From Nitrososphaerota archaeon (GTDB lineage Archaea; Thermoproteota; Nitrososphaeria; Nitrososphaerales; Gagatemarchaeaceae), in contig JAPCJK010000003.1 in assembly GCA_027886975.1 (NCBI GenBank), positions 1 to 49,000 on the forward strand: a stretch of DNA of 49,000 nucleotides. The letters are read 5' to 3'. The notes below the pieces were generated by a model that was not told the origin of the DNA, searched no databases, and saw nothing but the letters and a program-made list of their open reading frames with translations. This document shows, piece by piece, positions 1 to 49,000 of the stretch (its first letter is position 1; the number at the start of each line of letters is the position of its first letter). The position numbers and the translations under genes are program-made.

Positions 1-1716
1 ATGATCACCATCGGGGTGGACCACCCGGACATCATGGACTTCGTCAACGTGAAGAAGGACCTGAGGAAGGTCAACTACGCCAACATCTCCGTGAAGATTT
101 CGGACGATTTCATGAGGGCCGTTGAGACCAACGCCGACTTCCACCTTCACTTCAAGAACGACAAGGTCGAAGTGAACAGGACGGTGAAGGCCAAGGACGT
201 GTGGAAGTCCTTGATCAAGGGAGCATGGCAGTCGGCCGAGCCTGGGGTCCTATTCTGGGACACAATCAAGCGAGATTCGACGACGGAGTACAACGGGATG
301 GAGGTCCAGGGGGTCAATCCGTGCAGCGAGCAGACTCTCGAGAACTACGGGTGCTGCTGCCTCGGGTCCGTCAACCTGAGCGTCTTCGTGAAGGACCCGT
401 TCACTGAGAGGGCGAGCATTGATTGGGACTCTCTCACCCGGGCGACCCAGTATGGGGTCCGTTTCCTCGACAACGTCCTGGACTACAACGCAGAGAGGCA
501 CCCGCTCCCGCAGCAGAAGGACGCGTCCCTCTGGAGCAGGAGGATAGGTGTCGGGATCACAGGCCTCGGGGACATGCTGATCAAACTGGGCCTGAAGTAC
601 GACGAGGATTCGACTATTGGGTTCGTGGACCACCTCTTTGAGAGAATCAAGAATGTGATCTACGACTACTCGACGGACCTGGCGAAGGAGAAGGGAAGCT
701 TCCCCGCCTTCGACGCGGAGAAGCATCTAGCGCAGCCTTTCATCTCGAGGCTGGACGAGAAGGTGAAGGAGAAGATTAGGGCCCAGGGGATCCGGAACGC
801 GGCCATTACCACAGTCCCTCCGGTAGGGTCAGGGTCGATACTGGCAGGGACCAGCAGCGGAGTCGAACCTGTCTTCGCCCTGGTCTACAAGAGACGGAGC
901 AAGTCGCTCAGCGAGGGGGAGTTCAAGGTCTTCCACCCGCTGGTGAAGGAGTACATGGCGGCCATGGGGGCCGGGGACGAAGGGCAGCTCCCGAACTACT
1001 TCGTCACTTCCCACCAGATCAAGCCGGAGATGAGGGTGAAGATGCAGGCAACAATCCAGAAACACATAGACACGGCGATATCCAGCACAGTCAACCTTCC
1101 TGAGGAGATAACCCCAGAAGAGGTCGAAGGGATCTACCTCCTCGCCTGGAGGATGGGATGCAAAGGCATCACCGTCTACAGAGAAGGGAGCAGAGAAGGC
1201 ATACTGGAGACAGAGAAGGTGGCAAAGAAGGCGGAGGCACCCAAGGCCAGCTTCGACAGGCCGAGGCTGATGGAAGGGAAGACCGTCAAGCTGAAGCTCC
1301 CTCAGGGCGGCTTGTACCTCACGGCGAACCTCGTGAACGGAGAACTGAAGGAAGTCTTCGTGACGCTGGGCAAGTCGGGAGGGGACGAGAAGGCCGACGC
1401 GGAGGCCCTGGGTAGACTGATCAGCCTTTACCTGCAGCACGGCGGGGACATGCAGAGCGTCATCAACACTCTGAAGGGGATCAAAGGGAAGTATGTCTCC
1501 TGGGACGAAGGAACACAGCTTCAATCGATACCCGACGCCATAGCGAAGGCACTGGAACTCCTCACCCTCAACCATGTGGTCAAGGAATCCGGGTTCCCCA
1601 CCGAGGGCAAGTCGACCTCGCAGGGAGGGACATGCCCCGACTGCCATGAGAACACACTCATCTTCGAAAACGGCTGCTACCACTGCCGCTCGTGCGGATA
1701 CAGCAAGTGCGAGTGA
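1..1716 (+). CDS. nrdJ: Adenosylcobalamin-dependent (class II) ribonucleotide reductase, 3' part
   Basis: Reduces ribonucleotides to deoxyribonucleotides with a B12-generated thiyl radical. The 571 visible residues are the C-terminal two thirds: the first residues (ISVDHPDI-like, then ANISVKISDDFM) sit well inside the family fold, so the true start lies left of the window even though base 1 happens to be an ATG. The active-site motif NPCSE is near residue 105, GCCCLGSVNLS follows near 118, and the phosphate loop PPVGSGSILAG is near 273. A C-terminal four-Cys zinc-ribbon-like tail (CPDC, CRSCGYSKCE) occupies the last 25 residues and probably carries the redox-active cysteines. B12 dependence fits the BtuF-like gene at 36210. 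Family assignment is secure; completeness on the left cannot be judged. Confidence 0.93.
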   Translation: MITIGVDHPDIMDFVNVKKDLRKVNYANISVKISDDFMRAVETNADFHLHFKNDKVEVNRTVKAKDVWKSLIKGAWQSAEPGVLFWDTIKRDSTTEYNGMEVQGVNPCSEQTLENYGCCCLGSVNLSVFVKDPFTERASIDWDSLTRATQYGVRFLDNVLDYNAERHPLPQQKDASLWSRRIGVGITGLGDMLIKLGLKYDEDSTIGFVDHLFERIKNVIYDYSTDLAKEKGSFPAFDAEKHLAQPFISRLDEKVKEKIRAQGIRNAAITTVPPVGSGSILAGTSSGVEPVFALVYKRRSKSLSEGEFKVFHPLVKEYMAAMGAGDEGQLPNYFVTSHQIKPEMRVKMQATIQKHIDTAISSTVNLPEEITPEEVEGIYLLAWRMGCKGITVYREGSREGILETEKVAKKAEAPKASFDRPRLMEGKTVKLKLPQGGLYLTANLVNGELKEVFVTLGKSGGDEKADAEALGRLISLYLQHGGDMQSVINTLKGIKGKYVSWDEGTQLQSIPDAIAKALELLTLNHVVKESGFPTEGKSTSQGGTCPDCHENTLIFENGCYHCRSCGYSKCE

Positions 1717-1785
1717 TTACCTGAGAGTCGGGGGTCCGGGCCTCCGACAATGATTTTTTACTCTTCCTGGCGGAGCCAGAGTCCG

Positions 1786-2019
1786 TTGAGCAAGAAAGGG
1801 AGGCGAGCGCTGCTCATCGTGGTGCTCGCGACAGCCATTGTGTTGACCCCCCTTGTGCTGGGCGGGGTGCTCCTCGGATTCTACGTGGGCGGAGCTGTGG
1901 GATATTCACCGAGCGTACTTGCCATCGGTTTCTCGACAGTTGGGTTCGTTGCGGGGATGGCGATCATCTTCAGGGTGATCAAGGCAGTGGTGGCCAGGAC
2001 CGACGGTCCTACTGGATGA
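1786..2019 (+). CDS. Small AtpZ/AtpI-like two-helix membrane protein
   Basis: A 77-residue protein with a short basic N-terminus (MSKKGRR) and two hydrophobic helices (about residues 8-33 and 38-63) rich in glycine, with the pattern LGGVLLGFYVGGAVGYSP. This resembles the AtpZ/AtpI family, small membrane proteins found beside bacterial F-type ATP synthase genes. The gene sits tail to tail with the ATP synthase operon, its stop overlapping the 45-residue ORF at 2009. I chose the TTG at 1786 because a TATA-like box (ATTTTTTA, 1752-1759) lies about 30 bases upstream; an ATG at 1750 would place the box inside the gene. The fold is visible; the link to ATP synthase is inferred from position and resemblance only. 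Confidence 0.6.
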   Translation: MSKKGRRALLIVVLATAIVLTPLVLGGVLLGFYVGGAVGYSPSVLAIGFSTVGFVAGMAIIFRVIKAVVARTDGPTG

Positions 2020-2146
2020 TTTTCTTCAGGGCAGCGGCCTTCGACTTCTCGACCTTGGACTTCAGCTCTTCGGCAGCTTTGTCGTAGGCCTCCTCTACGC
2101 GCTTGGCCGCCGACTTGAAAGGCTCGTCGACGAGTTCTCCGCTCAT
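2009..2146 (-). CDS. 45-residue charged helical protein, last gene of ATP synthase operon
   Basis: The ORF begins with an ATG that overlaps the stop of the ATP synthase D gene (ATGA), the same coupling used between subunits A and B. It ends at a TAG in the 3' end of the convergent membrane-protein gene. The product is almost entirely a predicted amphipathic helix, rich in Lys, Glu and Ala (AAKRVEEAYDKAAEELKSKV), with no hydrophobic segment or cysteine. It resembles a short piece of peripheral-stalk coiled coil but I recognise no family. Codon choice (AAG, GAG, GCC) matches its neighbours. Translational coupling makes a real gene likely; function unknown. Confidence 0.6.
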   Translation of the reverse strand: MSGELVDEPFKSAAKRVEEAYDKAAEELKSKVEKSKAAALKKIIQ

Positions 2147-2787
2147 TGTGCGGCCGCCTTCTTCTCCAGGACCTTCTTCACGTGCTTTAGCCTTGAGAAC
2201 TCCTCCCGCTCCCTCTCCTCTAGGGTCGCTTGGATGAATCGGATGGAGCCCTCGTAGCGGGGTATGATCATGTATTCGAGGGCGTTGAGGAGGCGCTGGG
2301 TCTTCTCCAGCTCCTTCGCGAGTCTGAATATGGCGTTCTCGAATTCGGCCGCCCTGAATATGGAAGGGAGGACCTTCCTCATCTGCCTGGAGGCCCTGTC
2401 GACAGCGATGTTGGTGTCGGCGAAGCCGTAGGTCATGCCGACCTCCTTCTCTGAGAGTTTGATGGAAGGGATGTCGACATCAACTATCCGGCGGACGCTG
2501 ACGTCCACCTCCACCATCGGTGGAGTGTTCGCCGCTATCCCCTCCAATCTGAGTGGGCCCAGCTTGAGATAGGCGTCGTAAAGAGCAAGGTAGGCATCGG
2601 AGAGCGGCTGCGATATCTCGTCCCTGGCCACGGTGGCCTGCTCGATCATCTCGTCCAGGCGTTTCAGGAGGACGTCCCTCTTGTCGTCGAGGACCTTCTT
2701 GACCCTGACGGCCGTCTGAAGCCTCCTCCGGGTGCCGATCAGTTCTATCTTCGTCGGCAGGACATTGCCGCCGGAGGCTACGGACAT
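2143..2787 (-). CDS. atpD: A-type ATP synthase subunit D (central stalk)
   Basis: Forms the rotating central stalk linking the A3B3 head to the membrane ring. The 214 residues show the expected two long coiled-coil helices: an N-terminal one starting with the family signature PTKIELIGTRRRLQTA and a C-terminal one from about residue 150, with NALEYMIIPRYEGSIRFI matching the conserved NALE motif. Length fits the family. It lies 2 bases after the B stop and overlaps the 45-residue ORF downstream, so it is co-transcribed. ATG start. Confidence 0.95.
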   Translation of the reverse strand: MSVASGGNVLPTKIELIGTRRRLQTAVRVKKVLDDKRDVLLKRLDEMIEQATVARDEISQPLSDAYLALYDAYLKLGPLRLEGIAANTPPMVEVDVSVRRIVDVDIPSIKLSEKEVGMTYGFADTNIAVDRASRQMRKVLPSIFRAAEFENAIFRLAKELEKTQRLLNALEYMIIPRYEGSIRFIQATLEEREREEFSRLKHVKKVLEKKAAAQ

Positions 2788-2789
2788 TT

Positions 2790-4202
2790 CTATGCGGTCG
2801 ACTTCCCTTTAACGTAATGTTGCTTGATGAACTCTTCCTTGATGTTGGTGAGCTCGTTCTCCGGGAGAACCGAGAGTGTGTCCCAGGCTATCCTGAGCGT
2901 GTCCTCGAAAGTCCTGTTCTCGTCGTAGCCCTGGTTGAGGAACTTCTGCTCGAACTCGTCCCCGAACTGCAGATACCTGAGGTCGGAGCCTGTCAGGCCG
3001 GACTTGCCGACGATTTCGGCGAGTGCCCTGAGCTCGACCGCCCTAGCGTAGGCGTTGTAGAGCTGGTTGCCGACCTGGTGGTGGTCGGGGCGGGCCTTCC
3101 CTTGCTTGATGACATACCCGAGTGCGGGGCCCATCAGCCTGCTAAGGCTTGAGAGGACGTAGACTGGCGGGTAAATCCCCTTCCTGAACAGCTCCCTGCC
3201 GAGGAAAATCTGGCCTTCAGTGATGTATCCGGTGAGGTCGGGGATCGGGTGGGTCACATCGTCGCTGGGCATTGAGAGTATGGGCATCTGGGTGATGCTC
3301 CCCTTCCTCCCCTTGATTCTCCCTGCGCGTTCGTAGTTGGTGGCCAGGTCGGTGTAGAGGTAGCCGGGGAAGCCCTTCCTCCCGGGGACCTCCTCTCTGG
3401 CAGCCGAAATCTCCCTGAGCGCCTCCGCGTAGTTGGTAATGTCAGTGATGATCACGAGAACGTGCATGCCCAGCTCGAAGGCTAGGTATTCGGCAGCGGT
3501 CAGTGCCACCTTGGGCGTGATTATCCTCTCGATGGCTGGGTCGTCGGCGAGGTTCAGATAGAGGATACTTCGCCTGATGGCCCCAGACTCTGCGAGGGTA
3601 CGCTGGAAGAAGGACGCATCGCTGTGGGAAACTCCGACCGCGGCGAAGACGACCGCGAACTCCTCGCCCTCACCCACCACTGTTGCCTGCCTTGCGATCT
3701 GGGCAGCGAGCATGTTGTGGGGCATGCCTGCGCCCGAGAAGATAGGGAGCTTCTGGCCTCTTACGAGGGTGAGCATCCCGTCGATGACGGAGACGCCGGT
3801 CTGGATGAGGTCCGTCGGGTACTCGCGCCTCTCGGGGTTGATGGGAGCGCCGTTGACGTCTAAGAAGGCTTTCGCAACAGGTTCAGGGAGACCGTCCTGG
3901 GGCCTGCCAAGCCCGTCGAAGACCCTGCCAAGAAGCTGCTCGGATACGGGGAGCTCCATGGTCTTGCCAAGGAATCGGGCCTTAGTACCGCTGATCGAGA
4001 GCCCCGAAGTCCCCTCGAAGACTTGGACGACGGCCTTTCCGAAGCCTGTCTCCAGAACTCGGGCAAGCCTTCGATTCCCTTCGTTGTCTTCGATTTCGAC
4101 CAATTCATCGAATGCAGCCCTGTCGACTCCGTCCACAACGAGGAGAGGACCCCTGATTTCAGCCACCTTGCTGTACTCAAGCCCCGAGGAAGATCCGCTC
4201 AT
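2790..4202 (-). CDS. atpB: A-type ATP synthase subunit B (regulatory head subunit)
   Basis: Non-catalytic head subunit alternating with subunit A in the A3B3 hexamer. The 470 residues carry the family landmarks: [15 protein letters not shown] near 90, [19 protein letters not shown] near 155 where catalytic subunits have a P-loop, [20 protein letters not shown] near 250, and the [12 protein letters not shown] motif near 320. The missing P-loop lysine is normal for this subunit. ATG start overlaps the stop of subunit A (4199-4202), showing translational coupling. Confidence 0.97.
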
Positions 4203-5986
4203 GCGGCCTTGACCTCTTGGACAACCGAGATGGAAGAGAACTCGTCAAGCATCTGCTTCGACATAGCCTCAAGCTTGCCCAGGTCTTCGCTCTTGATGGC
4301 GAACTTGGCTCTGAGCATGGGGGCGATGATCTGCATCCCCCTGATTTTGGAAAGAGGAATTCCGTTCCTGATGGCTTTCAGGGCCTCCTCGTGGAACTGG
4401 ACGAACATCTTCATCATAATGAACTGCTTCTGGGGGCTGCAGTAGGCGTCGGTGTCGTCGTAGGCGTTCTGCTGGAGAAATCCAATCTGTATCATCCTAG
4501 CGACGTCGAGGATTAGTTTCTCCTCGTCAGGCAGTGCCTCGGGACCAAGGAGCCTAACGATTTCCTTGAGCGCATCCTCACGCTGCAGTATGCCATAGGC
4601 GTCTGCTCTGACGGTGAGCCAGTCCTTGTCTACCCTCTCCCTCCACCACTTGCTGACTGATTCGATGTAGCCGGAGTAGGAGCTCATCCAGTTTATGGAA
4701 GGATAGTGACGGGAATAGGCGAGCCTTGCGTCCAGGGCCCAGAAGTTCTTTACGAAACGGATAGTCTGTGAGGTGACGGGCTCGGTGAAGTCGCCTCCAG
4801 CAGGCGATACTGCGCCAATGAGCGTGATGGAACCGGTCCTTTCGGGAGTGCCGAGGACGTCTACCCTCCCCGCCCTCTCGTAGAACTCCGCCAGCCTTGA
4901 GGCCAAGTACGATGGATAGCCCTCCTCAGCGGGCATCTCCTCTAGCCTTCCACTGATTTCACGCAATGCCTCGGCCCACCTGCTGGTCGAATCCGCGACG
5001 AGGACCGTGTCGTAGCCCATGTCCCTGTAGTATTCAGCCATTGTCACGCCAGTGTAGATGCTAGCCTCTCTCGCCGCGACCGGCATGTTGCTGACGTTGG
5101 CAATGAGTATCGTCCTCTCCATGAGCGGCCGGCCGCTCTGAGGATCTATCAACTCGGGGAACTCCACCAGTACCTCAGTCATCTCGTTGCCCCGCTCCCC
5201 GCAGCCGATGTGGAAGACGACCTTCGCGTCGGCATATTTTGCTATCGAATGTAAAGTGACGGTTTTCCCAGTTCCGAACGCACCAGGTATTGCGCCTGTT
5301 CCCCCCTTCGACATTGGAAAAAGGGTGTCGAGCACTCGTTGCCCTGTCAAAAGAGGAATTTCCGGGTCGAGCCTTTCACGTATCGGCCTCGGCCTCCGCA
5401 CCGGCCATTTGTGATAAAGCATCAGGTCATAGTCCTTGCCAGACTTGGCCCCTGCTGTTACTACGGTCTCGTCGATCTTGTACTTTCCCGTCTTCACGAC
5501 ATCTTTCACCTTGGCTTTCGGCGTGGATGGGGGCGCGAGTATCCTGTGGTCGATGAGGGGTGTCTCCTTTACCGTACCCAGTATGCTCCCCCCTTCGATC
5601 TCGTCTCCTTTCTTCACCGAGGGGACGAACTCCCATTCCTTGTCGAAAGGAATCGAGTCAGCGGTGACTCCCCTGGTGATGAACGAGCCTGCCCTCTTCG
5701 CAATCAGGTCCAGGGGTCGCTGTAGACCATCGTAGATCGTTCCTATCATTCCAGGCCCGAGGGTCGTCGAAAGAGGCTGTCCTGTGCCAAGGACAGGTTC
5801 CCCAGGACGAAGACCGCTCGTGGATTCGTACACCTGAACGAAAGCGATGTCGCCTGTAAGCTTGATGACTTCGCCGACGAGCTTCTCCTCGCCGACCTGA
5901 GTTACCTCATACATCTTCGCTGCGGCCATGCCGGAGGCCTTCACTGCGGGCCCCGAAATCCACTCGATTTTTCCCTTGACAGGCAA
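4199..5986 (-). CDS. atpA: A-type ATP synthase subunit A (catalytic)
   Basis: Catalytic head subunit that makes or hydrolyses ATP. The 595 residues contain the Walker A loop GAFGTGKTV near 238, the long non-homologous insert typical of A/V-type A subunits (about 110-190), the conserved [20 protein letters not shown] near 335 and the Walker B region before it. Length is normal. The start is TTG at 5986; a TATA-like sequence (CATTATAAGG on the minus strand, 6019-6028) in the 77-base gap after subunit E may be an extra internal promoter for A-B-D. Confidence 0.97.
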
Positions 5987-6018
5987 GAAAGAACCTGCTC
6001 GACCGTCAAATTTGTGGG

Positions 6019-6028
6019 CCTTATAATG
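6019..6028 (-). promoter_or_regulatory. Possible internal TATA box upstream of atpA
   Basis: Minus-strand CATTATAAGG lies 33-42 bases upstream of the atpA start in the only sizeable gap inside the ATP synthase operon. It would allow the head genes A, B and D to be transcribed apart from H, F and E. Seen by eye only. Confidence 0.4.
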
Positions 6029-6063
6029 TTTAGAATGATTTTGTCCGTTTTGGCCATCGGCTT

Positions 6064-6660
6064 TCAGGCGCCGGCGAGGATGGCCGCGACGTCCTTCCTC
6101 AGGATGGGCTTCATCCTTTCGAGCCTCGCCTCGATTGTGTTGTCAAACCTAATTGAGCCGTCGGGGGTGATCAGGACGACTCCACCCAGGGTCTCAACGG
6201 GCTCCTCCTCAAGTGTGAGCTTTATCTGTCCGCCTTCGAGCTTCTTGATTGCCGACGCGACCGCCTTCGTGTCCTTGGAAGAGCATTGGACCTTGGCTTT
6301 CGTGCCAATGACCCCTATCCCTTCCTTGATCAAACCTGCGATTGATTTTTCGTGTGAGGACCCCGAGGCCGATGAAACCTCCTTTGTTGCGAGGTCGAAC
6401 ACTTCATTGACCGCCTTCTCGAGCGACTTCAGCTGTGCGTTGCGGGCGTCGAGTTCCGCAGCCCCGATTATCTGTCTCTTCGTAGATTCGGCCTGCTTGA
6501 CGCTCGTCTCTAAAATCTTGGACACAGCTTCGATGGCCTCCTTCCGGGTCGATTCTATTCTGGCAAGTGCGTCCCTCCTTCCAGCCTCCAGGTCGGCCAG
6601 AACCTCTGCTTCGAACTCGCCAGAGACCTTTTCCAGAGTATCCGCCGCTGCGTTGCTCAT
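6064..6660 (-). CDS. atpE: A-type ATP synthase subunit E (peripheral stalk)
   Basis: Forms the peripheral stalk with subunit H. The 198 residues have a long charged N-terminal helix (about 1-95) and a C-terminal globular domain with the family pattern [28 protein letters not shown] near 160-187, which binds the head. ATG start 4 bases from the F stop. Operon position between F and A without subunit C is unusual; C was not found in the window. Confidence 0.92.
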
Positions 6661-6664
6661 TTCA

Positions 6665-6961
6665 TCAAACTCCTAGAATCGCCCTCAGCATCGCCCTGTA
6701 CTCCACTTTCTCCTTCTTGCTCCCCGGGCCAGGGACTTCGTAAATCAGAGGAATCGCTTTTTTGGAACGCAGAGCAGTCAGCTGGTCGGCGATGGGTTTG
6801 GATACCTCGTCGCTCACCATGATGAGCCCGACAGATGAGTCCTTGGACAGGGCCTTGATCCTCTCCAGTGCGGCCGAAGAGTTAGAAACGTACTCCCCGC
6901 TGACGCCCGAAAGGACAAACCCGGTGACGAACGCCTTTCCGCCGACAGCTACGACCTTCAC
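6665..6961 (-). CDS. atpF: A-type ATP synthase subunit F
   Basis: Small central-stalk subunit that regulates ATP hydrolysis. The 98 residues show the Rossmann-like start (MKVVAVGGKAFVTGFVLSGV), the central GLIMVSDEVSKPIADQL and IPLIYEVPGPGSKK near 75-88. Starts with GTG overlapping the stop of the H gene (GTGA). Size and motifs fit the family closely. Confidence 0.94.
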   Translation of the reverse strand: MKVVAVGGKAFVTGFVLSGVSGEYVSNSSAALERIKALSKDSSVGLIMVSDEVSKPIADQLTALRSKKAIPLIYEVPGPGSKKEKVEYRAMLRAILGV

Positions 6962-7287
6962 TTGGCATCACCCAGGAGTCTAGACGCGACCATTTCAGCA
7001 GCCTCCGACTTGTGCTTCGAAATTGAACTCTCAAACGCCTTCAGGTCGGATTCGCCCTTCTTCCTGATTTTTGCAGCCTCGGCCTCGGCGGCCTCCCTGG
7101 CCTTGGCGACCGTCTTGGTGGCGATCTCTTGCGCTTTCGAGATTGCAGACGCCTTGGCAGACCCCGCCCAATCGGCAGCGTCTTTCATTGTCCTCTTCTT
7201 TGCTTCGGAAATTTCTGCCTTCGCAGTGTCGAGTTCTGATTCGAATTCGACGAGGGCCTTGACCGTCTCTTCAATCGCAGAACTCAT
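6958..7287 (-). CDS. atpH: A-type ATP synthase subunit H-like coiled coil (peripheral stalk)
   Basis: First gene of the operon. The 109 residues form one continuous Ala/Lys/Glu-rich coiled coil (for example KAREAAEAEAAKIRKKGESD), the usual partner of subunit E in the peripheral stalk. Such sequences give weak family signals, so the name rests on position and form. ATG start with a TATA-like box (7311-7319) about 28 bases upstream, which would drive the whole operon. Confidence 0.8.
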   Translation of the reverse strand: MSSAIEETVKALVEFESELDTAKAEISEAKKRTMKDAADWAGSAKASAISKAQEIATKTVAKAREAAEAEAAKIRKKGESDLKAFESSISKHKSEAAEMVASRLLGDAK

Positions 7288-7310
7288 GTAGGTCGTTTTT
7301 CGTCTGCCTC

Positions 7311-7319
7311 GGATTTATG
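7311..7319 (-). promoter_or_regulatory. TATA-like box of the ATP synthase operon
   Basis: Minus-strand CATAAATCC centred 28 bases before the ATG of the H subunit, with an AT-rich stretch just upstream (TTTAATTA). Spacing fits a leaderless or very short-leader archaeal transcript. Confidence 0.5.
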
Positions 7320-7406
7320 TAATTAAACGTTAGCCGGTGTAGATAACGCCAGTTGATGCCGCTTCTACACAGAGGGATGTTCCTCTTCGCGCGTACAGTC
7401 GGCTGT

Positions 7407-7991
7407 CTACGCGCCCAGAACTTCCAGCGCCTTGGTCGTGAGCTTTCGGTCTTTTGTCAGATATCCGCTGGAGGTTAAGGACGAAGTCTCAGCCTCGATG
7501 GCATCTTTGTCCATCGAGAGCGCCCTGCCGATGTCAGCGGAGTTCTTCATGCCCTGTCTATAGCAACGTAGAACTATGAATTGCGAGCGTGAGATGTCTG
7601 CCGGAAGTGTGGAGGGAATACTGGCCTGGGCTCCCATTCCGCCCATCCCTGGCATCATCCCCATCATCCCTGGGAAGTTCATTTTGCTCATCATCTCGTC
7701 CGGCGAGGGCATGGTCGCAACCGACATCACGCTGCTTGCGGAGCGTCCAACCCGGCTCAGAACTTCGTAGAGGACTAACCCAGTCGCTCCACCTGGAACC
7801 AACGCGGCAAAAGGGCTACCGGCCGCCGATGTGCCACCATATATCTGAAAGATAGAAGACGTGTCAAAACCCAAGATTGCTTGTGGATCGAGCCCGATGG
7901 GCTTCAAGTATCCATAGAGGAAGAGTATTGTGAGAATTGAGAACACCGCGGAAATCAAAGCTCTAGCAATCCTGCTGAGCTTGCCCAACAC
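7407..7991 (-). CDS. Membrane protein with Met/Gly-rich linker and C-terminal winged-helix-like domain
   Basis: The 194 residues contain two hydrophobic segments (about 10-28 and 62-80), a flexible methionine/glycine-rich stretch (PGMMGMMPGMGGMGAQ, about 108-124) and a soluble C-terminal domain (about 130-194) that looks like a small winged helix (SRSQFIVLRCYRQGMKNSAD, ending STSSGYLTKD-like). A membrane-tethered DNA-binding or adaptor protein is possible. The GTG start at 7991 lies 23 bases from a TATA-like GGATAAATCC (8009-8018). No named family recognised. Confidence 0.65.
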   Translation of the reverse strand: MLGKLSRIARALISAVFSILTILFLYGYLKPIGLDPQAILGFDTSSIFQIYGGTSAAGSPFAALVPGGATGLVLYEVLSRVGRSASSVMSVATMPSPDEMMSKMNFPGMMGMMPGMGGMGAQASIPSTLPADISRSQFIVLRCYRQGMKNSADIGRALSMDKDAIEAETSSLTSSGYLTKDRKLTTKALEVLGA

Positions 7992-8096
7992 GCGGATGAC
8001 AGCGGTTCCCGGATTTATCCGTTACGTAAGGGCCATTTTCCCTTGAACCTTTCGTGGCTAACAGAGCGTGGAAAGGACGTACACTAGGCGTTCATC

Positions 8097-8429
8097 CTAA
8101 GAGGTCAGTTTCAGGATGGCCCTGGCGACTTCGCCGTCCGACTCCTCCAGTGCGGACGTCGCTCGTTCCTTGGAGACGCCTGTCTGTTGCTGGACGAGCA
8201 GGATGTCTTCGTCGCTGAAGGTCTTCTTCTCGACCACGACCTCTTCGACCTCTCCAGCCACCTGGAATACCCTGTTCCCCTGGGCGTTGACTTCTGACAC
8301 AGAAGCGTTCGTTATGTGCAACTCCCTCTCTGGAGTCTTGATAATTACCTCCTGGACGTTCGGTATCTCCTTCATGTCGATTCCTAGGCGGTCCATCATC
8401 CTCCTGGCATTTCTATTGTCCATCTTCAT
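8097..8429 (-). CDS. nac: Nascent polypeptide-associated complex protein (archaeal alpha-NAC)
   Basis: Binds nascent chains at the ribosome exit. The 110 residues comprise an N-terminal part (NRNARRMMDRLGIDMKEI), the NAC beta-barrel (about 20-70; VQEVIIKTPERELHITNASV) and a C-terminal UBA domain (about 72-110; FSDEDILLVQQQTGVSKERA). This is the standard archaeal homodimeric NAC layout. The ATG overlaps the stop of the PUA gene, indicating co-translation of the two. Confidence 0.95.
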   Translation of the reverse strand: MKMDNRNARRMMDRLGIDMKEIPNVQEVIIKTPERELHITNASVSEVNAQGNRVFQVAGEVEEVVVEKKTFSDEDILLVQQQTGVSKERATSALEESDGEVARAILKLTS

Positions 8430-8893
8430 TTTCTGAGACCTGCTCTTACCTTCACGGCGACCCCGGTCTTAAACTGTCCCATGAACGCCCCATTCAGCAC
8501 AGCCATCCCGACGCCGACGACCTTCCCTTTCCCGTCGATGACGGCGACCTCGCTCTTTGGATAGACGTTCTTCCCAGCCCATTTCACGAACTTGCAGAAG
8601 ACGGATTTGTTGCCTTTGACGAACTCGACGACGTCGTCGGAGACCTGGACGCAGTTCTCCCTGAACTTCGGGCTCTTGGAAAGGGTCGAGGCTCCGCATA
8701 TTGAGAGGGCCATGGCCCCGTTGGGCTTGACCGTTGCGAACAGCTTTTCGTCGTGGAAGATTAGCTTGACACGACCCGACCGTCGCGAGTATTGAAGGCG
8801 GAAGCCCTTCTTTGGGAGGGCCCTGCTCACCCCCTTGCCGAACAGATAATCGATCATGAGTGCGAGCCGTCGGCTCTCGTCGTGAATTCGCAA
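8426..8893 (-). CDS. PUA-domain RNA-binding protein
   Basis: The last 80 residues form a PUA domain, seen in VYPKSEVAVIDGKGKVVGVG and the closing MGQFKTGVAVKVRAGLRK. The N-terminal 75 residues (YLFGKGVSRALPKKGFRLQY) are a pre-PUA region as in archaeal PUA proteins next to NAC. No catalytic motif is present, so it may act as an RNA-binding factor in translation. Start taken as TTG at 8893 because a TATA-like box lies about 31 bases upstream; ATG at 8857 is the alternative. Confidence 0.8.
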   Translation of the reverse strand: MRIHDESRRLALMIDYLFGKGVSRALPKKGFRLQYSRRSGRVKLIFHDEKLFATVKPNGAMALSICGASTLSKSPKFRENCVQVSDDVVEFVKGNKSVFCKFVKWAGKNVYPKSEVAVIDGKGKVVGVGMAVLNGAFMGQFKTGVAVKVRAGLRK

Positions 8894-8976
8894 TATGTGT
8901 TCAAGACCTCGAAGGCCGCGATAAAAGGAGCGAGCTACTGGCTTCTAGCCGGTCCCTGACCCGGGAATAGTCGGTG

Positions 8977-9477
8977 TCAGAACGGAAAAGCGGTACTAAC
9001 CATGAAAACGGTGGCCAGAAGCAATAGGATGGCGATTACGATCGCACCCATGCCTAGCCTCTGGAAGTTCTTCACGAATTCCGGAGGAGGGGGCCCTGCG
9101 TTGGGGTTCTTCACCAACTCTTGTGATATCTTGTCCAGCCTTCGGGAGGCGGGGACTGTTACTACGAGGGCCAAAAGATAGGCGAGAAAGCCCAACGAGA
9201 AGCCGATTTCAATCGAGACAGGCCACGCTGACGGATTTCCGCCGAAGGCCTCATAGAGTAGACCCAAACCAAAAACTATGGTCAACGTCCCGGATATCCC
9301 GTAGAACCTAACGATTCCAGGACCAATCCTTGCGGAGAATTCGATCCTCGCTCCTATACTCATCTTTCTGAGCCCCGGGGCGACAGACGATACGAAGAAC
9401 ACTACGCCTCCGAACCACGCTATGGCGCTGACGATGTGCAGAAATGCGAGAGCCGAGATTACCGCTTGGTCGGCCAT
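8977..9477 (-). CDS. Four-helix membrane protein, CopD/DUF2269-like
   Basis: 166 residues with four hydrophobic segments (about 8-30, 47-68, 80-103, 140-163). The first helix carries a conserved His (LHIVSAIAWFGGVVFF), a pattern shared by CopD-like and related heme/copper-associated membrane proteins. I start at ATG 9477; an upstream TTAACTAA box is 26 bases away. Substrate unknown. Confidence 0.65.
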   Translation of the reverse strand: MADQAVISALAFLHIVSAIAWFGGVVFFVSSVAPGLRKMSIGARIEFSARIGPGIVRFYGISGTLTIVFGLGLLYEAFGGNPSAWPVSIEIGFSLGFLAYLLALVVTVPASRRLDKISQELVKNPNAGPPPPEFVKNFQRLGMGAIVIAILLLLATVFMVSTAFPF

Positions 9478-9564
9478 CCCATGCGGGGAGCCTGGACGAT
9501 TAGTTAAGCCTGAGCCTCGGGTGCAATCTTTCATCTATCCGCCCAGCAGGGGTCACGGGAGGAA

Positions 9565-10095
9565 ATGTCGTCAAGAAGCATCGAGGTCCTTCGACTGGGC
9601 CAGAGGTTTGTAAGGGACGACAGGACACTAACGCACTTGTGTCTGGTTTCGAGGGCGCTCGGAGCTGAATCGATCTACCTGGAAGATGCTGAGAAGAAGG
9701 TCACAGGGACCCTGGAAGAGGTAAACAAGACCTGGGGAGGGGACTTCAAGGCAATCCTGGGCGTACCTTGGAGGAAGGTGATAAGGGGAGCGAAGGAAGA
9801 GGGAAGGATCGTGGTCCATCTGACGATGTATGGCGTGCCGATACAGGATGTAGCAGAAAAGCTGAGAGGTCTAGACAAGATATTACTCGTCGTTGGGGGG
9901 CCGAAGGTGCCCGGGAAGGTGTACCACGAAGCGGACTACAATGTCTCAGTCACCTCACAGCCTCATTCTGAGATAGCCGCACTTGCGATTGCGCTCCATG
10001 AGATACAGTCCGGGGAAGAGCTTAAGAGGACGTTTCGAAAAAGTAGACTACGAATCTTGCCTTCCGCCCGGGGCAAGAGGGTTGTAGAAAATTGA
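9565..10095 (+). CDS. trm56: tRNA (cytidine(56)-2'-O)-methyltransferase
   Basis: Archaeal SPOUT enzyme that methylates the ribose of C56 in the T-loop. The 176 residues begin with the typical SIEVLRLGQRFVRDDRTLTH and carry GRIVVHLTMYGVPI near 90 and the knot motif ILLVVGGPKVPGKVYHEADY near 112, then VTSQPHSEIAALAI. Its stop overlaps the TTG start of TFE, so the two are translated together. Identity is secure. Confidence 0.95.
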   Translation: MSSRSIEVLRLGQRFVRDDRTLTHLCLVSRALGAESIYLEDAEKKVTGTLEEVNKTWGGDFKAILGVPWRKVIRGAKEEGRIVVHLTMYGVPIQDVAEKLRGLDKILLVVGGPKVPGKVYHEADYNVSVTSQPHSEIAALAIALHEIQSGEELKRTFRKSRLRILPSARGKRVVEN

Positions 10096-10601
10096 AAATC
10101 GAATATGAAGACACATTTGTAAAAGTAGCCGGACTCATCGGAGGCCCGGACTACGTACGGGTAGCCAGGGCTCTCCTCAACAATGAGAATGCGACCGATG
10201 AGGAAATCGCGTCAGCCACGGGGTTGAAGATCAAGACAGTAAGGAAGTCTCTCTACGACCTCTTCGGCCGAAGCCTGATAACGGGGGTGAGGGTACGAGA
10301 CCCCAAAAGAGGATGGTTCGTCTACAGGTGGAAAGCTCAGCGTGACCAGACGGACGGGTTCATCCAGACCCAGAGGAAGAAAGTGCTGAACAGGCTGAGG
10401 CAGAGGCTGGACTACGAAGACACCCATGAGTTCTACTACTGCGGCACCGCGACTTGCCTCACGAGGACCTTTGAGGACGCCATGGAGAACTTCTTCAAAT
10501 GCCCCACCTGCAGCAAGCCTCTGAACCGGCTGGACAACGCAGAGCTGAAAGACGCTCTTCGCTGGAAAATCAAACAACTCGAAGAGGAACTGGCCAAGTG
10601 A
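10092..10601 (+). CDS. tfe: Transcription factor E (TFE-alpha)
   Basis: Stabilises the open complex of archaeal RNA polymerase. The 169 residues have an N-terminal extended winged helix (about 1-90; GPDYVRVARALLNNENATDE, then IASATGLKIKTVRKSLYDLF) and a C-terminal zinc ribbon (FYYCGTATC then FFKCPTCSKPL, about 115-142) followed by a short coiled coil. TTG start within TTGA overlapping the Trm56 stop; its own stop overlaps the GTG of the HD gene. Length fits the family. Confidence 0.95.
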   Translation: MKIEYEDTFVKVAGLIGGPDYVRVARALLNNENATDEEIASATGLKIKTVRKSLYDLFGRSLITGVRVRDPKRGWFVYRWKAQRDQTDGFIQTQRKKVLNRLRQRLDYEDTHEFYYCGTATCLTRTFEDAMENFFKCPTCSKPLNRLDNAELKDALRWKIKQLEEELAK

Positions 10602-11149
10602 TCCCCTCCGAGGGGGAGGCCGTCGCACTGCATAGGAAATACGGGTCGGACCAAATCATCATAGAACATTGTCAGACTGTAGCAAGAGTGGCCAAGGTCC
10701 TTGCCGAAGAATTCGCGAGGAGGGGACATGAGTTGGACGTACAGGCGGTGGTCGCGGCCGCCATGCTCCACGACATCGGCCGCTCAAGGACCCACACGAT
10801 CAGGCATGGCGTCGAGGGGGCGCAAATCATAGAAAACGAAGATGTGGACAGGAAAGTGGTGGAGATCGTTCGGAAACATGTAGGAGCCGGGATTGCGCCC
10901 GAGGAATCAACTCGCCTGGGCCTCCCCGACCTCGACTACATCCCTCAAACTCTGGAGGAGAGGATCGTGTGCTTCGCTGACAAAATGATCGACAGGAACA
11001 AGGTGAGGCCCTTCGAAGAAGAAGTGCGCAGGTTCAGAATCAAGGCCCACGACGTAGGAAGGCTCCTCGCCCTGAAGACGGGTTTACAACAAGAGCTAGG
11101 AGAGGACCCTGAGGATTTGATCTTCGAGAAGCTTAAAGCGTCACAGTAA
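10598..11149 (+). CDS. HD-domain phosphohydrolase (HDIG-type)
   Basis: 183 residues with the HD signature: His in IIIEHCQTVARVAKVLA near 22, the HD pair in AAMLHDIGRSRTHTIRHGVE near 55, and a later Asp in CFADKMIDR. These metal ligands suggest a phosphohydrolase; the natural substrate is unknown. Start at GTG 10598, which overlaps the TFE stop (GTGA); earlier codons in frame would read through TFE. Third gene of a tightly coupled unit. Confidence 0.85.
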   Translation: MIPSEGEAVALHRKYGSDQIIIEHCQTVARVAKVLAEEFARRGHELDVQAVVAAAMLHDIGRSRTHTIRHGVEGAQIIENEDVDRKVVEIVRKHVGAGIAPEESTRLGLPDLDYIPQTLEERIVCFADKMIDRNKVRPFEEEVRRFRIKAHDVGRLLALKTGLQQELGEDPEDLIFEKLKASQ

Positions 11150-11161
11150 AGAGAGCGTTTC

Positions 11162-11269
11162 ATGGCTTCCTGCATCTGCAAGGTTTGCCGGCACAAAGAC
11201 TACGAAAGCTGCGGGAAGTGCACCTGCTGCACCTATCGCAGGGCCGCGTGTATGCAGATTCTGGTCTAA
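11162..11269 (+). CDS. 35-residue cysteine-rich miniprotein
   Basis: A short ORF 12 bases after the HD gene, encoding eight cysteines in 35 residues at positions 4, 6, 9, 17, 20, 22, 23 and 30, in CxC, CxxC and CxCC arrangements. That is enough to bind one or two zinc ions or an iron-sulfur centre. It has an ATG start and sits in the same orientation, so it may belong to the same transcript. I recognise no family. Too short for most gene finders. Confidence 0.55.
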   Translation: MASCICKVCRHKDYESCGKCTCCTYRRAACMQILV

Positions 11270-11339
11270 TAGAAAACCTACCTCCGCTGTTGGGAACTCA
11301 GAGTATGGGGCGTTAATAGATTCTGACTGATGAAACAAC

Positions 11340-11843
11340 GTGCTCGAGCTGATGAGCGAAGATTGGCAATGGGGATGGCTTGCTGGTCTCGTTGACGGGG
11401 AGGGTTTCATTCACGTGCACTACAGGAAGAGTCGTGACTCCACCCATCCACGAATGAGGATATACTCGACCACGAAGGCCATCATCGACGAAGCTTGCAG
11501 AATAATGGATGTAAAACCATACGTACGCAGAGATCACGGCGTTCTGAAGGGTTGGTATGCACAAGCGACCGATTTGAAGGCAGTAGCAATCCTTCGGCGG
11601 ATAGGCCCATTCCTGACCGAGCCTTCGAAGAGATGCAGAGCTTTGACGATTCTGGAAGTCTTCAGCAACACCGGAAGTATTCCTGGCAGGCATCCGTCAG
11701 CCGAAGTCTTCAAACAATGCCCACCCCCGACGAGACTTAGGATTCCCAAGATAGTTATAAGACCAGCCTCCGAAGGTCTTCAAAGCGAGGTGGGGAAGCC
11801 AGACCCCTTGTGGGGGGTAAGGATCATCCCGGCGGGCTCATAA
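11340..11843 (+). CDS. LAGLIDADG homing-endonuclease-like protein, overlapping the tRNA gene
   Basis: The 167-residue frame has one LAGLIDADG motif near residue 14 (LAGLVDGEGFI), followed by beta-strand-like segments (HPRMRIYSTTKAIIDEACRI), so it would act as a homodimer if active. GTG start, with a GTTAATAG TATA-like box about 24 bases upstream; ATG 11352 is the alternative. The last 60 bases run into the initiator tRNA gene and the stop codon is formed by anticodon-loop bases; a frame change near 11720 would end the protein earlier. The tail from about residue 125 has no domain character. It may have mobilised one of the tRNA introns, but it lies outside them. Confidence 0.65.
   Translation: MLELMSEDWQWGWLAGLVDGEGFIHVHYRKSRDSTHPRMRIYSTTKAIIDEACRIMDVKPYVRRDHGVLKGWYAQATDLKAVAILRRIGPFLTEPSKRCRALTILEVFSNTGSIPGRHPSAEVFKQCPPPTRLRIPKIVIRPASEGLQSEVGKPDPLWGVRIIPAGS
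11753..11762 (+). promoter_or_regulatory. TATA box of the initiator tRNA gene
   Basis: AGTTATAAGA is centred 27 bases upstream of the first tRNA base, the standard archaeal spacing. It lies inside the reading frame of the upstream LAGLIDADG ORF. Confidence 0.7.
11803..11821 (+). other. tRNA intron 1 (D-loop, 19 bases)
   Basis: Intron hairpin CCCC-TTGT-GGGG next to a three-base bulge AG|A; on the other side the bulge is AG|G. The central helix pairs exon GCC with intron GGT with one further mismatch. Excision restores an ordinary archaeal initiator D-arm (GGGA...TCCC). Confidence 0.8.
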
Positions 11844-11857
11844 GCGAAAGCTTAGAC
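11843..11857 (+). other. tRNA intron 2 (canonical 37/38, 15 bases)
   Basis: Bulges TA|A and AC|A flank a central helix between CTCA and TTAG (one mismatch); the intron has a GAAA loop. Removal restores the seven-base loop CTCATAA closed by GGG/CCC pairs. The first intron base also completes the stop codon of the overlapping ORF. Confidence 0.85.
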
Positions 11858-11872
11858 ACCCGCAGAGCGGAG

Positions 11873-11895
11873 ATCGGGCCCAAACCCGACCGTGC
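11873..11895 (+). other. tRNA intron 3 (T-stem 52/53, 23 bases)
   Basis: Bulges AG|A and GC|G flank a four-pair helix (GCGG with CCGT, one G-U), then the intron stem TCGGG/CCCGA. The predicted cuts agree exactly with the only joint that builds the T-stem GGAGG needed to pair with CCTCC. Non-canonical position. Confidence 0.85.
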
Positions 11896-12073
11896 GTTCA
11901 AATCCTCCCCTCGCTATCCTTGTCTTAGTGAAATTCGTCTAGATTGCAAAGGCGGAAGCAGGATTCGCTGGGGGCAGAAGTTTTGTTCTGCAGTCAAAGC
12001 ACAAGACAATAATTCGGTTCGTATTACTGACGAACTCGTAGACCACCTGGCGCGGATTGACTCTTTTCTTGTA

Positions 12074-13660
12074 TCACTCAGCGGTCTCCAGATCATAGTT
12101 TGCGGGGCTGCTGACGACATTGCCCCTGTACGAGAATCGGGAACCATGACATGAGCAGTCAAATGATCTTTCAGACTCATTCCATGTCACGGTGCAACCC
12201 TCGTGTGTACATGAAGCGGAGAAGGACCGAAGCTTTCCGTCCTCGGCTCTGTAAAATGCCATCGACTTCTCTCTTCTTATCTCGACGACTACGCCTTGTC
12301 CCGGTGTAAGCTTTCCTGCCATATGCAAGGCATCCTGCAATCCCAACTTTTTCGGCTTTGGACTTTCCGGGTAGGAAACGTTTGCTTGCGTCACTATCCT
12401 GCGAGAAGGATCGTAAAGTCGAGCCCATTTGTTTTCCTTTCCAAGAATCACGTCGCTTAGGAGCATCCCTGCGATGGTCCCGTAGGTTATTCCGTTCCAA
12501 GAATTTCCGGTGGAGATGAAAACGTTCTTCCGACTGTCATGGGGGTTTCGTCCGATGAAGGCTAGTGAGTCCTTGGAATCAAAGTCCTGGCCCGACCATC
12601 GATAGGCGACTTTCTTCACGGGGAAACGCTTCCTTGTCCAAGCCTCGAGCGTCTCGTATTTTCTCTTCGTGTCAGCCGAATCTCCAGTCGCTTGGTCTTC
12701 GCCGCCCACGATTAGCAGGTCATTGCCAGGTTCGTTTTTGAGTTCTTGGATTCTGACATAATGGTAAGGCTGAACACTGTTCTTCGACTTCTGGTTGCCC
12801 GTATCCCAGTAGAGGGCTCTCGTAACCGATCCTTTCTTGACCCTGGCCGCTACGACATAGGTCCTGAATGGATGCTGCTTATGGTGGATTTTGCTTATTT
12901 TGTCGACTATCGGGGCGTTAGTGGCCACAACGATCTTGCTGGCTCTTACCTTCTTACCCTCCGCCGTTCTGACTCCGGTTGAACTCACTTCTTGGACATG
13001 GGTTTCGGTATGAATCGTCCCTCCATGTCGCACAATCGCATGTGCCAAACCCGAGAGGTATTTCAGCGGATGAAATTGTGCTTGGTTCGGAAAGCGGATG
13101 CAGGGCCCAGTATCGAATGACTTCAAGGGGGCGCGTTCCAAGAGTTCAGTTCCAATTATTCCGATGCGGTGAGTTGATTTGAGCTCCTGATCAAGGGTTT
13201 TTTTCTTGTCTGTGGGATCAAGGAACAGGTAACCATCCAACCTTTCAAAATCGCAATCTATGTTTTCCTCGTGGACTATGGATTCGATTCTGATGATCGC
13301 CGCGGTGTGACTCTCTGCGGCCAGTCTCGTGTTTTTCCTTCCGTGGATCCTTTCAATTCGGTAGTATCTATCGTCGAGCACGTGTGAGATATGAGCCGTA
13401 GTTCTGCCCGTCTCTCCACTTCCAACATTTCCGTCATCAAGCACGACCACATTTCTTCCGGCCTTGGAAAGGAAGTAGGCTATGCTCATTCCTGCAATTC
13501 CTGCGCCGACGACGACTATGTCTGCTGAGATGTCCGTTTCCAGTCTATGGAACCCGAGAGAGCCCGCATCGGCGAACCACGAAGGCATCGTCTTGCCGCT
13601 CGTCCTTCGCTCCCAGCCTTCATTCTCTTCCAAGCGGTCATGGAGACCCTGATGAGACAT
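12074..13660 (-). CDS. FAD-dependent oxidoreductase fused to a C-terminal Rieske domain
   Basis: 528 residues in two parts. Residues about 45-420 are a DAO/glycine-oxidase-like FAD enzyme with the dinucleotide motif IVVVGAGIAGMSIAYFLSKA and the FAD-binding TGNSWNGITYGTIAGMLL. Residues about 450-528 are a Rieske [2Fe-2S] domain with CTHEGC and CSCHGS ligands. The fusion suggests electrons pass from a substrate through FAD to the cluster or the reverse; substrate unknown. A minus-strand GCTATAAGC box (13686-13697) is about 31 bases upstream of the ATG. Codon use is a little more AT-rich than in neighbours, hinting at acquisition. Confidence 0.9.
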   Translation of the reverse strand: MSHQGLHDRLEENEGWERRTSGKTMPSWFADAGSLGFHRLETDISADIVVVGAGIAGMSIAYFLSKAGRNVVVLDDGNVGSGETGRTTAHISHVLDDRYYRIERIHGRKNTRLAAESHTAAIIRIESIVHEENIDCDFERLDGYLFLDPTDKKKTLDQELKSTHRIGIIGTELLERAPLKSFDTGPCIRFPNQAQFHPLKYLSGLAHAIVRHGGTIHTETHVQEVSSTGVRTAEGKKVRASKIVVATNAPIVDKISKIHHKQHPFRTYVVAARVKKGSVTRALYWDTGNQKSKNSVQPYHYVRIQELKNEPGNDLLIVGGEDQATGDSADTKRKYETLEAWTRKRFPVKKVAYRWSGQDFDSKDSLAFIGRNPHDSRKNVFISTGNSWNGITYGTIAGMLLSDVILGKENKWARLYDPSRRIVTQANVSYPESPKPKKLGLQDALHMAGKLTPGQGVVVEIRREKSMAFYRAEDGKLRSFSASCTHEGCTVTWNESERSFDCSCHGSRFSYRGNVVSSPANYDLETAE

Positions 13661-13971
13661 GCGAAATCCCCACAGCCAGAGGCTTGTAGCTTATAGCTTC
13701 ATTTTGGTTCCAGGGGCGGACCTTTCTGGAGAAGTGAATTGATTGGATTTGGGAACATTGGCGCGCAATTGAACCAGCAGCATCCAGGTCGAAGGAGTTT
13801 CTGTAGAGCGAAGACCCTCTTCCTTACCCTCTCCATGTCTCCCATTTTGGGTTTCGCATTTAACGCCAAATGAATATCCCGGTTCGGCTATTGCGATGCG
13901 GCACAATTTGACTAAGACCGAGATATCATCCCCTCGCTACTTCTGCTCAGTTCGGAACTCGTTGCCATGAA
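13661..13971. other. Intergenic region without a supported gene
   Basis: About 310 bases between the FAD-Rieske gene and the ureohydrolase. Apart from the FAD gene TATA box near 13692 I see no RNA gene, repeat or convincing ORF; the 71-codon minus-strand frame at 13691-13906 has no coding-like composition or motif. Confidence 0.4.
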
Positions 13972-14838
13972 TCAGCTGAAGACCGTTTTCATCAGGTCAA
14001 CAATCTTTCTCGCGGACGAACCACGTCTGTCCTTGGCTGAGTTGTAAGCTGCTAGTTCCAAGACTCTCATCTTTCCCGTCTTCAGGAGAGTTCTGACAAT
14101 GTTCGTTGTCTCTTCGAGAGTGAGTCCACCTGGGGTCGGGTAATTCACTGAAGGGATGAGCTCCGGGTCGATGATGTCCACGTCAAGGTGGCAAACGATC
14201 CAATCCGACCTGTTGTCAAGATGTCTGGCTGCCTCTTCCGCCACGTCGGCCGCTCCCGTCTTCTTGACCTGCTGGGCTGTGTAGAGTTTGGCCGGGGAGG
14301 CATTGAACGCCGCAACCTCCGGAGGATCAAGCGCCCTCGAGCCGACGTGGACAAGGCGCTCCTCTCCAAGTGAATATCCACGGTCGCCCATTTCGGGGCC
14401 TAGTCCAGGGCTCCGGCCGCAGGCGATGGCAAGGCACATTCCCCCGATGTAGCCGGAAGGTGAGGTCTCTGGGGTGTTGAAGTCGCCGTGGGCATCCATC
14501 CAAAGCATCCCGGGCTTTCCGCTGAAAACTTCTGAAAACCCTGCCAGGGCACCGACCGTAATCGAGCATTCGCCCCCTAGCAAAATGACCTGTTCCGCTT
14601 GGACGGACTTCGCGGCATTGTAGATTCTCGAGGTAGCGTCCTTGAAGTTCGTGAGGTTCTTGACCTCCTCTTCGGTCACGTCTTTCTTCAGTGAGGGCAG
14701 TTCGATATTGCCCATATCGGTTGCCCCATCAAGCACTTGGCCCAGCCCAGCCTTGCGAAGGGCTGCGGGGGCCTCACCCATCCCCCTGTAGCTGGCAAGT
14801 GTGTAGAGCGGGACTCCGACTAACACCCAGTCACTCAT
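13972..14838 (-). CDS. Arginase/agmatinase-family ureohydrolase
   Basis: 288 residues with the binuclear-manganese signatures: GGECSITVG near 90 (normally GGDHS), WMDAHGDFN near 115 and HLDVDIIDP near 220. Five of six usual metal ligands are present; the His of the first motif is Cys here. The enzyme should cleave a guanidino compound to urea plus amine, and agmatine is plausible because TiaS nearby consumes agmatine. ATG at 14838, with TTGATAAGC 27 bases upstream. Specificity cannot be decided from sequence. Confidence 0.85.
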   Translation of the reverse strand: MSDWVLVGVPLYTLASYRGMGEAPAALRKAGLGQVLDGATDMGNIELPSLKKDVTEEEVKNLTNFKDATSRIYNAAKSVQAEQVILLGGECSITVGALAGFSEVFSGKPGMLWMDAHGDFNTPETSPSGYIGGMCLAIACGRSPGLGPEMGDRGYSLGEERLVHVGSRALDPPEVAAFNASPAKLYTAQQVKKTGAADVAEEAARHLDNRSDWIVCHLDVDIIDPELIPSVNYPTPGGLTLEETTNIVRTLLKTGKMRVLELAAYNSAKDRRGSSARKIVDLMKTVFS

Positions 14839-14920
14839 TCTTGCTTTTGCGGAGCGGTTGCTTATCAAGAGTCTCCGCTTGCGCTACGTATTTACAAAGG
14901 CCTCCGCAGACGATGGTCAC

Positions 14921-16084
14921 TTGGCCGGGGATTCTACCAGGTCCGTCCACGAAGCCGAGCCCTACGACGAGCAGACGGGCTCCATTATCGCCCCCATCTA
15001 CGAAACTTCGACATTCGGTTTCAGGAAAGCCGAGGAGGTCCCGAAGGCTGTCGCCGGGAAGAGGTGGTTCTATTCGAGGTGGGAAAACCCCACTGTGGTG
15101 AGGCTGGAGAAGAAGCTCGCGGCATTCGAGCACGGAGGAGATGGGGCGGCCTTTTCTTCCGGGATGGCTGCTATCTCGACGTCGGTATTTTCATTCCTAA
15201 GGAAAGGGGCCCACGTCCTGGGGATACGAGACCTGTATGGAGGAACCTTCGCGCTCCTGCACGAGGTCCTGCCCGGCCTTGGCATAGGCGTTGATCTCGT
15301 GGAGACCACCGACCTCGGAGCCATGGCGAGGGGGCTGAGAAAGAACACCACCATTGTCTACATAGAAAGCCCGACCAACCCAACCATGAAGCTCGTCGAC
15401 ATAGCCAAGGCCGCCAAGCTGGCCCACCAGAACGGGGCGATGCTCCTGATTGACAACACCTTCGCGTCTCCCATCAACCAGAATCCGATGGAGCTGGGGG
15501 CCGATGTCGTCATGCACAGCGCGACAAAGTACCTGAACGGTCACGCCGACGTGATCGCCGGGGCCGCGGTCGCCAACAAGAAGAACGCGCATAGGATCAA
15601 GATGCTCAGAAGCGAGCTGGGAGGAACGCTCGACCCCCTACCGGCGTGGCTGGTGTTGAGAGGGATGAAGACGATGGCCGTCCGCGTCAGGCAGCAGAAC
15701 AGCAATGCCATGGCTCTGGCGGAATTCCTTTCAAAACACAGGAAGGTCTCCGTCGTCCACTACCCCGGGCTGAAGTCTCACCCTCAGCACGCTCTGGCGA
15801 AGAAACAGATGAAGGGATACGGAGGAATGCTGAGTTTCGAGGTCAACGGCTCGACGAAGGACGCGATGAGGTTCACGGAATCTCTGAAAGTTGCAAGCCT
15901 AGCCCCGAGCCTCGGCGGGGTCGAGACCCTTGTCGCACAGCCCTTCAACATGACCCACACCCAGATGTCAGCCAAAGAAAGGGCGAAGACAGGGATCCTC
16001 GAGACGCTCGTGAGAGTCTCGGTGGGGATCGAAGACGAGGAGGACCTGGTCAGCGACTTTCGGCGCGCACTCGCGGTTGTATGA
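14921..16084 (+). CDS. Trans-sulfuration PLP enzyme (cystathionine gamma-synthase/lyase or O-acetylhomoserine sulfhydrylase family)
   Basis: 387 residues of a fold-type I PLP enzyme handling sulfur amino acids. PIYETSTFGF near 24, YSRWENPTVVRLEKKLAAFE near 50, GMAAIST near 85, SPTNPTMKLVDI near 150 and the lysine motif MHSATKYLNGHADVIAG near 190, which holds the Schiff-base Lys. SLGGVETLVAQPF near 335 is the substrate loop. Start set at TTG 14921, 28 bases after GTATTTACAAAG; a TTG at 14858 is also in frame. Its 3' end overlaps TiaS by 35 bases. Confidence 0.92.
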   Translation: MAGDSTRSVHEAEPYDEQTGSIIAPIYETSTFGFRKAEEVPKAVAGKRWFYSRWENPTVVRLEKKLAAFEHGGDGAAFSSGMAAISTSVFSFLRKGAHVLGIRDLYGGTFALLHEVLPGLGIGVDLVETTDLGAMARGLRKNTTIVYIESPTNPTMKLVDIAKAAKLAHQNGAMLLIDNTFASPINQNPMELGADVVMHSATKYLNGHADVIAGAAVANKKNAHRIKMLRSELGGTLDPLPAWLVLRGMKTMAVRVRQQNSNAMALAEFLSKHRKVSVVHYPGLKSHPQHALAKKQMKGYGGMLSFEVNGSTKDAMRFTESLKVASLAPSLGGVETLVAQPFNMTHTQMSAKERAKTGILETLVRVSVGIEDEEDLVSDFRRALAVV

Positions 16085-17255
16085 GTGCCGATTCCAGCCA
16101 GTCGTCCACGGGTGATTCTTTCCCTCGATTCTCCCGGCCGTATCTGATCAGAGGCTTGGTCAGATGCCTGTTCGACCGGGGGGACGAAATGTAGGTCCCT
16201 TTGGGGAGAACCCTTCTTCCGCCCCGGGAGATGACCTCGAGCTTCTCTAGATTGAGCGTTTTGGGGTGCAGCGTTGTGGCTCTCCGCACCCCGCCGTAGG
16301 CCCTGACCCTGTCTCCGGGCTGGAGGAGGCGGACAGTCCTCCGCAGGTCCCCGGTCGGTTCGTAGGCTGCCGCGAAGCGCCTCCATCCGTCAGCGTCGAT
16401 GGTAACGTAAACGTGGCCCCCGGCACCCACTTGGACTTCCGTCACAGTGCCTTCGACCCAACCTGACGAGTAGACCTTCCAGTCAAGCTCCCGTTGCAGA
16501 TGAGCGTCTGTGTGCTGGTTGGAGACATAGACCATGTGGCCGTCGATGGTTTCGTCGTACGCGAGCATGTGGAACGCTTCGATGACAGAACGCGGCGAGT
16601 CCCCTCTGACGCCCGCGAAGACCGGGTCTGGGCCGTGTGGGGCGACCAGCACCTTCCTCTTCTGATAGTCGTAGTTGTTGAACGTGTAGGGGAACATCTT
16701 GGAGTCCATGCTCCTGACTGAGGACGAATCGATGGCCCGCCGCGTGCCCCAGTACTCCCTCCGTCTGTAGGCGATCAGCTCGTAGGTGTGGTCGAAACGC
16801 TCGTCGAAGCCGACTGCGCTGGCTGCACCGACCAGCCCCATCCCGTTGCCCAACTCCAGTGTCTTCGTCCCTTGTTCGCGGAGGAACCGTCGAACCCTAT
16901 GGGGGCTCACCACGCCAGTCAAGGCGTCGAGGTATAGCTGCTCGAACTGATCCGCCTTGGAGGAGTCTTCGAGGAACACCATGCCTGAGTTGGCCCCGCC
17001 GCTTACATCGGACAGTTCTGTTACCTTGGCAGAGAGTCTCTCGAAAGCAACCTCGGGGTCGGGGGCTTCGATTTGGAGGCACACTGCTGCGTTGCCTCGG
17101 GTCTTGAACGGGATGTTCGGGTTGAGTCTCACTAACCTGGGGTAAGCAAGCACTCTGATGTCGGGGAGCAGGTCTGTCGCGATGCGATACGCCAGGTAGG
17201 TAGTGCAGTACCCACGAGAGGAATCGGTGTCGTCGATGCCTACGAGATAGCGCAT
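16050..17255 (-). CDS. tiaS: tRNA(Ile2) 2-agmatinylcytidine synthetase
   Basis: Attaches agmatine to C34 of the CAT-anticodon isoleucine tRNA so it reads AUA. 401 residues: the N-terminal kinase-like domain starts MRYLVGIDDTDSSRGYCTTY, with PRLVRLNPNIPFKTRGNAAV near 35 and SGGANSGMVFLED near 100; the C-terminal part holds an OB-fold (WVEGTVTEV, about 275) and a tail. Start set at ATG 17255 because the extra 38 upstream codons are not family-like. Ureohydrolase at 13972 may share agmatine as a metabolite. Confidence 0.95.
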   Translation of the reverse strand: MRYLVGIDDTDSSRGYCTTYLAYRIATDLLPDIRVLAYPRLVRLNPNIPFKTRGNAAVCLQIEAPDPEVAFERLSAKVTELSDVSGGANSGMVFLEDSSKADQFEQLYLDALTGVVSPHRVRRFLREQGTKTLELGNGMGLVGAASAVGFDERFDHTYELIAYRRREYWGTRRAIDSSSVRSMDSKMFPYTFNNYDYQKRKVLVAPHGPDPVFAGVRGDSPRSVIEAFHMLAYDETIDGHMVYVSNQHTDAHLQRELDWKVYSSGWVEGTVTEVQVGAGGHVYVTIDADGWRRFAAAYEPTGDLRRTVRLLQPGDRVRAYGGVRRATTLHPKTLNLEKLEVISRGGRRVLPKGTYISSPRSNRHLTKPLIRYGRENRGKESPVDDWLESALIQPRVRAESR

Positions 17256-17305
17256 GATATCATCTACAGCCAGTGACTTATTTTGAAGTGGGAGGAGACG
17301 CTCGA

Positions 17306-17524
17306 CTACGCTTCGACGACGATCATCGTGAGGGTGCTCCTCACCTTGTCGAGGCGGCGTATGTTCCAAGTGATGGTCTCCTTGACCTTCTCCATCGTGT
17401 CGGCTTCCACCCTGGCGACGATGTCGTACACACCATAGACGACGTAGACATCTTTGACATTTGAAATCTCCCTGAGCTTCTTCAGGAGGTCCTCTTCAGC
17501 GCCTAAATCTGCGTTGACTAACAC
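17306..17524 (-). CDS. Stand-alone Lrp/AsnC effector-binding (RAM) domain protein
   Basis: 72 residues forming only the alpha-beta ligand-binding domain of Lrp/AsnC regulators (LVNADLGAEEDLLKKLREI, NVKDVYVVYGVYDIVARVEA, ITWNIRRLDKVRSTLTMIVV). There is no helix-turn-helix, so it may sense an amino acid and act by pairing with full-length regulators. GTG start. Confidence 0.85.
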   Translation of the reverse strand: MLVNADLGAEEDLLKKLREISNVKDVYVVYGVYDIVARVEADTMEKVKETITWNIRRLDKVRSTLTMIVVEA

Positions 17525-17626
17525 GAAATGCCATCGGCATAGCCGAACTCACCACCTCTCCGCGATGCAGGGGTAGGTTGGAGTAATAACCCTTGCTGGT
17601 TATATTCTCTGAGCAATCATACTTGC

Positions 17627-18316
17627 GTGAATCAGTACACCTCATGGCGCCAGGTTGCCGGCTACTTTGATGGAGACGGCACGATTGCAACTTCCGACAT
17701 TTCTAACCAGCCCTACAAACTCAGTCTGTCGCTCATATTTACTGACCAGTCTCTCGACCAGATTTCCAACATCAGAGACTTCCTCTATAAGAATGGAATC
17801 AGAACTAGCAACATACTGAAGACCTCCAAGGGAACAGCGAACATTGTAGTGGTTAGCGAATTCCATTCTGTGAAAAAGGCGCTTGGACGGATGCTGCCTT
17901 TCCCGTGCAAGAAGGCAAATGAGGCAAGGTCCGCTCTTGCCTATTACGACGGCAAGATTACCGGAAACAGGTTAATTGCGATTTTCCAAGAAGAGGTCGA
18001 AGCAGAACGACGCGAGAGGCGGCCACGTAAGGTTCCGATCAACGTTTCATACACCAGGATTGAGGGCGACAGGATAATGAAGCAGGCGCGAAAAGACAAG
18101 CTACGAGATGCCTTTGGAAGATTCAGAGCCAAGGTGACCCCGGAGGACTACGAGAATATTCGCAGAAAGCATTTCGATCAAGGCAAGCGCTTGCGCGATT
18201 TGGTCAAGGAATATCCCCAATACGCAAGAGAAACCATTCGAAGAGTCCTGGGCGGAGGCCGAGGCTACGTCGGCGTGAAGGGCCTCGGTCGCGTGGAGAC
18301 AACCGACAGTAGATAA
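17627..18316 (+). CDS. Free-standing LAGLIDADG homing-endonuclease-like protein with C-terminal helix-turn-helix
   Basis: 229 residues. The motif VAGYFDGDGTI is near residue 10 and a second, weaker repeat lies near LAYYDGKITGNRL (about 100). The C-terminal third (EGDRIMKQARKDKLRDAFGR onward) is basic and helical, with LRDLVKEYPQYARETIRRVL resembling a DNA-binding helix-turn-helix. GTG start 28 bases after GGTTATATTC. AT-richer than its neighbours, consistent with a mobile gene. It lies between two intact genes, not inside a gene I can see. Confidence 0.75.
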   Translation: MNQYTSWRQVAGYFDGDGTIATSDISNQPYKLSLSLIFTDQSLDQISNIRDFLYKNGIRTSNILKTSKGTANIVVVSEFHSVKKALGRMLPFPCKKANEARSALAYYDGKITGNRLIAIFQEEVEAERRERRPRKVPINVSYTRIEGDRIMKQARKDKLRDAFGRFRAKVTPEDYENIRRKHFDQGKRLRDLVKEYPQYARETIRRVLGGGRGYVGVKGLGRVETTDSR

Positions 18317-18352
18317 GGGAGCCAAATCGGGCTCGGCTCAGAGCTGAATTTC

Positions 18353-18889
18353 GTGATAGGAGTTTTCGCCCTCGAGATGGGCCAGGACGACCCGACCAAA
18401 TGCACGGCCAGGAAGATGATCCACATGGACCTTGCTAGGGGGGTCGGAAGGAAGTTCCACGCGTCAGACAAGATCATCGTTCTGAATCCCTGGGCCCACA
18501 GGGTCCTTTCTCCTCCAGACAAAAGAGTGGCGAAGGCGGTACTTGCCGTTGACTGCTCCTGGAACCAGGCGAAGGAAGTCTTCTTCAGAAAGCTAGGAGG
18601 CAAACATAGGAGGCTCCCGGTCCTGCTCGCGGCTAACCCGACGAACTACTCCCGGGCTGGGATGCTCAGCTCATTGGAGGCAGTGGCTGCGACCATGTAC
18701 ATCCTGGGAGAAGTCGAAGAGGCCGAGCGCTACCTTTCGATATACAAGTGGGGCCCGACCTTCATCACGCTGAACCATGACCCCCTGGAGTCCTATCGCA
18801 GGTCAAGGACCGAAGGGAAGGTGCTCCAGGCCCAGAGGGAGTACTTCCCTCAGCTCTTCGAGGTCGACTCTTTCCAACGGGCTAACTGA
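18353..18889 (+). CDS. tsr3: Tsr3-family rRNA aminocarboxypropyltransferase (DUF367)
   Basis: Transfers the aminocarboxypropyl group of SAM to a modified base in small-subunit rRNA. 178 residues with the family blocks MGQDDPTKCTARKMIHMDLA near 8, LNPWAHRVLSPPD, VDCSWNQAKEVFF near 66, RRLPVLLAANPTNYSRAGML near 85 and the C-terminal LSIYKWGPTFITLN. GTG start. The 3' end overlaps the convergent flavoprotein gene by 40 bases. Confidence 0.93.
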   Translation: MIGVFALEMGQDDPTKCTARKMIHMDLARGVGRKFHASDKIIVLNPWAHRVLSPPDKRVAKAVLAVDCSWNQAKEVFFRKLGGKHRRLPVLLAANPTNYSRAGMLSSLEAVAATMYILGEVEEAERYLSIYKWGPTFITLNHDPLESYRRSRTEGKVLQAQREYFPQLFEVDSFQRAN

Positions 18890-19302
18890 GGCTTCCCGTC
18901 GACGTAGTTGTTAGTCAGGCACTCTTCCACTAGGAACTCGAAGCAAATGTAGTTTCCCGTAGGAGTGTAGGGACATCCTTGAACTGCGATTCCTCGCGTT
19001 ATCTCGTCTTCGATCAGCCGCGCCCTCCCCGTTATCGTGAACTCTCCATCAGCCCCGTTCCAATCCTTCACGAGAGAATGAATGACGTATCGTCCGTCCC
19101 TCTTCAGGTCGTGCCCCTTTGGCGAGGTCGGATACATGAAAGCAAACAGACGTCCCGAGCTAACAAAGGGTGTGAAGGGGTGGACCCTGGGATATCCGTC
19201 CTTGCGGAGGGTGCCGATGTACATCACCTTCTCGGACATGCGTTGAGCTCCGAAGCGGGCCATTTCGGGAGCGGCCTTTTCGAATTGTTCCCAGGTGAGC
19301 AA
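18850..19302 (-). CDS. Pyridoxamine 5'-phosphate oxidase-like split-barrel flavoprotein
   Basis: About 150 residues with the split-barrel pattern MYIGTLRKDGYPRVHPFTPF near 25 and FAFMYPTSPKGHDLKRDGRY near 52, then ITGRARLIEDE. FMN or F420 binding is likely; substrate unknown. I place the start at TTG 19302, about 28 bases after a weak TTTAGC box; upstream codons in frame belong to the region of the RNase P RNA. Confidence 0.8.
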   Translation of the reverse strand: MLTWEQFEKAAPEMARFGAQRMSEKVMYIGTLRKDGYPRVHPFTPFVSSGRLFAFMYPTSPKGHDLKRDGRYVIHSLVKDWNGADGEFTITGRARLIEDEITRGIAVQGCPYTPTGNYICFEFLVEECLTNNYVDGKPQLARWKESTSKS

Positions 19303-19355
19303 AAGACAGCGGACTACAGAGTTTCGTGCTAAACTACCTTTCGGGACCAGGAAAC

Positions 19356-19365
19356 GGTTAATTGG
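19356..19365 (+). promoter_or_regulatory. TATA-like box of the RNase P RNA gene
   Basis: GGTTAATTGG is centred about 26 bases before the first base of the P1 helix. Confidence 0.55.
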
Positions 19366-19385
19366 CCAACGCTGGCAGATAAGTG

Positions 19386-19681
19386 CGACGCGAGCCAGTG
19401 GACGGGCCACGGGGATCTCCTGGGGAAGTTCCTCCCTCGCAGCAGGACGCACGGCGTCAAGAGACGCGGCCCGAGAGGGTCGGCTCCAGAACAGAAACGA
19501 GACCCGGCCCATCAAGGGCGATGATAGGGCGACCTTGAGGTCGGTGGGGACCGGGATGAAACGGCTGACCCGTGCGGAGCAAGGCCAAACGTGGTCGATG
19601 AAACGCCTGCAGGAGACCAGGGTAGGCCGCTGAGCTGAATCCCGTCTAGAACAGAAGGAGGACTACGGCTGGGACGCGTCG
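19386..19681 (+). ncRNA. rnpB: RNase P RNA (archaeal type A-like)
   Basis: Catalytic RNA that trims tRNA 5' ends. Ends are joined by P1: CGACGCG (19386-19392) with CGCGTCG (19675-19681). The P4 core is clear: AGT-T-CCTCC (19427-19435) pairs with GGAGGACT (19657-19664) leaving the universally conserved bulged U at 19430, and ACAGAA precedes the 3' strand. Internal blocks AGAACAGAAACGAG, GGATGAAACGG, GGAGCAAGGCCAAAC and GATGAAACG match archaeal RNase P RNA. A TATA-like box lies 26 bases upstream. No long ORF crosses it convincingly. Confidence 0.92.
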
Positions 19682-19795
19682 GAATCCTCGGTGGAGGGGG
19701 AGACCCCTCCGTCGGGGGCTTGCACAAACCACCCAGTCTTAATTTGCGCAGTACGCCAAGCATGCTTAAACTTACGGCAAATGTGGACGAGGACG

Positions 19796-21052
19796 TTGCA
19801 CAGATTTGCCCACCTGGCTGATGCACACCTTGGGGCGCACCGCGAACCGGCCCTACAGAAGTTGGAGCTGCAGACGTTCGATATGGCTATGCACAAATGC
19901 GTGGAGTTCGGTGTGGACTTCATCCTTGTCTGCGGGGACCTGTTCCACGTCGGCATCCCGGACCTTGGAATTGTCAATTCTGCCCTCAAGAGCATGATGG
20001 AGGTCCAGAAAGCCGGGATACCCATCTATGCCATCTATGGTAGCCACGACTACACGCCGAACGGGACCTCAGTCATAGATATCCTGAACACCGCTGGCGT
20101 GCTCACCAACGTGTTCAAGCCGAGCTTCGAGGGCGAGAATCTCAGGCTCGGAGTGACCATCGATGAGAAGACGGGAGCCAAGATAGCCGGCATATCGGCC
20201 CGGAAGATAGGACTCGAGAGCCACTACTTCGATGCTCTCGACAGGAAGGCCCTCGAGCAAGAGGAGGGGTTCAAGATCTTCGCATTCCATAGCGGGCTCA
20301 CTGAGCTGAGGCCCGCTGACCTCAGCGAAATGGAGACAGTGAGGAGCGAGTTGCTCCCCAAAGGGTTCGACTACTACGCCGGGGGACACATACACGACAG
20401 GGGAGAGTTCAGCCTCCCGGGGCTCGACAACATAGTCTTCCCTGGACCACTCTTCACCGGCCACGGGCGAGACCTTGAGGCCACTGCCAGAGGGGAGCGG
20501 AGGGGGTTCTATGTGGTCGATTTCGACAGGCATGTCGATGCGAAGTACTTCATCTCTTTGAACACGTTCGAAGGCGTCTTCAGAGACTACGACCTGACCG
20601 GACGGAATGCACCAGAGGCGGGCGCGATGATTTCTGAAGACGTCAAAGGGATCGACGTTTCTGGGAAGCTTGTAGTTCTGAAGATCTTTGGAGAGATGGC
20701 AGGGGGCAACGTGTCGGAAGTAGGGCTCGTAGGAATAAGGTCGAGCCTTGCTGAACGCGGGGCGATACACGTCTACCTGAACAGGAATTCCCTGAGAACG
20801 AGGGAGACGGCCGGCCCAATCTTCTCGGGGGAAGAGCCGGCCTTTATCGAAAGAAAGCTCTTCGAGGAAAGGGCGGCCAAGGTCAACATCGGGGACGAAC
20901 ATCTTCGCGGGCAGAAAGGGGCGGAAAGAGGGATGGTGCTCCTCGGACTCTGGCGGCAACCGCAGAAAATCGGTGAGATGAAAAGGGACTACACAGCGAG
21001 AATGGTAAGAGAGGGAACGAAAGCGCTGGAGAAGGAGGAAGGGAAGGGGTGA
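19796..21052 (+). CDS. mre11: DNA double-strand break repair nuclease Mre11
   Basis: Mn-dependent nuclease that processes DNA ends with Rad50. 418 residues carry the phosphoesterase motifs in order: HLADAHLG near 7, CGDLFH near 47, YGSHD near 80 (usually GNHD), AFHSG near 165 and GGHIHD near 200. The C-terminal half holds the capping and Rad50-binding region. TTG 19796 is chosen because it gives the usual HRFAHLADAHLGA start and lies 29 bases after a CTTAAAC box; ATG 19781 is an alternative. Its stop overlaps the Rad50 GTG. Confidence 0.93.
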   Translation: MHRFAHLADAHLGAHREPALQKLELQTFDMAMHKCVEFGVDFILVCGDLFHVGIPDLGIVNSALKSMMEVQKAGIPIYAIYGSHDYTPNGTSVIDILNTAGVLTNVFKPSFEGENLRLGVTIDEKTGAKIAGISARKIGLESHYFDALDRKALEQEEGFKIFAFHSGLTELRPADLSEMETVRSELLPKGFDYYAGGHIHDRGEFSLPGLDNIVFPGPLFTGHGRDLEATARGERRGFYVVDFDRHVDAKYFISLNTFEGVFRDYDLTGRNAPEAGAMISEDVKGIDVSGKLVVLKIFGEMAGGNVSEVGLVGIRSSLAERGAIHVYLNRNSLRTRETAGPIFSGEEPAFIERKLFEERAAKVNIGDEHLRGQKGAERGMVLLGLWRQPQKIGEMKRDYTARMVREGTKALEKEEGKG

Positions 21053-23073
21053 TAATCAAAGAGGTTGAGATGGTGAACGTCAGAAGTCATGGGCACTCGC
21101 TGATCAAGTTCCCCGAAGGCAAGACACTCCTGGAGGGGGACATAGGGTCGGGGAAGTCAAGCATACTCATGGCAATCGAGTTCGCCCTTTTCGGTTTGGG
21201 CGCCGATTCTGGGAACTCGGTGCTGAAGCTCGGTCAGGAAAGCGGCGAAGTGAGGCTGGTGTTCGAAGTCGACGGGTCCGAGTACGAAGTGACCAGAAGG
21301 CTGCAAAGGAAGTCCGGGAGGGTCCAACAAGCCGGTGGCGAACTCAAGATGCCGACGGAGACGTTGGACCTTTCTCCGAGTGAACTGAAAGAGAAAGTGC
21401 TCGAGATCCTTGAGTTCAACGAGGCCCCCGACCCCAAGGCCCAGAGCTGGATCTATCGATACGCAGTATACACGCCCCAGGAGGAGATGAAGTACATACT
21501 CACTCTGGCGCCCGACCAAAGGCTCCAGATTCTCCGAAGGGCGTTCAGAGTGGAGGACTACAAAACGGCTGCGACCAACGCCGAAGAGGCAATCAGGACG
21601 ATCAGAGAGGATGCCAGAGAACTGGATGGGGTTGCTAGGGGGATGGACGAGTTGAAGGGGAAAGCTGACGAGTTGCGACAGGAAGAGGAGAGTCGTGGGG
21701 CCGAGCTGGGTCAGCTCGAGGTCTCCGCTTCGAGCGCAGAGAAACAGGTGAGTCTGCTAAAGATGGAGGGGGAAAAACTTCAGCGAACTGAAATGAGCCT
21801 TCAGAGGGTGAGGGGAGAGAAGGAACACTACGAGCGCCTTAGACTGGATTCTGACAGAGACGCGGCCGATCTAGAGGGAGAGGTCGGCGACTTGAAGGAG
21901 AGGCTTGCGAAAGTCGAAGCTAGCCTTGAAGCCAGAAGTAAGAGGCCTCCAAAATCTAGGCCACTGGCGGAGCTGAAGAGGAAGCAGCGCTCCCTCGAAT
22001 CCAGAGCGAAGAAGCTGACCGGCCTAAAGGGTGCCGTCGAATCCAAGCTCGCTGACTACGAATCGATAATGAGACGTGGGGTGTGTCCAGTATGCGACAG
22101 ACCCGTAAAGGCGCATGATTTCGACGACAGAACGACGAGGAAGGAAGCAGAGAAGGACCACGTGGCTGGGGAACTAAAATTGGTAGAAGCGAATCTCCTG
22201 GCCCTTAGGGAGAAGATAGAGAAGGCTCAGGCCTATCTGGAAGCGGTCAGGCAGGCTGCGCTACTCAGGTCGGAGCTCGCCGGCTTGAGGAGGAATATTG
22301 CGAGCAAGGAGAAGTCCAAGAAGAAATTCGAGAATCGGTCGAGGTTTGCTAGGGACAACCTGCAACAAATTGCGAAGGACCTCGAGGAGTTGGAGGAAGT
22401 GGTCGATATCCGGCAGACGGCGGAAAGGAAACTGTTGCAAGCAGAAGACGCCCTGAGGAAAGCAAGAGAAGACATGGTCAGAGCGAAGGAGAGGCTCGAA
22501 TCCATCCAGAAGGAACAGACGAGAACTGCCAGCGAGATAGTGGCAAAAGAAGAAGCCGCGAACAAGAGCAGGAAGGTAAGGGAAAGAGAGATCTGGTTGA
22601 GAGATTACTTTGTGCCCACGGTCAAGGTTATCGAGACTTCGGTGCTCGCCACCATCAACCAAGATTTCGATTCGCTGTTCAAGAGGTGGTTCGGGATGCT
22701 CGTCAACGACCCGGACAAGGAAGTGAGCGTCGACGGCGATTTCACCCCGGTCGTGACCGAGGGGGGCTACGAGCAGGACGTGAGGTATCTTAGCGGAGGA
22801 GAAAGGACGAGCATGGCGCTGGCATATCGCCTTTCGCTCAATATTCTGGCACAGATGGTTTCCGTCGGTATGAGGTCGAACCTTCTGATCCTGGACGAGC
22901 CTACGGACGGATTCAGCAAGGAGCAGCTGGGGAACGTCAGGGAGGTCCTGGACGAGGTCGGCTCCCCCCAGGTCATCATTGTATCGCACGACAAGGAGCT
23001 GGAGAGCTTTGCGGACCAGATCTTCCGTGTCGAGAAGACGGGGAGCGAGTCTACGGTCAGCATGCCCAAGTGA
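21049..23073 (+). CDS. rad50: DNA double-strand break repair ATPase Rad50
   Basis: SMC-like ATPase partner of Mre11. 674 residues: Walker A GDIGSGKSSIL near 31, Q-loop YTPQEEM near 140, two coiled-coil arms (about 165-340 and 365-520) joined by the zinc hook CPVCDRP near 345, the ABC signature YLSGGERTSMALAYRLSLN near 582 and Walker B LLILDEPTDGFS near 610. It is shorter than most archaeal Rad50 proteins because the arms are short. GTG start overlaps the Mre11 stop. Confidence 0.94.
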   Translation: MIIKEVEMVNVRSHGHSLIKFPEGKTLLEGDIGSGKSSILMAIEFALFGLGADSGNSVLKLGQESGEVRLVFEVDGSEYEVTRRLQRKSGRVQQAGGELKMPTETLDLSPSELKEKVLEILEFNEAPDPKAQSWIYRYAVYTPQEEMKYILTLAPDQRLQILRRAFRVEDYKTAATNAEEAIRTIREDARELDGVARGMDELKGKADELRQEEESRGAELGQLEVSASSAEKQVSLLKMEGEKLQRTEMSLQRVRGEKEHYERLRLDSDRDAADLEGEVGDLKERLAKVEASLEARSKRPPKSRPLAELKRKQRSLESRAKKLTGLKGAVESKLADYESIMRRGVCPVCDRPVKAHDFDDRTTRKEAEKDHVAGELKLVEANLLALREKIEKAQAYLEAVRQAALLRSELAGLRRNIASKEKSKKKFENRSRFARDNLQQIAKDLEELEEVVDIRQTAERKLLQAEDALRKAREDMVRAKERLESIQKEQTRTASEIVAKEEAANKSRKVREREIWLRDYFVPTVKVIETSVLATINQDFDSLFKRWFGMLVNDPDKEVSVDGDFTPVVTEGGYEQDVRYLSGGERTSMALAYRLSLNILAQMVSVGMRSNLLILDEPTDGFSKEQLGNVREVLDEVGSPQVIIVSHDKELESFADQIFRVEKTGSESTVSMPK

Positions 23074-23132
23074 AGGGAGCCATCAGCCAGAAGGCACCGA
23101 GTTTAAGAGCGGAAAACAAATCGAGTTAGGTC

Positions 23133-24449
23133 GTGCCGAGAAGGATTACCTGGCTTTCGAATGTGATGGCCGCCTCGGTCACCGGACTCGAGGAAGACGT
23201 GGCCAGGTCCATCGAGGTGGTCGAGAGCCCGCCTGCATGGATGTGCCTTGCTTGCCGTGGTGCCAAGCTGCTCTGTGGGAAGCCGAGATGCCCGATCATA
23301 GTGAAGGCCCAGGCGATGGCGAAGCAGGGACCTGCCATGGCGACGAATGAGATACTCGGCTCTTCTCCACCGGGGGTGTTTGTCGGGAGGCTGGGTTATC
23401 CTAAGGTGTCCATAGGCCCGATGGTCCCGCCGCAGTTCGGGGACACTTCGATACTCGACACACCTGAGGAGTGGCTGGGGAGGCCCATAGACCAGATAGT
23501 CGACTACAGATATTCGCTCGTCAGGGGGAACTCGAGGGCGAGCGTCGAAGATGCTCGCGAGCCGGGGAGGTTCCTTTCCTCGCTCCAGGAGCTCGCGATG
23601 GCTGCAAGGCCCGTCGACACCGAGATGAAGCTGACGAAGGCCCCAAGGAGGATATTGACGCTCAGCGAGGACACCCAGCCATATGGCCCGTCGGGGCCGC
23701 TTGACAAGTTCAAGATCGACAATCCATCGGTGGACCGGAGGGTGCAGACCGCCTACTACGACCGAGACCTGGGCGCCGCGGGGGCGGTGGGCGAGCTCTA
23801 TCGGAAGGGGGTGCTGGTCACGAGGATCCAGAAGGCATTCTCTCTTGGGATGTTCGGGGTGGGTTCGAGGAGGAGGATCGTCCCCACACGATGGAGCATC
23901 ACCGCCGTCGACAGCTCGATAAGCTTGGAGCTCATCGAGAAGGTCAAGCGCCTGCCGACAATCGACGAGTACAGGGTGTATGGCTTCAGGGTATACGACA
24001 ATCAGTACGTCGCGATTCTTCTCCCGGAGCCTTGGAGGTTTGAGTGGATGGAGGCGTGGTTCCCCAACACGACGTGGAACCAGTTCACAACCGCTCCTTA
24101 CCTAATCGGGGACTACGAGGAGTACTTCGGGAGGACGAAGTACGCCAGGGTGGGGGGTTGCTACTACTCGACGAGGCTGGCGGTCGCCGAAGGACTGGAG
24201 AGGGAGCGGAAGCAAGCCGCGGCCATTGTACTTCGCGAGACATATCCAGGGTTCATCATGCCTCTGGGTGTCTGGAACGTCCGGGAAAGCATTAGGGAGC
24301 TGATGAGGCAGCCCTTCGAAAGGCACGATACCTTCCGCGGCGCCATGGATTCTGCGCTATCCAAGCTCGTTATCTCGAAGTCCAAGTGGATGAGGGAGAG
24401 CGTCTTGATATCTCGCGAGCTCACGCAGACGAAGATCAGCGCGTACTGA
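23133..24449 (+). CDS. nre: Archaeal DNA repair protein Nre
   Basis: Archaea-specific repair factor. 438 residues with a Cys cluster (CLACRGAKLLCGKPRCPI, about 38-55), the conserved SSPPGVFVGRLGYPKVSIGP near 76 and long conserved C-terminal blocks (WNQFTTAPYLIGDYEEYFGR, about 310). A C-terminal PCNA-binding motif of the type reported in some Nre proteins is not obvious. GTG start 29 bases after GAGTTTAAGAGC. Following Mre11-Rad50, it forms a repair island. Confidence 0.9.
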   Translation: MPRRITWLSNVMAASVTGLEEDVARSIEVVESPPAWMCLACRGAKLLCGKPRCPIIVKAQAMAKQGPAMATNEILGSSPPGVFVGRLGYPKVSIGPMVPPQFGDTSILDTPEEWLGRPIDQIVDYRYSLVRGNSRASVEDAREPGRFLSSLQELAMAARPVDTEMKLTKAPRRILTLSEDTQPYGPSGPLDKFKIDNPSVDRRVQTAYYDRDLGAAGAVGELYRKGVLVTRIQKAFSLGMFGVGSRRRIVPTRWSITAVDSSISLELIEKVKRLPTIDEYRVYGFRVYDNQYVAILLPEPWRFEWMEAWFPNTTWNQFTTAPYLIGDYEEYFGRTKYARVGGCYYSTRLAVAEGLERERKQAAAIVLRETYPGFIMPLGVWNVRESIRELMRQPFERHDTFRGAMDSALSKLVISKSKWMRESVLISRELTQTKISAY

Positions 24450-24491
24450 CGGGCTTCAACGTTATAGCAGGCTGGGTCGTGGAGGGGAGGA

Positions 24492-25199
24492 ATGACGAAG
24501 CGCCTGTTCTGGGACGATATGTACATGCGCGAATTCGACGCGGAAGTGACATCAGCGGACGGGAACAGGCTAGTGCTCGACCAAACTGCGTTCAATCCGC
24601 GAGGGGGTGGGCTCGTCTCGGACACGGGGACACTTGGAAGCTTGAGGGTCTCTGAAGTCGTGAAGGAATCAGAGGAGATCTTCCACCTACTGGAGACTCC
24701 CGGCGGGATGAAGCCGGGGGACAAGGTTCACGGGGTTCTGGACTGGGACAGGAGGTTCAGGATCATGAGGATGCACACCTCGGCCCACATACTGAGCTCA
24801 GTGGTCAATGGGGAGACCGGTGCCCTGATTACTGGCAACCAGATTAGTCCCGATGAATCCCGCGTCGACTTCAACCTTGACGATTTTGACAGAGGCAAGA
24901 TGTCATACTATATCGACAAAGTGAACGAAGCTGTGCGTAGAGAGCTCGACGTGAAGACCTCCTTTATGAAGAGGGAAGAGGCCCTGGCCAAGCCGGGGTT
25001 TGTCAAACTCGCCGGCGCGATGCCTCCGTCGGTCGATGTCCTTCGAATCGTGCAGATAGGGGACGTCGACACTCAAGCTGACGGCGGGGTCCATGTGGGG
25101 AATACCAGAGAGATTGGTAAAGTGGTTGGACTGAGGGCTGAGAACAAAGGGAAGAGCAACAGACGTTTGTACTTCACAGTCTCAGACAAAGTCACCTAA
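24492..25199 (+). CDS. alaX: Alanyl-tRNA editing protein AlaX
   Basis: Hydrolyses mischarged Ser- or Gly-tRNA(Ala). 235 residues: N-terminal beta-barrel with FNPRGGGLVSDTG near 36, then the editing domain with HTSAH near 95 (zinc ligands) and VDTQADGGVHVGNTREIG near 198. In the last motif the Cys found in alanyl-tRNA synthetase editing domains is replaced by Asp; His is kept. Size fits the medium AlaX class. ATG start. Confidence 0.92.
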   Translation: MTKRLFWDDMYMREFDAEVTSADGNRLVLDQTAFNPRGGGLVSDTGTLGSLRVSEVVKESEEIFHLLETPGGMKPGDKVHGVLDWDRRFRIMRMHTSAHILSSVVNGETGALITGNQISPDESRVDFNLDDFDRGKMSYYIDKVNEAVRRELDVKTSFMKREEALAKPGFVKLAGAMPPSVDVLRIVQIGDVDTQADGGVHVGNTREIGKVVGLRAENKGKSNRRLYFTVSDKVT

Positions 25200-25287
25200 G
25201 TGGATTTTGCGGTCGCCTGAACTATCCCTCTATGGTTGGGGCGCCTACCAAGAGTGCCACTGTCAGTATGAAGTCGATCGCGGTGTT

Positions 25288-25437
25288 CTATTTCAGGGGT
25301 CGGAAGGAGTTTTGGACACCTCCGGAGGAAATCGAGCTAGTTTGTGTGGGAGTCTGATTGTGGAGCCCACCAAGGATGACAGAAGCGATGACTAGGAAGA
25401 CTACGACTAGCGGGAGGATTATCAGCTTCTTCCGCAA
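25288..25437 (-). CDS. 49-residue secreted or membrane-anchored small protein
   Basis: MRKKLIILPLVVVFLVIASV followed by ILGG is a basic start plus one hydrophobic helix; the remaining 23 residues are Ser/Thr/Gln-rich and polar, like an extracellular tail. The TTG start at 25437 is about 25 bases from a minus-strand GGTTAAC. It fills what otherwise looks like a 350-base gap. No family recognised. Confidence 0.5.
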   Translation of the reverse strand: MRKKLIILPLVVVFLVIASVILGGLHNQTPTQTSSISSGGVQNSFRPLK

Positions 25438-25549
25438 CACGTCTTGTTTGATTCTTCAGGTGTTAACCGTGTGCAGGCCTGGCGGCGTACTTGTGTTACA
25501 GAGTCCAATGAGCATAGTTAAGAAGAACCCGAGTCAAGATTTTTGACGA

Positions 25550-25900
25550 ATGCCAGGAGCAATCCACAACGGGGTGCCTCAAGAAGAAGAGGCTCTGATC
25601 TCATTCGTAAGGTCAAAAGACGGGAAGACAAAGACAATCCCCGTCTGGTTCACCGTAAACGGAGGAAAGTTGGAGTTGCTGCCGATGTACGGGTTGAAGA
25701 CGAAGTGGTTTGCTGACGTAGAAAAGGCTGGAAAAATCGACCTGAGGATCAAGGAGTGGAAGAAGGCCTCCAAACCGAAGATTCTGCGAGACTCAAAGGC
25801 GATTGATGACATCAAGCGCAGGTTCAGTGTGAAATATGGTGAACGTCAGGTAAAGCAGTACTACCCGACCTCAGATGTCGCCCTAGAAATCTCGCTCTAG
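25550..25900 (+). CDS. Small split-barrel nitroreductase/F420-like protein
   Basis: 116 residues with SKDGKTKTIPVWFTVNGGKL and LLPMYGLKTKWFADVEKAG, the pattern of small beta-barrel flavin- or F420-binding proteins (deazaflavin nitroreductase/PPOX-like). Single domain, no signal. ATG start 30 bases after TAGTTAAGAAG. Cofactor and substrate are inferred. Confidence 0.65.
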   Translation: MPGAIHNGVPQEEEALISFVRSKDGKTKTIPVWFTVNGGKLELLPMYGLKTKWFADVEKAGKIDLRIKEWKKASKPKILRDSKAIDDIKRRFSVKYGERQVKQYYPTSDVALEISL

Positions 25901-25905
25901 CGGAA

Positions 25906-26082
25906 TTACCTTCTTCGCGCGACCCAGACAGGCATTCTCTTCGCAGTGCAGTTGCCGCAGAAGGTCTTCATCTGCCTGCTTGTTTCGTCGAAGATGGTCG
26001 TCGAGTGGGACATGCAAACCTGGGCACTGCATTCAGCGCACGACGCTACCGCGTGACCCTTGCATACCGAACATCTTGCCAT
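25906..26082 (-). CDS. 58-residue double zinc-finger (B-box-like) protein
   Basis: MARCSVCKGHAVASCAECSA opens a series of CxxC and CxxxH pairs (Cys at 4, 7, 15, 18 and 23, His at 26, then CGNC near 43), giving two zinc sites. The tail is basic (AKRMPVWVARRR). I start at ATG 26082; longer frames upstream lack coding character. Function unknown. Confidence 0.65.
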   Translation of the reverse strand: MARCSVCKGHAVASCAECSAQVCMSHSTTIFDETSRQMKTFCGNCTAKRMPVWVARRR

Positions 26083-26219
26083 TCTTTTTCCCCAATTTTC
26101 CCGCGACAAACAAGCACTGTCCGGGGCCTCGTCGAGCTGGTTAGAGTTCGTCGGAGCGGCGAACGGTGCGGGTCTGGCGCAAGAATGTCTAGGACGCGCC
26201 CGGTTAATAAACCAGTGCC

Positions 26220-26471
26220 CTAAATTGGGAGCTTGACTTCGCCGGGGAACTCCGGTATCCCTTTTAGCTCCAGGGACTTCGAGTACTCGGTGGCTTTCTC
26301 TTCTGGCACGAAGGCACTCATGGCCTTCGAGTTGCCATCGCCATCGCAGATTACCAGGGCGGCCAGCGCATTCTTGCCCGGGACCACCTTGTGGAGCATC
26401 TCTTCTCCCACTGGTGTCCAATCAGTCAGTCCCAACTTCAGGAAGAGCATCGGGTAGCAAGGGCCTGCCAC
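26220..26471 (-). CDS. Conserved-looking hypothetical protein downstream of EamA transporter
   Basis: 83 residues from a GTG at 26471. The reading frame stays open upstream, through 20 coding-like codons (DYFAAVQEGRRRVNESINIL), to the TAG that ends the EamA gene, which is in the same frame. No standard start codon lies in that stretch, so either an unusual start is used, or the GTG is right, or the TAG is read through. No motif recognised; the protein is alpha/beta with GKNALAALVICDGDGN near its centre. Confidence 0.5.
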   Translation of the reverse strand: MAGPCYPMLFLKLGLTDWTPVGEEMLHKVVPGKNALAALVICDGDGNSKAMSAFVPEEKATEYSKSLELKGIPEFPGEVKLPI

Positions 26472-26546
26472 GCCTTGAAGGATGTTGATGGATTCATTGA
26501 CTCGGCGCCTCCCCTCCTGTACGGCCGCGAAGTAGTCCGTCCGTCT

Positions 26547-27434
26547 CTAACCTCCTAGATACAGTAGCGTGAAGACGACGACGAGGGAAATGACGACGCC
26601 GGCCATCTGGTTCAATTCCAGGCGCTCCTTGAGGAACACAAGTCCGTAGGCGGAGGCAACGGCTCCGCCCATGCCGGAAAGAGCGGCGACGACAGGGAGT
26701 GAGCCACCAGCGGCAGATATCCCGTAGGTGAAAGAAAGGAAGCCGGCCGCCTCGAGAACCCCCATTACCAAGATTATCCTCGAGAAGGCGAGTCGAGAGG
26801 GCCTGACTTGCTGGTGCAGCACGGGCGCTAGTAGGAAACCTGCGACGATGGCTACCGATCTGAGGACCATCGCTGGGACCACAATGCTGACGAATGGTGC
26901 CGCGTACCCGATGCCTATGTACACGGTGCCGAAGAATAGTGAGGACCCGATGGCCGAACCGATGCCGGCTGTGATGTTGGGCGCCCCCTTGCCCCGTAGG
27001 TAGGCCCCGAGCTCGGAGAAGCGGGTAGAAAGGAGGATCACCCCCACTATGATTCCAGCGATGGCGAGGATGCGTATTGACGACAGGAAGGTTCCCAATA
27101 TGACGACGGAGAGCACGGTGGTGACGGCTGGAAATGTGTAGGCCACGGGAGCCACGACCGACACCACCCCCTTGTGGAAGGCCCTGTAGAGGAAATTGAA
27201 TGCAACGAAGTTCAGGGCCCCTGCCCCGACTAGGACTAGGATCGGGAACGTGGCGAGCTCGAGGTTGGGGCTTAGCACCGGCACCAGGGCTACGAGGACC
27301 ACGAGGGTGACTACGTTTGAGTACACCACGGTCTTGTAGTATCCAACCTTCTCCGACTGGTACCTGGAGAGGTAGTCTGCAGTCCCCCAGCAGAAGGCTG
27401 TAGCAAGGCCAGTCGCGATCGAAGAGTACACCAA
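26547..27434 (-). CDS. EamA/DMT-family transporter (10 helices)
   Basis: 295 residues with ten hydrophobic helices in two EamA repeats; first helix ATGLATAFCWGTADYLSRYQ and second repeat ending AVASAYGLVFLKERLELNQM, the usual end of EamA repeats. Exports or imports a small metabolite. TTG 27434 gives normal family length; the longer frame upstream overlaps the divergent gene. Confidence 0.85.
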   Translation of the reverse strand: MVYSSIATGLATAFCWGTADYLSRYQSEKVGYYKTVVYSNVVTLVVLVALVPVLSPNLELATFPILVLVGAGALNFVAFNFLYRAFHKGVVSVVAPVAYTFPAVTTVLSVVILGTFLSSIRILAIAGIIVGVILLSTRFSELGAYLRGKGAPNITAGIGSAIGSSLFFGTVYIGIGYAAPFVSIVVPAMVLRSVAIVAGFLLAPVLHQQVRPSRLAFSRIILVMGVLEAAGFLSFTYGISAAGGSLPVVAALSGMGGAVASAYGLVFLKERLELNQMAGVVISLVVVFTLLYLGG

Positions 27435-27465
27435 TTTGTGTGCTGAGACATCCTCCTCGGATTCT

Positions 27466-27475
27466 GCTTTAAGAG
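27466..27475. promoter_or_regulatory. Shared TATA-like box between divergent genes
   Basis: CTTTAAGAG is nearly self-complementary and is the only TATA-like sequence in the 64 bases between the EamA and oxidoreductase starts. It is 29 bases from the plus-strand TTG and 36 from the minus-strand TTG. Confidence 0.4.
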
Positions 27476-27498
27476 GAGTCCTGAAGCGGGGCGATTCC

Positions 27499-28506
27499 TT
27501 GAAGGTTGATGCCGAGGTCGCCGTGGGGTCGCCGGTCGAGGTCGTCGAACTTGCCAGGAAGGCAGAGGAGTTCGGGTTTGACTGCTTCTGGGTCAACGAG
27601 ATCAAGCATGACCCCTTCGTGCAGCTTGCCCTGGCGGCGCAATCCACGAAGAAGATTGCGCTTGGAACATCCATCGCTTTGGCCTTCACAAGAAGCCCGA
27701 CAACACTTGCCTACACAGCATGGGACCTGCAGAGCGTTTCCCAAGGAAGACTCCTGCTCGGGCTTGGCACTCAAGTGAAAGGCCACCTCGAGCGAAGGTT
27801 CGGGATGAAGTGGGAGGCCCCGGCCCCGAAGATGAAAGAGGTCATTCGTGCCATGAGGTCGGTCTGGAGAAGTTGGCAGGATGGGACGAAGTTAGATTTC
27901 AACGGGAGGTTTTTCAAACTGGACCTCATGAGTCCGTTCTTCAGTCCGGGTCCAATCGAACATCCCTCGATTCCAATCTATGTGGCAGGCGTCAACGAGG
28001 GAATGTGCAGTTTGGCGGGGGCGGTCGCAGATGGACTGCACGTGCACCCTCTTCACACGATGAGATACCTTCGAGATGCCATAGTTCCGGCGGTGGGAGA
28101 AGGGCTCGTCAAAGCTGGAAGAAAGAAGGAAGAAGTCGCAATAGCGGCGTCGGTGTTTGCCGCCGTCGGAGAGACAAGCCGGGAGATCGAGAACATCAGG
28201 GAGTCATACCGGGGACAGGTGGCTTTCTATGCATCGACGAGGACATACAGGAAGGTGATGGAGCTGCATGGGTGGGGCGACATATGCGACAGACTGCATG
28301 AGCTCTCGACGAAAGGTGACTGGGAGAAGATGGCTTCCGAGATAGGAGATGACGTCTTGGACGAGTTCGTCGTCCAAGGGACGTGGAGCGGGATAGGGAG
28401 GACCATCGAAAACAGGTACAAGGGCTTCGCGGACAGGGTCAGGCTTTACCTTCCTTTCGACGGCGACGAAAAGTGGAAGGATTTGGTCGCAGGGTTCAGA
28501 GCTTGA
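27499..28506 (+). CDS. LLM-class F420-dependent oxidoreductase
   Basis: 335-residue TIM-barrel enzyme of the luciferase-like monooxygenase class. MKVDAEVAVGSPVEVVELAR begins at TTG 27499; further marks are FDCFWVNEIKHDPFVQLALA near 27, LGTSIALAFTRSPTTLA near 55, GRLLLGLGTQVKGHLERRFG near 85 and PSIPIYVAGV near 160. Archaeal members use F420. Substrate unknown. Its 3' end overlaps the convergent methyltransferase by 11 bases. Confidence 0.88.
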   Translation: MKVDAEVAVGSPVEVVELARKAEEFGFDCFWVNEIKHDPFVQLALAAQSTKKIALGTSIALAFTRSPTTLAYTAWDLQSVSQGRLLLGLGTQVKGHLERRFGMKWEAPAPKMKEVIRAMRSVWRSWQDGTKLDFNGRFFKLDLMSPFFSPGPIEHPSIPIYVAGVNEGMCSLAGAVADGLHVHPLHTMRYLRDAIVPAVGEGLVKAGRKKEEVAIAASVFAAVGETSREIENIRESYRGQVAFYASTRTYRKVMELHGWGDICDRLHELSTKGDWEKMASEIGDDVLDEFVVQGTWSGIGRTIENRYKGFADRVRLYLPFDGDEKWKDLVAGFRA

Positions 28507-29074
28507 CGCTAACTTCTACCGCGTCCCCCTGGTTGGCTGTGGCAACGTTGTAGCCAACGGGGAAATCCCTGTAGGCGCTCTTGTAATTCCCAGAGTTCCT
28601 GACGTACTCGAGGTAGTCGGCGACCTCTGATGCGTGCGACCTGACATTGTCGGCGACGACCACGCTTCCTTTGTGAAGAAGGCGTTCGACCGACTTGAGG
28701 TATGTGAGATATTCCACTTTTTCTGCGTCAAGGAAGACCATATCGAAACTTCCCTTGAGGGTAGGAAGAACCCCTTTGGCGTCGCCAACAACCACCTCAA
28801 TGCGGTCTGAGAGTCCGGCCTTTTCGAAGTTTGAGCGAGCAGTCCCAGCGATGTTCTCACTCAGCTCCACGCATGTGATCTTCTGGCCTTTCTTCAGGTG
28901 CCTGCCCATCCTGATCGCGCTGTAGCCGACGAGGGTTCCCACCTCGAGGATTGTGGAAGGCTTGTGTTTCAAGACCAGTTCATCGAGAATCTCCCCTCTC
29001 TCCGGCCCGATGATTGGCCACCTCTGCCCAGGGGCTACCCTCTCAATCGATTCAAGGACTTCTTCAGGCTTCAC
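28496..29074 (-). CDS. SAM-dependent O-methyltransferase (COMT-like)
   Basis: 192 residues. SAM site ILEVGTLVGYSAIRMGRHLK near 42, ITCVELSENIAGTARSNFEK near 66, FDMVFLDAEKVEYLTYL near 110 and VVVADNVRSH near 137 follow the catechol-O-methyltransferase layout with a metal-binding Asp/Asn set. GTG start 29 bases from a minus-strand CTTTACACC. Confidence 0.85.
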   Translation of the reverse strand: MKPEEVLESIERVAPGQRWPIIGPERGEILDELVLKHKPSTILEVGTLVGYSAIRMGRHLKKGQKITCVELSENIAGTARSNFEKAGLSDRIEVVVGDAKGVLPTLKGSFDMVFLDAEKVEYLTYLKSVERLLHKGSVVVADNVRSHASEVADYLEYVRNSGNYKSAYRDFPVGYNVATANQGDAVEVSVKL

Positions 29075-29172
29075 GGCCCGAATTGGCCTGCAGCTCGGTG
29101 TAAAGGTGTCGGTCTCTGTTCAGAAGGCGGGACAAGCTTTTAGTAGCGGAAACCATGGTTTCCTGTGAATTC

Positions 29173-29517
29173 ATGTCAGCTGAGCAGGTAGATGTCAAGG
29201 AAATTCAGAGGCAAGTTTCAAAGGTTGTAGACCCTGAAATTGGGATGCCAATCGTGGAGATGAACCTCATCGACAAGCTGGACGTCAAGGACGGGATGGT
29301 TGACGTCGAATATCACGCGACAACACAATATTGCCCCCCAGTCTTCGCACTCAAGATCTCCCAAGACCTGAGGGACGGCTTGATGCAGGTCAAAGGGGTG
29401 AAGGCGGTGAAGGTGATGGTCACCGGACACTATTTCGCCGAAGCAATCAACAGGCAGGTAAACAAGCCAGCATCGGGGCCGGAGCCCGGTCCCGCAGAAC
29501 AGGCACCCAAGCAGTAG
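29173..29517 (+). CDS. MIP18/DUF59-family metal-sulfur cluster assembly protein
   Basis: 114 residues with VSKVVDPEIGMPIVEMNLID near 14 and the conserved Cys in TTQYCPPVFALKISQDL near 55. DUF59 proteins help build or deliver iron-sulfur clusters. A Pro/Gly-rich tail closes the protein. ATG 29173 chosen over 29155; AGCTTTTAGTAG lies upstream. It abuts the convergent DUF4443 gene with no gap. Confidence 0.85.
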   Translation: MSAEQVDVKEIQRQVSKVVDPEIGMPIVEMNLIDKLDVKDGMVDVEYHATTQYCPPVFALKISQDLRDGLMQVKGVKAVKVMVTGHYFAEAINRQVNKPASGPEPGPAEQAPKQ

Positions 29518-30138
29518 CTACACGAGGGTCAACGTGGCCGAGAGAGCACCTAGCTTTGCCGTTGTTTCGTCGCTGGCTCCGCACAGGATTACGGCGTCAC
29601 CGTTCTTTGGTTTGAGTTGTTCCCTTAATGCTGACCATGTTTTGCTCGGGAAATCCTTCTCGCAGTCGGACGAGCCCCCTGGTATGGAGAATTTCCCTGA
29701 CTTCATGACGTAGGTCGAGGCCCCAGTTGCACTCACTTTGACTGCGGCGTCTCGCTGCTCCAAGCCTGCCCTCATGTTTCTCGCCGCGCCCCTGACTGCG
29801 ATTCCGACCTGGAAGTCGCCGACGGTGAGCGACGAACCCTTGAGGGATACGGTCGGAGAGAACTCTTCTTGAATCGATTTGAAGACTCTCTTGCCTGCAG
29901 GGGTCAGGTGGCAACCCGACGCAGTCGTCCCAGCGTATCCGTCTTCTCTCAGCTTCTTGATTACGGTGCGGACTGCCCCCTCGCCTAGCCCAGAACGAAC
30001 GGCCAAGGAATGTCTGCCGATCACGCCGCTCTCCCCTATGGTCATGAATGCCAGCAGAAGATGCGCTCTATCGAACGACGCCGGAGGTCCCTGGATGGGT
30101 CTTTCGCTAATTTGGAGGAGACTGGCAAGCGACGGCAT
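29518..30138 (-). CDS. Winged-helix regulator with C-terminal DUF4443-like domain
   Basis: 206 residues. Residues about 22-90 form a winged helix (HSLAVRSGLGEGAVRTVIKK, then LREDGYAGTTASGCHLTPAG); residues about 95-206 match the DUF4443 type domain (FQVGIAVRGAARNMRAGLEQ, DGDAVILCGAS-like end) seen in thaumarchaeal regulators. ATG start 26 bases from a minus-strand GTTATAG. Likely a small-molecule-responsive repressor or activator. Confidence 0.75.
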   Translation of the reverse strand: MPSLASLLQISERPIQGPPASFDRAHLLLAFMTIGESGVIGRHSLAVRSGLGEGAVRTVIKKLREDGYAGTTASGCHLTPAGKRVFKSIQEEFSPTVSLKGSSLTVGDFQVGIAVRGAARNMRAGLEQRDAAVKVSATGASTYVMKSGKFSIPGGSSDCEKDFPSKTWSALREQLKPKNGDAVILCGASDETTAKLGALSATLTLV

Positions 30139-30484
30139 TGAAGGGCCGTTGCGGCGGTTCTCTATAACTCGTTTCCTGGTAATTGGCCGCTTTTTCTCTG
30201 CGGTGCGAAGTGTCCTCTACACGCCAAAGGGCATAGCCCCCGGTAGGCAGGAGGCCCGAGTCGGGAGCAGACTGAAAGAGACTCAGCCTATTGAAAACAG
30301 AGACGAAGGACCCCTGAATCTCGTGCCTCGGGGGCCATTGAGTTTGATGTGCCTGCGCCTGTTCATGCCTCCCGAAACGGCGGGAATCCCAGATGAACAG
30401 GGAAATCAACGATTGCTGACCAACGACTCAAGGAGTCACACTGGCCATGACTGCTTAAGTGGACGATGGCAGGCGCCTTTCCGA
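30139..30484. other. Intergenic region with promoters only
   Basis: About 345 bases. It holds the minus-strand TATA box of the DUF4443 gene (near 30164) and a TGCTTAAGTGG box (near 30455) for the metalloprotease. I found no tRNA, repeat or credible ORF between them. Confidence 0.4.
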
Positions 30485-30853
30485 TTGAAAGTATCGCTGG
30501 ACGACATGAAAGTCTCGGTCGTCGCCCTCATTCTCGACTCAAAGCCAGAGGACGCCCTTGGCCTCTTGTCGAAGTGGTACAAGGTTCCCGCGCCGAAGCT
30601 GGGGGTCGGGGTGGTGGAAGGGAAGACCAAGGGGGTGGCGGCTGTTTACTCTCTCAGGAGGAAGGAAATCCTGGCGGCGCGAAGAGAGTACCTCTACGAC
30701 CCGTTCGTGATGATTCACGAATTCTATCACCACCTAAGGTCGGTGAGCGGACGCCACAAGGGGACGGAGAAGGATGCTGACAAGTTCGCACTGGAGTTCA
30801 TCGAAGCTTACCGCAGGCGGGTGGCGGGCCTTGAGAGTGGGCCTGTCGACTAG
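30485..30853 (+). CDS. Small HExxH putative metalloprotease
   Basis: 122 residues. The zinc motif HEFYHH (about residue 80) fits HExxH and is followed by EKDADKFALEFIEAYRRR, which supplies a possible third ligand. Upstream, LGVGVVEGKTKGVAAVYSLR forms beta strands as in minimal gluzincins. TTG 30485 lies 30 bases from the TATA-like box; ATG 30506 is also possible. Substrate unknown. Confidence 0.65.
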   Translation: MKVSLDDMKVSVVALILDSKPEDALGLLSKWYKVPAPKLGVGVVEGKTKGVAAVYSLRRKEILAARREYLYDPFVMIHEFYHHLRSVSGRHKGTEKDADKFALEFIEAYRRRVAGLESGPVD

Positions 30854-31008
30854 AGCCCGACCGCCGACCAGATGTCGTCGTCGTTGTCCAGGCTTGTGAA
30901 GCCGCATCTGTCACATTTTGTCCCCCTGATGGTCGTTGGCTTGTCGCTCGGCCCCACTGTGCGCACATACTCAACCATCTGGCCGGCGTGACACTTGTCG
31001 CAGATCAA
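30850..31008 (-). CDS. 52-residue zinc-ribbon protein
   Basis: Two CxxC knuckles (CDKC at 3-6 and CDRCG near 34) separated by a 27-residue loop make one zinc ribbon, with an acidic tail DNDDDIWSAVGL. It starts at TTG 31008 and its stop overlaps the stop of the metalloprotease. No regulator or enzyme domain. Too short for a 60-residue cut-off but with clear coding character. Confidence 0.6.
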   Translation of the reverse strand: MICDKCHAGQMVEYVRTVGPSDKPTTIRGTKCDRCGFTSLDNDDDIWSAVGL

Positions 31009-31098
31009 TCCAGTTGGACGCCCTCGCCCGGCGTATTAAGATGCGGCAGGTGTGAAGGGTTCAGGTTATTTGGGAGGCATATGGCTCTTGAAGGTGGG

Positions 31099-31548
31099 AT
31101 GAAGCGGATAGCTTTCAGCTCTCCGACGGTCGGACGGGACGAGTGCATATTCTGTCGGATAATCTCGAGGAAGGCACCAGCGAACATTGTTTACGAAGAC
31201 GACAAGTACGTCGCTTTCTTGGACACGTTCCCATTCTCCAGGGGGCACACGCTGGTCTGCCCTAAGGAACACGGGGAGACGATCTGGGACATGAAGGAGG
31301 CCGACATCGCGGAACTGTTCAAGGTAGCTTCCAAGGTCTCGAAGGCGGTCGTATCAGCGATGGGAGCGGATGGGTTCAGGTTCGTGCAGAACAATGGGGA
31401 GGCAGCCAATCAGGTGGTGGCCCATGTCCACGTGCACGTTATCCCAGTGAAGATGGAAGACAAGGGGAGGTTCGTGGAAAGGAAGAGGTTCACCCCAGAG
31501 GAGATGAGCGCGGCGGCGAAGACCATACGGTCAGAAATGAGCGAATGA
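31099..31548 (+). CDS. HIT-family nucleotide hydrolase
   Basis: 149 residues with a zinc-binding CIFC near 16, DDKYVAFLDTFPFSRGHTLV near 34 and the histidine triad HVHVHVIP near 110. Members cleave nucleotide phosphoramidates or dinucleotides. ATG 31099 lies 29 bases after GGTTATTTGG; ATG 31081 is in frame. Family assignment is secure, substrate not. Confidence 0.92.
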   Translation: MKRIAFSSPTVGRDECIFCRIISRKAPANIVYEDDKYVAFLDTFPFSRGHTLVCPKEHGETIWDMKEADIAELFKVASKVSKAVVSAMGADGFRFVQNNGEAANQVVAHVHVHVIPVKMEDKGRFVERKRFTPEEMSAAAKTIRSEMSE

Positions 31549-31554
31549 GGGGCG

Positions 31555-32742
31555 TCAGGGAAGGAAGACCGAAATAGTCGTGATAGCCGAGTTTGTGCTG
31601 GAACCTGTAATCAAGTAAATGGTGTAGACGCCCGCACCATAATTGGTTCTGAATTTCTGAAGAGAGAAGGCAATGTCGACCTGGGTTGAGGAAAACGTCC
31701 ATTTGTCGGCGCACGTAGTTGTCCCGGTCTGGAATTGGGCACAGTTCCCCAGAAGGGAATCCCTTGGGAGGACGCCCCCGACAAGTGTTCCGGGGCCATA
31801 TTCGTGGGGTCCGCTGTTGAGCTGTGATATCGTCTGCGCTGACGGCATGTCATCGAAGGCGATGTAAATCGAGTTGGGGGTCGCAAAGGCCTGGGTCGGG
31901 ACCCCTGTCATCATCACATAGTGAGGATTCGAACTGGAGGCTCCGGTTACAGAGAAGTTGAGTTTGATGTAGTCATTCACAAATTCTTCGTCGAAATATA
32001 CGTGGGTCCCGTTGTACGCCACCCCGATAGACACTTTGTTGTGAAGGGGATCGAGGATGTTGTATCTGTGTCCGTTGTTGCAGCATGCGCTATCGTTGTA
32101 AACCATCGAGTGCTCGAGTATCTTGATTGCGTCCTCGACGGGAGCGATTGACGTAAAGTGGTTGGCGGAGTAGGAGAAGAAGGCAACGTTCTCGAAGTCT
32201 GCCCCGAGTCCTCCCAGGAGGGAATAGCGCATGTACGGCTTGAGGCCCTGGGTGTCGAAGTGGCTGAAGTAACCGTAGTAGAGCATTGAATCCGCGTGCT
32301 GTTGTGCGGCCTGGTTGTAGTCAAGGGTCACGGGGCCAGAGCCGTTCGCTGCGCGGTCCGCGTTGATCAAAGTAAGCGTGTAGGACACAAGGTCGCAGTA
32401 AACAGCCGGATACGATATGTTGGCTGAACCGTTCCTTATGTCGGGAGCGGCCAGGGGCCGGACAGAAACAACGCTGGAGCAATTGGTATTCGGGGCAGTT
32501 GTGCTGCTAGTCGGGCCGACGGTGCTGGTCTGAGTCCCCAGGCCGGTGGAGGTCAGCTGTGAGAAGATTGAGTAGCCTTGTTTCAGGGCATTGGAAAGGT
32601 ACGGGGCCCCCACCACAAACGCGGCGAGCAGGATGAGGGCCGTGATAATCAGCGCAGCGGCTCGACGGGACTTCCGTGGGGGGCCTTCGGTGCTGACATG
32701 AGTTTCGGTAGTTACAGAACGGTAATGAGGCCCTACCTTCAA
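31555..32742 (-). CDS. Membrane-anchored CAP (SCP/PR1) domain protein
   Basis: 395 residues. A membrane helix (about 30-52) is followed by a Ser/Thr-rich linker with Asn-Xaa-Thr/Ser sites and then a CAP domain (about 115-260): HADSMLYYGYFSHFDTQG, ENVAFFS and NNGHRYNILDPLHNKVSIGV hold the cavity His and Glu residues. The final 130 residues are beta-rich and unassigned. It should face outward from the membrane. TTG start, 30 bases after TTAATAT. Two Cys pairs suggest disulfides. Confidence 0.85.
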   Translation of the reverse strand: MKVGPHYRSVTTETHVSTEGPPRKSRRAAALIITALILLAAFVVGAPYLSNALKQGYSIFSQLTSTGLGTQTSTVGPTSSTTAPNTNCSSVVSVRPLAAPDIRNGSANISYPAVYCDLVSYTLTLINADRAANGSGPVTLDYNQAAQQHADSMLYYGYFSHFDTQGLKPYMRYSLLGGLGADFENVAFFSYSANHFTSIAPVEDAIKILEHSMVYNDSACCNNGHRYNILDPLHNKVSIGVAYNGTHVYFDEEFVNDYIKLNFSVTGASSSNPHYVMMTGVPTQAFATPNSIYIAFDDMPSAQTISQLNSGPHEYGPGTLVGGVLPRDSLLGNCAQFQTGTTTCADKWTFSSTQVDIAFSLQKFRTNYGAGVYTIYLITGSSTNSAITTISVFLP

Positions 32743-32825
32743 GATAATGCAGACCCAGTCCGTCTTGATATTAAGCGAATTGTAGCTTCCGGGTGTTCAA
32801 AGTGGTTGGACGGGGCTTGGACCGA

Positions 32826-32850
32826 TGGCTGTGGCAAGTCGCCACAGCCA
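32826..32850. other. Perfect 10-bp hairpin between the ESCRT-III and CAP genes
   Basis: TGGCTGTGGC and GCCACAGCCA flank the five-base loop AAGTC. On the minus strand it follows the ESCRT-III stop by about 33 bases and precedes the CAP gene by about 84. It could end or stabilise the ESCRT-III transcript, or bind a protein. No U-tract follows directly. Confidence 0.6.
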
Positions 32851-32883
32851 CGTGATCCAATCGAAATACCTGGGATGCTTGCT

Positions 32884-33531
32884 CTAGATTGCGAGTCCTT
32901 CCTTTTCCGGCTCGGCGAACACGCCGGCGGGAATCTGTGGGAAGTCCTCCTTCATCCTCTCTTCGGCGACGGCTGCTGCTTCCTCTAGGACTTTCTGGGC
33001 GTCTTCGTTGGCTGCGGTGAAGTTGAGGGAGATTCCTTCTGTTGTGCCTGCGTCCACGAGGACTGTGCTGAGCAGGCTTGAGATCTCGCCGATTTCTTTG
33101 TCTGCTTCGGGGAGCGCCAGCCTCAGGCTCTCCTTCATCCCCCTGATGACGGAGACAGCAGGAGCCAGTGTGTCCGCTATCTCGCCGAGGTCGGTGATGG
33201 TACCTAACCTGAGCGAAATCTGTTCAAGCGCAAGCTGGGCCTGTGTTACCATCTTGCCCATCTTCCTGACTTCGGAGAGCTCGTTGGCGTAGACTGCGGC
33301 GTGCTGGGTGTCGTGCTTGGCGAGGGATGAGACTACGTTCTTGAAGATCGTCGAGTCGCGCTGCTTGATTCTGTTCACAGTGTTGTCGAGCTGGGAGATG
33401 AGGACGCGAATCTGTCTGTTTGCCTGTTCGATTTGAGGTTTCAGTGGACCTGCTGGACGAACTGATCCCCTTAGCTTGTCTATAAAGCCGGGGCCCTGGT
33501 CTTTCGTTTCCCATTTTGATGAAAAGCTCAT
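32884..33531 (-). CDS. cdvB: ESCRT-III (Snf7/CdvB-like) protein
   Basis: 215 residues with the ESCRT-III pattern: basic N-terminal helical hairpin (LKPQIEQANRQIRVLISQLD, then YANELSEVRKMGKMVTQAQL) and an acidic C-terminal region (EEAAAVAEERMKEDFPQIPA). In TACK archaea these proteins polymerise at the membrane during cell division. No C-terminal winged helix is seen, so it resembles the CdvB1/B2 paralogues more than full CdvB. ATG 33531 is about 32 bases from a minus-strand GGTATATT box. Other cdv genes are outside the window. Confidence 0.85.
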   Translation of the reverse strand: MSFSSKWETKDQGPGFIDKLRGSVRPAGPLKPQIEQANRQIRVLISQLDNTVNRIKQRDSTIFKNVVSSLAKHDTQHAAVYANELSEVRKMGKMVTQAQLALEQISLRLGTITDLGEIADTLAPAVSVIRGMKESLRLALPEADKEIGEISSLLSTVLVDAGTTEGISLNFTAANEDAQKVLEEAAAVAEERMKEDFPQIPAGVFAEPEKEGLAI

Positions 33532-33666
33532 TATTGGACCGCTATTTGCCCTGAGTTCCAATATACCGACTGCTCTAATCCCGGTGCCAGTTTGAAGAAA
33601 AATTGTTGACTGTGCGCTGCATAGGGTCCTAGGCAGATAAAAGGTGCCGGAAAACGGAGCGCAGGG

Positions 33667-34380
33667 TTGAGGTCCAAGGGCGGATTCGCATACCTGGATG
33701 CGGACGAGATGGCAGAGGCGGACAGAACCGCGATCGAGGAGTTCGGAATTGATGTGGTCGCTCTGATGGAGAACGCAGGTTTTGAGGTCGGGATTCTTGC
33801 CCGAAAGATGCTGGGAGGGAGTGTTGCAGGCAGGAGGGTCTGTTGCATCGCGGGGAAGGGGAACAACGGCGGGGATGGGCTGGTGGCGGCGAGAAATCTT
33901 CACAACTGGGGAGCTAGGGTCAGAGTGGTCCTAGGCGCTGAGAAGAAAGAACTCCGCAACATCCCTGCAAGACAAATGGAGATATTGGAAAAGATGGGCG
34001 TGGAAATCAACGGCCCAACCGGAGGGTTCGACGGAGCCGAGCTCTTGGTCGATGCCATGCTCGGCTACGGTTCGAGGGGTAACCCTAGGGAGCCGATGGC
34101 AGGCCTGATTCGCAACGTCAACTCTTCTGGAATTCCGGTTCTGGCTGTGGACGTCCCGTCTGGACTGGACGCAACGACAGGCGAACCCAACGAGCCGTGC
34201 ATCGTTTCTAATGCTACGGTGACGCTCGGCTTGCTGAAGACGGGATTCCTGAATCGGGAATCTAAGAGGTTCGTCGGGGAACTGTACCTGGCCGACATCT
34301 CGCTGCCGGAGCCGATCTATCGGAAGTATGGTCAGGAGCCGGGTAAGTTCGGAAGGAAAACCCTGCTAAAGGTTGGCTAG
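33667..34380 (+). CDS. nnrE: NAD(P)H-hydrate epimerase (YjeF N-terminal domain)
   Basis: Epimerises damaged NAD(P)HX. 237 residues: IDVVALMENAGFEVGILARK near 28, IAGKGNNGGDGLVAARNLHN near 61, LVDAMLGYGSRG near 125 and VDVPSGLDATTGEP near 157 are standard. The kinase (dehydratase) half present in many fused enzymes is missing here. TTG start 27 bases after AGATAAAAGG. Confidence 0.92.
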   Translation: MRSKGGFAYLDADEMAEADRTAIEEFGIDVVALMENAGFEVGILARKMLGGSVAGRRVCCIAGKGNNGGDGLVAARNLHNWGARVRVVLGAEKKELRNIPARQMEILEKMGVEINGPTGGFDGAELLVDAMLGYGSRGNPREPMAGLIRNVNSSGIPVLAVDVPSGLDATTGEPNEPCIVSNATVTLGLLKTGFLNRESKRFVGELYLADISLPEPIYRKYGQEPGKFGRKTLLKVG

Positions 34381-34425
34381 TCTTTCAACGCTTTTGAACC
34401 GAGTCGAATCAGGCGCCCTAAGCCT

Positions 34426-34602
34426 ATGAAGAGCCAGACCGACGAAATGAAGTGCCCGAAGTGCGGCCGATTCGAGCTCAGGGAGTCCGGACAGGGGATA
34501 ACGTGCAGGGTCTGCGGGTACACGCTGTCGCCGGGAGAGGCGGATAAGCATAGGCTCTTCAGGCTTTTGAAGGAAGAGGAGAAGGGCAGCAGGCACCGGT
34601 AA
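34426..34602 (+). CDS. 58-residue zinc-ribbon protein
   Basis: One zinc ribbon from CPKCG (9-13) and CRVCG (28-32), followed by a charged helix (EADKHRLFRLLKEEEKGSRH). ATG start 45 bases after the epimerase stop, same strand, so possibly co-transcribed. No family name; could be a small transcription or translation factor. Confidence 0.65.
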   Translation: MKSQTDEMKCPKCGRFELRESGQGITCRVCGYTLSPGEADKHRLFRLLKEEEKGSRHR

Positions 34603-34619
34603 ATCGCGGGACTGTCACC

Positions 34620-35267
34620 TCAGGCGGCCCCTGGGGCGACAAAGATGAAAACGGACCAAATCCAGCCTACCGCGGATTCGAAGACTGGGGTGAAGCCTTT
34701 GGTTTTCAGCCTCTCCTCAATTTGACGAGTCGAGTGGATGAAGAAGCGAAAGGAGTTTCGCCTGAAAAATATGGCCTGCAGAGGCAGGAAGAGCCGGAGG
34801 AATCTTGTGACGCCCCTTTTGTCGTTTGGAAGGGAGAAGACATAGTAGCGTCGGGCGGCGGCGCTCGACTTTTCCACCAGCGCAGTCGCGTCGGGGTAGC
34901 AGCAGAGAACCTTGTCTAGGATTACGACGTCTGAGTTGGGCAGGTCAGCCACTGCCCCGTCACCTCGCTCGAATGAAACCCTCTCCGTGACGCCGGCCTC
35001 TGCGGCGAGTGAGCGAGCCAGCTGAATCATCTCAGGTGAAAGGTCCAAACCCCTGACCGAGGCTGCTCCTTTCTTGAGCAGGTCGAGGGAGAGTGCGCCG
35101 ATTCCGCAGCCGAGTTCGAGTATCGATGACCCGGGGAGATCCCACGAGCCCAAGGCGTCTGCGACGACCCGAGAGGTGTCGTCGAGGCCGTCCTTTCTGT
35201 AATCCTTGAGCATCCGCTTCGATTCGTCGTCAAAGCAGCAGGAAATCCCTTCGGTGTTCACTCCCAT
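34620..35267 (-). CDS. Class I SAM-dependent methyltransferase
   Basis: 215 residues. SAM motif ILELGCGIGALSLDLLKKGA near 51, VRGLDLSPEMIQLARSLAAE near 72, DVVILDKVLCCYPDA near 114; the C-terminal part has a hydrophobic patch (FLRLFLPLQAIFF) and a final aromatic stretch. The CCYPDA block recalls Mg-protoporphyrin-type methyltransferases, but the substrate is uncertain. ATG 35267 lies about 30 bases from a minus-strand GTTAATTG; ATG 35288 is also possible. Confidence 0.8.
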   Translation of the reverse strand: MGVNTEGISCCFDDESKRMLKDYRKDGLDDTSRVVADALGSWDLPGSSILELGCGIGALSLDLLKKGAASVRGLDLSPEMIQLARSLAAEAGVTERVSFERGDGAVADLPNSDVVILDKVLCCYPDATALVEKSSAAARRYYVFSLPNDKRGVTRFLRLFLPLQAIFFRRNSFRFFIHSTRQIEERLKTKGFTPVFESAVGWIWSVFIFVAPGAA

Positions 35268-35351
35268 TGACCCTTGGGACGGGCTCATTCAGAGCAATTA
35301 ACGGTTCTTGAAGTCGCAACCGTTTAAGGCGCCTCCCATCCGAGCAGGGAT

Positions 35352-35561
35352 GTGTCCGTAAGGGCAAGCCCAATTTCGAAGACCGCGGCACTGCTCATCA
35401 TCGCTTTGGGAGTGTTCACTCTTTTTGCCGGTATCGTGGGAGGTGTTATCGTCAACGATATTGCAGGGGTTGCCATCATAGTGTTGGGACTAGTCCTTTA
35501 CAGATTGCTCTTCAGATTCGCGAGGAAGCTAGAGAGAAAAATCAAAGATGCGGAGAAGTAG
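35352..35561 (+). CDS. Small two-helix membrane protein
   Basis: 69 residues: two hydrophobic helices (about 10-32 and 35-52) and a basic C-terminal tail (RFARKLERKIKDAEK). GTG start 27 bases after GTTTAAGGC. No family recognised. Tail to tail with the next membrane-protein gene, 2 bases apart. Confidence 0.6.
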   Translation: MSVRASPISKTAALLIIALGVFTLFAGIVGGVIVNDIAGVAIIVLGLVLYRLLFRFARKLERKIKDAEK

Positions 35562-35563
35562 GA

Positions 35564-36112
35564 TTAAGCTTGGATCGACTTGAACCTTGGCTTCAAGTTC
35601 TTCTCCCAGACCCTATCTGAAATGTACCCACCCAGGGTCCCGCTGATGATCCCCCAGACGACTATTGGGCCGTAGACTACCTCCAGCAAAGTCGTCGTAG
35701 AGTAGCTGGAGAGGTTTATTCCAGGACTCAGATTGAGTGCGAGAAACACGTAGGCGATGCTAACCCCAAGCACAGTGCTTGCAAGGCCCAGAGCCAAGGC
35801 CAGTCTTCTCGCGTTGGCCTTTTCCTCGGTTCTTACCTTCAAAACTGTCCCGAATATGTCCACGAGTGCCCCGTAAGAAATTGCGAAGATTAGGTCGTAC
35901 GGGAAGAAGCTCACTTTGACTGCAGACTGGAGAACTCCGTTTACTAGTCCGGTATAGGTGGCGCCTCCTCTGCCGAGGAGGAGGAAACTCAGTGCAAGGA
36001 TTGGGACCTCTACGATAATCAGATAGTCGGTGATAGGGAATGTGAATGGTGCCTTGACTATGGCTATGGCGACCCCGAACAGGGTTGCTGTGGCGAGCTT
36101 CCGCGTCTCCAA
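35564..36112 (-). CDS. Multi-helix membrane protein resembling an ECF-type substrate-binding (S) component
   Basis: 182 residues with five or six hydrophobic segments. KAPFTFPITDYLIIVEVPIL near 19 and LVNGVLQSAVKVSFFPYDLI near 56 recall vitamin-binding S components of ECF transporters, which use a six-helix fold. No ECF ATPase or T subunit is nearby. Divergent from the BtuF-like gene. ATG start 26 bases from a minus-strand GTTAAATAAAG. Confidence 0.5.
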   Translation of the reverse strand: METRKLATATLFGVAIAIVKAPFTFPITDYLIIVEVPILALSFLLLGRGGATYTGLVNGVLQSAVKVSFFPYDLIFAISYGALVDIFGTVLKVRTEEKANARRLALALGLASTVLGVSIAYVFLALNLSPGINLSSYSTTTLLEVVYGPIVVWGIISGTLGGYISDRVWEKNLKPRFKSIQA

Positions 36113-36209
36113 GCGAGGCCGGGGTCTAAACTTCCTTTATTTAACGAGTGTTAGATAAATTGAACCGACGAACGCCTCTGGAAACGCATATCGCGCGCCT
36201 CGAAGGGGC

Positions 36210-37052
36210 GTGTATCCGTTGGCCCAAGTCTTCAACGAAATCCTAGGGACAGAAGTGCGGATTCCAGAAGTTCCCACCAGAATCATCAGCTTCAGCCCCG
36301 CTGCCACAGAGACGCTCTTCGAAATCGGAGTGGGAGAAAATGTGGTTGGAGTCAGCGCATTCTGTGCCAGGCCCCCGGAAGCGAATGGGAAGCGAAAAGT
36401 GGGGAGCTACAATACGGTCCGGGAGGAAGTCCTGGACGAGCTCCGGCCTGACCTGATCCTTACAGTGACGGGCTACCAGCGGGAGTTCGCCCTTAGGCTC
36501 GCAAAGAAGTACCCTGTCTACCCCTTAGAGCTGCCCGTCTCGGTCGCCGGCATCGTAGACTTCGTAGTGAAGGTCGGATTGGTCGCTGGGGTCCCCGACC
36601 GGGCGAGAGAGTTGGCCGCCTCTCTCCTTCACAGGATAGGCAAACTTGGTAGCGTCCCGAAGCTCAGAGCCTACGAAGAAATTGACTTGGGGGGACCCGT
36701 CACATTTGGCGCCTACAGCTACATCACTGACGCTTTCAGGGTGCTAGGTTCCTCGACAGTGTATGAGGCCGAACGAAATGAATGGTTGAAACCCGACTTG
36801 GAAGCAATCGCCGGGGAAGACCCTGACGCGATTATCTATGAGCCTAAGATGTTCATGTCGTTTGACGCGAAGGACCTCCAGAGCCTTATCGAATCCAGGG
36901 GCTGGACCGGCCTGAGAGCCGTCAAGGCAGGAAACGTCTTCTTGACCCCGAGGCCCCTGGACTTCCTCGCACATCACGGGCCTTCCTTTGTCACAGTCGC
37001 CTTACCCTGGCTGGAGGAGACTCTGAGGATGGCTGGAAGGAATCTTGGCTAG
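36210..37052 (+). CDS. BtuF-like periplasmic-binding-fold protein without signal peptide
   Basis: 280 residues. RIISFSPAATETLFEIGVGE near 25 and VREEVLDELRPDLILT near 68 are typical of cobalamin/siderophore-binding lobes, as is WTGLRAVKAGNVFLT near 232. There is no hydrophobic leader or lipobox, so the protein appears cytoplasmic, unlike transport partners. GTG start; CATATCGCG about 24 bases upstream. Its last 8 bases overlap the next gene. Stand-alone versions are known but their role is unclear. Confidence 0.8.
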   Translation: MYPLAQVFNEILGTEVRIPEVPTRIISFSPAATETLFEIGVGENVVGVSAFCARPPEANGKRKVGSYNTVREEVLDELRPDLILTVTGYQREFALRLAKKYPVYPLELPVSVAGIVDFVVKVGLVAGVPDRARELAASLLHRIGKLGSVPKLRAYEEIDLGGPVTFGAYSYITDAFRVLGSSTVYEAERNEWLKPDLEAIAGEDPDAIIYEPKMFMSFDAKDLQSLIESRGWTGLRAVKAGNVFLTPRPLDFLAHHGPSFVTVALPWLEETLRMAGRNLG

Positions 37053-38199
37053 CGAGGCCGGAGCCCAGCGCTGGGACGCCATCGTGGTCGGATGCGGGGC
37101 GATAGGGGCCTCGACAAGTTACAACCTTGCCCGAAGAGGGCTCAGAGTCCTCACCTTGGAGAGGTTCGGGCTCAACCATGAGCTCGGCTCGTCGCACGGG
37201 AAGACCAGAATTATCAGACTGGCATATTACGAGGACTCGAGATATGTCCCTCTGCTCAGACGCGCCTTCGATTCTTGGCGGGAGCTCGAGTCCAAGTCAG
37301 GGAAGGTCCTGCTCGAGTTGACCGGAGGGCTGATGATGGGAAAGCCTGAAGGCGAATTGGTAACCGGGGTCCTGGGGAGCGCAAAGGCGCATGGGATTCC
37401 TCACCGTGTTCTGACCTCCTCAGAGGTCGACGATGAATTCGAAGCCTTCACCATAGGGGAGGACATGTGCGCCGTCCACGAAGAAAGCGCGGGAATCCTC
37501 TTCCCGGAGGAATGCATTAGGGCCTTTGTTGATGGAGCTCGAGAAGCCGGGTGCGAGGTCAGGTTCGGCGAAAAGATGAATCGGTGGAGATCGTCTGAGT
37601 CGGGCATCGAAATAGAATCATCAAACGGCACGCTCACGACTGACAGGTTGATTCTTTGCGCTGGAGCGTGGAACTCCTCTTTTCTCGGTAATCTGCTGCC
37701 TCTCCAGTGTGAAAGGCAAGTTCCTTTCTGGTTCTCATCAAACGGACAGAAGTGTTTCACGCCGCAAGAGATGCCGGTGTTCATTTTCGAAGATGGCCCA
37801 AGCAAATTCTTCTACGGGATACCAGACGTCGGACACGGGACAAAGGTGGCCAGGACCCACGGTGGGGAGATTGGTGAGCCAGATAACATGAGACGGGAGG
37901 TCACCGAGGAAGATCTCGCTCCGGTCAAAGGATTCGTTGAGCACAGACTTCCAATGCTCAAGGGCCCTCCTATCGCATCCACCACATGTCTTTACACAAA
38001 TACTCCTGACCTGAACTTCGCCGTGGGTATGCACCCTGACGACCCGAGAGTAACCGTGATTAGCGCATGCTCTGGCCATGGATTCAAGTTCGCCAGCGTC
38101 CTTGGTGAGGTGGCGGCAGACTTTGCGACGGAGAGGAAGACGAAATATGACTTGTCATTCCTCGAAGTTGAAAGGTTCCGTCGTCGGTCAAGCTCTTAG
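37045..38199 (+). CDS. Sarcosine oxidase/N-methyltryptophan oxidase-like FAD enzyme
   Basis: 384 residues. FAD motif AIVVGCGAIGASTSYNLARR near 12, LGSSHGKTRIIRLAYYED near 47, and the C-terminal TTCLYTNTPDLNFAVG (Cys in the position that binds FAD covalently in monomeric sarcosine oxidase) near 312, then SACSGHGFKFASVLGEVAAD near 342. Oxidises a secondary amine. TTG start overlapping the BtuF-like stop. Its 3' end overlaps the next gene by 12 bases. Confidence 0.88.
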   Translation: MASEAGAQRWDAIVVGCGAIGASTSYNLARRGLRVLTLERFGLNHELGSSHGKTRIIRLAYYEDSRYVPLLRRAFDSWRELESKSGKVLLELTGGLMMGKPEGELVTGVLGSAKAHGIPHRVLTSSEVDDEFEAFTIGEDMCAVHEESAGILFPEECIRAFVDGAREAGCEVRFGEKMNRWRSSESGIEIESSNGTLTTDRLILCAGAWNSSFLGNLLPLQCERQVPFWFSSNGQKCFTPQEMPVFIFEDGPSKFFYGIPDVGHGTKVARTHGGEIGEPDNMRREVTEEDLAPVKGFVEHRLPMLKGPPIASTTCLYTNTPDLNFAVGMHPDDPRVTVISACSGHGFKFASVLGEVAADFATERKTKYDLSFLEVERFRRRSSS

Positions 38200-38700
38200 G
38201 GCGGCTCGTGCCTTCATGATGTCCCCGCTCTTAGGAGAAAAGACAACGTCGAACATGAGGTAACCGATGGCCACCAACCACGTAACTGCAGCAGGGAGGA
38301 AAGATTCCATGGCGGTCGCCACTCCGGCTATGACAAAGGCCGCAGAAACCGATGCCACGGTCCCCGAGGCGTACATGGCGGCAGCGTACCCTTTCGAGGT
38401 CTGAGCGAGCGAAGCCTTGTCTGTTGAGAGCGTCAGAATCGGGATAAGTCGAGCGAGACCCGTAAACCTCGCGGGGAGGACTCTGGCCAGGGTCGTTCGG
38501 CCGAGGCTAATCCTCCTGAACCTTATGCCGACGACTCGTCCAATGATGTAATGGGCGGGGCAGTGGACCAGGTATGTCGCCGCAAGTTCTGCGATGATTA
38601 TGTAGAGGGCGAGAGGGAGACCTGAGGGAATCAATAGCACGCCCCCCATGATTGATGAGAGAACCGCAAGCTCGACCAATACCCCCTGAACTGGCCTCAT
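38188..38700 (-). CDS. Membrane protein with degenerate M50-peptidase-like motif
   Basis: 170 residues with four to five hydrophobic helices. TYLVHCPAHYIIGRVVGIRF near 43 resembles the HExxH helix of site-2 proteases, but the catalytic Glu is Cys/Pro (HCPAH). The C-terminal AIGYLMFDVVFSPKSGDIMK may mirror the second active-site loop. Probably not a protease as it stands. ATG start. Confidence 0.55.
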   Translation of the reverse strand: MRPVQGVLVELAVLSSIMGGVLLIPSGLPLALYIIIAELAATYLVHCPAHYIIGRVVGIRFRRISLGRTTLARVLPARFTGLARLIPILTLSTDKASLAQTSKGYAAAMYASGTVASVSAAFVIAGVATAMESFLPAAVTWLVAIGYLMFDVVFSPKSGDIMKARAALRA

Positions 38701-38785
38701 TCTGCTCTAGCACCTCGAAGCAATTGTGGTCAAGGTCCCATCCTTTGTGTTTATACTGATTGGAACGCTGCCCGGTGGGGCGCGG

Positions 38786-40039
38786 TTGTTCAGCGAGTAC
38801 AAGGGCATACCCTCTCAGGCTAGACTGCTGATCTACCTTAGCTTCATTCCGAACATTGCCATTGGGTTCATTTACACGGACCTGTCGTTCTTCCTGCCAA
38901 AGATCCAGGGTCTGACTCCCAGTGCCACTGGGATTGCGTTATTCATCATGGGGGTGACCCTCGTGGCCGAGAGCATCCCATTCGGGATTGTTGCGGACAG
39001 GTACGGACGGAGGAAGATGCTTTTCCTGGGGAACCTCTGCGCGAGCCTGAGCCTGATAGGGTTCGCACTGACCACGAACTTCGGTCTTATCCTGATTTTC
39101 GCGATACTCGAGGGGACTGGGGAGGCAGCCTACGCTGTCTCTGTGGGGGCCCTTTTGGCAGAGAAGGCTGGAGACACGAAACGTACCTCGGCCTTCTCGC
39201 TGCTGGCGTTTCTGGGCTGGGTGGCAGGCGCCATTGGAGGATTCATAATCTCTTCAGTGCTGGCCCTCCAGACCTTCGGGCTGGACGCAAGACAAGCCCA
39301 CTTGGTCTTGTACGCGGCCGTTGGCCTCCTCAGCCTATCTATCACACCGTTGTTCTTTTTGGTCAAGGAAGGCACCACGACGGCAAAGAGGAAGGAAATT
39401 CTTCCACGGAAGTCAAGCCGTGTCCTGAAACGTTTCATTGTTTACAGCGTGATGATCGCCGTCGGAGCTGGGCTATTCGTCCCCATAATGGCCAATTGGT
39501 TCGCGGCGGCCTATGGAGTGTCTGATGCCGTCAGCGGCCCCGTCCTTGGACTCACGAATCTGCTTACGGCGGGGGTTGTGTTTTTGTCGCCCAGGTTAGC
39601 GGCGAGGTTCGGACTCGTCAAGGCCACGGTGCTGACACAGGCGTCCTCGACTCTGTTCATGGCCTTGGTTCCCTCGTCTCCGACCTTTACCATTGCTGCT
39701 TCATTGTATCTGGTAAGGGTCTTCCTGATGAACCTCTCCAACCCTCTGACCCAGTCGCTCATTATGGGCCTCGTATCCCCTGACGAGAGAGGGATGGCAT
39801 CTGGAATAACTGCGTCCACATGGAGGTTACCGAACTCCTTGTCGAGTTACGTCGGTCTGGTTCTGATTGGTGGGGGATTTATCTCTCTCCCATTCTATAT
39901 CGCTACCGTGCTTTACGTTATCGGAATCAGTCTGTACTGGTTCATGTTCAAGGACGCGAGGCTCCCTGAAGAACTCCACGACGCGGCTCAGGCGGCCATC
40001 CAGTCATCGAGCCGGGAGGGTCCGGAGGTCGAGCGCTGA
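38786..40039 (+). CDS. MFS transporter
   Basis: 417 residues, twelve hydrophobic helices. The loop signature GIVADRYGRRKMLFLGN near 70 is the classic MFS motif A, repeated weakly as LAARFGLVKATVL in the second half. Drug- or metabolite-type exporter; substrate unknown. TTG 38786 lies about 34 bases from GTTTATACT; GTG 38726 is in frame. Its final 52 bases overlap the convergent polymerase gene. Confidence 0.85.
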   Translation: MFSEYKGIPSQARLLIYLSFIPNIAIGFIYTDLSFFLPKIQGLTPSATGIALFIMGVTLVAESIPFGIVADRYGRRKMLFLGNLCASLSLIGFALTTNFGLILIFAILEGTGEAAYAVSVGALLAEKAGDTKRTSAFSLLAFLGWVAGAIGGFIISSVLALQTFGLDARQAHLVLYAAVGLLSLSITPLFFLVKEGTTTAKRKEILPRKSSRVLKRFIVYSVMIAVGAGLFVPIMANWFAAAYGVSDAVSGPVLGLTNLLTAGVVFLSPRLAARFGLVKATVLTQASSTLFMALVPSSPTFTIAASLYLVRVFLMNLSNPLTQSLIMGLVSPDERGMASGITASTWRLPNSLSSYVGLVLIGGGFISLPFYIATVLYVIGISLYWFMFKDARLPEELHDAAQAAIQSSSREGPEVER

Positions 40040-41079
40040 ATGTCCGCCACCCTGACCCCTACCAGCCTGACAGGCTTCCCCTTCGATTCGAACTCGTCGA
40101 GGAGTTTGTCTACCGCCTCCACGAGAGGCCCATCGCTGTCTGTATGGCTGACCAGAGACTTCTCCCTCGTGTGAGTCTCGAAGCCCCGGAACCGGATCTT
40201 AATCCCTGCCACCCTGTATGAATAACCTGCCGACTTCACTCTTCGCATCAGCTCGGAAACGCCATCCGCGGCCTCCTTACGCACTTCCCTGAAGTCCCTC
40301 ACGTCCTCCTTGAACGTCCTCTCTACGCTCAGAGATTTTGGTATCTCCTGCTGCCTCACCTCCACGTTCTCCTCGCCGTGGATGACCCCCCACAGCCAGA
40401 CCCCGTTCTTCCCGAACCAAGTGAGGAGCCGTTTGCCGTCGAGCTTCTGCAACTGTTCGATGGTGGAGATGCCTTTCTCGTTGAGGAAATCCCCGGTCTT
40501 CTTTCCGATTCCGGGGACCACCCTGATAGGGAGAGGAGCTAGGAAACCGGCGACGTCGTCAAAGGGGACAACCGTCAGCCCGTCGGGCTTGTTGCGGTCG
40601 GATGCTATCTTCGCGGACGACTTGTTCGGGGCGGCGCCGATAGAGCAGGTGAGGCCGTGCCGATCCTTGACCGCTTTCTTGACCTCCCTCGCGAACCTCG
40701 CGGCAGACTCCTCGTCGCTCGCCTTGGACGATACGTCCAGGAATGCTTCATCGATGCTTCCCTGCTCGAATTTGTCGGCGAACCCCTTTAGCGTGGACAT
40801 GACTTCTTCCGAGACACGTTCGTAGAGACCCCAGTCTGGACGGATGTACTTGGCCTGGGGGCAGAGCCTGTAGGCGATGGAAATGGGCATCCCTGATTTT
40901 AGGCCGAACTTTCTTGCTTCGTAGGAGCACGCGACAACAACCCCCCTCCCCTTTCCTCCTTCTGGGTTGGCACCCACGACCACCAGAAGGCCCTTCAGTT
41001 CCGAGTGCTCTCTCATCTCGGCGGATACGTAGAACGCGTCCAGATCCACATGGAGGATCGCCCTGCGTTCAGACTGCAT
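39988..41079 (-). CDS. dinB: Y-family DNA polymerase IV (Dpo4/DinB)
   Basis: Translesion polymerase. 363 residues: HVDLDAFYVSAE near 9 and SIDEAFLDVSS near 107 supply the catalytic acids; TCSIGAAPNKSSAKIASDRN near 140 and PGIGKKTGDFLNEKGI near 188 mark palm and thumb, with the little-finger domain after 240. The C-terminal SRLDDWMAA may be a weak PCNA-binding tail. ATG start. Confidence 0.94.
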   Translation of the reverse strand: MQSERRAILHVDLDAFYVSAEMREHSELKGLLVVVGANPEGGKGRGVVVACSYEARKFGLKSGMPISIAYRLCPQAKYIRPDWGLYERVSEEVMSTLKGFADKFEQGSIDEAFLDVSSKASDEESAARFAREVKKAVKDRHGLTCSIGAAPNKSSAKIASDRNKPDGLTVVPFDDVAGFLAPLPIRVVPGIGKKTGDFLNEKGISTIEQLQKLDGKRLLTWFGKNGVWLWGVIHGEENVEVRQQEIPKSLSVERTFKEDVRDFREVRKEAADGVSELMRRVKSAGYSYRVAGIKIRFRGFETHTREKSLVSHTDSDGPLVEAVDKLLDEFESKGKPVRLVGVRVADIQRSTSGPSRLDDWMAA

Positions 41080-41089
41080 CTGTCAACGA

Positions 41090-41890
41090 CTACCCGAAGA
41101 GAGTCCGTTGCTCCGTTCCTTGCGCCTTCCAGTCAAGCTCCATGAGCCCAAGGAGTCGTCGGAACTCGTTGGCAGACTCGGGACTGAAGCCGGCGAAGTG
41201 GTTGTTGAAGAAGACGTAGCCAGACTCGAACTTGCTCGAATTCTCTTTGACCGACGTAGCCCATCTCTTCATATCGTCGGAGCGGTCCCTCTGGATCCCG
41301 GAGAACTCGGTGATTTCCCTGTCTCCGACCATCCTGAGGTAGACGAAATCGGCGGTTACCTCTGGAGGGGTCTCGAGGTACTGGTTGAGAGACCAGATCA
41401 TGGCCACGTTGTTCTTTCTCAGCAGGGAGTAGACTTCAGGGACAAACCAAGACTTATGCCTGAACTCGATGGCGTGTTTGAACTCGGGGCTGAGCTGCGA
41501 GATGAACCCCTTCATCAGCTCGAGGTGCGTGCTGAGCTTGATTGAAGGCGGGAGCTGGATGGCTATTGGCCCGAGCTTGTCCTTGAGCTTGCTGACGATG
41601 CTGTAGAAGTAGACCAGCGTGGACTCAGAGTCCTTCAGTTTTTTTTCGTGGGTTATCTTCTTGGGGAGCTTGGGCGAGAAAACGAACCCATCGGGGGTGT
41701 TATTCCTCCACTGTGTTATCATGAACTGGTTCGGGATTCGGTAGAAGCTGGAGTCTATCTCGACGGAGTTGAAGACCTTCGCATAGTAGCCGAGGTAGTC
41801 TTTGGGCGCCATTCCCTTCGGGTAGAACAAGCCCTGCCAATCCTTGTAGGACCAGCCGCTACACCCTATCCGGAGCTTTTCAAGGTCCAA
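41090..41890 (-). CDS. DUF72 (YecE-like) protein
   Basis: 266-residue TIM-barrel-like protein: IGCSGWSYKDWQGLFYPKGM near 8, FNSVEIDSSFYRIP near 40, FSPKLPKKITHEKKL near 71 and FEFRHKSW-type HAIEFRHKSWF near 138. Biochemical role is unsettled. TTG start. Ten bases upstream of the polymerase gene on the same strand, so likely co-transcribed. Confidence 0.9.
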   Translation of the reverse strand: MDLEKLRIGCSGWSYKDWQGLFYPKGMAPKDYLGYYAKVFNSVEIDSSFYRIPNQFMITQWRNNTPDGFVFSPKLPKKITHEKKLKDSESTLVYFYSIVSKLKDKLGPIAIQLPPSIKLSTHLELMKGFISQLSPEFKHAIEFRHKSWFVPEVYSLLRKNNVAMIWSLNQYLETPPEVTADFVYLRMVGDREITEFSGIQRDRSDDMKRWATSVKENSSKFESGYVFFNNHFAGFSPESANEFRRLLGLMELDWKAQGTEQRTLFG

Positions 41891-41928
41891 GCTTCAGAAC
41901 CTGTTCTCAATCTCGGCAAACGTTCGCC

Positions 41929-41940
41929 ATATTTATTTAG
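41929..41940. promoter_or_regulatory. AT-rich promoter element between DUF72 and the SPFH cassette
   Basis: ATATTTATTTAG is TATA-like on both strands and lies 30-41 bases before the TTG of the cassette's first gene and about 40-50 from the DUF72 start. Confidence 0.45.
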
Positions 41941-41969
41941 TTGGAGGAGGGGTCGACTTCTGTAAGGTC

Positions 41970-42518
41970 TTGTCTCAGGGTAACCCAGACATCAGGCAGA
42001 CAGTCGAAGCCAACAGGGGCGCCGTGAAGAAGCTGCAGCTTCTCATCCCGGGCCTTAGAGGTTACAGGAGCAAGGAAGACATCAGGGTCTCCGACGAACT
42101 ACTGAGGAACCAGGTCGCCGACAGACTTGACAAGGTGAAGGGGAACCTGGAGCAGATCAGGAAGCAGATGGCGACTGCCGGGGACTTGACCAATCTCACA
42201 AGCGTAGGGTCTTTGATATCTCAGGTGCAGGCGCTGAGCGGCGAGGTGAGACATGCGGCCCAGGGGTACGCGGGCTGGGTCGCGCCGATACAGGTAGACG
42301 AGGACAAGCTCAACAAGCTCTATGATTACGATTACACTTTCGTTACCACCGTCTTCCAGCTGGACGAGGCGACTTCACCCGGGAACCTTACCTATGACGG
42401 TGCATCCCCGAACTCGATCCAGACTGCGTTGGGAGGCTTCGCAGGAAATGTCGCTGACATCAGGCAGAAGTGGTCGCTGAGGATGGAGGCAATAGAGGGC
42501 ATAGCCCTCGGGCAGTGA
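41970..42518 (+). CDS. Helical protein, first gene of an SPFH/zinc-ribbon cassette
   Basis: 182 residues, largely helical, with IPGLRGYRSKEDIRVSDELL near 27 followed by a long helix (RNQVADRLDKVKGNLEQIRK) and LDEATSPGNLTYDGA near 130. Similar proteins with the PGxRGYxxKEDxR start occur beside SPFH genes in bacteria. It may play a PspA-like or scaffolding role. TTG start. Its stop is 5 bases before the next ATG. Confidence 0.6.
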   Translation: MSQGNPDIRQTVEANRGAVKKLQLLIPGLRGYRSKEDIRVSDELLRNQVADRLDKVKGNLEQIRKQMATAGDLTNLTSVGSLISQVQALSGEVRHAAQGYAGWVAPIQVDEDKLNKLYDYDYTFVTTVFQLDEATSPGNLTYDGASPNSIQTALGGFAGNVADIRQKWSLRMEAIEGIALGQ

Positions 42519-42523
42519 GAAAG

Positions 42524-43603
42524 ATGGTATTTGGAAAGAAGGCGGACCCAGTCCCTGCCTCCGGAGGGAGCGTACTGGGGTCAACCACAATCGCCTGGGA
42601 CGACCAGTTCAAGCTGGGGAGCGTACTCTGGAGGGTCCCGCGGAACATCAGACTGAACGACAACATCGTCGTCAGGGAAGACGAGACGGCGGTCTTCTAC
42701 AGGGATGGAAAGGTGCTGACGTACTTTGACCAGCCCAACAGGTATGCGCTGACTGACATCAACGCACCCATCGTAAGTGGGCTGTTGAAGTTCTTCACCG
42801 GAGTGCAGCAGGAAGCGGAAGTCTTCTACATACCGAAGAGGTACCTAGACGGCAAGTTCGGGAGCACCGAGCCCTACTCGTTCACAGACCCGACCTTCGG
42901 GATCGTCAACCTGAGGGTATTCGGGGAATACAGGTGGAAGATTTCGTCCCCCGAGCTATTCATCAACCAGTTCGTCGGTACCTTCGGCGCTGAGACCTCG
43001 GACGACGTGGAGAGCAGACTGAAGGAGCAGTTGGTCATCCTCCTCTACAACGCGCTGGGGAAGATGAAAGCGCAGGGGCTCAAGGTGACAGACCTGGCGG
43101 CCAATCTTACCAACATCGAACAGGAGGTGCTGGCCACCAGCCCGGACCATTTGGGGCAGTACGGCATCGAGATTAACAAGATTTCAGGGCTGACCATCAG
43201 CCTCCCCGACGAGGTGCAACAGGCGATCGACACCAGGTCGGAGATGCAGGTGTTAGGGGTCAACTACATGCAATTCCAGACAGGGAAGGCCATTGACGAC
43301 GCCGCGAAGAACCCGTCGGGAGGTGCTGGTGTGACAGCGGGCCTGGGGGCAGGTCTGGGTGTGGGGTATGCTATCGGTGGTCAGATGGCTCAGGGCATGG
43401 GCCAGGTCACTCAAACAAGAAGCTGTCCGAATTGCGGTTCCCTCATCCCCGCAGCATCCAAGTTCTGTCCGAACTGCGGCGCCACGATGCCTGAGCCCTC
43501 TGGACCGCCAACGCCTGCGGGAGGGAGCAAGTTCTGTCCCAACTGTGGAAGTCCGGTCACGGCCGGGATCAAGTTCTGCAACAACTGCGGCACAAAGCTG
43601 TAG
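42524..43603 (+). CDS. SPFH/Band-7 domain protein with C-terminal zinc ribbons
   Basis: 359 residues. Residues about 20-255 form an SPFH-type domain (VVREDETAVFYRDGKVLTYF, LRVFGEYRWKISSPELFINQ, TSPDHLGQYGIEINKISGLT), like bacterial YdjI. A glycine-rich hydrophobic stretch (GLGAGLGVGYAIGG, about 283-296) could touch a membrane, then four CxxC knuckles (CPNCGS, CPNCGA, CPNCGS, CNNCGT) build two zinc ribbons. ATG start; the stop abuts the GTG of the third gene. Confidence 0.85.
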   Translation: MVFGKKADPVPASGGSVLGSTTIAWDDQFKLGSVLWRVPRNIRLNDNIVVREDETAVFYRDGKVLTYFDQPNRYALTDINAPIVSGLLKFFTGVQQEAEVFYIPKRYLDGKFGSTEPYSFTDPTFGIVNLRVFGEYRWKISSPELFINQFVGTFGAETSDDVESRLKEQLVILLYNALGKMKAQGLKVTDLAANLTNIEQEVLATSPDHLGQYGIEINKISGLTISLPDEVQQAIDTRSEMQVLGVNYMQFQTGKAIDDAAKNPSGGAGVTAGLGAGLGVGYAIGGQMAQGMGQVTQTRSCPNCGSLIPAASKFCPNCGATMPEPSGPPTPAGGSKFCPNCGSPVTAGIKFCNNCGTKL

Positions 43604-44626
43604 GTGATTGATGTGTTCTGCCCGAAGTGCGGCACCCAGCTTCCTGACGATGCAGGATTCTGCTTCAAATGCGGAGCCAGGATAGGCCTCCTTTCTGGTC
43701 AAGGACAACCTGTGACAAGCACTCAGCAAGTCATCGCCCCGTCCGGCGCCGCCACCCTGAAGTGTCCCAGCTGCGGGGCCCCGATATCTCCGCAATTCGG
43801 CGAGATGTTGGTCACGTGCGCCTACTGCGGGAGCAGTGTTTCGCTGGGGAACGATGGGTGGAAGAGCATAAACAAGCACACGATGCTGCCTTTGAAGTTC
43901 TCTCAGCAGGACGACGTACTGAAGGCTGTGCACGGGATGATGGACATAGGCCTCCTTCACAGGCACCTTCAGGAGTCTTCGACACTGGAGGAGGCGAATC
44001 TGGCCTTGGTCCCTTACTGGCTGATCCCGGTCTCGGCGAGGACATCCCTCGTAGCGGTAGACATGGCAGCCGAGGCGGGGCAGCTTGCTACCACGGCCGC
44101 ACCCGCGGGAATCTGGGGGGGTGATAGGGGGGGTGGGTGGGGGGGGTTCGGTGGCGGAGGACTCGCGGGGGGCGTCCTACTCGGGACGATGATGGGCGGG
44201 GGAGGATTCGCGGGCGGTCAGGGGAACAGAAGGGCATACCAGATGGACAACGACTACAACTTCCCCATCGTGGCTCTCAAGGCCCTGACCGAATACCAGC
44301 CCAAGGACTATCAGTTCAGCCTGGATGGGAGGGTGATCTTCGACGAGACGAAAGTGAAGGGGATGAAGGCCCTCAACGGGGACGTGGGTGAGGATGTGGC
44401 GAAATCGCAGGCGAAGACCCTCGTGGACCAGCTCCAGTCGAATAAGGCCCACGCAGCCCACCACATGGTACAACAGATTTCGACGGAATCGGACGTGGGG
44501 GAGGCGGAGCTCCTTCATGCGCCCGTCTGGTTCGTGAGGTACGACCACAAGAACGGCAAGATAGTCCTCGTCGTCGACGGGAACTCAGGCGGACTGATCA
44601 ACAGCATCGGGCTCCAGAAGCCGTAG
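43604..44626 (+). CDS. Double zinc-ribbon protein with glycine-rich segment, third gene of the cassette
   Basis: 340 residues. Two zinc ribbons at the N-terminus (CPKCG/CFKCG near 6-25, CPSCG/CAYCG near 54-75), an alpha/beta region (PLKFSQQDDVLKAVHGMMDI), a glycine-rich stretch (about 170-208; GGGWGGFGGGG, then LAGGVLLGTMMGGGGFAGG) and a C-terminal domain ending WFVRYDHKNGKIVLVVDGNS. Layout resembles bacterial YdjG-type partners of SPFH proteins. The glycine codons create a strong guanine run in DNA. Confidence 0.75.
   Translation: MIDVFCPKCGTQLPDDAGFCFKCGARIGLLSGQGQPVTSTQQVIAPSGAATLKCPSCGAPISPQFGEMLVTCAYCGSSVSLGNDGWKSINKHTMLPLKFSQQDDVLKAVHGMMDIGLLHRHLQESSTLEEANLALVPYWLIPVSARTSLVAVDMAAEAGQLATTAAPAGIWGGDRGGGWGGFGGGGLAGGVLLGTMMGGGGFAGGQGNRRAYQMDNDYNFPIVALKALTEYQPKDYQFSLDGRVIFDETKVKGMKALNGDVGEDVAKSQAKTLVDQLQSNKAHAAHHMVQQISTESDVGEAELLHAPVWFVRYDHKNGKIVLVVDGNSGGLINSIGLQKP
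44115..44146 (+). other. G-quadruplex-prone guanine tract
   Basis: Four guanine runs of 7, 7, 3 and 8 bases with loops of 5, 1 and 1 lie in the coding strand of the third cassette gene, in the glycine-rich stretch. Both DNA and mRNA could fold. Confidence 0.7.
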
Positions 44627-44668
44627 CCAACCCAGAAATACCAACTTCACTCAGAGGCGGCCGTGGCC

Positions 44669-44884
44669 ATGAGTACGCAGGGAGTCCCGGTGGTGGTGCC
44701 CCACGACGTCTGGCAGCACATGATGGAGGTCAGGGCCCAGCTCGACTCGGAGTGCCCTGGCGCCCCAACCCCGATAGAGGAGTTGCTCAGAGAAGTCTTC
44801 AGTCACTACACGCGGTGCGAAACGGCAGTAGGGGAGGCTGATGAGTTCTGCAAGCGGGCCCAGGCATGGAAGAAGACGGGCTGA
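44669..44884 (+). CDS. Hypothetical small protein
   Basis: 71 residues. VPVVVPHDVWQHMMEVRAQL then a helix (PIEELLREVFSHYTRCETAV) resemble a short dimerising domain with no clear DNA-binding motif. ATG 44669 preferred to GTG 44663. On the same strand between the cassette and the hydrolase gene. Confidence 0.55.
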   Translation: MSTQGVPVVVPHDVWQHMMEVRAQLDSECPGAPTPIEELLREVFSHYTRCETAVGEADEFCKRAQAWKKTG

Positions 44885-44920
44885 GAAAGGGAGAATAGCA
44901 GCCGAAGCTGGGGATTGGAC

Positions 44921-45787
44921 ATGTCAAAGGTCGATGTGGGAGGGGTCAGCCTGTACTACGAGGAGTCGGGCAGTGGACAGCCGGTCGTCTTCGTTCACGG
45001 AATTCCGACGGACTGCAGGGCCTGGGGAGCGCAGGTTGAACAGTTCTCGAAAGGAAGGAGGATGCTCGCGGTCAGCAGGAGGTACGCTGCCCCGAACGTG
45101 AGGGAAGGCGACGTGTCAGATTCCACTGTTCAGAACAATGCCGCTGACCTGAAGGTGTTCATTGAGAAGGTTGCTGGAGGTCCGGCGGACTTGGTTGGCC
45201 ATTCTTATGGCGGGTTCATTTCCGCGTTCCTGGCGGCTGACCACCCGGACCTGGTGCGAAACTTGGTGCTCGTTGAGCCTGCAATCTCGACCCTGCTTGT
45301 TGCCGACCAGACGAGCAGCGCCCAAGCGCTTGGGCTCCTGTTCAGAAGCCCTTCCGTGGCTCTCGCCGCTAGACGGTTCCAGACCGGAAGCCTGGGACCT
45401 TCTTTGAAGGCTCTTGATGAAGGACAGGCCGAGAAGGCGGTGGAACTCAATGTGGACGGCGTGCAGGACTCGAAGGGCGCGTTTCGACGACTCTCCGAGG
45501 GTGCGAGGAAGATGATGCTCGACAACTCAAGGACCATTGCTGAGCTGAGGACGAAGTTCCCAAGATTTGCGGCCAACGAGGCGGGAAGGATTTCCTCCCC
45601 GACCTTGGTGGTCAACGGAGAGGAGAGCGCTCTTTGGCTGAGGAGGATAGGAGAGCTTACGGCGAAGGCGGTTCCGAAGGCCCGACGGGTCACTGTTCCC
45701 GGGGCGAGGCATTTTCCTCACATGGAGAACCCGGAGTTCTTCAACTCAAGCGTACTAGGTTTCCTGGAAGGGAAAGGGAAGCAATGA
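44921..45787 (+). CDS. Alpha/beta hydrolase
   Basis: 288 residues. Oxyanion region PVVFVHGIPTDCRAWG near 24, nucleophile elbow GHSYGG near 92 (Ser), and a late His in GARHFPHMENPEFF near 265; acid probably in VVNGEES near 230. Esterase or related enzyme. ATG 44921 preferred to TTG 44915. Stop overlaps the next ATG (ATGA). Confidence 0.85.
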   Translation: MSKVDVGGVSLYYEESGSGQPVVFVHGIPTDCRAWGAQVEQFSKGRRMLAVSRRYAAPNVREGDVSDSTVQNNAADLKVFIEKVAGGPADLVGHSYGGFISAFLAADHPDLVRNLVLVEPAISTLLVADQTSSAQALGLLFRSPSVALAARRFQTGSLGPSLKALDEGQAEKAVELNVDGVQDSKGAFRRLSEGARKMMLDNSRTIAELRTKFPRFAANEAGRISSPTLVVNGEESALWLRRIGELTAKAVPKARRVTVPGARHFPHMENPEFFNSSVLGFLEGKGKQ

Positions 45788-46182
45788 AGTTCGAGGTGAT
45801 CAAACAGGTCGCAATTATCGACGCGAGTCCTGTTGAGGTTTACGAGGCCTACGTCGACCCGAAGAAGCACGCGGCGTTCACGGGGGACTCGGCGACTGGA
45901 ACGGCCAAGGTGGGGGGAAAGTTCGCCGCAGGGAACGGCTACATTTCAGCAAAGTACCTCGAGCTGGAGAAGGGGAAGAGGATCTTGCATGAATGGACCA
46001 CCACCGAGTGGCCAAAGGGCTATCCTCCGTCCTTGGTCGAATTGATTCTGAAACCCAAAGGCAAGAAGACCGAACTGACGATGATTCACTCGAAGGTCCC
46101 GGCCGAGCAGGCCGCGGACTACGACCAGGGGTGGCGTGATTATTACTGGGAACCGATGAAGAAATACTTCAAGAAGAGCTAG
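45784..46182 (+). CDS. SRPBCC/AHSA1-like ligand-binding protein
   Basis: 132 residues in the START/AHSA1 pattern: DASPVEVYEAYVDPKKHAAF near 13, ILHEWTTTEWPKGYPPSLVE near 67, and the long C-terminal helix ending WEPMKKYFKK. Hydrophobic-cavity binding proteins of this type often accompany enzymes; here it is coupled to the hydrolase by an ATGA overlap. Confidence 0.82.
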   Translation: MKFEVIKQVAIIDASPVEVYEAYVDPKKHAAFTGDSATGTAKVGGKFAAGNGYISAKYLELEKGKRILHEWTTTEWPKGYPPSLVELILKPKGKKTELTMIHSKVPAEQAADYDQGWRDYYWEPMKKYFKKS

Positions 46183-46192
46183 AGTTCCGTTG

Positions 46193-46645
46193 TCACGGAG
46201 TCGGAGGAGGCGCAGGCTGTGACGTCGGAGCCGATTGCATTCCCATCCCTTTCCCGAAATATGCCTTCACGTGAGGCTTCCAAAGGTACCAAAGCAGGAG
46301 ACCGTAGATGACCAGGGAGACGATGCTGCCCAATGATCCTCCGGCCAGAGAAAGGAGGCTGGACAGAGCTCCGAGAGCATAGAGTACGATTGCGAGTATC
46401 CACGCCCATTCTTTTCCCGTCCACATCCCCCAGCCGAGCAGAAGACCGAGAAGGCCAATGATGATGACTGCGACTCCGGCCACGACCACGAAGCCTGAGA
46501 CGAAGCCGTAGCCGAACTGTGAGAGCAGCCCGGACCCGCCCAAGGCAACAACGAAGAGTCCCACGAAGAACGCGAGGACCCCGCCGACGAAGTCAAGAAT
46601 CGCTAGAATCGTTACACCGGTCGGCCGGGAAGGTTTCGGCATCAT
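46193..46645 (-). CDS. Four-helix membrane protein
   Basis: 150 residues: four hydrophobic helices (about 8-35, 45-70, 80-97, 103-122) and a proline/serine-rich cytosolic or outer tail (SAPTSQPAPPPTP). TGVTILAILDFVGGVLAFFV at the start is common in small archaeal and bacterial membrane proteins of unknown role. Confidence 0.65.
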   Translation of the reverse strand: MMPKPSRPTGVTILAILDFVGGVLAFFVGLFVVALGGSGLLSQFGYGFVSGFVVVAGVAVIIIGLLGLLLGWGMWTGKEWAWILAIVLYALGALSSLLSLAGGSLGSIVSLVIYGLLLWYLWKPHVKAYFGKGMGMQSAPTSQPAPPPTP

Positions 46646-46702
46646 CGCAGATGAGACGGCAAAGAAGCTAGATAAGGGTAATCTGCTCTCCTCTCTGTCG
46701 AA

Positions 46703-46885
46703 TTGCCCAAGTGCCCGAAGTGTGGGAAGGAGAACAGTTCGCCTGCAAGGGAATGGGTCGGTGGGGCCAAGACGACCAAACCGATGAAGGTCCGAAGGTT
46801 CGTCTGCTCGTCTTGTGGGACCAGCTATGCGGTTTGGGTGGACTCGAAGACCGGGGCAGAGAAAATCATGACGCGAAAGGGCTAA
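46703..46885 (+). CDS. 60-residue zinc-ribbon protein
   Basis: CPKCG (4-8) and CSSCG (35-39) form one ribbon; the connecting loop is basic (AKTTKPMKVRRF), suitable for nucleic-acid contact. TTG start 30 bases after GATAAGGG. Overlaps the convergent zinc-ribbon gene by 4 bases. Confidence 0.7.
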   Translation: MPKCPKCGKENSSPAREWVGGAKTTKPMKVRRFVCSSCGTSYAVWVDSKTGAEKIMTRKG

Positions 46886-47079
46886 CCTTGGGTTAGCCGG
46901 CCGAACTCAAAACCGCATTTCAGGCAGACCCTCTTCCCGGGAGCATCGGTGACCACCTGTCGGGTACCGCACCTCGGGCACTCGATGGTCATGTTGGCGG
47001 GTCTGATCGAACCCGAGTGCTCTGAGCGGACCTTCTCAATCGCATCCCTGTAAGCATCCTTCCGGTAGCCTGGCGCCAT
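46882..47079 (-). CDS. 65-residue zinc-ribbon protein
   Basis: An N-terminal helix (YRKDAYRDAIEKVRSEHSGS) precedes a ribbon made by CPRCG and CLKCG. ATG start. Convergent with the previous zinc-ribbon gene. No family recognised. Confidence 0.65.
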   Translation of the reverse strand: MAPGYRKDAYRDAIEKVRSEHSGSIRPANMTIECPRCGTRQVVTDAPGKRVCLKCGFEFGRLTQG

Positions 47080-47121
47080 GCTTCTCTAAGATAGGCCGGC
47101 GGCCCGGCAGAAAAGGTTGTC

Positions 47122-47403
47122 CTAGTTCACTTCTTCAAGGGTGAATGTGAATCGCGCGCCGGCGAATTCCCCAGTGCTCACCCTCTCCCAGGCGACCTTG
47201 TAGGTCTTGGTCACGTTGGCGCCGATGATGCTGATCTTAGTGGGTACATCGGCAAAGAGCTTCTCAACCTTCGCGGGGTCTTTTGTGAAGATCAGGCTCC
47301 TGCGTCGCTTCATGAGATACTTCACGGCCACGTTCTGGTGGGCGTGCCCTTCGACCTGGATCTTCTCTGTACCTATGTCTATGGTGAAAGCTCGCTTCGC
47401 CAA
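47122..47403 (-). CDS. 93-residue hypothetical protein
   Basis: Beta-rich small domain with a basic centre (AVKYLMKRRRSLIFTKDPAK), no cysteines or membrane helix. ATG start about 31 bases from a minus-strand TATTTACC. I recognise no family; the RRR cluster could contact RNA. Confidence 0.65.
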   Translation of the reverse strand: MAKRAFTIDIGTEKIQVEGHAHQNVAVKYLMKRRRSLIFTKDPAKVEKLFADVPTKISIIGANVTKTYKVAWERVSTGEFAGARFTFTLEEVN

Positions 47404-47469
47404 TTTCTGGCCTTCTGGGTTGCTGCAATTAGGTAAATAGCTTCGGGGTCAAGCGGAATATACAAGAAA

Positions 47470-47494
47470 CGTGAGGGCGTACCAAGCCCTCACG
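47470..47494. other. Nine-base-pair hairpin
   Basis: CGTGAGGGC and GCCCTCACG flank a seven-base loop (GTACCAA). It sits upstream of the 93-residue gene and just beyond the stop of a doubtful minus-strand frame, so it may be a terminator-like or regulatory structure. Confidence 0.45.
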
Positions 47495-47498
47495 CTCC

Positions 47499-47726
47499 TT
47501 AGCGGGCCCGAGAGATGTCCCTGGACAGGTCTCCCTGGCTTTGCTGGGAGTAGGGCGTTACCACTAGGTTGGGCTGCTCATAGGCGCCGCGGCCGAACAC
47601 TGAGAGGAGATGTCTCACAAGGTTAGACCTAGACAGGTCGACGATTTCGAGCTTGAGACCGAGCCTGCACGACAGTTTCTGCCCTTCTTCGATCGCGCGA
47701 AGAGGGAGGGTCCTACGGATGGGAAT
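47499..47726 (-). CDS. Possible small gene or remnant, start unresolved
   Basis: An open minus-strand frame of about 75 codons ends at TAA 47501-47499 and reads coding-like (KLEIVDLSRSNLVRHLLSVF then RGAYEQPNLVVTPYSQQSQG). No ATG, GTG or TTG precedes it within the gap, so either an atypical start (ATT 47726) or a frameshift from an upstream frame is needed. It overlaps the eroded start of the CGNR gene. Confidence 0.22.
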   Translation of the reverse strand: MPIRRTLPLRAIEEGQKLSCRLGLKLEIVDLSRSNLVRHLLSVFGRGAYEQPNLVVTPYSQQSQGDLSRDISRAR

Positions 47727-47749
47727 GGCGGAATGAGGTTTCCCCAGAC

Positions 47750-48235
47750 ATGATGTTGTACCCCATCGCGAGCTCGTCGGCGGGATTGCTGACCTCTGAA
47801 GACCTCGGAAGACTGCGCGAATGCGCGAACGAAGAAGAGGGGTGCGGATGGCTGTTTCTCGACTGCTCCAAGAGTCAGAGCTGGAGATGGTGCAGCATGG
47901 AAGGGTGCGGCAACAGGGTGAAGTTCAAGACCTACTACGACAGGCATCTGCGCGTTAAGCAAGCCTACCTGAATGCGGACCGAGCGCGGTTTATTAGCGG
48001 GGCTTCGTGTTTCACGTACGATTTGTCTGGAGCCAATCATTTGATCGACGCGGTCCTAGACTGCGTGCGCTGTGGTGGATTTCATCGTGTGTATGTGGAA
48101 CATCGCCACAGTAACGACAAGGTTGTCGAAATTGTTCATATCAAATATTGCCCAATCACCAAAGAGCCCTATGATGAGCATTCCTTTGAAGGTGGTAGGA
48201 TAATCTACGGGCGAGAAGTTAAGCCGACTTCTTAA
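47750..48235 (+). CDS. CGNR zinc-finger protein, apparently N-terminally truncated, with unusual C-terminus
   Basis: 161 residues. SSAGLLTSEDLGRLRECAN, GCGWLFLDCSKSQSWRWCSM and EGCGNR form the CGNR zinc finger of ABATE-CGNR regulators. Upstream codons in frame (YGWEWRNEVSPD) still match the end of the ABATE domain but have no start codon and meet a TGA at 47654, so the N-terminal domain seems lost. After residue 70 an AT-richer tail adds CVRC and YCP cysteines (VLDCVRCGGFHRVYVEHRHS) not usual for the family. The end overlaps the FKBP gene by 17 bases. May be a pseudogene or a repurposed fragment. Confidence 0.6.
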   Translation: MMLYPIASSSAGLLTSEDLGRLRECANEEEGCGWLFLDCSKSQSWRWCSMEGCGNRVKFKTYYDRHLRVKQAYLNADRARFISGASCFTYDLSGANHLIDAVLDCVRCGGFHRVYVEHRHSNDKVVEIVHIKYCPITKEPYDEHSFEGGRIIYGREVKPTS

Positions 48236-48554
48236 TATTGGTCACAAGGAGTTTGAACTGCAGAGTCTTCCCGGCCATCTGGTGCCTCCCGGTTCTGCCG
48301 TAGGCCTTCTCTGGAGGAAGGGTGATCTCCTTGGTCTCATTGACCTTCATTCCGACCAGGGCCTCCTCGAAGCCGCTGATGACTTGGTGTTTGCCCAAGA
48401 CGACCTGGAGGGGCTTGTAGTCCCTAGCTGGGTTGAACAATCCCGACTTCTCCGCCTCCGACTTCATGCTCGTGTCAAAGACCTTTCCTCCGGGGAATTT
48501 TCCTAGGTAATGTACTGACACCGTATCGCCGTTCTGCGCAGTGACTTCGCTCAA
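48219..48554 (-). CDS. FKBP-type peptidyl-prolyl isomerase
   Basis: 111 residues: VSVHYLGKFPGGKVFDTSMK near 12, FNPARDYKPLQVVLGKHQVI near 40, GFEEALVGMKVNETKEITLP near 61, and AYGRTGRHQMAGKTLQF. The usual chaperone insert of archaeal FKBPs is short or absent. TTG start, 27 bases from a minus-strand GATATAGACG. Confidence 0.9.
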   Translation of the reverse strand: MSEVTAQNGDTVSVHYLGKFPGGKVFDTSMKSEAEKSGLFNPARDYKPLQVVLGKHQVISGFEEALVGMKVNETKEITLPPEKAYGRTGRHQMAGKTLQFKLLVTNIKKSA

Positions 48555-48574
48555 GGATTATCCTGCCTGACTCC

Positions 48575-48585
48575 ACGTCTATATC
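48575..48585 (-). promoter_or_regulatory. TATA-like box of the FKBP gene
   Basis: Minus-strand CGATATAGACG centred about 27 bases before the TTG start. Confidence 0.5.
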
Positions 48586-48603
48586 GGTTACGCTGAAGGT
48601 TGG

Positions 48604-48620
48604 TAAACTCGGCGAGTTTA
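48604..48620. promoter_or_regulatory. Perfect palindrome upstream of the FKBP promoter
   Basis: TAAACTC and GAGTTTA flank GGC. It sits about 25 bases upstream of the TATA-like box, a position typical of archaeal activator sites. It may bind a dimeric regulator. Confidence 0.45.
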
Positions 48621-48761
48621 ATGGCAAAGCCGCCCCTCGCTGTCTTCGTCTGCTCGCGAGAGCGAAGATGTGGCATTTCTTCCACGCTCCGTTCGGGTGT
48701 CGACTCGCACTTGGGAGTTGAACCGCCCTAGGGCTTCGGCACACTTTCAGCTTTCGACTCC
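48621..48761. other. Intergenic region with hairpins
   Basis: No ORF with coding character. TCTTC (48643-48647) and GAAGA (48664-48668) enclose GCTC-GCGA-GAGC, making a stable stem-loop. No match to tRNA, 5S or SRP RNA could be built. Confidence 0.4.
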
Positions 48762-48929
48762 TCATCGTCCTACTTCGGTGCCAAGCATGACGCTCCACAC
48801 CTCCTTCGGTCGAAGAAGGGTCTCTACCCTCCTGCGTGCGTCCGCCTTCGTGCGTTTCAGCCCCCGCCTGCGCTTCTCCACCTTCCCGAGGCGTGGTCGT
48901 CGGACCACACCACGCTCTTGTGAGCACAA
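48762..48929 (-). CDS. Possible 55-residue basic protein
   Basis: TTG start 4 bases after the stop of the edge gene, TGA end. The product is very basic (LGKVEKRRRGLKRTKADARR then RVETLLRPKEVWSVM), and third codon positions are GC-rich as in neighbours. Could be a small RNA-binding protein; no family recognised. A GTG at 48908 is an alternative start. Confidence 0.35.
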   Translation of the reverse strand: MCSQERGVVRRPRLGKVEKRRRGLKRTKADARRRVETLLRPKEVWSVMLGTEVGR

Positions 48930-48933
48930 GGCT

Positions 48934-49000
48934 CTACCTCAGACCGAGGGGCAGCCCGGAATATTCCCCGACCTCGCGCGTGTTCGGCGTCGACTCGGAC
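48934..49000 (-). CDS. C-terminal end of a gene cut by the window edge
   Basis: Twenty-one codons (ending VGEYSGLPLGLR) before a TAG at 48936-48934, with GC-rich third positions typical of this genome. Too short to identify. Confidence 0.3.
   Translation of the reverse strand, partial: SESTPNTREVGEYSGLPLGLR

Follow-up and report, generated by a model that had tools for sequence, protein, structure and literature searches.

Intron-split initiator tRNA gene of a Nitrososphaerales archaeon and a recurrent neighbouring site for free-standing LAGLIDADG genes: predicted splicing and homing

Anatomy of the initiator tRNA gene

The window, by which the whole analysed stretch of 49,000 nucleotides at the start of contig JAPCJK010000003.1 is meant, carries on its forward strand an initiator tRNA gene in four exons. 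An ORF with a LAGLIDADG-like motif lies directly upstream, overlaps the tRNA gene and contains its putative promoter region; this ORF was absent from the sequence-only reading of the same DNA. The features are the following, with the positions of introns A and C given in our own tRNA numbering.

11313-11319, + strand: TTAATAG, a possible displaced original tRNA promoter, 27 nt before the GTG of the ORF
11340-11843, + strand: LAGLIDADG-like ORF, GTG start, running into the tRNA with its stop at the anticodon
11379-11405, + strand: LAGLVDGEG motif of the ORF, residues 14-22
11756-11762, + strand: TATAAGA, a TATA-like box within the 3' end of the ORF, 28 nt upstream of the tRNA
11784-11916, + strand: initiator tRNA gene (precursor), from the tRNA parse, an intron-aware finder and the loci of relatives
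11784-11802, + strand: exon 1, with the 5' strands of acceptor and D-stem and part of the D-loop
11803-11821, + strand: intron A, 19 nt, D-loop, between G18 and G19
11822-11842, + strand: exon 2, anticodon CAT at 11839-11841
11843-11857, + strand: intron B, 15 nt, canonical position 37/38
11858-11872, + strand: exon 3, with the 3' strand of the anticodon stem, the variable loop and the start of the T-stem
11873-11895, + strand: intron C, 23 nt, T-stem 52/53
11896-11916, + strand: exon 4, T-loop, 3' strands of the T-stem and acceptor, and discriminator base

Archaeal initiator tRNAs are marked by a CAU anticodon, an A1:U72 pair and G:C pairs in the anticodon stem next to its loop. The window tRNA has the CAU anticodon, A1:U72 and three G:C pairs below the anticodon loop, and after splicing its acceptor reads AGCGAGG/CCTCGCT and its anticodon arm GCGGG-CTCATAA-CCCGC, which bears out the initiator identity first proposed from the sequence. 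The arms close only when 19, 15 and 23 nt are taken out, and a canonical tRNA is thereby restored. An intron-aware finder, which scores tRNA arms after removing up to three bulge-helix-bulge introns, returned a CAU tRNA with exactly these cuts and a score of 35. This score was reached by none of 2000 dinucleotide shuffles and by none of 644 other 300-nt segments of the window, with a single chance match at a score of 30 in each set. False matches of the finder occurred at scores of 29-31; those at 29-30 were treated as noise unless ARAGORN concurred (L124), and one match with a score of 31 (L128) was discarded after inspection of its sequence. An earlier finder limited to two introns mis-parsed the window gene, gave no hit in any other locus and was dropped. 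The unspliced strand of the gene folds more stably than its own shuffles (z -3.8).

A standard tRNA gene search reported no tRNA in the window, and Rfam at the gathering threshold returned RNase P RNA only. The initiator locus was likewise missing from the 33 RF00005 matches of its own genome. Such misses are expected because the gene is so disrupted, and they are a warning that the tRNA searches used here overlook an essential initiator gene in a genome of this kind. The archaeal RNase P RNA itself lies at 19390-19677 with 187 bits.

Introns and splice sites among relatives

The gene was used as a query against 60 relatives and its own genome, and a match was obtained in 46 of the 61. Thirty initiator loci were fetched and 27, the own locus included, were parsed; some of these genomes are near-identical pairs, and the loci are not all independent. 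The three unparsed loci were L067, which lies at a contig end, and L076 and L078, which depart from the template and are both interrupted by eye. By eye, L078 (G038) seems to have one more insert close to position 7/8, which would make a fifth site, and to lack the D-loop intron.

The mature initiator tRNA is nearly invariant, with one sequence in 14 loci, a second in 7 that departs from the first at D-loop bases, and single variants in the remaining 6. The introns occupy four sites: A in the D-loop, B at 37/38, C in the T-stem at 52/53 and D in the T-loop at 59/60 (our numbering). The sets ABD, AC, AB and ABCD occurred in 9, 5, 4 and 3 loci, respectively, while ABC, to which the window belongs, ACD, BC and C occurred in 2, 2, 1 and 1. 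Empty sites, with the exons joined at the same place, were found for A in 2, for B in 8 and for C in 13 of the 27 loci. These empty sites are the decisive evidence for the three introns, and together with the finder score they confirm to the base the positions claimed in the sequence-only reading. The same reading had called three introns unusual, which did not hold among the relatives: at least three are present in 16 of the 27 parsed loci. Four introns, the fourth in the T-loop, are carried by G027 (L055), G011 (L059) and G036 (L073, from another genus). Within this one order, the intron number of the initiator tRNA ranges from one to four.

The splice points of introns A, B and C can all be placed behind the second base of a three-base bulge, as had been proposed. 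Intron C forms a strict bulge-helix-bulge with 4 of 4 central pairs and 5 inner pairs. Introns A and B are relaxed, each with 3 of 4 central pairs (A as read from the sequence), and the inner helix of B has 2 bp. A bulge-helix-bulge scan was rejected as sole proof, as matching of this structure alone is weak evidence: these 173 nt yield a very large number of relaxed candidates. Across the parsed loci, a central helix of at least 3 of 4 pairs was found in 22/25 A, 19/19 B, 14/14 C and 14/14 D introns, and all 4 pairs in 13/14 C and 14/14 D introns. The inner helix of intron C shows paired changes among relatives; that of intron B is weak, with 1-2 bp in 14 of 19 loci.

Two tRNA-splicing-endonuclease genes (PF01974, 102.1 and 83.7 bits) were identified in the own genome, on contigs C69 and C116, as expected for the two-subunit enzyme type described as accepting non-canonical sites (PMC4090602). 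The gene is presumably expressed, and its precursor would most likely be cut by a splicing endonuclease built from two different gene products, with the pieces ligated into a normal 76-nt initiator tRNA. The splicing endonuclease of this host is probably active and of the alpha2beta2 type. The sequence-only reading had also suggested that splicing could limit growth, a possibility on which the analysis gave evidence neither way.

The LAGLIDADG-like ORF and the tRNA promoter

The part of the window ORF that is conserved in orthologs ends near 11747. Its LAGLVDGEG motif, which includes an acidic residue, is invariant in three aligned sequences except at position 18 (V/I). The solved homing endonuclease I-CvuI was matched by the three-sequence profile with E=0.0075; no Pfam family was assigned to the window ORF, and PF14528 reached E=0.53. 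Identity to the ORF of G027 by codon position 1, 2 and 3 was 68, 73 and 32%, respectively, which points to selection on the protein. DNA cleavage and homing would be the predicted activities of this ORF.

Among relatives, the LAGLIDADG gene at the initiator tRNA appears from comparison as an open, a broken, a scar-only or an absent copy. In G027 and G005 the same tRNA is immediately preceded by an ORF 51-55% identical to that of the window. The G005 frame is open and may be 5'-truncated, since its first ATG, GTG or TTG falls inside the motif. G026 carries a broken copy before the same tRNA. C-terminal scars of the same orientation adjoin the tRNA upstream in G003, G020, G025 and G035 (E values from 2e-17 to 2e-7). 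Weak ones were seen in G002 (E 9e-4) and G011 (E 2e-4), close to the unrelated noise of this search, which reached 0.001-0.002 at other places. Altogether, 10 of the 27 parsed loci have a copy or scar before the initiator tRNA, two of them weak. The 5' flank is just 97-98 bp in G001, G008, G015 and G023. A contig scan with the upstream-ORF family gave two named records, Nitrososphaerales archaeon A_CRE_07 and Thaumarchaeota archaeon NC_groundwater_1049, in agreement with the Nitrososphaeria-like host suggested in the sequence-only reading.

No correlation between introns and the endonuclease gene was found at the initiator gene among the 27 parsed loci. Intron A is present in 25 of them with or without an ORF or scar, the distribution of B, C and D is mixed, and 17 loci have introns with no ORF or scar detected. 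A displaced 5' fragment of the initiator tRNA was looked for before the window ORF and not found.

The TATA-like box was taken as the best-scoring 7-mer at -20 to -44, a heuristic without a control, and in 25 of the 27 loci this heuristic places it at -28 to -33. The spacing from TTAATAG to the GTG start is the same in G027. The free-standing LAGLIDADG gene would lie downstream of an older promoter and upstream of the tRNA, with the TATA-like box in its own 3' end, and in several species the promoter region of the tRNA appears to derive from the endonuclease gene. A promoter within the end of the endonuclease gene would explain why scars are retained.

Two further ORFs of the window were recorded. 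A small cysteine-rich ORF (11163-11270) lies between an HD-domain gene and the tRNA, and a similar stretch is found there in several relatives. A second LAGLIDADG-like ORF with weak Pfam matches (17627-18316) lies between TiaS-like and Ribo_biogen_C genes.

LAGLIDADG ORFs beside other tRNA genes

The own genome gave 19 LAGLIDADG_3 matches at E<=1. Thirteen free-standing ORFs were kept, L092 having been added, and six of those kept have weak Pfam scores (L041, L042, L046, L047, L048, L049). Left out were L033 and L040, which share one 540-aa frame, L038 (89 aa), and L039, L043, L044 and L045, whose frames exceed 420 aa. By eye, the matches L033 and L040 (contig C71) are intein-like within a ferredoxin-domain gene. 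Among relatives, 18 genomes were searched, and 28 loci with frames of 140-420 aa were taken from the matches listed.

Six of the 13 own ORFs overlap a tRNA gene or lie within 150 bp of one: those on C62 (Lys(CUU)), C103, C119, C80 and C68 (Leu(UAA)), and that of the window. The same applied to 6 of the 28 ORFs of relatives among the matches listed (L124, L126, L132, L134, L135, L144). Among the matches listed, a tRNA thus adjoined 12 of 41 free-standing ORFs vs 0 of 26 presumed-intein loci (Fisher P=0.002), presumed inteins being an imperfect control because they are situated inside long genes. This control consisted of 30 loci among the matches listed minus four that were free-standing (L099, L105, L110, L111), with the same detection. 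With the window excluded, 11 of 40 ORFs among the matches listed compare with a background that we assumed to be 3-5% (binomial 2e-8 to 3e-6), a figure that overstates independence because some loci are related. The other 29 of the 41 ORFs lie away from any tRNA. Of the distant homologs of the window ORF, that of G051 is ~50 bp from a tRNA-Lys with a seemingly interrupted T-arm, while no tRNA was found in the loci of six others (L085-L088, L092, L093).

Neighbours other than tRNA genes were also seen. One free-standing LAGLIDADG ORF (L032, own contig C74) lies ~240 bp from the SRP RNA gene, and a LAGLIDADG ORF of G033 (L145) overlaps a 5S rRNA match of 36.5 bits, slightly below the gathering score.

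The tRNA-Lys(CUU) unit

The clearest layout was found in the own genome:

L031 (own contig C62), 997-1861: tRNA-Lys(CUU), then a LAGLIDADG ORF, then an intronless copy of the tRNA 3' end

This tRNA-Lys(CUU) has three introns, that in the T-stem at 52/53 among them. The ORF is on the same strand as the tRNA and matches PF14528 (LAGLIDADG_3) with 50.7 bits, and beyond it the 3' end of the tRNA recurs as a perfect, intronless copy of 27 nt. G023 (L126/L162) has the same order, with an ORF 48% identical and a fragment of 25 nt at 92%. The C62 layout can be read as the insertion of a unit made up of an endonuclease gene and a substitute tRNA end, the intron lying at most a few bases from the break. 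No integrase gene, which an insertion of the SSV/pNOB8 type would contain, was identified within the C62 repeats, and the LAGLIDADG_3 ORF fills the unit. Relatives in which no ORF of this kind was detected have the T-stem intron of tRNA-Lys as well.

Upstream of tRNA-Lys, G027, G005, G035 and G001 carry an ORF of another, unrelated family. The D-arm intron of this tRNA was present in 3 of 4 loci with the upstream ORF vs 3 of 21 without it (P=0.03, counted by hand). The table covers 25 of 30 loci, and G033, which has two copies and the intron in one, was entered as intron-bearing. G001 is the case with the upstream ORF beside a tRNA-Lys lacking the D-arm intron. By eye, L144/L172 (G027) holds an intact tRNA-Lys followed by an apparent 3' fragment of another tRNA-Lys, and this fragment seems to retain the anticodon-loop and T-stem introns.

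Discussion

The locus is very probably what its anatomy suggests, an intron-split initiator tRNA gene beside a recurrent site of free-standing LAGLIDADG genes, with splicing and homing predicted. That the window gene is a dead copy, with a normal initiator tRNA in an unassembled part of the genome, is hardly credible. The assembly is in 151 contigs and, being 94.8% complete, does not make the lack of a second initiator gene a proof. A check of the own genome for such a gene, advised in the sequence-only reading, was made with a 14-nt core from the D-stem to the anticodon at <=1 mismatch, and the window was the single match. Moreover, the mature sequence is near-constant in the 27 loci while the introns vary, unlike in a dead gene.

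Several readings exist of how the introns arose and why they stay. There is about an even chance that they are old and mostly vertical, with ordinary gain and loss, and that the LAGLIDADG gene is unrelated and selfish, using the stable flank of a tRNA gene. This fits the initiator introns, which do not track the ORF, the 17 of 27 loci with introns and neither ORF nor scar detected, and the majority of free-standing ORFs, 29 of 41 among the matches listed, at a distance from tRNAs. It fits less well with the enrichment of free-standing ORFs at tRNA genes, and with the tRNA-Lys layout of two genomes, in which the ORF separates the intron-bearing gene from a displaced 3' end that lacks the intron. 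It is a tentative idea, judged less likely than not, that LAGLIDADG homing units aimed at tRNA genes create and maintain many of the tRNA introns in this Nitrososphaeria group. Such a unit would consist of an endonuclease gene and a substitute end of the tRNA gene, to which a promoter is added where the 5' end is replaced. A bulge-helix-bulge intron would seal it to the resident part of the tRNA and destroy the cleavage site. After the insertion the tRNA gene would still work, though interrupted, and an intronless piece of it would be left displaced. If this happened again and again from either side, even the single initiator tRNA could come to hold three or four introns. On the main reading, an intron in a tRNA gene could persist as protection, because it would break the cleavage site, or it could be copied along with the endonuclease gene. 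That integrases or other recombinases made the tRNA-gene insertions, as proposed for Caldiarchaeum tRNA-Thr, with the LAGLIDADG ORFs as passengers, is improbable: an ORF flanked by direct repeats of a tRNA end does resemble an integrase unit (PMC3293823), but the ORF between the C62 repeats is LAGLIDADG_3 and no integrase was identified there.

The origin of archaeal tRNA introns is a long-standing question, and an endonuclease-like neighbour makes it testable. The tRNA genes joined to homing-endonuclease-like genes are defined pairs of enzyme and DNA, on which it can be asked whether the introns are homing footprints or protection. SegB, a free-standing homing endonuclease of another family than LAGLIDADG, lies beside tRNA genes in T4-like phages. 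The position of a homing gene by tRNA genes is shared with the present loci, whereas SegB is phage-borne and the tRNA genes here carry introns. Homing endonucleases with archaeal tRNA introns were not described in the titles and abstract openings among the literature matches listed.

Archaeal tRNA genes with several introns, two or three each, are documented (PMC8450103, PMC3218864, PMC11291895), and some Asgard genomes are reported to have multiple introns in over half of their tRNA genes (PMC11291895). As in the tRNAs described for Thermoproteales, Caldiarchaeum and some Asgard archaea, the introns here are short, of the bulge-helix-bulge type and at canonical and other positions; the difference is that here the initiator tRNA has three and that of three relatives four. 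A 2021 paper gives 'up to three' introns per tRNA (PMC8450103), and four in one tRNA were not described in the titles and abstract openings among the matches listed, so that the four-intron genes would exceed the published maximum found. The Caldiarchaeum tRNA-Thr(GGU) locus joins a tRNA fragment, an adjacent ORF and an intron-bearing tRNA in one unit, and its 813-bp ORF was placed among recombination proteins by SVMProt, an integrase being assumed for the insertion (PMC3293823). The C62 tRNA-Lys unit resembles it, with a LAGLIDADG ORF in place of an ORF that is compared here by its published description. Disrupted initiator tRNA genes are known from Thermofilum pendens (permuted) and Nanoarchaeum equitans (split), with reported junctions at 59/60 and 37/38, respectively (PMC3218864), which coincide with intron sites D and B here. 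Their genes are disrupted like those of the present loci, whereas here the pieces stand in order and are joined in cis. Multi-intron tRNA genes are a known kind, to which the four-intron relatives and the association with endonuclease genes add.
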